Positions 1 through 34,590 of a stretch of DNA of 34,590 bases are shown one piece after another. The notes below the pieces were generated by a model that was given only the letters and a program-made list of their open reading frames with translations, searched no databases and was not told where the DNA came from. This DNA is from Bryobacteraceae bacterium (GTDB lineage Bacteria > Acidobacteriota > Terriglobia > Bryobacterales > Bryobacteraceae): positions 1 to 34,590 of the forward strand of contig JACZJQ010000282.1 in the NCBI GenBank assembly GCA_014860455.1, written 5' to 3'. Positions within the stretch are counted from its first letter, which is position 1. Each line of letters starts with the position of its first letter. A program made the translations under genes and the position numbers.

Positions 1-1779
1 TGGATTAGCGACTTCGGGTTGCCAGTGGTTCATGGCGTGACGAACGATGTCGACACCCCAGCGGAATTCGTGTGCGCCCATCACCTTGGAGAAATTCGTC
101 GTGTAGGTGTAGCTGCGGTCCTGATAGAAGTTAGGGTTGGAACCCTGGCAGTTGCCCCAGCCGGTGAGGCCGTTATTGATACAGGGCTGGCCCGAGTATC
201 GAATATCGTCTGCGAAGGCCTTGCCGCCATTGGTGCCGGGGATGCCCCAGACTTCCGAACCCCAGTTCTTGCCGTAGTCAGGACCCGTGGCGATGTTCTT
301 GAAGCGGGTATGGCCGAACACGCCGTCGATGAGGAAGGTCGGCGACAACGTGAAGTTGAAACCGAAGCTGGGCATTCTGATGCCAACATCCGCCAGCCCC
401 ATCTGCCCAAGTGCCGGGCCGGTGAGTTCGCCGAGTGCTCCTACTCCCTCGACTGGCGCATTCATGTGGGAATACTTGCCCCAGATCATGAGCTTGGTGT
501 TGACGTTGTAATTCATCTTGTAGTCGTACTGGTCGCGCGTCAGTTTGAGTGTGGTGGAACTGAAGTAGTTGCCCGACAGGCCGTAAGTGTCGGTGGCCTG
601 CTGGTTGGGCATCGGCGCCAATTGCTGGACCTTCAGCCAAGTTGGAGAGAATCGGGCTGAGGGGATCTGATTGTTGGCGAACGGGACACGTGCGGAACCA
701 TCGGGATTCCCAGTGGATGGGTCATAGATATTGCCCAGGCCCGCGTAAGCGGCGAAGTTGCCTTCACGCATGTCGGCGCGAGGAACGCTGGAGTTGGCGA
801 ACACGCCGGTGCGCTGCCAGGTGCGCTCGAAGCTGAAGAAGTAGAACAGCTTGTTCTTGATGATCGGCCCGCCAATGGTGCCGCCGGGAATATTCATGAT
901 CGCCTTCGGCAATCTCGGCTTGTTCTCGTTGATCCGATAGAAAAACGGCCTCGCGTACAGGTGCTGGTTGTCGTGATACCAGAAGCCCGAACCGTGAAGT
1001 TGGTTGGTGCCGGATCTCGTAGCAACGGTGACGGCGGCGCCGCCAGCCATGCCCTGCTCGGCGTCAAACGACGATGTGGAGATGTTAACCGTCTCAATCG
1101 CCTCTACCGGCGGGTTGTACAGCGTGTGGTGCGGTAGGCAGATGTAACCATTGATGGCTCCGTCCACGCGCGTGTTGTTGTTGTTGCGGTTGGTCCCGTT
1201 TACATTGGTGCTCAGCGAACGCTGCGGCGAGGCGCCCATCGAGTTTTGCTCGGCGCCGGGCGTCGCGCCAGGAACGAGGTTGATCATACTCTGGTAATTG
1301 CGGTAGGCGGGCAGCGGAAGCTCGACCACCGTCCTCGACGTGATTTCAGCGCGCGTGTCGGAACGGTCAGTCTGCAGCGCTGCGGCGGAGGCCGAAACGG
1401 TCACCTGCTCGCTGATCTGGCCCACCTCCAACTTGGGCTCCTCGCGGGTCACCGTGTTGATGGTCACCTCGATGCCCTTCCGGGTGAGCGTTCTGAATCC
1501 CGGCGCGGCTACCACCATGTCGTACGTCCCTGCCGGGAGGCTGATGACGTTGTACCGGCCCTGCTCATCGGCCTGGACTTCGCGCGACTGGCCCGTTGAC
1601 ATGTTGGTCAGGGTCAGCTTGGCCCCCGGGACAACGGCGCCCGATGGATCTTGTACGGTGCCGACGATCGATCCATACAGGACCTGTCCCGTAACCGGTT
1701 GAGGAGCGACCAGGCTCAAGACAAGTAAAACCAGGAGAATCCCTGGCGTCAGGGCTATGCCCGTGTTGAATTTGCGCAT
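1..1779 (-). CDS. TonB-dependent receptor with carboxypeptidase-regulatory-like domain (partial, C-terminus outside window)
   Basis: Outer-membrane receptor of the Oar-like kind, expected to import large substrates, here probably oligosaccharides. The frame stays open for 593 codons from ATG 1779 to the window edge, so the end of the barrel is missing. A signal peptide covers about residues 1-30 (MRKFNTG followed by a hydrophobic stretch). A Cna-B/CarboxypepD-reg fold follows (about 30-115: GTVQDPSGAVVPGAKLTLTN, then GRYNVISLPAGTYDMVV), then a plug (around VELPLPAYRNYQSMINLVPG) and barrel strands with many aromatic and Asn/Gly residues. A GGAGGTT ribosome site at 1784-1789 lies about 5 nt before the start. 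The GH28 gene lies upstream on the same strand, which suggests a pectin-related cargo. The substrate is inferred; the family call is firm. Confidence 0.9.
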   Translation of the reverse strand, partial: MRKFNTGIALTPGILLVLLVLSLVAPQPVTGQVLYGSIVGTVQDPSGAVVPGAKLTLTNMSTGQSREVQADEQGRYNVISLPAGTYDMVVAAPGFRTLTRKGIEVTINTVTREEPKLEVGQISEQVTVSASAAALQTDRSDTRAEITSRTVVELPLPAYRNYQSMINLVPGATPGAEQNSMGASPQRSLSTNVNGTNRNNNNTRVDGAINGYICLPHHTLYNPPVEAIETVNISTSSFDAEQGMAGGAAVTVATRSGTNQLHGSGFWYHDNQHLYARPFFYRINENKPRLPKAIMNIPGGTIGGPIIKNKLFYFFSFERTWQRTGVFANSSVPRADMREGNFAAYAGLGNIYDPSTGNPDGSARVPFANNQIPSARFSPTWLKVQQLAPMPNQQATDTYGLSGNYFSSTTLKLTRDQYDYKMNYNVNTKLMIWGKYSHMNAPVEGVGALGELTGPALGQMGLADVGIRMPSFGFNFTLSPTFLIDGVFGHTRFKNIATGPDYGKNWGSEVWGIPGTNGGKAFADDIRYSGQPCINNGLTGWGNCQGSNPNFYQDRSYTYTTNFSKVMGAHEFRWGVDIVRHAMNHWQPEVANP

Positions 1780-2105
1780 CCGAACCTCCAAAGATATCCG
1801 AATCCAATGCAGGCGGCTTCAACCAGACCCACTTGCCGCTTCGATGCCAGCGCTGGCTGCGCCAAGCACTGCGACTTCATTGATAACTTTCTGGTTTCCA
1901 GTTCATACCCACCGTTTACTGCAATGTTAGTTTGGTTTACCATGCTGCGGCCTCCAATGCAAGCGTTACTTGAAGCGCGAGACGCGCCGCATGTGATTGA
2001 ACCGTAATGATCGGTATCCGGTTGAGCGCACCAAAAGGCCCGAATCCCGCAACGCCGGCTCGCCAATCCAGCCCCCTCGCCCCCCGTTCCCAGCGCCGGC
2101 AGCGC
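1780..2105. other. Intergenic region upstream of the TonB-dependent receptor
   Basis: No convincing gene. The short open frames here have no domain features and run antisense or into the receptor start. The stretch should hold the receptor promoter. The only clear structure seen is the TGGT-TT-ACCA dyad at 1933-1942. Confidence 0.6.
1931..1943. promoter_or_regulatory. Candidate GntR-type (UxuR/ExuR-like) operator
   Basis: The sequence TTTGGTTTACCAT holds the dyad TGGT-N2-ACCA. Hexuronate regulators of the GntR/FadR subfamily (ExuR, UxuR) bind sites with a TTGGT-N2-ACCAA core. The site is about 155 nt before the receptor start. Neighbouring genes encode a GH28 pectinase and an ExuT-like transporter, which fits uronate control. 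No regulator gene lies in the window, so this is an inference from one site. Confidence 0.35.
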
Positions 2106-3389
2106 TCACCGCACAGGCGCGTTGTCGGTGGTCAGGCCCTCGACATCGGAGAGCGTGATCGGAGGTCTGGCGTCAAGTTGTGCTGTGACGAGTTCGATAT
2201 CGCGGAGCCTCAGGCCCCGAATGTGCCTTCCGTAAATTCCGTATGCCGGCAGCGTGCCGAACATCTTGAACTCCGGATACCTGTCGGCGGACTCTTCCGG
2301 CACACGGCTTGCATCCTCTGCCGTCCCTCCGCCCGCAAACTCCAGCCGCAGATCGTTCAAACTCACGTTCTCGATCCTATGGCCAGGCAGTCCCGCAATC
2401 GCGCATCCGATCATCCCGGCCCCTCTCGCCCGCACGCCGGAAATCGTCACATTTCTCAGCCGCCCAACCGGCTGCTCGGGACCCCCGTCCACTGTTGGCC
2501 TGGCCCGGTCACCAAGCCGAAGAAAGACCGGCGCAACCACGTTTCTCATCGAGACGTTCGAAATGGCAACCCCGTCCATTGTTCCCCCATCCACAATCTC
2601 CAAAGCGATGCCCGCCAGCCGCGTGTCGTAAATCGTGCAGTTCGACAGCACGATCTCTTCGAATCCGCCGTTGGTCTCAGTGCCCAGCTTGAATGCGTTG
2701 CAGTGGCTCGACAACGTGGAGTTGGTCACCGTCACATCCCTGCACGGCTCCATCGTCGTGCTCTTCAACACGATCGCGTCATCGCCAGACGAGATGTCGC
2801 AATCCGAGATGCGTACGCGGCTCGACGAATCGATGTCGATGCCGTCGTTGTTCTGGTTGACGTAGGAGCGAACGGTGATGCCCCGGATCGCCACTCCGTC
2901 GCAGCACAGATAGTGCTGTACCCACATCGGCGAGTCCTTGATTGTGACGCCGCTGATCGACACGTCGCGGCAGCGGATCATCCGGATCATGTACGGCCGC
3001 ACTTTGTACGGCCCCTTGAACGCCGCCCCCTGCCCGTCGATCGTTCCCCTTCCCTCGATCGACACGTTCACCGCGTCTTCGGCATGGATCAGGCTCTTGT
3101 CCGTGTAGTTGTCCGTGTAGCCGCGGACCGGTCCGGCCAACACCTTGTAGTCGGCCAGGTTTCGGCTGCCTTCGATCACCGCGCCCGGTTCCAGCCAGAG
3201 TCGAACGTTCGACCTCATCATTAGCGTGCCCGTCACGTGCCGGCCCGGAGGAATCAAGACAGTCCCGCCCCCGTGCGCGGCAGCAGCGTCGATCAGTTTC
3301 TGCAGTTCCGGTGTCCGCGGCGCAGCCTGCAAAGCAGGAGCGGCGGCCGAAAGTGCGAGGATATCGCGGCGTGTAGGAACGTCATTCAT
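2106..3389 (-). CDS. Glycoside hydrolase family 28 (polygalacturonase-like) protein
   Basis: Secreted beta-helix hydrolase of the pectinase family, 427 residues. The N-terminus (TRRDILALSAAAPAL) looks like a Tat-type export signal. A pectate-lyase-3 style start follows (AAAAHGGGTVLIPPGRHVTGTL, 36-56). The GH28 core is visible: N181-D182-G-I-D185 stands for the NTD motif, and SGDDAIVLKS (201-210) supplies the Asp pair D203/D204. The third motif, usually GHG, reads SSHC (227-230), and the RIK motif reads FKLG (233-236), so the enzyme is probably an exo-acting or rhamnogalacturonan-type member, not a classic endo-polygalacturonase. ATG 3389 is 7 nt after a TATACT box, which suggests a leaderless mRNA. 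It lies upstream of the TonB receptor and divergent from the MFS transporter. Confidence 0.85.
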   Translation of the reverse strand: MNDVPTRRDILALSAAAPALQAAPRTPELQKLIDAAAAHGGGTVLIPPGRHVTGTLMMRSNVRLWLEPGAVIEGSRNLADYKVLAGPVRGYTDNYTDKSLIHAEDAVNVSIEGRGTIDGQGAAFKGPYKVRPYMIRMIRCRDVSISGVTIKDSPMWVQHYLCCDGVAIRGITVRSYVNQNNDGIDIDSSSRVRISDCDISSGDDAIVLKSTTMEPCRDVTVTNSTLSSHCNAFKLGTETNGGFEEIVLSNCTIYDTRLAGIALEIVDGGTMDGVAISNVSMRNVVAPVFLRLGDRARPTVDGGPEQPVGRLRNVTISGVRARGAGMIGCAIAGLPGHRIENVSLNDLRLEFAGGGTAEDASRVPEESADRYPEFKMFGTLPAYGIYGRHIRGLRLRDIELVTAQLDARPPITLSDVEGLTTDNAPVR

Positions 3390-3396
3390 GGCAAAA

Positions 3397-3402
3397 AGTA
3401 TA
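3397..3402 (-). promoter_or_regulatory. -10 box of GH28 gene (probable leaderless start)
   Basis: TATACT on the minus strand ends 7 nt before ATG 3389, so transcription would begin at or next to the start codon. No Shine-Dalgarno sequence is present, and no good -35 was recognised. Confidence 0.45.
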
Positions 3403-3506
3403 TGCCTGGTTCATTCCGGCTGCCATTGTGTCATGATCGTTGGCGGCCATTCGGGCATTCCATCCCGCAGATCTGGAAACCCCACGCCGCCGGTCGTACA
3501 GCGCCC

Positions 3507-4739
3507 ATGAATGACACTCCGCACCCTCCGCATTTTCGATGGACTGTCTGCGCGCTACTGTTCCTCGCCACTACCGTCAACTACATCGACCGCCAGATCC
3601 TCGGCATCCTCGCCGCACCCCTGCAGTCCGAACTCGCCTGGTCCGAGGCCCAGTACGGCCTCATCGTCACCTCATTTCAGGTCGCCTACGCGATCGGCCT
3701 GATATGTTTCGGCCGCGTCATCGACATCGCCGGCACTCGCCTCGGCTACACACTCGCCATCGGCCTGTGGAGCCTCGCGGCCACGGCCCACGGCTTCGTG
3801 CGGTCTGCTGCCGGCTTCGCTGGCGCGCGGTTTGTCCTCGGACTTGGCCAGGCCGGCAACTTCCCTGCTGCCGTCAAAGCCGTCGGCGAATGGTTCGCTC
3901 CGAACGAACGCGCCTTCGCCGTCGGCCTGTTCAACAGCGGTTCCACCGTCGGCGCCATCATCACCCCGTTGCTCGTCCCCTGGATCGCCCTGCGTTACGG
4001 CTGGCAAACCGCGTTCATCGCCACCGGTCTTGCCGGACTGCTTTGGATCCCGCTGTGGCTTCTTCTCTACCGGCGCCCCAGTCCCATCGCACAGCCGTCC
4101 ACAACATCCAGACAATCCGGCTGGCTCACGCTGCTCGCCTACCGTCAAACCTGGGCTCTGCTGATCGCCCGCCTCCTCACCGATCCCGTCTGGTGGTTTT
4201 ATCTCTTCTGGGGGCCTAAGTTCCTCCAGTCGCGTTTCGGTCTCACGCTCGACCAGATCGGCCCGCCCCTGGTCGGCATCTACCTCATCAGCAATGCCGG
4301 CGGACTGTTCGGCGGCTGGCTGTCATCGTTCCTGCTCAAACGCGGCATGAGCGTCAACGCCTCGCGCAAACTCGCCATCCTCGCCTGCGCCCTGCTTGTG
4401 GTTCCCGTTTCGTTCAGTACTCTCCTGTCGAGCACTTGGGCCGCGGTGCTGGTGATCGGATTCGCCGCCGCCGGCCACCAGGGCTGGTCCTCCAACATGT
4501 TCGCCACCATCGCCGACATCTACCCGCCGCACGCAGTTGCCTCGGCCTCCGGACTCTCCGGCTTCGGCGGCGCAGTCGGCGGCATGGCTGCCGCCACGTT
4601 CGTCGGGCTGCTGCTTGAACATACCGCCAGCTATGCCATCCCGTTTGCCTACGCCGGCGTCTCCTACCTGCTCATCCTGCTCATCATCCACATCATGATT
4701 CCCCGCATCGCGCCCATCGAGGAGCCTCGTCATGCCTGA
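3507..4739 (+). CDS. MFS transporter, hexuronate (ExuT-like) family
   Basis: Inner-membrane proton-coupled sugar-acid importer, 410 residues, about 12 membrane helices. The N-terminus carries the anion:cation symporter signature NYIDRQILGILAAPLQSELAW, followed by YGLIVTSFQVAYAIG and the loop-2 region GRVIDIAGTRLGYT. The stretch FVLGLGQAGNFPAAVKAVGEWF and ERAFAVGLFNSGSTVGA match what is known of ExuT and related hexuronate transporters. The frame is open back to 3237, but the family start is ATG 3507; the earlier part is antisense to the GH28 gene. The last 8 bases overlap the URO-D-like gene, so the two are translationally coupled. Expected cargo is galacturonate or glucuronate released by the pectinase; this is inferred from family and context. 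Confidence 0.88.
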   Translation: MNDTPHPPHFRWTVCALLFLATTVNYIDRQILGILAAPLQSELAWSEAQYGLIVTSFQVAYAIGLICFGRVIDIAGTRLGYTLAIGLWSLAATAHGFVRSAAGFAGARFVLGLGQAGNFPAAVKAVGEWFAPNERAFAVGLFNSGSTVGAIITPLLVPWIALRYGWQTAFIATGLAGLLWIPLWLLLYRRPSPIAQPSTTSRQSGWLTLLAYRQTWALLIARLLTDPVWWFYLFWGPKFLQSRFGLTLDQIGPPLVGIYLISNAGGLFGGWLSSFLLKRGMSVNASRKLAILACALLVVPVSFSTLLSSTWAAVLVIGFAAAGHQGWSSNMFATIADIYPPHAVASASGLSGFGGAVGGMAAATFVGLLLEHTASYAIPFAYAGVSYLLILLIIHIMIPRIAPIEEPRHA

Positions 4740-6009
4740 AAGCACCGCCTCCCGCCAGTCCCTTCTCACCGCCCTTGACCATCGCCCGCCAGCCCGCCTG
4801 CCAGTCGATTTTGGCGGCACGTTTGTCAGCGGCATCCATGTCAGTTGCGTCGCCGCGCTACGCCGCCACTACGGTCTTGGCCATGATCCGGTGCGCGTCA
4901 TCGACCCCGGTCAGATGCTTGGCGAAATCACTGAGGATCTCAAACAGATCATCGGCGTCAGCACCGAAGCCGTCCGCGGCCGCATGACTCGCTACGGCTT
5001 CCCGCTGTCCGACTACAAACCCTGGCGCATGGACGACAGTCTGGAGATCCTCGTGCCAGGCGGTTTCAACGTCACCCGCGACGAAAACGGAGGCACACTC
5101 ATCCACCCTTGCGGCGACATCACGCTGCCACCCAGCGCTCTGATGCCGCCCGGAGGCTACTTCTTCGACAGCCTCATCCGCCAGCAGCCCATCGACGAGG
5201 ACCGGCTCGACCCGCGCGACAACCTCGAAGAGTTCACGCCCATCTCGGATGCCGATCTCGCCCATTTCGAGTCCATGGCCCGCGACGCCTCCGCCACCGG
5301 GCGCGCCGTCGTCGCCTCGTTCGGCGGCACTTCGTTCGGCGATATCGCGCTGGTGCCCGGCGCCGGCCTCGCGTTTCCCAAGGGCATCCGCGACGTCACC
5401 GAATGGTACGTCTCCACCCGCTCCCGCCGCTCTTACGTCCAACAGATCTTCGAGGGCCAGTGCGAGATCGCCCTGGCGAATCTCGAACGCATCGCCAGCC
5501 GCATCGGCGATCTGGTCGACGTCATCAACGTCTGCGGCACTGACTTCGGCACGCAGACCTCCTCGTTCTGTTCTGTCTCCACGTTCCAGGAACTTTGGAT
5601 GCCCTACTATAAGCGCGTCAACGCCTGGGTCCACCGCAATACCAACTGGAAGACCTTCAAACACTCCTGCGGCGCCGTCTCGAAGTTCATCCCGTCCATG
5701 ATCGAATGCGGCTTCGACATCCTCAACCCCGTTCAGTGCTCCGCCGCCGGCATGGACCCCGCGACGCTCAAACAGACCTTCGGGCGCGACATCGTCTTCT
5801 GGGGAGGCGGCGTCGACACCCAGCATACGCTGCCCTTCGGCACACCGGCGGAAGTGCGTGAACAGGTGCTGCGGCGCTGCGAAGCCTTCGCGCCCGGCGG
5901 CGGCTTCGTCTTCAACGCCGTCCACAACGTTCAGGCCGGAACCCCCGTGGATAACATCGTCGCCATGATCGACGCCGTCCATGAGTTCAACGGACGCACC
6001 ATCGGCTGA
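4732..6009 (+). CDS. Uroporphyrinogen decarboxylase-like (MtaA/CmuA-type) protein
   Basis: A 425-residue TIM-barrel protein of the URO-D superfamily. It is not the heme enzyme HemE; it looks like the corrinoid/thiol methyltransferase branch. Residues H311-S-C313 and C336 (NPVQC) fit the H-x-C...C zinc site known from MtaA/MtbA-type methyltransferases, and the end carries the family blocks FWGGGVDTQHTLPFGTP and GGGFVFNAVHNVQAGTPVDNI. The start ATG 4732 overlaps the transporter stop by 8 bases. Similar genes occur in sugar-acid loci of Acidobacteriota, Planctomycetota and Verrucomicrobiota, where their job is unsettled. A role with O-methylated sugars or methyl groups from pectin is possible but not shown. 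No corrinoid protein is next to it. Confidence 0.8.
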   Translation: MPESTASRQSLLTALDHRPPARLPVDFGGTFVSGIHVSCVAALRRHYGLGHDPVRVIDPGQMLGEITEDLKQIIGVSTEAVRGRMTRYGFPLSDYKPWRMDDSLEILVPGGFNVTRDENGGTLIHPCGDITLPPSALMPPGGYFFDSLIRQQPIDEDRLDPRDNLEEFTPISDADLAHFESMARDASATGRAVVASFGGTSFGDIALVPGAGLAFPKGIRDVTEWYVSTRSRRSYVQQIFEGQCEIALANLERIASRIGDLVDVINVCGTDFGTQTSSFCSVSTFQELWMPYYKRVNAWVHRNTNWKTFKHSCGAVSKFIPSMIECGFDILNPVQCSAAGMDPATLKQTFGRDIVFWGGGVDTQHTLPFGTPAEVREQVLRRCEAFAPGGGFVFNAVHNVQAGTPVDNIVAMIDAVHEFNGRTIG

Positions 6010-6034
6010 AGAGCAACCCAATCACGCGCCTTGT

Positions 6035-7939
6035 CTACCAGAGCCGCAGTTTGAGATCGCCTGCTCCCGGAGCCCCGAATGGTCCCGCGCGTCTGCTGGC
6101 GCTGCTGTATGGCTTGCCGAAGTAATCAGCGTCGATCACCAGCGGCCGCCCGTCCGTGTCATCGTAGCCAAGTTCTGTAACCATCGTCTTGCCCAGCAAA
6201 TCTGATGTGACGCGCGCCGCGGGCCGTGCCCCGGCCGCCGCATCGAGCGTCAGATGCAGATACACATGCCTGCCCGCTTCCTCCAACTTCAGCTTCGGCT
6301 CGGCCGTCTCCACCACCACCGCATCGGTCTCTTTCGAATACGGCCGCGCGCCGTTCAGATACACATTGCCCCCAGCTTGCGACGGGAACTTCCTCGCGTC
6401 GTAGACCCACAGCCCGTAGCCGCTTGCCTCCTGCGCTCCAGTTGGCTTCTGCGCGCCAGCCTCGGCGATGAAGATGTTGTTGTAGAAACGGTTGTCGCCG
6501 CCCGTGGTCAGCGTCACCCCGGCCAGCGCCGTCGTGTGCGCCCGGTGATAAGGCGTCCAGCGGTTCGGCTCCGGGCGGCTGACAATCCGCCCGCCGAACA
6601 GGTTGTGCGCATAGGCGCCGCCTTCCGACCAGTCGCGCAAACTCACCGGCGACAGGAACACGTTGTTGTCCACAACGAACGGACCGTGATTCACCTCGAC
6701 GAACAAATCGTCCGTCGTGTTGTCGTACAGCAGGTTCGACGTGATCCGCGTGCCCTGCGCCATCCAGTCCATCCAAAGGCCGCGCCCGGCATTGTGGATG
6801 CGGTTGTTCGCAATCAGCACGTCGATCGCGCCATGCAGTTTGATCCCGCCCATCTCGGCGCCGGTGAACTGGCGCTTCGCCCACACGTTGTAGATGTGGT
6901 TCCCCGTAATCCTGCTGAACACCGCGCCAAGGCTGCCCGCGATACCCGCCTGCTCGCAATCGTGAATCGTGTTGTTGCGCACCACATGCGACCCGATGTG
7001 TTCGCGCGACCACCCGGCCTCCAGCGCCCGCAGGATCACCTCGTTGTAGTGTGTCGCGCCGTCCTTCTTCGGATTCCGGATCCAGACGTTATGCCCCGTC
7101 GCCCGCTCTTTGCCCAGCGTCACGCCCGAGCAGCGCGAATCGCTGATCGTGTTGTCTTCGATGATCCAGCCCTTGCTCCAGTGCGTCCCGATGAGTCCCG
7201 GCTGCTCGGCCGTCGGCGCCGCCCACTGTGTCGCTGCGTGACGCATACGGAAGCCCCGAATCGTGATGTAGTTCCGGCCCGGCGCGTCGGGGTAAAAACA
7301 ACTGTCGCGGACCGTGATTTCAACCAACTCCTCGTTCGGACTCTTGCCGTGAAAGTTGGCGTAGATGTGTGTGCTGTTCCCATCTGACTCCGTGAGCCAC
7401 GTCCACACCGATGCCTCGCGGTCCCGCGCATCCACATACGGCTGCGGATTCAACACGTCCTCCATCCGTTGAACCTCATAGAGCGCCTTGCCATTGATGT
7501 AGACCTCGCCCGTGTGATGCGGCCGCCCCTTGCTGGTGAACCAGTCTCCTTCGATCAGATCCCTATACGGGTTGTAATTGCCGAAGAACGAACTCGGCAG
7601 CGTCGCCTTCCACGCCGTCCCCTTGAACGGCTTCCAATCCTTCACAATCTCCGAGCCCTTGATCTCCACCACCTCGCCCGCGGCCGCGCGATAGGTGATG
7701 CGCCGCGCATCTGATTCGCCTCCCCGCGGCGGCGTGATCCGCTCGCGGTATGTGCCCGCGTGGACCGTCACCGTGTCGCCCGCCATCGCCACCCGCGCCG
7801 CTGCCGAGATCGTCCGGTACGGCCTGGCCGGAGATCCGTCGCCAGCGTCGTCCCCTTTCACCGAAACATGATATTCGGCGCCGTGTGTCGCGGGCATGAT
7901 GAGCGAAGTCATCAGCAGCGCTGCGAATCTGATTCTCAT
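6035..7939 (-). CDS. Glycoside hydrolase family 120 beta-xylosidase
   Basis: Predicted exported beta-xylosidase, 634 residues with a signal peptide (1-20, ending THG-AEYHV). It has a DUF1565-type start (HVSVKGDDAGDGSPARPYRTI) and a right-handed beta-helix. The sequence follows, almost block by block, what I recall of Thermoanaerobacterium GH120 XylC: SFFGNYNPYRD, IYANFHGKSPNEE, DSCFYP, QPGLIGTHWSKGWIIEDN, IYNVWAKRQF and GDNRFYNNIF. The two catalytic residues of that family (nucleophile Asp in GLWLDW, acid/base Glu in VFVEVSHGP) correspond here to D391 (GLWMDW) and E415 (LFVEVNHGP). The reading frame continues to 9259, but ATG 7939 has a GAGGT ribosome site (about 7952-7956) and begins the signal peptide. 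It is divergent from the first Gfo/Idh/MocA gene. Confidence 0.88.
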   Translation of the reverse strand: MRIRFAALLMTSLIMPATHGAEYHVSVKGDDAGDGSPARPYRTISAAARVAMAGDTVTVHAGTYRERITPPRGGESDARRITYRAAAGEVVEIKGSEIVKDWKPFKGTAWKATLPSSFFGNYNPYRDLIEGDWFTSKGRPHHTGEVYINGKALYEVQRMEDVLNPQPYVDARDREASVWTWLTESDGNSTHIYANFHGKSPNEELVEITVRDSCFYPDAPGRNYITIRGFRMRHAATQWAAPTAEQPGLIGTHWSKGWIIEDNTISDSRCSGVTLGKERATGHNVWIRNPKKDGATHYNEVILRALEAGWSREHIGSHVVRNNTIHDCEQAGIAGSLGAVFSRITGNHIYNVWAKRQFTGAEMGGIKLHGAIDVLIANNRIHNAGRGLWMDWMAQGTRITSNLLYDNTTDDLFVEVNHGPFVVDNNVFLSPVSLRDWSEGGAYAHNLFGGRIVSRPEPNRWTPYHRAHTTALAGVTLTTGGDNRFYNNIFIAEAGAQKPTGAQEASGYGLWVYDARKFPSQAGGNVYLNGARPYSKETDAVVVETAEPKLKLEEAGRHVYLHLTLDAAAGARPAARVTSDLLGKTMVTELGYDDTDGRPLVIDADYFGKPYSSASRRAGPFGAPGAGDLKLRLW

Positions 7940-7994
7940 TGAGTGTGTACCTCGAACCCTGGCTCGTACGATCCCCACTGGACCGGTCACGGCC

Positions 7995-8000
7995 TTTATA
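7995..8000 (-). promoter_or_regulatory. -10 box of the GH120 gene
   Basis: TATAAA on the minus strand about 55 nt before ATG 7939, in the 192-bp divergent gap (7940-8131). It is the only AT-rich spot in this gap. No clear -35 was seen, so confidence is modest. Confidence 0.35.
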
Positions 8001-8131
8001 TCCCGCCCGGCCCGCGCCTGCAAGCGCCAGCCGCCGCGCCCTGTCCGCAATCGTCCTTCGCACCCGCCCGCACCGCGTTGAGCGTTGCTTCCGGATGTGA
8101 CATGCTTGGCTGTCGAAGCGAGGTCTGTCGC

Positions 8132-9304
8132 ATGAACGTCAACAGGCGTGAATTCGTGAAATCCGGCGCCGCCCTCACCGCGGCGTCGCAAGCCCGCATC
8201 CTTGGAGCCAACGACAGGATCCGTATCGCCGGACTGGGCACTGGCGGCCGTTGCCGCTATCTGCTCAGCCTCGCCAACAAAATCGGCGGCTGTGAAATCA
8301 TTGCTCTCTGCGACGTCTACACGCCCCGCCGCGCCGAAGCGCGAGAAAAACTCGCGCCGCAATCCCGCGAATACAGCGAATACCGGGAGGTTCTCGACCG
8401 TAAAGATATCGACGCCGTCGTCATCGGCTCGCCCGACCACTGGCACGTCCCCATGTCGATCGACGCCGTCCGCGCGGGCAAGGATGTCTATGTCGAAAAG
8501 CCCGTCAGCCACAAGCCAGACGAAGGCCCGCGCCTCATCCAGGCCGTCGAGCAATCGCGCCGCATCCTCCAGGTCGGCTACCAGCAGCGCAGTTGGGACA
8601 TCTTTCAAATCGGCTGCGATCTCGTCCGCACCGGCAAACTCGGCAAGGTCACCATGGCCGAGTCCCACTGGTATCAGGACTACATCCGCAACTTCGGCCG
8701 CATGTCCGATGTCGACACATCGCAGCTCGACTGGAAGCGTTTCCTCGGCAATGCGAACGACCAGCCCTTCAACCAGCGCCGCTTCCTCCAATGGCGCTGG
8801 TACTGGGATTTCGGCGGCGGCGCCCTCACCGATCTCCACTCCCATTGGGGCGACGTCATCCATTGGTACATGCAGGAAGAGCGTCCCCTCGCCGCCACCG
8901 CCGTCGGCTCCAGCCAGTACCACAAATACTGGGACTGCCCCGACACCATCACCGCCGCCTGGCAGTATCCCACCTACAGCGCTTCTTATAACGGAACCCT
9001 CATCGGCCACCTCGAAGGCGGCACGCTCGTCTTCCGCGGCACCGATGCCATGTTGAAAATCACCCGTGAGGGACTCGCCCTCTACCCCGAAGGCGTTCTC
9101 CGCGCCGAACAGACCAGCTACCCCGAGCCCCTCGTCGCCGAGCGCGCCAAGGGCGACGGCACCCTCGACCACATGCGCAATTTCCTCGATTGCGTCCGCA
9201 GCCGCAAACAACCCAACTCCGATGTGCGCAGCGCCGTCGCTTCGGCGCAAGCCGCCCACATGGCCAACCAGGCCTTCCGCACCTCCTCGGTCGTGCGAGC
9301 CTGA
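8132..9304 (+). CDS. Gfo/Idh/MocA-family oxidoreductase with twin-arginine signal
   Basis: NAD(P)-dependent sugar oxidoreductase family, 390 residues. The N-terminus MNVNRREFVKSGAALTAASQA is a Tat export signal, so the protein is probably periplasmic with a tightly held cofactor. The Rossmann motif GLGTGGR lies near residues 34-40, and the conserved EKPVSHKP supplies the family EKP lysine; the C-terminal alpha/beta domain has the usual GGGALTDLHSHWGDVIHW. The frame is open back to 7943, but ATG 8132 begins the Tat signal and has AGGT 7 nt upstream. The substrate cannot be told from sequence; xylan- or pectin-derived sugars are suggested by the GH120 and GH28 neighbours. Confidence 0.87.
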   Translation: MNVNRREFVKSGAALTAASQARILGANDRIRIAGLGTGGRCRYLLSLANKIGGCEIIALCDVYTPRRAEAREKLAPQSREYSEYREVLDRKDIDAVVIGSPDHWHVPMSIDAVRAGKDVYVEKPVSHKPDEGPRLIQAVEQSRRILQVGYQQRSWDIFQIGCDLVRTGKLGKVTMAESHWYQDYIRNFGRMSDVDTSQLDWKRFLGNANDQPFNQRRFLQWRWYWDFGGGALTDLHSHWGDVIHWYMQEERPLAATAVGSSQYHKYWDCPDTITAAWQYPTYSASYNGTLIGHLEGGTLVFRGTDAMLKITREGLALYPEGVLRAEQTSYPEPLVAERAKGDGTLDHMRNFLDCVRSRKQPNSDVRSAVASAQAAHMANQAFRTSSVVRA

Positions 9305-9360
9305 GCACTCATGCCGCCCGCGCCGCCTGCCCGCTGCATATGCCTGCAGCCCTGACTTGA

Positions 9361-9366
9361 TATATT
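9361..9366 (+). promoter_or_regulatory. -10 box upstream of the second Gfo/Idh/MocA gene
   Basis: TATATT in the 84-bp gap between the two oxidoreductase genes, followed by GGAG (9377-9380) 8 nt before ATG 9389. It suggests the second gene can be transcribed separately. No matching -35 was found. Confidence 0.35.
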
Positions 9367-9388
9367 TCTGGATGACTGGAGCTTCACC

Positions 9389-10675
9389 ATGTCCTCACTC
9401 AATCGAAGAGAATTCGTCGGCGCCATGTCCGCCGCCTCGCTCAGCGCGAACGACACCGTCAACCTTGCCGTCATCGGACTCGGCGGCCGCGGCCGCGACC
9501 ATGTCAACGTATTCGGATCCCTGCCCGGTACGCGCATCGCCGCCATCTGCGACGTGAACCAGGAAGCGCAGGAACGCGCCGTCGCCCAGGTCGAAAAGCT
9601 CCAGGGCCACAAGCCCAAGGTCTATGCCGACATGCGCCGCCTCTACGATGACAAGGACATCCAGGCCGTCACTGTCGCCACGCCCAACCACTGGCACGCC
9701 CTCGCCGCCATCTGGGCCTGCCAGGCCGGCAAGGACGTCTACCTCGAAAAACCCGCCTGCCACAACCCCTTCGAAGGCGCGCAACTCATCGCCGCCGCCG
9801 CCCGCTACGGCCGCATCGTCCAGGTCGGCTCACAAAGCCGCAGCCTCCAATTCAAGATCCGCGCCATGGAACTTCTGCGCCAGGGCGTCATCGGCAAGCT
9901 CTATCTCGCCAAGGGCCTCTGCTACAAGCGCCGCCAGTCCATCGGCCGCACCCCCGACACTCCCGTCCCCCCTGGAATCGACTGGGATCAGTTCCTCGGA
10001 CCCGCCCAGTTGAAGCCCTTCAGCATGAACAAATTCAAGTACAACTGGCACTGGTTCTGGGACACCGGTAACGGCGACATCGGCAACCAGGGCGTCCATG
10101 AAATGGACATCGCCGCCTGGGGCCTCGGCAAAACCACCCTGCCTTCCACCGTCGTCTCCACCGGCGGCAAGTTCTGCTACGACGACGACCAGCAAACCCC
10201 CAACACCCAGTCCGCTGTCTTCGACTACGGCGATGCCCAACTCGTCTTCGAAGTCCGCGGCCTGCTCACCGGCGGCGAAGACGGCGTCCCCTCGCGCGGC
10301 GGCCACGCCATCGGCAACATCTTCTATGGCAGCGACGGCTTCATGGGCGTCGATCTCAACGGCTTCCGCGTCTACAAGGGCGAGAAGCATGAACTGGTCA
10401 TGGACGAGAAGTTTACCGAGAAATCGCAGTGGGATCCCTCTCCACACATGGCCAACTTCGTCGCCGCCGTCCGCGCCCGCAACGCCTCCGGGCTCAACGC
10501 ACCGCCAGCCATAGGTGTCCTGGCCGCCAACCTCTGCCACTACGCCAACATCAGCTACCGCACCGGCCGCAAACTCACCCTCGGTGCCAACGGCTCAATC
10601 CAGGGCGACGCTGAAGCCAGTCGCCTGCTCACGCGCGACTATCGCGCCCCATACGTCGTGCCCCGCATCGGATAA
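9389..10675 (+). CDS. Gfo/Idh/MocA-family oxidoreductase, second copy
   Basis: Sugar oxidoreductase family protein of 428 residues, in tandem with the previous gene but clearly diverged from it. A twin-arginine start (NRREFVGAMSAASLSAN) is followed by a short Rossmann entry (VIGLGGRGRDH) and the family motif LEKPACHNPFEG. The middle carries GIDWDQFLGPAQ and WHWFWDTGNGDIGNQGVHEMDIAAWGL, typical of the large acidobacterial and planctomycete paralogue group. GGAG lies 8 nt before the start. It converges on the adenosine-specific kinase gene with only 4 bp between stops. Pairing of two such enzymes suggests successive oxidation/reduction steps on one sugar, which is inference. Confidence 0.87.
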   Translation: MSSLNRREFVGAMSAASLSANDTVNLAVIGLGGRGRDHVNVFGSLPGTRIAAICDVNQEAQERAVAQVEKLQGHKPKVYADMRRLYDDKDIQAVTVATPNHWHALAAIWACQAGKDVYLEKPACHNPFEGAQLIAAAARYGRIVQVGSQSRSLQFKIRAMELLRQGVIGKLYLAKGLCYKRRQSIGRTPDTPVPPGIDWDQFLGPAQLKPFSMNKFKYNWHWFWDTGNGDIGNQGVHEMDIAAWGLGKTTLPSTVVSTGGKFCYDDDQQTPNTQSAVFDYGDAQLVFEVRGLLTGGEDGVPSRGGHAIGNIFYGSDGFMGVDLNGFRVYKGEKHELVMDEKFTEKSQWDPSPHMANFVAAVRARNASGLNAPPAIGVLAANLCHYANISYRTGRKLTLGANGSIQGDAEASRLLTRDYRAPYVVPRIG

Positions 10676-10679
10676 GGCC

Positions 10680-11162
10680 TCAACGTTTGTAGCCGATCTT
10701 GCGCAACAGCGAGTGGCGCCACTCAATGTCCTCGGCGCCTTCCACGCCTTTCGGCGCGAAGCCGTCGATCACGCCCATCACGCCGCGCCCCTGCGCCGTC
10801 TCGGCGATGACAACCTCTACCGGATTCGCCGTAGCGCAAAACAGCCCGACGACTTCCGGAACATCCTTGATCCGCGTCAACACGTTGATCGGATAGCCAT
10901 CCTTCATGCACACCACGAAGGTGTGCCCGGCCGCCACCGCCTGCGCGTTCTTCACCGCCAGCGCCTTCAACTCATCGTCGTTGCCGTCCGCGCGGATCAG
11001 GCACACCCCCGACGCCTCGCAAAACGCCACGCCAAACTTCAGCTGCGGCACGGTGTTCACAATCGCCTCGTAAACATCCTCCACCGTCTTGATGAAATGC
11101 GACTGCCCCAAAATAATATTGCCATTCTCCGGAATCTCAAGTGCTACGGTTTTCAGTTCCAT
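10680..11162 (-). CDS. Adenosine-specific kinase family protein
   Basis: A 160-residue single-domain protein matching the adenosine-specific kinase family (first characterised in Pyrobaculum, PAE2307). The recognisable blocks are [54 protein letters not shown] and [29 protein letters not shown]. Length and blocks fit the family end to end. The family is proposed to phosphorylate adenosine in the cytosol; function outside archaea is poorly tested. It is convergent with the oxidoreductase gene and 33 bp before the toxin stop on the same strand. A TAGGAT box lies 9 nt before the start, so the leader would be very short. Confidence 0.87.
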
Positions 11163-11195
11163 CGACCACCCATCCTAGCAGGCTGCCGCCAGTCC

Positions 11196-11537
11196 TCAGT
11201 CACAGCCCAGCGCGAACCGCATCGCCGCGCAAACCTCCGCCAGCCGTCCCGGCGAAATCGACGCCACCCGCCGCCCGATGCGCTCCTGCGAGACCGTGAT
11301 CACATTGTGCAGGTTCACAGCGCATGGCTTCCTCATCCCGTCCTGCTCGCTCAACGCCACCTCCGACGGGACGCCGCGAATCGTCGACGTGATCGGGGCG
11401 ATCGTGGCTGTGCCAAGGTAGCCGAGCGCACTCTGCCTGGTGAGAATCAGAACCGGCCGCGGCTTATCCGGCTTGGGAGAGGCGTACAGACGGATCTCGC
11501 CCCGGTTCAGCGTCTTCCCGATCACCTTTCTGGCCAC
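11196..11537 (-). CDS. MazF/PemK-family toxin
   Basis: Type II toxin-antitoxin mRNA endoribonuclease of about 113 residues. The MazF fold shows as LNRGEIRLYASPKPDKPRPVLILTRQSALG, then ATIAPITSTIRGVPSEVALS and NLHNVITVSQERIGRRVASI. The start is uncertain: in-frame GTG codons lie at 11555, 11537 and 11525. I chose 11537 because GGAGG lies 4 nt before it; 11525 would give the GTGA stop-start overlap with the antitoxin. In all cases the gene is coupled to the antitoxin upstream, the usual order for this family. Target sequence cannot be predicted. Confidence 0.82.
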   Translation of the reverse strand: MARKVIGKTLNRGEIRLYASPKPDKPRPVLILTRQSALGYLGTATIAPITSTIRGVPSEVALSEQDGMRKPCAVNLHNVITVSQERIGRRVASISPGRLAEVCAAMRFALGCD

Positions 11538-11761
11538 ACGGCCTCCCGCTCCCACTGGGCTGTTTCCTCCGTGGCTGCGCTGGACGCATAGCCCCGGCGG
11601 TCGCGCTCCTCAGCCTCCAGCGTCGCAAGCTGCCGCAAGTGCGCCCGCACCGCGTCCCGAAAGAACGCCGACCGGTTCCGCTTCAATCGCTTCGCCGCAC
11701 GGTCGGCGGCCTTTAGCAAATCCGGCTCAAGCACCACTTGGATTGTCGTCAACTGTGGCAT
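11522..11761 (-). CDS. Ribbon-helix-helix antitoxin (MazE/CopG-like)
   Basis: A 79-residue partner of the MazF-like toxin. The N-terminal half is a ribbon-helix-helix DNA-binding domain (TTIQVVLEPDLLKAADRAAKRLKRNRSAFFRDAVRAHL, about 5-43). The Glu-rich C-terminal half (LEAEERDRRGYAS...EETAQWEREAVWPE) fits the flexible toxin-binding tail of such antitoxins. The pair should repress its own promoter; an inverted repeat AACTGT-N12-ACAGTT (11751-11774) straddles the start codon. Whether the system is a stress module or a selfish element cannot be judged here. Confidence 0.85.
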   Translation of the reverse strand: MPQLTTIQVVLEPDLLKAADRAAKRLKRNRSAFFRDAVRAHLRQLATLEAEERDRRGYASSAATEETAQWEREAVWPER

Positions 11762-11774
11762 TTGTTCAACAGTT
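11751..11774. promoter_or_regulatory. Candidate autoregulatory operator of the toxin-antitoxin pair
   Basis: Inverted repeat AACTGT (11751-11756) and ACAGTT (11769-11774), separated by 12 nt and spanning the antitoxin start codon. A smaller dyad TGTT-C-AACA sits inside (11763-11771). Position and symmetry fit binding by a ribbon-helix-helix dimer pair; this is not proven. Confidence 0.4.
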
Positions 11775-11860
11775 TACTCCACAACGTAATCCACAGCCAT
11801 CCTCTCCTGATCATTCCGCCCTCATCCCGCCCAATCCTCTTTCCCGCTGCGCCCGGACGC

Positions 11861-11866
11861 TATACT
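11861..11866 (+). promoter_or_regulatory. -10 box of rnr (probable leaderless start)
   Basis: A perfect-looking TATACT ends 6 nt before GTG 11873, which places the transcription start at or very near the GTG. There is no Shine-Dalgarno sequence. The -35 region is weak (TTTCCC-like). Confidence 0.5.
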
Positions 11867-11872
11867 ACCAGC

Positions 11873-14191
11873 GTGAGCAGGCCCAATCCCGCTTGGGACA
11901 AAGCAATCGTCGAGCGGCTGGAAGCGCAGCCCAAAGGCCGCGCCACGGCCCGCCATCTCATCAAGGAACTCCGCATCCGCGGCGAAGACCGCCAGCGCTT
12001 CGAGGACGCCCTCGACGTCCTCGCGCGCCGTGGCGCCCTCATCGAAATCCGCGGCCAATACGTCCTGCCCTCCCGCACCAGCGAATACGCTATCGGCCGC
12101 CTCACCATGCACCGCGACGGCTACGGCTTCGTCATCCCCACCGCCCCCGTCCCCGGCGTCAAGGGCGACATCTTCATCCCGCCCGACCCCTCCATGAGCG
12201 CCATGCACGGCGACCGCGTCCTCGCCCGCATCGCCCGCGTCCTGCCCGATGGCAAGGCCGAAGGCTCAATCGAGCGCATCCTCCGCCGCGCCCATCCCAC
12301 CGTCGTCGGCGAATTCAAAATCGGCCGCAAGTTCAACTACGTCATCCCGCAGGAATCGCGCATCCAGCACACCATCGTCATCCCCGATGGCCTCGAATTC
12401 CCCGGCGCCGCCGCCAACCCCGATCGCATCGGCGCTCCCCTGCCCAAGCTCCACTCCATCGAAGATCTCGACGGCCAGATCGTCAACGTCGAACTGCTCG
12501 ACTTTCCAGACCGCGGCGAAGACGCCGTTGGCCGCGTCGTCGAGATCCTCGGCCATCCGGACGACTTCGGCGTCGATGTCGAAATCACCATCCGCAAGCA
12601 CCACCTGCCCAACCGCTTCCCAGCCGAAGCCCTCGCCGAAGCCCAGGCCATCGCCGAAACCATCCCCGAATCCGAAATCGCCCGCCGCCGCGACTTCCGC
12701 CACCTCGATTGCGTCACCATCGACGGCGAAACCGCCCGCGACTTCGACGACGCCGTCTGGATCGACCGCACCCCCGATGGCAACTACATCCTCCACGTCC
12801 ACATCGCCGACGTCAGCCACTACGTCCGCCCCGGCTCGGCCATCGACAATGAAGCCCTCATCCGCGGCACCAGCGTCTACTTCCCCGACCGCGCCGTGCC
12901 CATGCTCCCGCTCGAACTCTCCACAGGCATCTGCTCGCTCCGTCCCCAGGTCGACCGCCTCGTCATGTCGGCCCTTCTCGAAATCGATCATCAGGGCCAG
13001 ATAGTCCGCCAGGATTTCTGCCGCGGCGTCATCCGCAGCGCCGAACGCATGACCTACACCGGCGTCTTCTCCATCCTCGAAGGCGACCCCGCCCTGCGCG
13101 CCCGCTACGCCCCGCTCGTCTCGCGCTTCGAACTCATGCGCGACCTCGCCCTCATCCTCCAGCGCAAGCGCAACAAACGCGGATCCATCGACTTCGACCT
13201 CCCCGAACCCTTCATCGTCTTCGACGAGAACGGCATGATGACCTCCATCGACCGCGCCCCCCGCAACATCGCCCATCGCCTCATCGAGGAGTTCATGCTC
13301 GCTGCCAACGAGGCCGTCAGCGCCCACCTCGAAGCCTCTCTGCCCCAATCCATCTTCCGCGTCCACGAAGTCCCCGACCCTCAAAAGGTGATGGACTTCG
13401 AAGACCTCGCCGCCCGCTTCGGCTACTCCCTCGGCTTCGGCGCCGTCCCCGTCAGACGCTTCCCCGTCGTCACCCGCACCTCCGACGGCCGCAAACTCCG
13501 CCGCGACATCGTCCGCGCCGACGAGCGCATGAAGGTCAGCTCGCGCATGTACCAGAAACTCGTCGCCAAACTCGAAGGCAAGCCCGAAGAACGCATCTTG
13601 AACTACCTCATGCTGCGCTCGCTCAAACAGGCCCGCTACTCCGCCGAAAACCTCGGCCACTTCGCCCTCGCCGCCACCAGCTATACCCACTTCACCTCGC
13701 CCATCCGCCGCTACCCCGATCTCATCGTCCACCGCCTGCTCGGCGCGCTGCTCGACCGCCAGCCGCCTGAAGTCGCCGACCTCGACGGCCTCGCCCGCAT
13801 GTGCTCTGAAACCGAGCGCCGCGCCGCCGAAGCCGAACGCGAACTCCTCGAATGGAAACGCGTCAAGTTCATGACCGACCGCATCGGCGACGAGTTCGAT
13901 TCGCTCGTCATCTCCACCACCCGCTTCGGATTCTTCGTCGAACTCAACGACCTCTTCGTCGAAGGACTCGTCCCCATCGACTCGCTGCCCGGCGAACGCT
14001 GGAACTATCTCGATAACACCCGCCGCATCACCGGCGAACGCACCCGCCGCGAAATCTCCATCGGCGACCAACTCCGCGTCCGCCTCGATCACATCGACGC
14101 CATGGAGAAGCGCATGGTCTTTTCGCTCGCCGGCCCCTGGGCCTGCGAATCCGGCCGCAAACGCCCTCAGGCCCGCTTCAAGCGCCGCTGA
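11873..14191 (+). CDS. rnr: Ribonuclease R (RNB-family 3'-5' exoribonuclease)
   Basis: Processive 3'-5' exoribonuclease for structured RNA and mRNA/rRNA turnover, 772 residues from GTG 11873. Domain order is an N-terminal winged helix (about 10-65), two cold-shock domains (about 70-230), the RNB catalytic domain from about 272, and a C-terminal S1 domain with basic tail. The RNB magnesium site is clear in DGETARDFDDAV, with D284, D290, D292 and D293. The block FTSPIRRYPDLIVHRLL is the usual RNB end. The frame extends to 11738, but the homologous protein starts at SRPNPAWDKAIVERL. The last 14 bases overlap the archaemetzincin gene on the other strand. Strong C-ending codon preference (GCC, CGC, CTC). 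Confidence 0.93.
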   Translation: MSRPNPAWDKAIVERLEAQPKGRATARHLIKELRIRGEDRQRFEDALDVLARRGALIEIRGQYVLPSRTSEYAIGRLTMHRDGYGFVIPTAPVPGVKGDIFIPPDPSMSAMHGDRVLARIARVLPDGKAEGSIERILRRAHPTVVGEFKIGRKFNYVIPQESRIQHTIVIPDGLEFPGAAANPDRIGAPLPKLHSIEDLDGQIVNVELLDFPDRGEDAVGRVVEILGHPDDFGVDVEITIRKHHLPNRFPAEALAEAQAIAETIPESEIARRRDFRHLDCVTIDGETARDFDDAVWIDRTPDGNYILHVHIADVSHYVRPGSAIDNEALIRGTSVYFPDRAVPMLPLELSTGICSLRPQVDRLVMSALLEIDHQGQIVRQDFCRGVIRSAERMTYTGVFSILEGDPALRARYAPLVSRFELMRDLALILQRKRNKRGSIDFDLPEPFIVFDENGMMTSIDRAPRNIAHRLIEEFMLAANEAVSAHLEASLPQSIFRVHEVPDPQKVMDFEDLAARFGYSLGFGAVPVRRFPVVTRTSDGRKLRRDIVRADERMKVSSRMYQKLVAKLEGKPEERILNYLMLRSLKQARYSAENLGHFALAATSYTHFTSPIRRYPDLIVHRLLGALLDRQPPEVADLDGLARMCSETERRAAEAERELLEWKRVKFMTDRIGDEFDSLVISTTRFGFFVELNDLFVEGLVPIDSLPGERWNYLDNTRRITGERTRREISIGDQLRVRLDHIDAMEKRMVFSLAGPWACESGRKRPQARFKRR

Positions 14192-14714
14192 GCGTCTTCC
14201 CGCACTGCGCGCAAAACTCGGCCCCCTTCAGGTCCAGCCGCTCCACCCTGTGCGACGAAACCATCACACACTGCCAGTCGTCGCAATGCCCCAACCCGCG
14301 CGTGTGGCCGATCTCATGCACCGCTTCTTTCAACAGCCGCACCCGCAACTTCTCCGCGTCCGCCGGCAGTCCGTAAAACTCCTCCCGCAGCCTCGCCACC
14401 GAAACCACAGCCGCCTTACCTGGGTACTGCGCCTCGCCGAACACAAACGTCAGCACCGGCACAAACAGGTCCGCCTCGGTCACGCCAAGCACGATGTCGC
14501 CTTCCGTGACCTCCACCTCCGCCAACTTCGCCAGGATCGCCGTCGAATACGTTTGCCCCCGGTACGTATCGAAGGCGAAGCCTGAATCGAATTCATCCAC
14601 ATGAACCCGGCACTGCATCTGCAACCGAGCCGCCAGATCCGCCGACAACCGGTCCAGCAGGTTCAGGTCGATATGCGGTGGCGAAACCGGCAGGATGTGG
14701 ATCGTCGCCGCCAC
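14178..14714 (-). CDS. Archaemetzincin-family zinc protease
   Basis: A 178-residue metzincin peptidase. The signature is complete: HEIGHTRGLGHCDDWQC (133-149) gives the three zinc His and the catalytic Glu, Met151 lies close behind, and C144, C149, C168 and C171 form the second, structural zinc site special to archaemetzincins. This matches family length. Substrates of the family are not established. The start is GTG 14714, only 13 nt after the stop of the sigma-54 regulator gene, so it looks like the last gene of the redox/regulator operon. Its 3' end overlaps rnr by 14 bp, tail to tail. Confidence 0.9.
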   Translation of the reverse strand: MAATIHILPVSPPHIDLNLLDRLSADLAARLQMQCRVHVDEFDSGFAFDTYRGQTYSTAILAKLAEVEVTEGDIVLGVTEADLFVPVLTFVFGEAQYPGKAAVVSVARLREEFYGLPADAEKLRVRLLKEAVHEIGHTRGLGHCDDWQCVMVSSHRVERLDLKGAEFCAQCGKTLSGA

Positions 14715-14727
14715 GTTCGTTTGACCA

Positions 14728-16077
14728 TTACCTCACGCGCCGCGGATCCTGCAGTTCGTAGCGTTTGATCTTGTTGTACAGCGTCGTCCTGTCGATATCC
14801 AGCACCCTCGCCGCATGCGACAGGTTCCAACTTGTTTCAATCAAAACCCGCTCGATATGTGACCTCTCGATATCTTCCAGCCGCCGCCCCCCAAGCTGCG
14901 TCGCCTTCAGTGTCTGGAACGGAAAATCATCCGGCTCCAGCTCCGGCGTCCGGCTGATCAGCATCGCCCTCTCGATCGAATTTTCAAGCTCCCTCACATT
15001 GCCCGGCCACTGATATTCCATCAGCGCGTCCAGCGCACTGGCCGACAGCCGCTGCGGCTGCCGGTTCATCTGATTCGACAGCTTCGTGATGAAATGCGAC
15101 GCCAGCAGTGGAATGTCCTCCCGCCTCGCTCTCAACGGCGGCAGATCGATGGTGAACACGTTCAACCGGTAGTAAAGATCCGGCCTGAACCGTCCCTCTT
15201 CCACCTGTTTCTCCAGCCGCTTGTTGGTCGCCGCCACGGCTCTGAAATCCACCTTCACCGGGTGCGAATCGCCCACTCTCACAATCTCTTTTTCCTGCAG
15301 CACCCGCAGCAGATCGGTCTGCGTCCGCAGGCTGATGTCGCTGATCTCGTCCAGGAAAACCGTGCCGCCCTCGGCCACCTCGAACTTGCCCTTCTTCCTC
15401 GCCTGCGCACCGGTGAACGCGCCCTTCTCATGCCCGAACAGCTCGCTCTCCAGCAGCGTCTCGGTCAGCGCTCCGCAATGGATCACCACCATCGGATTGA
15501 ACCGCCGCGGACTCGCCGCATGGATCGCCCTCGCGACAATCTCTTTCCCCGTCCCGCTTTCGCCCGTGATCAGCACCGTCGCATCGGTTGGCGCCACGGT
15601 TTCCACAAGCTCGATCACCCGTTTCATCTGTGGGCTCTGTCCGATCAGCGATGTCTCCGGGAAGATCTGCTGCAAGTTCTCCTTCAGCCGCACCACCTCG
15701 CCTTCGGCCCTCTTGTGCGCAATCGCGTTCGAGATCAGGTGCACCAGTTCGTCGGGATCAAACGGCTTGGTGATGTAGTCATACGCGCCGTTTTTCAGCG
15801 CCTTCACCGCCGTCTCCACCGACGCAAATCCCGTCATGATCACCACCGGCATCTCCGGCGCTATCTCGTGCATCCGCGCTTGCAGTTCGATCCCGTCCAC
15901 GCCCGGCATCTTGATGTCCAGCAGCGCCAGGTCAAACCGGTCGTGCGACATCTTCTCCAGCGCCACGTGCGCCCCGGGGCAGACCTCGGTCTGAAATCCT
16001 TCGCTGTCAAACCACTTGCCCAACGAATCCCTGACAACCGGATCGTCGTCCACGATCAGAATATGGCCGCGTGTCAT
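14728..16077 (-). CDS. Sigma-54-dependent response regulator (NtrC/AtoC type)
   Basis: Two-component transcription activator of 449 residues that opens sigma-54 promoters. The receiver domain (1-120) has acidic D10-D12, phospho-acceptor D54 (LLDIKMPG) and K105. The AAA+ domain has Walker A GESGTGKE (173-180), the sigma-54 contact loop GAFTGA (220-225) and Walker B GGTVFLDEIS. A Fis-type helix-turn-helix closes the protein (NLSHAARVLDIDRTTLYNKIKRYEL). It overlaps the kinase gene by 4 bp (ATGA), so the two are a cognate pair. The sigma-54 promoter at 20468-20483, upstream of the same gene run, is its most likely target. Confidence 0.94.
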   Translation of the reverse strand: MTRGHILIVDDDPVVRDSLGKWFDSEGFQTEVCPGAHVALEKMSHDRFDLALLDIKMPGVDGIELQARMHEIAPEMPVVIMTGFASVETAVKALKNGAYDYITKPFDPDELVHLISNAIAHKRAEGEVVRLKENLQQIFPETSLIGQSPQMKRVIELVETVAPTDATVLITGESGTGKEIVARAIHAASPRRFNPMVVIHCGALTETLLESELFGHEKGAFTGAQARKKGKFEVAEGGTVFLDEISDISLRTQTDLLRVLQEKEIVRVGDSHPVKVDFRAVAATNKRLEKQVEEGRFRPDLYYRLNVFTIDLPPLRARREDIPLLASHFITKLSNQMNRQPQRLSASALDALMEYQWPGNVRELENSIERAMLISRTPELEPDDFPFQTLKATQLGGRRLEDIERSHIERVLIETSWNLSHAARVLDIDRTTLYNKIKRYELQDPRRVR

Positions 16078-17744
16078 TGCGCTGTTCCTCCGCTGAAGTC
16101 GGCCGCCGAGGTCGCCAGATCCGCCGGCGCCTCCAACGGCAGTTGGATGATGAACTCCGCCCCTTTGCTCGCGTCGGGGTTCAATGTCAGCGATCCCCCG
16201 TGCCGGTCGATGATCGCTCTCGCCACCGCCAACCCCAACCCCGTCCCATGCTGATCTTCCTTCGTCGTGAAGAATGGCTCGAAGATCGCCTCCCGCAACC
16301 CCGCTGGCACTCCCGGACCGCTATCGGTCACCGTGATCTTCACGCCCTGCTCATCCGGCAGCGCCGCCGTCGTCACCTTCACCATCCCGCCTTCCCCTAT
16401 CGCTTCCGATGCGTTGGCCAGCAGCACCACCATCACCTGCTGGATCTGCGCCGGATCGGCCAGGATCACCGGCAACCCCGGATCCAACTCCTTAATCAAC
16501 TCGATCCTCGACAACTGCAACTTATGCAGCAGCAGCGCGCACGAGCGCTCCACAATCACATTCACTTCAGTCGGCGCCCGCTCCGGCGCCTTCTGCCGCG
16601 AAAACGCCAGCAGCGTCTTCATCAGGTCCCCACACCGCCGGCTCTCGCGCTCGATGATCCGCAAATGCTCCTTCACACGCTCTCGCCGCGCCTCGTCTCC
16701 CTCGAACTGGTCTAGGTCCTTCAAACACAGCCGCGCATACGTCAACATCCCGAACAGCGGATTGTTCACCTCATGCGCCACCGTCGCCGCCAGCCGCCCC
16801 AGCGACGCCATCTTTTCATTGGTAACCAATCCCCTGTGCGCCTTTTCCAACTCCGAAGACTTCTGCTGGACCCTCGCCTCCAACGTGTCGTTCCAGCGCC
16901 GCAGTTCTTCCTGCGCCGCGTTGATCTCGTGCGCCATCGCGTCAAATTCCGTCGCCAGCACTCCGAACTCGTCCTTGCTCCCCGCGTTCAGTCGGTGCTC
17001 TAGATCCCCGCCCTTCACCCTCTCAATCGCCCTTAGCAGCAGCCTCACCGGCTTGTGGACCACCCTGAAGACAAACATCACGCTCAACACACATGCCAGC
17101 AGCGCCGCCCCGGCAGTGAACGAAATCATTTGCAGCCTGTGCTCCTCGAGTTGCGCGTCCACCGCGTCCAGCGCCAGATGCGCGTCAATCACCCCCAATA
17201 TTCGCCGAGACTCAGGATGCGCATGACACGCCGCGTTGCTGCACTCCGGCGCGTTCTCGATCGGTCGGATCACCGCCAGGTTCCGCCGCCCCTGCTCGTC
17301 CCTGAAGATCCGGGCGCGGTCCTTGCGATGGAGCTTGGTTAGCGGCTTGGACGATGAATGGCAGGCATAGCAGGCCTCAGCGCTCTTGTCGATCAGCGTG
17401 CCTACCTCCGCGCCTAACGTCGAGTGCTGGATCAGCCCCTCTTCGTTCACGATTCTCACGCGCCGGATTCCAGGCTCCCGCCCGAAGTCCTGAATCAGCG
17501 TGTAGAGCGCACCCCGGTCATTATGCAGCATCGCCCGGTAGGCCGACGAGTGCACGACATCAGCCACCCGGTCGGCGCTTAAGCCCACCAACGTCTCCAG
17601 GTGCTTCTGCTCGAGGTCCAGCTGAAAGTAGCCGAAGAAAAGAAATCCTAGCAGGACCACAGAAACCAGGGATACCGCCAGCTTGACGGCAATGCCGAAT
17701 CGCGGTAGCGGGGTCGCCGAGGTCTTGTCCGGCATGGGGGTCAA
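16074..17744 (-). CDS. Membrane sensor histidine kinase with c-type heme motifs
   Basis: Sensor kinase of 556 residues. Helix 1 spans about 18-41 and helix 2 about 206-229; the periplasmic loop between them carries two heme-attachment motifs, CYACH (125-129, CX2CH) and CSNAACH (168-174, CX4CH). After helix 2 come a HAMP domain (to about 285), a coiled coil, a HisKA domain with phospho-acceptor H324 (LAATVAHEVNNPL) and an HATPase domain (NASEAIGEGG, DSGPGVP, TGLGLAVA). Heme c in the sensor loop points to sensing of redox state or a small gas. It sits between the HybB-like gene (4-bp overlap) and its regulator, so the signal is probably tied to that redox complex. The sensed signal is inference. 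Confidence 0.92.
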   Translation of the reverse strand: MTPMPDKTSATPLPRFGIAVKLAVSLVSVVLLGFLFFGYFQLDLEQKHLETLVGLSADRVADVVHSSAYRAMLHNDRGALYTLIQDFGREPGIRRVRIVNEEGLIQHSTLGAEVGTLIDKSAEACYACHSSSKPLTKLHRKDRARIFRDEQGRRNLAVIRPIENAPECSNAACHAHPESRRILGVIDAHLALDAVDAQLEEHRLQMISFTAGAALLACVLSVMFVFRVVHKPVRLLLRAIERVKGGDLEHRLNAGSKDEFGVLATEFDAMAHEINAAQEELRRWNDTLEARVQQKSSELEKAHRGLVTNEKMASLGRLAATVAHEVNNPLFGMLTYARLCLKDLDQFEGDEARRERVKEHLRIIERESRRCGDLMKTLLAFSRQKAPERAPTEVNVIVERSCALLLHKLQLSRIELIKELDPGLPVILADPAQIQQVMVVLLANASEAIGEGGMVKVTTAALPDEQGVKITVTDSGPGVPAGLREAIFEPFFTTKEDQHGTGLGLAVARAIIDRHGGSLTLNPDASKGAEFIIQLPLEAPADLATSAADFSGGTAQ

Positions 17745-18919
17745 TCCCCCGTTGCGTTCACCGACGCCAGTTCACCCCGGCTTCCGTTGGCCGCCGCCGG
17801 AACTTCGTGCTCGGCCGCCTCAAACACCGGCAGGTTCTTGGCCGCCAGCCTGAAGATCGCGAAACCGCCGGCGATGATCGAAAACGTCACCGCAACCTCG
17901 GTCCACTTCGGAATGTAGGTCACCCCCGATGACGCTTCCATCCCCGTCAGGCTGATGTTCAGCCGGTTGGTGACAAAGCCCAGCAGGAACATGACAACAG
18001 TGATGTACAGCCCAGTCGGGTTCTGCCTCGTCTTTTCGCGATACAGCAGCAGCGCCGGTACGATGAACAGCGCCATCTCCAGCATAAACAGCTTGCTCTC
18101 CCAGCCCGGCTGCTCCAGATACACCCAGGCGTGGCGCTGCGTCACGTCAAACAGTCGCATCACCACATACAGCGACAACACCACCGCCAGCATCCGGCTC
18201 AACTTCTGGATCAACGGCCACTCAAGCTGCCGTCCGAACGCCTTTGAACTGTGCCAAGATTCGAAAATCGTCATACCCAACCCGACGGCGATTGCCGAAA
18301 TGTAGAACAACAACGGCATCAGCGGACTGTACCAAAGCGGGTGCAACTTGCCCTTCATGATCAGGTACAAGCTGCCCAGCGAACTCTGGTGCAGCGTCGA
18401 CAAGATGACTCCTGCGATGATGATCAGCGGCATCACTCCCTTCAGGATCTTGTGAGCCTTGGTTAGCTTAAATCGCTCAAGCACCAGCGGAAAGAACTCG
18501 AGAAACAGCACCGTGGTGTACAGCGTCACGCACCAGCCCACCTCGAACATCACCGACCGCGGATTCCACATGATCAGCGGGTGCCAGATCCGCCACGGCC
18601 GCCCAAGGTCGAACATCAGCGCGACCACGACAAGCGAGTAGCCCAGAAACGCCGTCAGAATCGCCGGCCTCACTACGGGCTTGTACTCACGCAGGTTGAA
18701 GATATGCACAATCGCGGCCAGCGTGAATCCGCCCGCCGCGAGCCCCACCCCGCAAAGGATGTCGAAACCAATCCATATGCCCCACGGAAACTCGTCGCTC
18801 AAATTCGACGACCCCGCCAGCCCCTGCGTCACGCGGATATAGGTCGCCGCCAACCCAGACATCATGATCACCGCGAACACAACCCGCCAGAAAGTGATCT
18901 TGGGCATCGTCAGCTTCAT
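17741..18919 (-). CDS. HybB/NrfD-family quinone-reactive membrane subunit
   Basis: Polytopic membrane protein of 392 residues with about nine helices, in the NrfD/PsrC superfamily and closest to hydrogenase-2 HybB. The block NLSDEFPWGIWIGFDILCGVGLAAGGFT is the quinone-site segment of that family. Such proteins pass electrons between membrane quinone and an iron-sulfur subunit. The frame is open to 19051, but ATG 18919 starts the homologous part and shares one base with the stop of the HybA-like gene (TGATG). The C-terminal 25 residues are polar and cytoplasmic. It ends 4 bp inside the kinase gene. No Ni-Fe or molybdenum catalytic subunit lies nearby. Confidence 0.9.
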   Translation of the reverse strand: MKLTMPKITFWRVVFAVIMMSGLAATYIRVTQGLAGSSNLSDEFPWGIWIGFDILCGVGLAAGGFTLAAIVHIFNLREYKPVVRPAILTAFLGYSLVVVALMFDLGRPWRIWHPLIMWNPRSVMFEVGWCVTLYTTVLFLEFFPLVLERFKLTKAHKILKGVMPLIIIAGVILSTLHQSSLGSLYLIMKGKLHPLWYSPLMPLLFYISAIAVGLGMTIFESWHSSKAFGRQLEWPLIQKLSRMLAVVLSLYVVMRLFDVTQRHAWVYLEQPGWESKLFMLEMALFIVPALLLYREKTRQNPTGLYITVVMFLLGFVTNRLNISLTGMEASSGVTYIPKWTEVAVTFSIIAGGFAIFRLAAKNLPVFEAAEHEVPAAANGSRGELASVNATGD

Positions 18920-19674
18920 CACTTCACCCCCTCGCGGCCTTCGCCTTCGGCCCGCGCCACTTCTTCCTTGCGGTTGTTCAACCAGTAGATGCCCCCCATG
19001 AGCACCGAGCCCGATACAACGATGTTCGGGATGTGCTGCAACGCCGCCCACGTCGTCTGCGGCAGGTTCTCCTTTGGAATCGACTTGCTGAAACCAATCT
19101 GGTCGAACGGCACCGCCGACAGGATCAACACCGACGTGCCGCCCACCTCTTCTATCCCGTAGATCGCCGGATAGTAGCTGTCAGGGCTCTCCTTCATCCG
19201 CTCCCTCGCCTTGGCGATCAACTCATCACGGTCGCCCGTGATCGTCGCCTCGGTCGGGCAGATTTCGCTGCATCGGGTCGGCTCCTTCAGCCGGTCCGAA
19301 CACATGTCGCACTTGGCCACCTTCGGCTCAAGAATCTCGCTCCATGTATACGTGGGCACCTGAAACGGACACGCCGTCATGCAGTACCGGCATCCCATAC
19401 AACGGTCTTCCAGATAAACGACCGGCCCGGCCTCGGTCTTCTGAAGCGCCGCTACCGGGCAAACAGAAGCACAGGCCGGGTCGATGCAATGCATGCACAG
19501 CTTTCTCGAGAAGCGCTCACCGTGGGTGCGAACCGCGGTAATCTTGTGCGCCGAGGTCTTCTCTTCAGCCGCAATCTTCTCGGTGTAGGGGAGCTTCCAT
19601 CGCTCCGAACACGTTTCCTCACACTGACGGCAACCTACACAAAGTACGCTGTCATACAGTATCGCTCGCGCCAT
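18919..19674 (-). CDS. HybA-like 4x[4Fe-4S] ferredoxin subunit
   Basis: Electron-transfer subunit of 251 residues with sixteen Cys arranged for four cubane clusters: CVGCRQCEETC near the start, CMHCIDPACASVCP, CMGCRYCMTACP, and CDMCSDRLKEPTRCSEICP. The C-terminus has one membrane anchor (IPNIVVSGSVLMGGIYWL) and a charged tail. This is the HybA layout, but no N-terminal Tat signal is present, so the clusters probably face the cytoplasm, unlike classic HybA. It pairs with the HybB-like subunit downstream (one-base overlap). A strong GGAGG ribosome site is 5 nt before ATG 19674. It could carry electrons from a soluble donor to quinone; the donor is unknown. Confidence 0.9.
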   Translation of the reverse strand: MARAILYDSVLCVGCRQCEETCSERWKLPYTEKIAAEEKTSAHKITAVRTHGERFSRKLCMHCIDPACASVCPVAALQKTEAGPVVYLEDRCMGCRYCMTACPFQVPTYTWSEILEPKVAKCDMCSDRLKEPTRCSEICPTEATITGDRDELIAKARERMKESPDSYYPAIYGIEEVGGTSVLILSAVPFDQIGFSKSIPKENLPQTTWAALQHIPNIVVSGSVLMGGIYWLNNRKEEVARAEGEGREGVK

Positions 19675-19742
19675 TAGAACCTCCGGACTAGTTACAGTCT
19701 AGCCCGAACTGTAGGATTCTTACCAGACTAAAAGGTCTGAAG

Positions 19743-19759
19743 TGATGAATTTTTCATCA
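19743..19759. repeat. Perfect hairpin at the stop of the GcvH-like gene
   Basis: TGATGAA-TTT-TTCATCA is a 7-bp stem with a 3-nt loop, and the stop codon forms one end of the stem. It lies in the 82-nt gap before the HybA-like gene, which also holds a weaker dyad (CAGAC...GTCTG, 19724-19739). It lacks a clear U-tract, so it is more likely an mRNA stability or attenuation element than a terminator. Confidence 0.45.
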
Positions 19760-20419
19760 GCTGAGGAAGAACTCGCGTCCAGCCTCGCTCCAGGTCTTCG
19801 CGTCCATCGCCAGCGCGGGTTCCTTCACCGGCTCGCCGCCATCGGCTGCCGTCGCACCGGCCAGTTGCGACTGCATCGCGAAGAAGCGGTCCGCAGTCTC
19901 TCTCATCCAATTGGCCACCAGGCTCGTCGGCAGCAGGTTGCGGGCCGGGCTCTCGTCGTCGGGAGCAAACACAGTCATCAGCCAGCCTTCGCCGTAGGGA
20001 TCTTCGCGCAGCAGCGACGGCTTGTCGGCGATCTTCGCGTTGATCTCAACCACTTCGCCTTCCACCGGCGACACGATCTCAACCTTCTCGCCATTGCGGT
20101 GCAGCGTCACAACCTTCTGCCCTTGGCGCACCCACTGGCCGGCCTTTGGCAGTTCAATCTTGTCCACGCCCGCGCTGAAGGCCGCTGCGAATGCGTCCAT
20201 GCCCACACGGTTCACGTTCTTGCGCTCGCGCTCAAGCCACGTGTGGCCGGGGTGATAACGAAGGTGTCCGGGGATCGCATAGCCGCCAGCCACTTCAACG
20301 TCTGCCGCGATGGGTTCGGTTACGGGCTCCTGGGTGGCCACGGCGGCCTTGCCCCTGTTCATAACGAGGTCGGCGATGATGAATGCCGCGAAGGTGATGA
20401 TTACGAATAGGACGGTCAT
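19757..20419 (-). CDS. Membrane-anchored GcvH-like protein lacking the lipoyl lysine
   Basis: A 220-residue protein: an N-terminal membrane helix (2-20, TVLFVIITFAAFIIADLVM), a linker, a GcvH-like lipoyl-domain fold (about 45-153) and a C-terminal helical tail. Blocks shared with glycine-cleavage H protein are HPGHTWL, VDKIELPKAGQWV, SPVEGEVVEIN and EDPYGEGWLM. Between LP and PV both proteins have 26 residues, so they align without a gap; the position of the lipoyl lysine in E. coli GcvH (in ESVKA) falls on G110 here. It therefore cannot be lipoylated in the usual way. The frame is open to 20563, but a sigma-54 promoter lies at 20468-20483, so ATG 20419 is the true start. First gene of the redox operon. 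Confidence 0.82.
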   Translation of the reverse strand: MTVLFVIITFAAFIIADLVMNRGKAAVATQEPVTEPIAADVEVAGGYAIPGHLRYHPGHTWLERERKNVNRVGMDAFAAAFSAGVDKIELPKAGQWVRQGQKVVTLHRNGEKVEIVSPVEGEVVEINAKIADKPSLLREDPYGEGWLMTVFAPDDESPARNLLPTSLVANWMRETADRFFAMQSQLAGATAADGGEPVKEPALAMDAKTWSEAGREFFLS

Positions 20420-20467
20420 GTGAGGTTCTCTGCTTTCTGCAGGCTCTGTTGCCTGCACCCTCCTTAG

Positions 20468-20483
20468 TGCAACCGTCGTGCCA
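20468..20483 (-). promoter_or_regulatory. Sigma-54 (-24/-12) promoter
   Basis: On the minus strand the sequence is TGGCACG-ACGG-TTGCA, matching the sigma-54 consensus TGGCACG-N4-TTGC at every conserved base. The expected start of transcription is near 20457, about 38 nt before ATG 20419. A sigma-54 activator is encoded in the same gene run, which supports an autoregulated redox operon. Confidence 0.88.
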
Positions 20484-20524
20484 AACTCAGAAACGGGGAT
20501 AAGCTTCTTGGAATCAACAAGATC

Positions 20525-20546
20525 GAGAGAAATCAATTTTTCTCTC
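20525..20546. promoter_or_regulatory. Candidate upstream activator site
   Basis: Perfect inverted repeat GAGAGAAA-N6-TTTCTCTC (arms 20525-20532 and 20539-20546). Its centre is about 79 nt upstream of the predicted sigma-54 start. A dimeric Fis-type helix-turn-helix activator such as the one at 14728-16077 would be expected to bind dyads in such a place. The rest of 20547-20669 is AT-rich with weaker dyads (GAAA-A-TTTC, 20553-20561) and no gene. Confidence 0.5.
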
Positions 20547-20669
20547 AGTGTAGAAAATTTCAACGCTCACTGCCGAGGAGATCCACAAAATCACCGTATC
20601 ATGCTGAAACAATTGATAAAAATGGGATGTTGAAAAATCCAAGAGCAAGTGTCGAAGAAAACCGCAGGT

Positions 20670-21140
20670 TTAGGCTCGCCGCAGCACGAAATCCACCTCA
20701 AACATCTCGTACACCGTCTTGGCCATCCCTACTCTTTCGTACGTCGCCTGTGCCCGCCCGTTTTCATGCTCCACATACAGCCTCAATCCCACCACCCCGG
20801 AGTTCGTTTGGGCAAGCCCCTCCACGTTCCTGTACAACGCCGCAAACACGCCCTGCCCCCTGAATTCCTTCTCCACATACACACTCTGGATCCACCAGAA
20901 ATCCCCGTTCCGCCAATCCGACCACTCATAGGTCACCATCATCATCCCGGCCCGCCTACCGTCCACCTCGGCGACATAATACACCCCGCGCGCCGGCCTC
21001 TCGAAAACCGCATGCACCCCGTCCCGGAGCCGGTCCAGGTCCAGAGAAATCCCCTCTGTCTCCAGCGCCATTGCGGCGTTGCCCCGCACCAGGAACTCAG
21101 CATCGGCCGGCGTCGCCACGCGAACTGTGATCTCAGACAT
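20670..21140 (-). CDS. GNAT-family N-acetyltransferase
   Basis: Acetyl-CoA-dependent acetyltransferase of 156 residues, a single GNAT domain. The core strand-helix block is IQSVYVEKEFRGQGVFAALYR, with RGQGVF as the acetyl-CoA pyrophosphate loop (R-x-x-G-x-G/A type). The ending YERVGMAKTVYEMFEVDF is the usual last strand. The acceptor cannot be told from sequence. TATCCT ends 7 nt before ATG 21140, again a leaderless layout. It lies between the NHL gene and the sigma-54 promoter region on the same strand and seems to be its own unit. Confidence 0.88.
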   Translation of the reverse strand: MSEITVRVATPADAEFLVRGNAAMALETEGISLDLDRLRDGVHAVFERPARGVYYVAEVDGRRAGMMMVTYEWSDWRNGDFWWIQSVYVEKEFRGQGVFAALYRNVEGLAQTNSGVVGLRLYVEHENGRAQATYERVGMAKTVYEMFEVDFVLRRA

Positions 21141-21147
21141 CCTTTTA

Positions 21148-21153
21148 AGGATA
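21148..21153 (-). promoter_or_regulatory. -10 box of GNAT gene (probable leaderless start)
   Basis: TATCCT on the minus strand, then 7 nt (TAAAAGG), then ATG 21140. The AAGG touches the start codon directly, too close to act as a normal ribosome site. Confidence 0.4.
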
Positions 21154-21165
21154 TCTCTCGCGCCC

Positions 21166-22200
21166 TCAAGAGATCCTGCGCAGTTTCGTCACCCGCCCCA
21201 CCTCCACCCATTCCACGACAAAAATATTGCCCTCCCCGTCAAAGCACGCCGAATGCGGGCAAACGAACTTGCCCGCCACAAACTCCGCCCTCGCCTTCCG
21301 CCTCATCTGCCCCCACGTCCCCGACCCATCCTCGCCCAGTTGCGCCAGCACCCTGTCGCGGGCATCCATCAGCGTCACCCGCGCCTCCAGGTCCGGCACA
21401 AGCAGCAACCCCTTGCGCTGGTCGAAGTGGCACGGCATCTTCACGTCGCCCTCGGCCGAAAACCTCAGGTGCTTGCCGTCGAGCGAGAAGTACTGGAATC
21501 GCCGGTTCCCGCGGTCGGCCACCAGCAGCACCGGCTCCTTGCCCCGCCTGTCCAGGGCGATCCCATGCGGCTGATTCAGTTTCCCGGCCTCTTTGCCCTT
21601 GCCCCCAAACGTGCGGATGAAATTGCCCTTCGCATCGTACTGGTTGATGAAGCTCGACCCATACCCGTCGCCCACATAGATATCCCCATTCGGCCCGATC
21701 GCCAGGTTCGTCGGGCTGTATTTCACCGCCGCCTTGCCCTCCCCTTCCAGCCTGTATCCAGCCGACTCCTTCGGATAGCCGAGCGTGAACACCTCTTCGC
21801 CCTTCAGCGTCATCTTCACCACCACCGCCCGCTGCGTGTCGCACAGGTAAAGGAACTCCTGCTTGCCCTCCCGCTGAATATGCAGCCCGTGCGCCCCGCC
21901 CTTGAACTCCCGGCCCCAACTGCGCACAAACCGCCCCTTCGCGTCGAATACCACCACCGTATCCTCGCCTGCCGACGTCGCATGCACCGTATGGTGGACA
22001 TAAACATGCCCCTGCCGATCCACGCACACCCCATGCGTGTTGCCGTAGCTGATCGTCCGCGGCAACTCGCCCCAGTCGTGGATCACCTCATAAAGGTGCT
22101 CGCCCGCGCCGGTCACCGGCCGTTTCTGTCCAGATCTATCGGCCGCGCCAACAATCGCCGGCGCCAGCGCACAGAATGCACGTCGAGTGGTCAAGCTCAT
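21166..22200 (-). CDS. NHL-repeat beta-propeller protein, probably exported
   Basis: A 344-residue six-bladed beta-propeller protein. Blade motifs repeat through the chain: HGVCVDRQGHVYV, VVVFDAKGRFVRSWG, TNLAIGPNGDIYVGDGYGSSFINQYDAKGNFIRTFG, QPHGIALDRRGK, VLLVADRGNRRFQYFSLDG and HSACFDGEGNIFVVEWVEVGRVTKL. The start MSLTTRRAFCALAPAIVGAAD resembles a Tat or Sec signal. Such proteins are common in Acidobacteriota, where their role is mostly unknown; enzymes of this fold include peptidyl-hydroxyglycine lyases, but no catalytic set could be recognised. AGGAG lies about 10 nt before ATG 22200, with TATACT at 22228-22233 further upstream. Confidence 0.82.
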   Translation of the reverse strand: MSLTTRRAFCALAPAIVGAADRSGQKRPVTGAGEHLYEVIHDWGELPRTISYGNTHGVCVDRQGHVYVHHTVHATSAGEDTVVVFDAKGRFVRSWGREFKGGAHGLHIQREGKQEFLYLCDTQRAVVVKMTLKGEEVFTLGYPKESAGYRLEGEGKAAVKYSPTNLAIGPNGDIYVGDGYGSSFINQYDAKGNFIRTFGGKGKEAGKLNQPHGIALDRRGKEPVLLVADRGNRRFQYFSLDGKHLRFSAEGDVKMPCHFDQRKGLLLVPDLEARVTLMDARDRVLAQLGEDGSGTWGQMRRKARAEFVAGKFVCPHSACFDGEGNIFVVEWVEVGRVTKLRRIS

Positions 22201-22227
22201 CCCAGGGCTCTCCTCTGATTTCTGTCG

Positions 22228-22233
22228 AGTATA
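22228..22233 (-). promoter_or_regulatory. -10 box of the NHL protein gene
   Basis: TATACT on the minus strand about 27 nt before ATG 22200, leaving a short leader that contains the AGGAG ribosome site. The -35 is not clear. Confidence 0.45.
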
Positions 22234-22263
22234 CCAAGGACCGCCTCACCCAGGCTGCATCGG

Positions 22264-22446
22264 CTAGCCTGCATTTCTCACCACGCCCGAAGCGCGGCGC
22301 AGTGGGAAGTGTGTGGACACGAGGCGCGCGACCGAGGCGCGCGGAGGCGTACTTTAACAGTACGTCGAGCACGACGACCGAGCGCAACGACGTAGACGCG
22401 CGCTCACCGCAAGCCACGCCGGGTGCTGGTGAGAAACTCAGGCTAG
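22264..22446. mobile_element. MITE-like element with inverted ends and CTAG flanks
   Basis: The ends read CTAGCCTGCATTTCTCACCA (22264-22283) and, on the opposite strand, CTAGCCTGAGTTTCTCACCA (22446-22427): 18 of 20 bases match. Taking CTAG as the duplicated target gives a 175-bp body (22268-22442) with 16-bp inverted ends, 14 of 16 matching. It has no transposase gene. Inside are two close copies of GAGGCGCGCG and a hairpin CGTACT-TTAAC-AGTACG. The right CTAG supplies the TAG stop of the epimerase gene. It would need a transposase elsewhere in the genome; an IS1380-type parent is only a guess. Confidence 0.6.
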
Positions 22447-23372
22447 ATCCGCGTCCGGAAGTACTCCACCGTCCTGCGCAGCCCCGTCTCCAGATCCACC
22501 TTCGGCTCCCAGCCCAACACCTCGCGCGCCCTCGTGATATCCGGCTGCCGGCGCTTCGGATCGTCCTCCGGCAACGGCTCGAACACAATCCCCGCCGTCG
22601 TCCCCGTCAACTGTTCGATCGCCCTGGCAAACTCCAGCACCGTCATCTCCACCGGATTCCCAATGTTCACCGGCTCCGCATACCCCGACTCCGCCAGCCG
22701 CACAATCCCGTCCACCAGGTCGCTGACATAGCAAAAACTCCGCGTCTGCAACCCGTCCCCAAACACCGTAATCGGCTCTCCCCTCAGAGCACTCCCCATG
22801 AACGACGGCACCACCCGCCCGTCATCCAGCTTCATTCTCGGTCCAAACGTGTTGAAGATCCGCACAATCGATGTCTTCACCCCATGCGCCCTGCGATACG
22901 CCATCGTCATCGCCTCGGCAAACCTCTTCGCCTCGTCGTAACACGACCGCGGCCCGTTCGGATTCACGTTGCCCCAATACGTCTCTCTCTGCGGATGCTC
23001 CAGCGGATCCCCATAACACTCCGACGTCGACGCCAGCAGAAACCCCGCCCCACACCCCTTCGCATACTCCAGCAGATTCCGTGTCCCCTCGCTGCCCACC
23101 CGCAACGTCTCCACCGGATGCTCCAGATAATCCTTCGGACTCGCCGGCGATGCCAAGTTCATCACATAGTCCACCCGCTCGTCCACCGCCAGCGGCTCGC
23201 AAACATCCGCCTCGACAAAACGAAACGCCGGCGCCGCCCTCAAATGCGCCAAATTCTCCATTGATCCTGTGATCAACGAATCCACCCCAATCACGCTATG
23301 CCCCTCACCCAACAGGCGATCCGTCAAATGTGACCCAATGAAACCAGCCGCGCCGGCGAGAAGTATCCGCAA
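22443..23372 (-). CDS. UDP-glucuronate decarboxylase (UDP-xylose synthase)-like NAD-dependent epimerase
   Basis: Short-chain sugar-nucleotide enzyme of 309 residues that would turn UDP-glucuronate into UDP-xylose for glycan synthesis. The NAD motif GAAGFIGS lies at 7-14 and the catalytic set T116-S117-E118 with Y145-x3-K149 (SCYDEAKR) is intact. Blocks [48 protein letters not shown] and [13 protein letters not shown] are typical of UXS. The frame is open to 24572, but homology starts at RILLAGAAG; there is no ATG, so TTG 23372 with GAGGG before it is the start. TACAAT at 23393-23398 supports this. dTDP-glucose dehydratase is a less likely alternative. Confidence 0.87.
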
Positions 23373-23392
23373 TGTCCCTCGTTTCTTAAGAT

Positions 23393-23398
23393 ATTGTA
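23393..23398 (-). promoter_or_regulatory. -10 box of the UDP-xylose synthase-like gene
   Basis: TACAAT on the minus strand, 20 nt before TTG 23372, in the 66-bp divergent gap with the iron-sulfur protein gene. Its position supports the TTG start. Confidence 0.4.
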
Positions 23399-23438
23399 AT
23401 CCAACCGCATGATAAAGTGATTGTCGGCTGACTTCAAC

Positions 23439-25286
23439 ATGGACAGGTCCCCCCTCGAAATCGCTCTGTTCGCCACCGCTTGCACCGCCTCGCTGGCGCT
23501 GTTTCTCAAGCGTTTCCTCGTCGTCCTGAGGACCATCCGCGCCTCCAAACTCGACCCCGGCTTCAGCCTCCATCCCCTCGCCCCCCGTCTCAAGCGCCTG
23601 TTCGGCGAAGTCCTGCTGCAAGCCAAGGTCATCCGCCACCGTCCGCTGCCCGGCATCGCCCATGCCTTCGTTTTCTGGGGCTTCCTGGCCTTCGCCCTGG
23701 TCACCCTCCGCCACTTCGCCGCCGGCTTCGGACTCGCCCTTCCACACGCCGGCGCCGTCTATTCCGCCATCGCCTTTGTCTTCGCCCTGCTGGTCGCGGT
23801 CTCCATCCTCGGTCTTGCCCTGCGCCGCTTCATCGCCCGCCCCAAGTGGCTCGGCGAGCATCTCTCCTGGGAGTCCGGCTTCATCGCCCTGCTCATCTTC
23901 CTGTTGATGGCCACCTACATCGCCGAATACCTCATTCATCCCGATCCCGCCTCGCTCTCCGGCCGTCTTCTCTGGTGGACCCACTCGCTCGCCCTGCTCG
24001 TCTTTCTCCCCATCATCCCCCATACCAAGCACCTCCACCTGATCTTGAGCCCGGCCTCGGTCTTCCTCACACGAGGCGGCTTCTCCCGCATCCCCCCGCT
24101 TGAAGGCGACGACGATTTTGGACTCGACACAGGCAAGGACATCACCCGCCTGGCCGCCCTCCATGCCTATTCCTGCGTCGAATGCGGACGCTGCCAGCAG
24201 CACTGTCCCGCCGCCCTCACCGGCAAACTGCTCAACCCTAAGGAAATCGCCCTCGGCTTTCGCCACTACCTCAATGAACACGGCCCCGGCGCCGAAGCCC
24301 CCCTTCTCGGCGTCCATCTCAGTGAAGAAGCCGTCTTCCAATGCACCACCTGCGGCGCCTGCGAATCCCAGTGCCCGGTCGGCGTCGAGCACCTGCCGCT
24401 CATCGTCGGCCTGCGCCGCGGCGCCGTCAACACAGGCAAATGGGAAGACTCGCACGGCGGCGAACTCTTCCTCCGCCTTGAACGCAACGGAAACCCGCTC
24501 GGCCTGTCCTCCATCGAACGCGACAAATTCATCAGGGCCCACTCGCTGCCCCTGTTCGACGGCTCCCAGCACTACTGCCTCTGGCTCGGCTGCATGGGCT
24601 CATTCGACCCTCGCGGCCGCCAGACCGTCCTCGCCCTGAGCCGCGTCATGGACCACCTGGGCGTCACCTACGGCGTCCTCAAGAAAGAGAAATGCACCGG
24701 CGACTCCGCCCGCCGCCTCGGCAACGATCTCGCCTTTCAATCGCTCGCCGAATTCAACATCGGCCAGCTCGCCTCCGCCAGAGCCTCGAAGCTCATCTCC
24801 ATCTGCCCGCACTGCGTCCGCACCATCGGCGAAGACTGGCGCGAGTTCGGCGCCGAATTCGAAATCGAACACCACTCCGTCTTCCTCGCCCGCAATCTGA
24901 AAAAGCTGCCCCCGGCCCAGGGCCAATCCTCCACCGTCTTCCACGACCCCTGTTACCTCGGCCGCTATCAAGGCATTTACGACGCTCCCCGCTCCGTGGC
25001 ATCACCGGCCGGGCAACTCATCGAACCGTCCCGCACCCGCGAGACCTCGTTCTGTTGCGGCGCCGGCGGCGGGCTCGTTTTCCTCGGCGAAGAGAAGGGC
25101 GCCCGCATCAGCCATGAACGCGCCGGCGAACTGCTGGGCACTGGCGCTGAAACCATCGCCGCCGCCTGCCCGTTCTGCCACACCATGCTTGGCGACGCCA
25201 TTGAAGCCCTTGAACCGGGCCGGTCCAGTCAACTCAAGGACATCGCCGAAATCGCCGCCGCCCGCCTAGGGCCAACGTCGCCTTAG
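23439..25286 (+). CDS. Membrane iron-sulfur heterodisulfide-reductase-like protein (ETF:menaquinone oxidoreductase type)
   Basis: A 615-residue fusion: an N-terminal NarI-like membrane domain with about five to six helices (to about 225), two [4Fe-4S] ferredoxin sites ([12 protein letters not shown] and [12 protein letters not shown]), and a C-terminal pair of CCG domains ([47 protein letters not shown]). This layout is known from HdrD/DsrK-like proteins and from EMO, which moves electrons from electron-transferring flavoprotein to menaquinone in fatty-acid oxidation. No etfAB gene is adjacent, so the partner is inferred. An in-frame TTG at 23421 is an alternative start. Its last 21 bases overlap the following minus-strand gene. 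Confidence 0.88.
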
Positions 25287-25856
25287 GCCCTCGGGCATCG
25301 GCTCCTTCGCCGAGGTGAGCCGCGACACGTTGGGCGCGGTGATGTGGCCCAACTCTTCAGGCAGCTTCACGCCATGGCGTTGGATCTCGAAGACGAAGCG
25401 GTGGAAATCGGTATGACGCGGCGTGTGCACCACGCTGGTCCTGCCGTCCTTCGATCGAATCCGCAACGTTTGCGTCGGGAACCGGCCTTTACGCAACGGC
25501 AGGCCGAATTCCGTCGACTGTTCGATTCTGCCTAAATCGCTCCACTCAAGCAGGCGCTTGCCAGTCCCGTGGCGCTGGGTCAACCCGCGTTGATCCAGCA
25601 GAATCGACTTCGGCCACGCCGCCGCCGCCGCCGCGATGATAATCAATGACAGCAGAATGTTGATCGCCCGCCCCAGCGGGCCTCCAGTGAACGCCGCCCA
25701 GACAATCAGGAGCATGCACACGATAATGGTGCAACCCAGGAACGACTTCGATCCACCCGATCCAAGGAAGTGCAAGCCCTCTGGATTGTGCTTGTCCCTG
25801 TATGACGCCACGCGCCTATTGTGACACCGACTTGGGCCCTCCGATACCACTGCCAT
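25266..25856 (-). CDS. Small membrane protein with PH-like domain, function unknown
   Basis: A 196-residue protein from ATG 25856. Two hydrophobic helices lie in FLGCTIIVCMLLIVWAAFTGG and AINILLSLIIIAAAAAAW, followed by a soluble part with beta-rich segments (SILLDQRGLTQRHGTGKRLLEWSDLGRIEQ, TLRIRSKDGRTSVVHTPRHTDFHRFVFEIQR) that resemble a bacterial PH domain. The first 15 residues before RRVASYRDKHNPEG look unconserved, and an in-frame GTG at 25811 (MASYRDK...) may be the real start. It converges on the EMO-like gene and overlaps it by 21 bp. I do not recognise a specific function. Confidence 0.6.
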   Translation of the reverse strand: MAVVSEGPSRCHNRRVASYRDKHNPEGLHFLGSGGSKSFLGCTIIVCMLLIVWAAFTGGPLGRAINILLSLIIIAAAAAAWPKSILLDQRGLTQRHGTGKRLLEWSDLGRIEQSTEFGLPLRKGRFPTQTLRIRSKDGRTSVVHTPRHTDFHRFVFEIQRHGVKLPEELGHITAPNVSRLTSAKEPMPEGLRRRWP

Positions 25857-26191
25857 AATCCCGGGCCCTCGATAAGGGCCGGATACCACCGGGGCCAGAC
25901 AGCCGAAGGCCCGCGTAGAAGGACGAGCCTTCTGGCCTGTCCACATGCCTTCTTGGGCAACTCGTCTTCCGGGCCCTTCGTTTCGCTAACTCCACCCCCA
26001 CACTTCGTTTCGCCCCCACAACAGAACCACGGCACTCGGCGAGCCTCGCCGCGTCTGCGCGAAGTCAATCCGCCCTCCTGACTTCGTTTCGGCGCCCCGC
26101 CCAGAAGTTGCCAGCGAGGCAGCCAGCCGAAGTCCGGGGGACCGCCCTATCCATTCCTTTGACAGACCAAGGCCAATGCCGGTGGGCTCGG
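25857..26191. other. 335-bp region without a gene; skew change lies here
   Basis: The short frames here show no domain, ribosome site or compositional support. The only repeated structure seen is CTTCGTTTCG in three direct copies (25976-25985, 26003-26012, 26082-26091). Left of this region the plus strand is C-rich, right of it G-rich. It could be a decayed gene or a rearrangement join; no origin features (AT-rich stretch, DnaA-box cluster) are present. Confidence 0.55.
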
Positions 26192-27580
26192 TCAGCGGCC
26201 GGTTTGCCAGCGCAGAACGATGGAGCGCGTGAAGGTGGGCAGTTCGATGAAGCCGCTACGCACCCGCGCTTTGGTCCACTTGCCGGTCCAGGGATCGTAG
26301 GCGTCCACGTTGCCGAGCTTGCCGAGTTTGCCGGGTTCGAGACGGATGCGGCTCACCGGGTCGGGTGTCCGGTCCTGTTCGAGTTCGGTGCGCCAGTCGC
26401 TCGACGCGTCGCGAATCCAGGCCAGTGTCGTGCGCTTGCCCGCCAGCAGATAGACGCGCAGGCCCGGAGTCGCGAGGCGGCGCGGTTCGAACTGCTCGGC
26501 CGGAGGATCGATCTCCTTCACCGCTTCGGCGAAACGGTCGAAGTGCCACCAGAGATTGTTGGCGGCGACATAGGAATCCCAGTGCCAGATCTGCCCGGGG
26601 CCGGCAGCGCCCGCGAAGAACGGCGCGAACAGCACGTCGTGCAGGATGATGCCCTGCTTGTCGGCCTTGTAGAGCTTGAACGGGCCGGTATGCTTCGGCT
26701 CGACAGCGCCGGATTCGGCCAGCAGCACGGGCCGTCTGGGCTGGTAGCTGAGCAGTTCGGTGACGGCATCGGCGGCCAGGATGTCGACGGGTCCTCTGCA
26801 GACCTCCAGTTGCGCGCCGAGATCCAGGTAGCGGTGGACCTGGGCGAGGTCGTTGCCGGGCATGAGGGAGTGCTTGCGGTAGGTTGTGGTAACGCGCTGG
26901 GTGTCGAAACTGCCGAGGCTTTGCATGACCAGATTGTTCGGAAAGGCCGCGTCGAGCACCGGCAGCATGGCTTCGGTCCAGGCCAGATAGTCGCCGCCTT
27001 GCACGGCGTTAATCTCGTTCCAGAACTCCCAGCCGAACACTTCGGGGCGGTCGCCGAAACGGCGCTTGAGCCAGGCGATTTTTTCGCGGAAGCGGGCGCG
27101 GGAGGGTTCGCCGTCAAAGAAGTCGGCGATGGAGCGCGCCGTGCCGCCGTTGTCGATGTGATGGAGCGGCTTGTCGGCCCAGGATTGCCGCCCGCCACCG
27201 ATGGAGCGGAAGTGTTCGATGGTGAGCTTTACCTTGATTTTGCGGGCGGCGCACATTTCCAGGGCGCGTTCGATGAGGAGGGCTTTGGCTTCGTCATAGA
27301 CGCCTGAGCTGGCGTGTTCGACATCCCAGAAGGGGTTCGCCATCCAGAAGCGGACGTAGTTGCCGCGGTTGGTTGAGAGCGCGTCCAGCCAGTGCTCGTA
27401 GAGCTTCATCGACTCTTCGGGGGTGGCGGCGCGCGGCGGCGCGATCAGGTTCAAGCCGATGGGGATGTATGGCTTACCGGAAGAGAGTTCCAAATACAGT
27501 GGATCTCTTGGGCTGACGCGAACGTACTCCTGGGTGAAGGCGTTTGCGGACAACAGCAAGGCAAGCGACAGAAGGCGCAT
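26192..27580 (-). CDS. Clan GH-A (GH5-like) glycoside hydrolase, secreted
   Basis: A 462-residue secreted TIM-barrel glycosidase. The signal peptide is MRLLSLALLLSANAFT. The barrel shows the two catalytic Glu of clan GH-A: E189 in GWEFWNEINA (acid/base, after strand 4) and E289 in PVLLAESGAVEP (nucleophile, after strand 7). Substrate-face blocks include GNYVRFWMANPFWDVEHA and IWHWDSYVAANNLWWHFDRF. A C-terminal part (about 380-462) looks like a small beta-domain. The frame is open to 27712, but the signal peptide starts at ATG 27580; TACAAT lies upstream at 27602-27607. The substrate (mannan, glucan or other) is not clear, and no other polysaccharide gene is adjacent. Confidence 0.78.
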   Translation of the reverse strand: MRLLSLALLLSANAFTQEYVRVSPRDPLYLELSSGKPYIPIGLNLIAPPRAATPEESMKLYEHWLDALSTNRGNYVRFWMANPFWDVEHASSGVYDEAKALLIERALEMCAARKIKVKLTIEHFRSIGGGRQSWADKPLHHIDNGGTARSIADFFDGEPSRARFREKIAWLKRRFGDRPEVFGWEFWNEINAVQGGDYLAWTEAMLPVLDAAFPNNLVMQSLGSFDTQRVTTTYRKHSLMPGNDLAQVHRYLDLGAQLEVCRGPVDILAADAVTELLSYQPRRPVLLAESGAVEPKHTGPFKLYKADKQGIILHDVLFAPFFAGAAGPGQIWHWDSYVAANNLWWHFDRFAEAVKEIDPPAEQFEPRRLATPGLRVYLLAGKRTTLAWIRDASSDWRTELEQDRTPDPVSRIRLEPGKLGKLGNVDAYDPWTGKWTKARVRSGFIELPTFTRSIVLRWQTGR

Positions 27581-27690
27581 ATGGAATGGACCCCGCAGGA
27601 GATTGTATCTGAGTTGGGCTGAGGGAGCCAGAACCTGGGTTGCGATGCCGGCTGCGCGACTCCGCAATGCCCGCCGGCATGGAGGTTGAA

Positions 27691-27777
27691 ATGGATGCAA
27701 AGAGGCTTGCACTGGTGCTGACAGCCGCGATTCTGGCCGCCGGCATCGCGATGTTCGTCATCGTCTCGAAGCAATAG
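27691..27777 (+). CDS. 28-residue one-helix microprotein A
   Basis: ATG 27691 encodes 28 residues starting MDAKRLALVL and ending VIVSKQ, nearly all one membrane helix with K/R at the N-side. A perfect GGAGG lies 5 nt upstream (27681-27685), as good as any ribosome site in the window. It has no recognised family; small subunits such as KdpF and CydX have similar size, but no motif matches. It is in the gap between the GH-A gene and the SDR gene and 57 nt before a second frame of equal length. Confidence 0.5.
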   Translation: MDAKRLALVLTAAILAAGIAMFVIVSKQ

Positions 27778-27834
27778 CACGGCGAACCCATGGCTAGGGC
27801 AGGCAGGGGCCTGGACTGGGTCTGGAGGATTTCT

Positions 27835-27921
27835 ATGGACACCTGGACAATCACGATGGCGGCGGTGGCGGTGACGTTGATCGCACTGATGGCGTTTATG
27901 CTGCTGCGTGGCCGGCGTTAG
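27835..27921 (+). CDS. 28-residue one-helix microprotein B
   Basis: ATG 27835 encodes 28 residues starting MDTWTITMAA and ending MLLRGRR: a single membrane helix followed by a basic end, which would place the C-terminus in the cytoplasm. GGAGG lies 6 nt upstream (27824-27828). An in-frame ATG at 27790 would give 43 residues but has no ribosome site. Length equals microprotein A and both begin MD, although the sequences are otherwise different. Probably co-transcribed with A. No known family recognised. Confidence 0.52.
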   Translation: MDTWTITMAAVAVTLIALMAFMLLRGRR

Positions 27922-27968
27922 GCGGTGGGCGGGGGATGGACGGCAAACGGATTTTAGCCGTGAGGGGT

Positions 27969-28769
27969 CTAAGCGGGCGGTTCGAAGGGCCACATTTCGC
28001 CGGCCATGAAGCCTCCGTCGACGGCGATGACCTGGCCGGTGATGTAGTTTGCGCCTTCAGAGGCGAGGAAGACGGCGAGCGGGCCGACGTCTTCGGGCGT
28101 GCCCATTTTCGGGTTGGCCTGGACGCCCTGGAGCCAGTTGAGCATTACTTCGGATTGCCACATCTGGCGGTTGAGGTCAGTGAGGATGAAGCCGGGAGCG
28201 ATGCAGTTGACCTGGATGTTGTACCTGGCCCACTCGAAGGCGGTTGAGCGGGTGAGGCCGGCGAGGGCGGATTTGGTCATGGTGTAGACGGAGGAGTAGG
28301 GGAGTCCAATGAAGGAGGCGAGGCTGCCGATGTGGATGACCTTGCCGCCGGAGGCTTCGCCAGACTGGACGCGGGCGATCATGCGGCGGGCGACGAGCTG
28401 GGTGAATTCGAAGACGCCATCGAGGTTGGTGGACATGACGCGGCGGTATTCGTCGGGGGTGTAGTCTTCCATGCGCTTGCGGTTGTTGATGCCGGCGACG
28501 TTGACCAGGATATCGGGGCAGGGAACCGAGGCGGCGAGAGTGGCGCGGGATTGAGAATCGGCGATGTCGAGCGAGCAGGCTTCGGCGGCGAGGCCCTGGG
28601 CGCGGAGATCAGCGGCGGCGCCTTGCAGTGCGTCGAGCGAGCGGGCGGCGAGTAGGGTGCGGGCTCCGGCGCGGGCGATGGCGCGGGCGATGGCGAGACC
28701 GATGCCGCGGCTGGCGCCGGCGACAAGGGCGGTTTTTCCGTCGAGCGAGAAGGGGTTGCCGGGAGTCAT
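27969..28769 (-). CDS. Short-chain dehydrogenase/reductase (gluconate 5-dehydrogenase/KduD-like)
   Basis: Classical SDR of 266 residues. The cofactor motif GASRGIG is at 18-24, NVAG at 90-93, and the catalytic set S149, Y162, K166 (YTMTK) is complete. The end block NQVNC/IAPGFILTDLNR...ITGQVIAVDGGF is typical of sugar-acid SDRs such as gluconate 5-dehydrogenase and the pectin-pathway enzyme KduD. Substrate is not certain. ATG 28769 lies 7 nt after a TAGCCT box that overlaps the -10 box of the divergent tartrate dehydrogenase gene, so both are probably switched together. Confidence 0.85.
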   Translation of the reverse strand: MTPGNPFSLDGKTALVAGASRGIGLAIARAIARAGARTLLAARSLDALQGAAADLRAQGLAAEACSLDIADSQSRATLAASVPCPDILVNVAGINNRKRMEDYTPDEYRRVMSTNLDGVFEFTQLVARRMIARVQSGEASGGKVIHIGSLASFIGLPYSSVYTMTKSALAGLTRSTAFEWARYNIQVNCIAPGFILTDLNRQMWQSEVMLNWLQGVQANPKMGTPEDVGPLAVFLASEGANYITGQVIAVDGGFMAGEMWPFEPPA

Positions 28770-28776
28770 CGAGATC

Positions 28777-28786
28777 AGGCTAGCAT
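28777..28786. promoter_or_regulatory. Overlapping divergent -10 boxes (bidirectional promoter)
   Basis: AGGCTAGCAT contains TAGCAT on the plus strand (28781-28786), 6 nt before ATG 28793, and TAGCCT on the minus strand (28782-28777), 7 nt before ATG 28769. The two boxes share the TA at 28781-28782. With only 23 bp between the start codons, both mRNAs would be leaderless. Confidence 0.45.
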
Positions 28787-28792
28787 GGAGCC

Positions 28793-29851
28793 ATGAAGAG
28801 GTTTTCGATTGCGCTGTTGCCGGGTGACGGGATCGGGATGGAGGTGGTTCCGGCGGCGCGCCAGGTGCTGGAGAGCGCTTGCGGCGCGCGCAGGGTAGGG
28901 CTGGAGTTTACCAGCTACGACTGGGGGTCGGAGTATTACTTCCGCCATGGCGTAATGATGCCGGTGGATGCGCTGGAGCGGTTGCGGCAGCATGACGCAA
29001 TTCTCATGGGCGCGGTGGGCCACCCCGACATCCCGGACCACATTACGCTGAACGGGCTGCTGTTGCCGATCCGGCGGGGGTTTGACCTATATGCCAACGT
29101 ACGGCCGGCGTACCTCTATGCGGGGGTGAAGTGCCCGCTGGTTGGGTACGGGCCGGGGTCGATCGATATGGTGGTGGTGCGGGAGAACACCGAGGGCGAG
29201 TATGCGCAGGCGGGCGGTTTCCTGTACCATCACATGCCTGGCGAGGTGGCGGTGCAGACGTCGATCTTCACGCGCGCCGGGGTGGAGCGGATTATCCGGT
29301 ACGGGTTTGAGTTGGCGCGGCGGCGGCGGGGGCATGTGACGTCGATTACGAAGTCGAACGCGCAGGGGTTTGGGCTGGTGCTGTGGGACAGGGTGTTCAG
29401 GGAGGTGGCGGGGGAATATCCCGATGTGGGGACGGCGAGCCTGCTGGTGGATGCGGCGGCGATGGATTTTGTGAGGCGACCGGGGGCGTTTGACGTGGTG
29501 GTGGCGTCGAATCTGTTTGGCGACATATTGAGCGATCTGTCGGCGATGGTGACGGGATCGATCGGGCTGGCGCCGTCGGCGAACCTGGATCCGGGGCGGA
29601 AAGCGCCGTCGCTATTTGAGCCGGTGCATGGGTCGGCGCCGGATATTGCGGGCAAGGGGGTGGCCAATCCGATGGGGACTGTGCTGGCGGCGGCGATGAT
29701 GATGGAGCATCTGGGGGAAGCCGAGATCGCGGCGGCGATGGAGGCGGCCGTGAGGAATGTGCTGGCGTCGGGCGAGGGGTTGACGCGGGATCTGGGCGGG
29801 GAGGCGACGACGGCGGAGGTTGCAGGGGAGCTTGCGCGCCGGGCTAAATAG
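28793..29851 (+). CDS. Tartrate/D-malate dehydrogenase-like beta-decarboxylating dehydrogenase
   Basis: NAD-dependent decarboxylating dehydrogenase of 352 residues, in the isocitrate/isopropylmalate dehydrogenase family. The start LPGDGIGMEVVPAARQVL is the family entry. WGSEYYFRHGVMMP and ENTEGEYAQAGGFLYHHMP point to the tartrate dehydrogenase / D-malate dehydrogenase (TtuC/DmlA) branch rather than LeuB. The metal-site block SNLFGDILSDLSAMVTGSIGLAPSANL and the closing FEPVHGSAPDIAGKGVANPMG are intact. The gene is divergent from the SDR and may form a sugar-acid module with it. Codons end mostly in G (GCG, GTG, CTG), the opposite of rnr. Confidence 0.87.
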   Translation: MKRFSIALLPGDGIGMEVVPAARQVLESACGARRVGLEFTSYDWGSEYYFRHGVMMPVDALERLRQHDAILMGAVGHPDIPDHITLNGLLLPIRRGFDLYANVRPAYLYAGVKCPLVGYGPGSIDMVVVRENTEGEYAQAGGFLYHHMPGEVAVQTSIFTRAGVERIIRYGFELARRRRGHVTSITKSNAQGFGLVLWDRVFREVAGEYPDVGTASLLVDAAAMDFVRRPGAFDVVVASNLFGDILSDLSAMVTGSIGLAPSANLDPGRKAPSLFEPVHGSAPDIAGKGVANPMGTVLAAAMMMEHLGEAEIAAAMEAAVRNVLASGEGLTRDLGGEATTAEVAGELARRAK

Positions 29852-29941
29852 CCAGGGCCGGCCTTTCCTTCTGTAATTCACTCAACCGCCGCCATCTGCT
29901 GCCGATGAGCCATCCAGTGAACAACTGGAGGTTACGCGCCA

Positions 29942-30313
29942 ATGGCGATCGATGTGCTGATTGTGGATGACTCCGCGGCTATCCGGAAGATTCTGCACCG
30001 GGTTCTGGTCCAGGCGGATGTGCCTCTCGGCCGGGTGGTCGAGGCAGGCGACGGCATAGAAGCGCTCGAGGCGCTGAAGTCGAACAAGGTCGGGCTGATT
30101 CTCTCCGACATCAATATGCCGAACATGGACGGTCTGCAGTTCCTGAGCGCCGTCAAGGCCAGGGCCGACATCAAGGACGTGCCGGTGATCATGGTGACGA
30201 CCGAAGGCGGCAGTTCGAAGGTGATGGAGGCGGTGAATCTTGGGGCGGTGGGCTATGTGAGGAAGCCATTCACGGCGGAGCAGATCAAGGAGAAACTCAT
30301 CGGGATCATCTAG
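29942..30313 (+). CDS. cheY: CheY-like single-domain response regulator
   Basis: A 123-residue receiver domain with no output domain, the CheY layout. The acidic pair D9/D10 (IVDDS), phospho-acceptor D56 (LSDINMP), T86/T87 (VTTEGG) and K108 (RKPF) are all in place. GGAGG lies 10 nt before ATG 29942. The CheX phosphatase-like gene follows after 46 bp and a CheW-like gene after that. Since no CheA is encoded nearby, it must be phosphorylated by a kinase elsewhere. Confidence 0.92.
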   Translation: MAIDVLIVDDSAAIRKILHRVLVQADVPLGRVVEAGDGIEALEALKSNKVGLILSDINMPNMDGLQFLSAVKARADIKDVPVIMVTTEGGSSKVMEAVNLGAVGYVRKPFTAEQIKEKLIGII

Positions 30314-30359
30314 GCCCAGTAAGGCCAGCAGTGGAGCCCGGAGGCAGTGGGAGAACAGT

Positions 30360-30878
30360 ATGCAGCAGGAAAAGCTAGTGGAGATGATCCGCACGGCGAC
30401 GCATGAGGTATTCGGGACGATGCTGGGCATCGAACTGACCGATGGCGAGGCCAGCGTGGGGCAATCGGCGCCGGAGCCGATTGACGGCGTTGTGGCGATC
30501 GTAGGTCTGGCCGGCCGCTGGGTGGGCACGGGCACGTTTTCGGCGTCGGCCGAGGGGGCGCGCAAGATTGCTGGGACGATGCTGATGCAGGAGTATGCGG
30601 CAGTGGATGACGAGGTGTTGGACGCGGTGGGCGAAGTGACCAACATGATCATCGGGAACGTGAAGACCACGATTGAGGAGGAGTACGGGCCGATGGGGTT
30701 GAGTATCCCCACCGTAATCTACGGCCGCAACTTCACGACGCGCAGCGTAGGGCGTAACGAGTGGGTGGTGGTGCCATTTACCTGTATGGATACGAAAGTG
30801 GAGGTCCACTTATGTCTGATACCCGGCAGCGAGAACCAGAGCACGGGCCGGCAGACCGCGATTCTGACGATGCAGTAA
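30360..30878 (+). CDS. cheX: CheX/CheC-like chemotaxis phosphatase
   Basis: A 172-residue protein of the CheC/CheX/FliY phosphatase family, which takes phosphate off CheY. The active-site helix EVLDAVGEVTNMIIGNVK holds the E92-x-x-N95 pair and the conserved GN at 99-100, present once as in CheX. N-terminal GTMLGIEL and WVGTGTFS also fit. It sits right behind its likely substrate CheY. Its last 67 bases (30812-30878) are also the start of the CheW-like gene in another frame, an unusually long overlap. Confidence 0.85.
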   Translation: MQQEKLVEMIRTATHEVFGTMLGIELTDGEASVGQSAPEPIDGVVAIVGLAGRWVGTGTFSASAEGARKIAGTMLMQEYAAVDDEVLDAVGEVTNMIIGNVKTTIEEEYGPMGLSIPTVIYGRNFTTRSVGRNEWVVVPFTCMDTKVEVHLCLIPGSENQSTGRQTAILTMQ

Positions 30879-31321
30879 GCCGGAGCGGAGCTGGCAACTA
30901 CCTGGTGGTGCGGTTGGCCGGGCGGGAGTATGCGATACCGGCGGCGGCGGTGCGCGGGATGGTGGCGCTGAGAGGGGCTGAGGCGGGGATGATGACGATC
31001 GGGGCCGACGGCCAGATGCTGGCGCGGGTCGAAGGGCGGGTGATGCCGCTGGTCCCGGTGCACCAGTTGCTGGGTTTGCGGACAAGTCCTGTCGGTGCGC
31101 GAAGCTGTCTGGTGTTGCTGGCGCATCCGGAGGGCGCCATCCTGCCCAGCTTCGCCATTACCGCCGATTCGATTTCGCGCATCGAGCGGATCAGGAAAGA
31201 GGACTGGCGGATGGACGAGAGCCAGCAGTGGATTGCGGCGCAGGTCAAACTGGGCGAGAAGTGGCGCGGGGTGCTTGAGCCGGGACTGTTGTCGCGTGTG
31301 CCAGGCTGCCGCGCAGCTTGA
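30812..31321 (+). CDS. CheW-like coupling protein
   Basis: A 169-residue protein with one CheW domain (NYLVVRLAGREYAIPAAAVRGMV onward, about 29-145), which normally links chemoreceptors to CheA. A perfect GGAGG (30800-30804) lies 7 nt before ATG 30812, so this start inside cheX is well supported; the next in-frame start would cut into the CheW fold. The first 28 residues are hydrophilic and charged, coded in a second frame over the cheX tail. The last 77 bases overlap holB on the opposite strand. CheY-CheX-CheW without CheA suggests a partial or scattered chemosensory set, perhaps not for swimming. Confidence 0.8.
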   Translation: MSDTRQREPEHGPADRDSDDAVSRSGAGNYLVVRLAGREYAIPAAAVRGMVALRGAEAGMMTIGADGQMLARVEGRVMPLVPVHQLLGLRTSPVGARSCLVLLAHPEGAILPSFAITADSISRIERIRKEDWRMDESQQWIAAQVKLGEKWRGVLEPGLLSRVPGCRAA

Positions 31322-32327
31322 GGACGAGGCTGTCGAGCGAGGGGCCTTTCTGGACGTTGCGGCGCTGGAGCGTGACCAGTTCGTCGGTGAGTTCGACGGC
31401 CTGGCGCAGCCAGTCGAAGCTGATGCGGGCGGCGACGGGAGAGAGGCGGTCGATGAGGTCGCGGTTGCGGATGGATTCCGAACCGGCGTGCAGGGCGAGC
31501 AGGTCTTCGAGCAGGCCGTAGAGGGGACGGAAGTAGAGGTCGAGCTTTTCGGATTTCGAGGCCAGCAGGGATTCCGATGCTTTGACCCAAGCGGCGAACT
31601 GGGCGGCGCCAGAGGCTGCTTCGAGCAGGGCGAGCATGGCGGCGCGGCGTTTCTCGTAGACGTCGAGATCGAGCGAAAGGGCGAGGCCGGGGCTGCCGGC
31701 GGCATAGGCGACGCGTTTGCCGACATCGGAGGCGTTGCGGGAGTTGAGGAATGTGCGGACTTCGGAGTCGGGCAGCGGGGACATGGAGAGCTGGACCGAG
31801 CGGGATCGGATGGTAGGGGGCAGGTCGTAGGCGTTTTCGGCGGTAGCGAAGAGGATGAGGTGGGGCGGGGGCTCTTCGAGGGTTTTGAGCAGGGAATCAG
31901 ATGACTGCTGGGTGGTGCGGTCGATCTGATCGATGAGGAAGACCTTCCACTTGCCTCTGAGCGGCAGGCGCTGGGCGCGTTCGCGGAGCATGCGCATCTG
32001 CTGGATGGAGATCTGGCGTAGCGGGCCTTCGGGACAGAAAGTGGTGAAATCGGGGTGGGTGGAGAAGAGCAGAGGGTCTTCGGAGCGTTTTTCGCTGGTC
32101 CATTTTTCGCGTTCGGTGATGATGGCGCGATTGGAGGCGAGCGAGAGGTCGTCGGCGTCGATGCGCTCGGGGTGGTCGAGCAGTCGCTGGGCGAAGCGGC
32201 GGGCGAGGGTGGCCTTGCCGACGCCTTCGGGTCCCGAGATGAGCAGGGTTTGCGGGATGCGGTGGGAGGCGATCATGCGCTCCAGGGTTTCCTGGGCGGC
32301 CTGGTTGCCGTGAAAGCCTTCAAACAT
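31245..32327 (-). CDS. holB: DNA polymerase III delta' subunit
   Basis: Clamp-loader subunit of 360 residues for DNA replication. The AAA+ domain opens MFEGFHGNQAAQETLERMIASHRIPQTLLISGPEGVGKAT with Walker A-like GPEGVGKAT at 32-40, followed by FLIDQIDRTTQQSSDSLLKTLEEPPPHLILFATAE and the arginine-finger region TIRSRSVQL. The usual zinc-binding Cys set of the family is not visible. It overlaps tmk by 8 bp upstream, the common bacterial tmk-holB pair. The 3' end overlaps the CheW-like gene by 77 bp antisense, and the last about 25 residues look poorly conserved. Confidence 0.88.
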   Translation of the reverse strand: MFEGFHGNQAAQETLERMIASHRIPQTLLISGPEGVGKATLARRFAQRLLDHPERIDADDLSLASNRAIITEREKWTSEKRSEDPLLFSTHPDFTTFCPEGPLRQISIQQMRMLRERAQRLPLRGKWKVFLIDQIDRTTQQSSDSLLKTLEEPPPHLILFATAENAYDLPPTIRSRSVQLSMSPLPDSEVRTFLNSRNASDVGKRVAYAAGSPGLALSLDLDVYEKRRAAMLALLEAASGAAQFAAWVKASESLLASKSEKLDLYFRPLYGLLEDLLALHAGSESIRNRDLIDRLSPVAARISFDWLRQAVELTDELVTLQRRNVQKGPSLDSLVLKLRGSLAHATTVPAQAPRATSRPV

Positions 32328-32985
32328 GGGATTCGGCGAAGCCCCTCCAGGTGGACCAGACGCGTTCGGCGACCTGCTCAGGCGTCCCTGAGCCGTCGAC
32401 GCGGCGGAGTCGATCGGGGTGGAGCCGTTCGAGTTCGAGATAGCCTCGGCGGACGCGGGCGTAGAACTCGTATTCCTGTTCGTCCATGCGGCTTTCCGAT
32501 GTGGCGCCGGTTTCGTTGTTGCGTGCGCGGGCGCGCTGGAGGCCAGCGTCGAGATCGAGATCGACCCAGATGGTGAGGTCGGGATTATGGCTGCGGCAGG
32601 CGACGCGGTCGAGGTCGACGACGACGCCGGTTCCCAACTGTCGCCCGTGGCCCTGATAGGCGTAGGTGGAGTCTGTCCAGCGGTCGGACAGCACGATTTC
32701 GCCGCGGCTGAGGGCGGGCAGCAGGAGTTCGTCGACGTTCTGGGCGCGGGCGGCGAAGTAGAGCAGCATCTCGGCGGTGGGGCTCAAGTCCTGGTTTTCG
32801 GGGTTGAGCAGGATCGAGCGGATGGCGCCGCCGATGCGGGTGCCGCCGGGCTCAGCGGTTTCGACGACGGTGTGGCCGGCCGTGCGTAGGCGTTCGGCGA
32901 ACAGGCGCATCTGGGTGGATTTGCCGGAGCCATCGAGACCCTCGAAGGTGATGAAGTAGCCGCGGCGGCGCTCAGTCGTAGACAA
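32320..32985 (-). CDS. tmk: Thymidylate kinase
   Basis: Kinase of 221 residues that makes dTDP from dTMP for DNA synthesis. The P-loop GLDGSGKST follows the opening strand YFITFEGL, the DR(Y/W) motif is SDRWTDSTYAYQGHGR, and the lid region is RARARNNETGATSESRMDEQ. Length fits the family. It overlaps holB by 8 bp and the uracil-DNA glycosylase gene by 14 bp, so the run is one transcription unit. Confidence 0.94.
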   Translation of the reverse strand: MSTTERRRGYFITFEGLDGSGKSTQMRLFAERLRTAGHTVVETAEPGGTRIGGAIRSILLNPENQDLSPTAEMLLYFAARAQNVDELLLPALSRGEIVLSDRWTDSTYAYQGHGRQLGTGVVVDLDRVACRSHNPDLTIWVDLDLDAGLQRARARNNETGATSESRMDEQEYEFYARVRRGYLELERLHPDRLRRVDGSGTPEQVAERVWSTWRGFAESHV

Positions 32986-33802
32986 AATGCAGCACCTTCT
33001 TCAGATCTTCCCAGCATTCGCGCTTGGCGTTCTGGTTGTAGGGACGCAGCAGGTAAGACGGGTGGTAGGTGGGCATTACCGGGATGTCGCGCCATTTGTA
33101 CCATTGGCCGCGGGCCTTGGTGATGCCTGTTTTAAGATCGAGCAGAGCCTTGGCGGCGGTGCCGCCGAGGGCGACGATGGCCTTGGGGCGGATCACCATG
33201 AGCTGCCTGAACAGGAACTGGCCGCAGATCTCCATCTCGTCGGCTTCGGGGGTGCGGTTATCGGGCGGACGGCATTTGACGACATTGCAGATGTAGACAT
33301 CAGGGCGGCGGATGGGGAGGCCTTCCTTTGCCGCGGTATTGTCAATCATCTGGGTGAGAAGCTGCCCGGCGCGGCCGACGAAAGGCAGCCCTTGCTCGTC
33401 TTCGTCGGCCCCGGGACCCTCACCGACAAACACCAGCAGCGCCTCCGGATTCCCGGATCCAAAAACAATCCGTTGTCTTGTCCGGCCCAGGCGGCAGCGG
33501 GTGCAGTCACCCATATCTTGGACGATTCTCTGAAGATTGTCATCCTCGGGAAGCATGGGCGGCAGAGGAGAATTCACCTGAATTGGGACTATCCTTTGGT
33601 CCTGGGTAACTACGTCGATCGCCTTAGCTGAAACATCGGATTGGATCTCTGAATCGGGGATGGGGGCGGTTTCCTGCTTCTGGGGGGAGGAACTGGGGCC
33701 GCTGTCGGCCGGAATATGTCCCGTCCAAAGCGTCTTGATGCCGAGGTCGCGGTAGAACTCGATGCGGCGTTTGAGAGCTTCGCTTTCGATCCGGGGCGCC
33801 AT
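32972..33802 (-). CDS. Family 4 uracil-DNA glycosylase ([4Fe-4S])
   Basis: Base-excision repair enzyme of 276 residues that removes uracil from DNA. The catalytic block is [23 protein letters not shown], followed by [15 protein letters not shown] and the loop motif TYHPSYLLR. Cys residues in [11 protein letters not shown] and the later KC and IC positions supply the iron-sulfur site of the family. An N-terminal extension of about 95 residues before the core is Pro/Ser/Gln-rich and not conserved. The frame is open far upstream; ATG 33802 lies 7 bp after the coaBC stop, while ATG 33826 would overlap it by 17 bp. Neither has a clear ribosome site. Confidence 0.87.
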
Positions 33803-33809
33803 GACAAGG

Positions 33810-34590
33810 TTACTGGCCTCGGGCATGACGCCGGAGGCGAAGGCCGAGTACGCGGTCCAGGATCTGATCGGCGAGGACGCGTTTCGGTGCCCGGTCGAGG
33901 CGGACGATGTCGCCTTCAACCGGGACGAGGGCGACTTCGTTGTCGTCGGATTCGAAGCCGGTGCCGCCCTGGTTGACGAGGTTGGCGACGACCATGTCGC
34001 AGTTCTTGGTCTTGAGTTTGCGGCGGGCTTCGTCGACCAGGTTCTGGGTTTCGGCGGCGAAGCCGATGAGGATCTGGTCGGACTTGACGCGGCCGATTTC
34101 GGCGAGGATGTCCGGGGTGGGGTCGAGTTCAAGCGAGAGGCGCATGGCCGTCTTCTTGACCTTCTGGGTGGGGACGTTGGCGACGTGGTAGTCGGCGACG
34201 GCGGCGGCTTTGATAATGATGGAGGCCAGTTTGACGTGGTTCATCACGGCATCGTGCATCTGGGCAGCGGTCTCGGTCTCAACCAGATCGACGCCCTCGG
34301 GAACGGGGATATGGACGGGTCCGGAAACCAGGATGACGCGCGCACCGCGCTCGGCGGCGGCTTCGGCGATAGCATAGCCCATTTTGCCGCTGGAGCGATT
34401 GGAGATAAAGCGGACCGGATCGAGGGGTTCGCGGGTGGGGCCGGCGGTGATCAGGATGGTCTCTCCGTCCAGATCATGGCGTTGGTGCAGGATCCTGTGG
34501 ACTTTTGAGGCGATCACAGCCGGTTCGGGAAGGCGGCCTGGACCGGTTGTGCCGCAGGCGAGGTCGCCGGAATCGGGGGCGATGATGTGG
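33810..34590 (-). CDS. coaBC: Phosphopantothenoylcysteine decarboxylase / phosphopantothenate-cysteine ligase, partial
   Basis: Bifunctional coenzyme A biosynthesis enzyme, cut by the window edge so most of the CoaC half is missing. The first visible residues, IIAPDSGDLACGTTGPGRLPEPAV read in the same frame, end the CoaC domain and include the active-site Cys in LACG. The CoaB ligase half starts at ETILITAGPTREPLDPVRFISNRSSGKMG, with KAAAVADYHV and GFAAET as further family blocks. The GTG at 34517 is internal, not a start. It leads the run coaBC, uracil-DNA glycosylase, tmk, holB. Confidence 0.93.
   Translation of the reverse strand, partial: HIIAPDSGDLACGTTGPGRLPEPAVIASKVHRILHQRHDLDGETILITAGPTREPLDPVRFISNRSSGKMGYAIAEAAAERGARVILVSGPVHIPVPEGVDLVETETAAQMHDAVMNHVKLASIIIKAAAVADYHVANVPTQKVKKTAMRLSLELDPTPDILAEIGRVKSDQILIGFAAETQNLVDEARRKLKTKNCDMVVANLVNQGGTGFESDDNEVALVPVEGDIVRLDRAPKRVLADQILDRVLGLRLRRHARGQ

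What the first reader, a model, noticed from the sequence alone, without database searches (positions are those of the whole stretch)
27691..27921. Tandem pair of 28-residue single-helix microproteins
Two frames of exactly 28 codons, each starting MD, each with a perfect GGAGG 5-6 nt upstream and each almost entirely one membrane helix. They match no family I know. Two independent strong ribosome sites make chance unlikely. They may be small subunits or regulators of a membrane complex.
Basis: seen in the sequence. Interest (0 to 1): 0.65.

Follow-up and report, generated by a model that had tools for sequence, protein, structure and literature searches.

The report
Two tiny conserved membrane-helix genes
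An acidobacterium carries two side-by-side genes for 28-residue membrane peptides, and a related species has kept both with their ribosome sites, so they are probably real small proteins of a kind already known to be common.

Summary
Two 28-codon frames (27691-27777, 27835-27921, + strand), each starting M-D with GGAGG 5 or 6 nt upstream and each essentially one hydrophobic helix, lie between two - strand genes. 60 Markov-simulated windows gave none. Peptide 2 keeps 23 of 28 residues. Peptide 1 keeps 16 of 28 and the position of all 9 Gly/Ala/Ser residues (exactly matched by 99 of 144,111 stop-free neutral simulations; a test chosen after seeing the alignment). The adjacent glycosidase-like gene is broken in G003, so the pair is probably not tied to it. 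The two other genomes held for the genus lack the pair there. No family model is matched above its cut-off. Best reading: a two-gene unit of single-helix membrane microproteins that pack against each other or an unknown membrane partner. That they are genes is fairly well supported; expression is untested and function is inferred. New member of a known kind.

The parts
27584..27620 (.). Conserved leader block shared by the divergent glycosidase-like gene (- strand) and the microprotein pair (+ strand); possible control region
   Evidence: 36 of 37 bases identical to G003, against 29 of 53 in the next stretch, although the glycosidase-like gene is broken in G003; its first 21 codons are also well kept there (58 of 64 bases). 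No sigma-70-like promoter was found by the scan, so the role is inferred.
27681..27685 (+). GGAGG ribosome site of microprotein 1
   Evidence: sequence, spacing 5; GGAGG also present in G003
27691..27777 (+). Microprotein 1, 28 aa, single hydrophobic helix rich in small residues
   Evidence: 16 of 28 residues and all 9 Gly/Ala/Ser positions kept in G003
27824..27828 (+). GGAGG ribosome site of microprotein 2
   Evidence: sequence, spacing 6; GGAGG also present in G003
27835..27921 (+). Microprotein 2, 28 aa, single hydrophobic helix ending in RGRR
   Evidence: 23 of 28 residues kept in G003; DNA 77 of 87 identical, against 24 of 42 in the gap before it
26192..27583 (-). Neighbour: secreted glycosidase-like gene, divergent; not part of the unit
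   Evidence: no Pfam hit, so the name is by eye and recalled; 19 of 150 family genomes, the window's own included, match at E 1e-40 or better, G003 not among them; frame breaks in G003
27969..28769 (-). Neighbour: short-chain dehydrogenase, convergent with the pair
   Evidence: PF13561 / PF00106; 91% identical in G003

Best explanation
The stretch is a small two-gene unit. SHOWN from sequence: two 28-codon frames, each with its own strong ribosome site, conserved in order in one related species. INFERRED: one short mRNA, started in or just after the conserved leader block, is translated separately for each peptide. Each peptide is so short that it probably inserts after release as a single-span inner-membrane helix, as shown for the 27-residue E. 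coli YohP. Microprotein 2 should sit with its RGRR end in the cytoplasm (positive-inside rule, recalled). Microprotein 1 presents a conserved small-residue face and packs against another helix: microprotein 2, itself, or a larger membrane protein encoded elsewhere. In this way the pair acts as auxiliary helices that stabilise or tune a membrane protein, as KdpF, CydX and AcrZ do.
For: Both frames, order, length, starts (ATG/ATG here, GTG/ATG in G003) and GGAGG sites are kept in G003. No gaps inside either frame, but 2, 4 and 11 gap columns in the non-coding stretches before, between and after them. DNA identity: frame 1 60/87, frame 2 77/87, against 29/53, 24/42 and 24/36 in those stretches. 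Neutral simulation of frame 1 with the observed 27 changes, 100,000 runs: as good a substitution score in 0.3%, hydropathy within 0.1 of the G003 value or higher in 1.1%, both together with start, stop and open frame in 1 run. Of 144,111 stop-free runs, 1,245 keep all nine Gly/Ala/Ser positions and 99 keep exactly that set; of 20,730 runs with no more residue changes than observed, 438 (2.1%) keep all nine. Relative to its self-score the true frame scores best of six in both genes, narrowly (0.61 against 0.56; 0.83 against 0.80). In-frame sequence upstream of each start is not conserved, and has a stop in G003 for frame 1, which supports the GGAGG-linked starts. The pair stays although the adjacent glycosidase-like gene is broken in G003. 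YohP: 27 aa, post-translational SRP route, C-in/N-out (passages of PMC7549839). CydX tolerates extensive change in its helix (passages of PMC6005532), as microprotein 1 seems to.
Against: No expression data. Two genomes carry it, so selection rests on a single pairwise comparison. For frame 2 the simulation is weak (score 9.3%, joint 2.1%). The frame preference is slight, and by absolute score other frames reach or exceed the true one in both genes. The broken glycosidase-like gene is itself still well kept at its start in G003 (58 of 64 bases), so DNA similarity alone is no proof of use. dN/dS is about 0.45 for frame 1 and 0.5 for frame 2, looser than the dehydrogenase (about 0.2). No partner gene is linked to the pair. 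Small-residue motifs do not by themselves prove helix pairing (abstract of PMC8307134), and the small-residue test was chosen after seeing the alignment. The scan found no promoter.
Confidence: 0.5

Rival explanations
1. Young, lineage-specific proto-genes: both peptides are translated and inserted into the membrane, but have only a slight or dispensable effect; selection mainly keeps them harmless and hydrophobic.
For: Convincing matches in two genomes of one genus only; G001 (84% complete) and G002 of the same genus lack the pair at the syntenic place. dN/dS about 0.45-0.5. Such genus-restricted hydrophobic intergenic microproteins are common: 67,297 clusters in Enterobacteriaceae, about 88% of clusters at 50% identity genus-specific (passages of PMC11188072).
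Against: Two strong ribosome sites kept in both species, identical length, and small-residue positions kept beyond what hydrophobicity alone needs (302 of 35,455 helix-keeping simulations keep all nine).
Confidence: 0.27
2. Membrane-active toxins of a type I toxin-antitoxin kind (TisB, DinQ, ZorO/ZorP-like): when derepressed, the peptides depolarise the membrane; an antisense RNA holds them down.
For: Size and single-helix build resemble 29-aa TisB (start of abstract of PMC11449926 in the listing) and DinQ, a toxic single-transmembrane peptide (start of abstract of PMC3567139 in the listing); a duplicated type I locus exists (zorO/zorP, start of abstract of PMC3919570 in the listing).
Against: No family match above cut-off; no Rfam hit in the window; six stretches around the starts and the end in both species fold about as well as shuffles (z -0.37 to 1.55), and the ribosome sites are only partly paired; one match per peptide in the window genome; no charged residues inside the helices; no promoter-like site on either strand at 27500-28050 (a weak test).
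Confidence: 0.1
3. Chance frames, or a stretch conserved for an RNA or promoter function only.
For: The leader block is the best conserved stretch (36 of 37); frame 2 DNA is no more conserved than the neighbouring gene (77/87 against 722/801), and its antisense frames score almost as well.
Against: No such frame in 60 simulated windows; the frame-1 substitution pattern is improbable under neutrality; RNA folds are not stronger than shuffles; no Rfam hit.
Confidence: 0.08
4. One two-helix protein split by a readthrough stop, or remains of a longer membrane or surface protein.
For: In the window the two frames are in phase with a single TAG between them; weak NCBIfam similarity of peptide 2 to surface-anchor and sorting-signal models.
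Against: In G003 the two starts are 148 nt apart, so the frames are out of phase; the linker is not conserved; the NCBIfam hits are below the curated cut-offs.
Confidence: 0.03

Closest known systems
YohP (27-aa single-span membrane peptide of E. coli)
   Same: Near-identical size, essentially one helix; microprotein 2 has the basic C-terminus expected of the same C-in orientation
   Different: No sequence relation tested; YohP was described as a single peptide in the passages seen, here there are two in tandem
KdpF / CydX / AcrZ kind of auxiliary membrane helices
   Same: One short hydrophobic helix; sequence-tolerant in the case of CydX
   Different: KdpF and CydX genes lie beside those of their complex (recalled); this pair lies beside no membrane complex and matches no Pfam model
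Type I toxins (TisB, DinQ, ZorO/ZorP)
   Same: Very short (TisB 29 aa), single hydrophobic helix, sometimes duplicated (listings)
   Different: No antisense RNA or strongly structured leader seen here; no charged residue within the helix
Intergenic hydrophobic microproteins of the 'cryptic bacterial microproteome' (PMC11188072)
   Same: 15-70 codons, intergenic, hydrophobic, largely genus-restricted, under purifying selection
   Different: That set is from Enterobacteriaceae; this is a tandem pair in Acidobacteriota with strong ribosome sites

Membership tests
KdpF / CydX or another small subunit family in Pfam or NCBIfam | Match to the curated family model | tested here: not met
   Pfam: no hit up to E 5 for all four peptides; NCBIfam: only hits under cut-off to surface-anchor or sorting models. 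Models this short have little power.
KdpF / CydX small subunits | Gene next to the large subunits of the complex (recalled) | tested here: not met
   Neighbours are a glycosidase-like gene without Pfam hit and a short-chain dehydrogenase, with a PF00180 dehydrogenase beyond
Type I toxin-antitoxin | Antisense or trans RNA repressing the toxin mRNA; structured toxin mRNA | tested here: inconclusive
   No Rfam hit, no promoter-like site, ordinary folding energies; an unknown antisense RNA cannot be excluded
Type I toxin-antitoxin | Toxicity when overproduced | not testable with these tools
   needs an expression test
Single-span small membrane proteins (under 50 aa) | Short frame with ribosome site, one hydrophobic helix, conserved between species | tested here: met
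   one relative only
Single-span small membrane proteins (under 50 aa) | Translated and located in the membrane | not testable with these tools
   no ribosome profiling or proteomics data available here

The most novel reading that the evidence does not exclude
The two peptides are an obligate pair: two separately made 28-residue helices of different sequence that assemble only with each other, through microprotein 1's conserved small-residue face, into a minimal two-subunit membrane assembly (a pore, sensor or regulator) that arose within one genus of Acidobacteriota.
Probability: 0.1. Interest if true: 0.7.

Novelty: new member of a known kind. Interest (0 to 1): 0.36.

Why it matters
Frames under about 30 codons are generally missed by gene annotation (recalled). 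A tandem pair with independent strong ribosome sites and a second species for comparison is a clean example of such missed genes, and a natural case for asking whether two tiny helices can have a joint function. If the pair proves to bind only itself, it would be a very small two-subunit membrane assembly. As it stands it adds one good candidate to a class already known to be large (passages of PMC11188072).

Tried and rejected
Distant relatives: profile searches of 257 genomes of the order with each peptide and of 396 genomes of the phylum with peptide 2 gave convincing matches in the window genome and G003 only; the models were built from those two, so these match by construction, and G003 was evidently not in the phylum draw. 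The other rows had E 0.0015 or worse, in frames of 63 aa or more, most of them several hundred aa. Two of the short frames for peptide 1 were looked at: G190 lies antisense inside a 618-aa frame; G120 lies in a 53-aa frame that I judged unrelated by eye. The other frames of 93 to 136 aa were not examined. Peptide 1 was not searched in the phylum, nor in phages or plasmids.

The search for related loci with peptide 2 in genome contigs and viral contigs found nothing. These negatives are worthless: the G003 contig PNKE01000055.1 is in genome contigs, carries the peptide, and was not reported.

The DNA hits in G002 and G009 were rejected: the 35-base G002 hit lies in a 775-aa frame (LptF/LptG-like, recalled); the 29-base G009 hit corresponds to window 27630-27658, outside both frames.

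Readthrough fusion: in phase here but out of phase in G003. An AlphaFold model of the read-through chain, without alignment, gave two helices with low overall confidence (pLDDT 76.5, pTM 0.43) and says nothing reliable on packing. A model of the 45-aa upstream-extended frame 1 gave one helix over residues 14-44 (pLDDT 76.9). Are the two peptides copies of each other? Ungapped similarity has shuffle p 0.026 here and 0.005 in G003, with shared M-D and similar composition helping; left open, not claimed. The first alignment was made on the wrong strand and replaced. One search was translated one base out of frame and replaced.

Full report
What is there. On the + strand at 27691-27777 and 27835-27921 lie two 28-codon frames, MDAKRLALVLTAAILAAGIAMFVIVSKQ and MDTWTITMAAVAVTLIALMAFMLLRGRR, with GGAGG 5 and 6 nt before their ATG codons. 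They take up 174 of the 385 bp between two - strand genes: a secreted glycosidase-like gene (26192-27583; no Pfam hit, named by eye) that runs away from them, and a short-chain dehydrogenase (27969-28769; PF13561) that runs towards them. By this layout they are not the tail of another + strand operon and would need their own transcript.

More than chance. The strict pattern did not appear in 60 order-2 Markov simulations of the window. A similar cut-off was met once in 447,843 bases of other loci (105 of the 118 loci held at that time, some overlapping).

Conservation. A DNA search of 41 genomes (the window's own and 40 relatives) matched nearly the whole 501-base query once more, in genome G003 of the same genus at 75% identity; two further genomes had short matches that were rejected. 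The G003 contig has the same length as PNKE01000055.1, Candidatus Solibacter sp. PR.3.38, and a 3,000-base stretch was checked to be identical. Both frames are there, in order, 28 codons each, with GGAGG and starts GTG and ATG. Peptide 2 is 23 of 28 identical, peptide 1 is 16 of 28. Counting the stop codon, the DNA is 77/87 and 60/87 identical without gaps, while the non-coding stretches before, between and after are 29/53, 24/42 and 24/36 with gap columns.

Is it selection on the peptide? For frame 1, with the observed number of changes dealt out at random, as good a substitution score was reached in 0.3% of 100,000 runs, hydropathy within 0.1 of the G003 value or higher in 1.1%, and both together with start, stop and open frame in one run. 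All nine Gly/Ala/Ser positions (3, 7, 12, 13, 16, 17, 18, 20, 26) are the same in both species. Of 200,000 runs, 144,111 had no stop; 1,245 of these kept all nine and 99 kept exactly that set. Among 35,455 runs that also kept a strong helix the figures were 302 and 29. Among 20,730 runs with no more residue changes than observed, 438 (2.1%) kept all nine, the least favourable of these comparisons. This test was chosen after seeing the alignment. For frame 2 there are too few changes for a strong test (score 9.3%, joint 2.1%). Frame preference is slight in both genes when scored against self, and absent by absolute score. dN/dS is about 0.45 and 0.5 for the two frames and about 0.2 for the dehydrogenase, so constraint is present but looser.

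Range. Protein searches of 150 family genomes gave 10 matching genomes for peptide 2 and 11 for peptide 1 at E up to 1. In each case the window genome and G003 stood apart (G003 at 7.9e-9 and 5.2e-4); the rest had E 0.19 or worse and lay in frames of 136 aa or more. Profile searches of 257 genomes of the order gave 15 and 26 genomes at E up to 0.05, again with those two convincing, by construction of the models. A profile search of 396 genomes of the phylum for peptide 2 gave 2 at E up to 0.01: the window genome and one chance row in a 1,512-aa frame. In G001 (84% complete) and G002, the other two genomes held for this genus, the dehydrogenase and its PF00180 neighbour are syntenic, but a heavy-metal-binding-domain protein (PF19335 in G001; a similar frame by eye in G002) stands where the microproteins are here. 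The pair thus looks restricted to one branch of the genus. The search for related loci negatives are not evidence, because that search missed its own positive control.

Independence from the neighbour. G003 has no match to the glycosidase-like protein at E 1e-40. The beginning of the gene is still recognisable there but runs across frame breaks, and about 650 bases on stand a HigB-like toxin and a helix-turn-helix gene. The microproteins are intact beside it. The 37-bp leader between them and the broken gene is 36/37 identical, which suggests, without proving, that it serves the microproteins; but the broken gene's first 21 codons are also well kept (58/64), so the break may simply be recent. 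No sigma-70-like site was recognised there.

How it most likely works. Shown: two independently startable, conserved hydrophobic frames. Inferred: two single-span membrane peptides made from one message and inserted after release, as shown experimentally for the 27-residue YohP, which sits C-in (passages of PMC7549839). Peptide 2, with RGRR at its end and Asp as the only charge at its start, should be C-in by the positive-inside rule (recalled). Peptide 1 has a conserved small-residue pattern, often taken as a sign of helix packing, although such motifs do not prove it (abstract of PMC8307134). I read the pair as auxiliary helices of a membrane protein, or of each other, in the manner of KdpF, CydX or AcrZ. 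Sequence tolerance in the helix is documented for CydX (passages of PMC6005532).

What it is not, as far as tested. It matches no Pfam, PHROGs or PADLOC model at the limits used, and NCBIfam gave only hits below cut-off. It is not a readthrough fusion: the two frames are in phase here but 148 nt apart, out of phase, in G003. It is not an obvious type I toxin: ordinary folding, no Rfam hit, one match per peptide in its genome and no charge within the helix. Toxicity itself could not be tested.

Novelty. A large survey has shown that intergenic, hydrophobic, genus-restricted microproteins are abundant: 67,297 clusters under purifying selection in Enterobacteriaceae, about 88% of clusters at 50% identity genus-specific (passages of PMC11188072). 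A paper search for at least two of Solibacter, small proteins, transmembrane and microproteins found 3,124 papers, of which six were listed; one for at least three of Acidobacteria, small proteins, smORF and transmembrane found 61, of which 12 were listed. No title or abstract start in these listings concerns such a pair in Acidobacteriota; the unlisted papers were not seen, so nothing is claimed about absence from print. This is a new member of a known kind, interesting mainly for being a clean tandem pair.

Noticed in passing
L005 3740-4366 (G003:C24): Beyond the broken glycosidase-like gene in G003 stand a HigB-like toxin (PF05015) and a helix-turn-helix gene (PF01381), a likely type II toxin-antitoxin pair.
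   Followed up: partly
window 17741-20563: An NrfD-type membrane protein (PF03916), a 4Fe-4S ferredoxin-like protein (PF13247) and a glycine-cleavage-H-like protein (PF01597) with, by eye, a membrane helix near its start lie together, beside what look by eye like a sensor kinase and an NtrC-like regulator; an unusual combination.
   Followed up: partly
window 27584-27620: A 37-bp leader block is nearly invariant between the two species although the gene it precedes on the - strand is broken in one of them.
   Followed up: partly
L114 8187-8267 (- strand): A 26-codon hydrophobic frame, MILLLVDLLLLGSVTIIIVWRRKGRR, with a GGAGG site in another Bryobacterales genome, about 115 bases upstream of a 578-aa frame on the same strand; a similar kind of tiny membrane gene.
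   Followed up: no
window 14178-14714 (- strand): An archaemetzincin-like protease (PF07998, peptidase family M54).
   Followed up: no
Genome contigs: the search for related loci missed a short hydrophobic query: it did not report PNKE01000055.1, which the collection holds and which encodes the peptide.
   Followed up: yes
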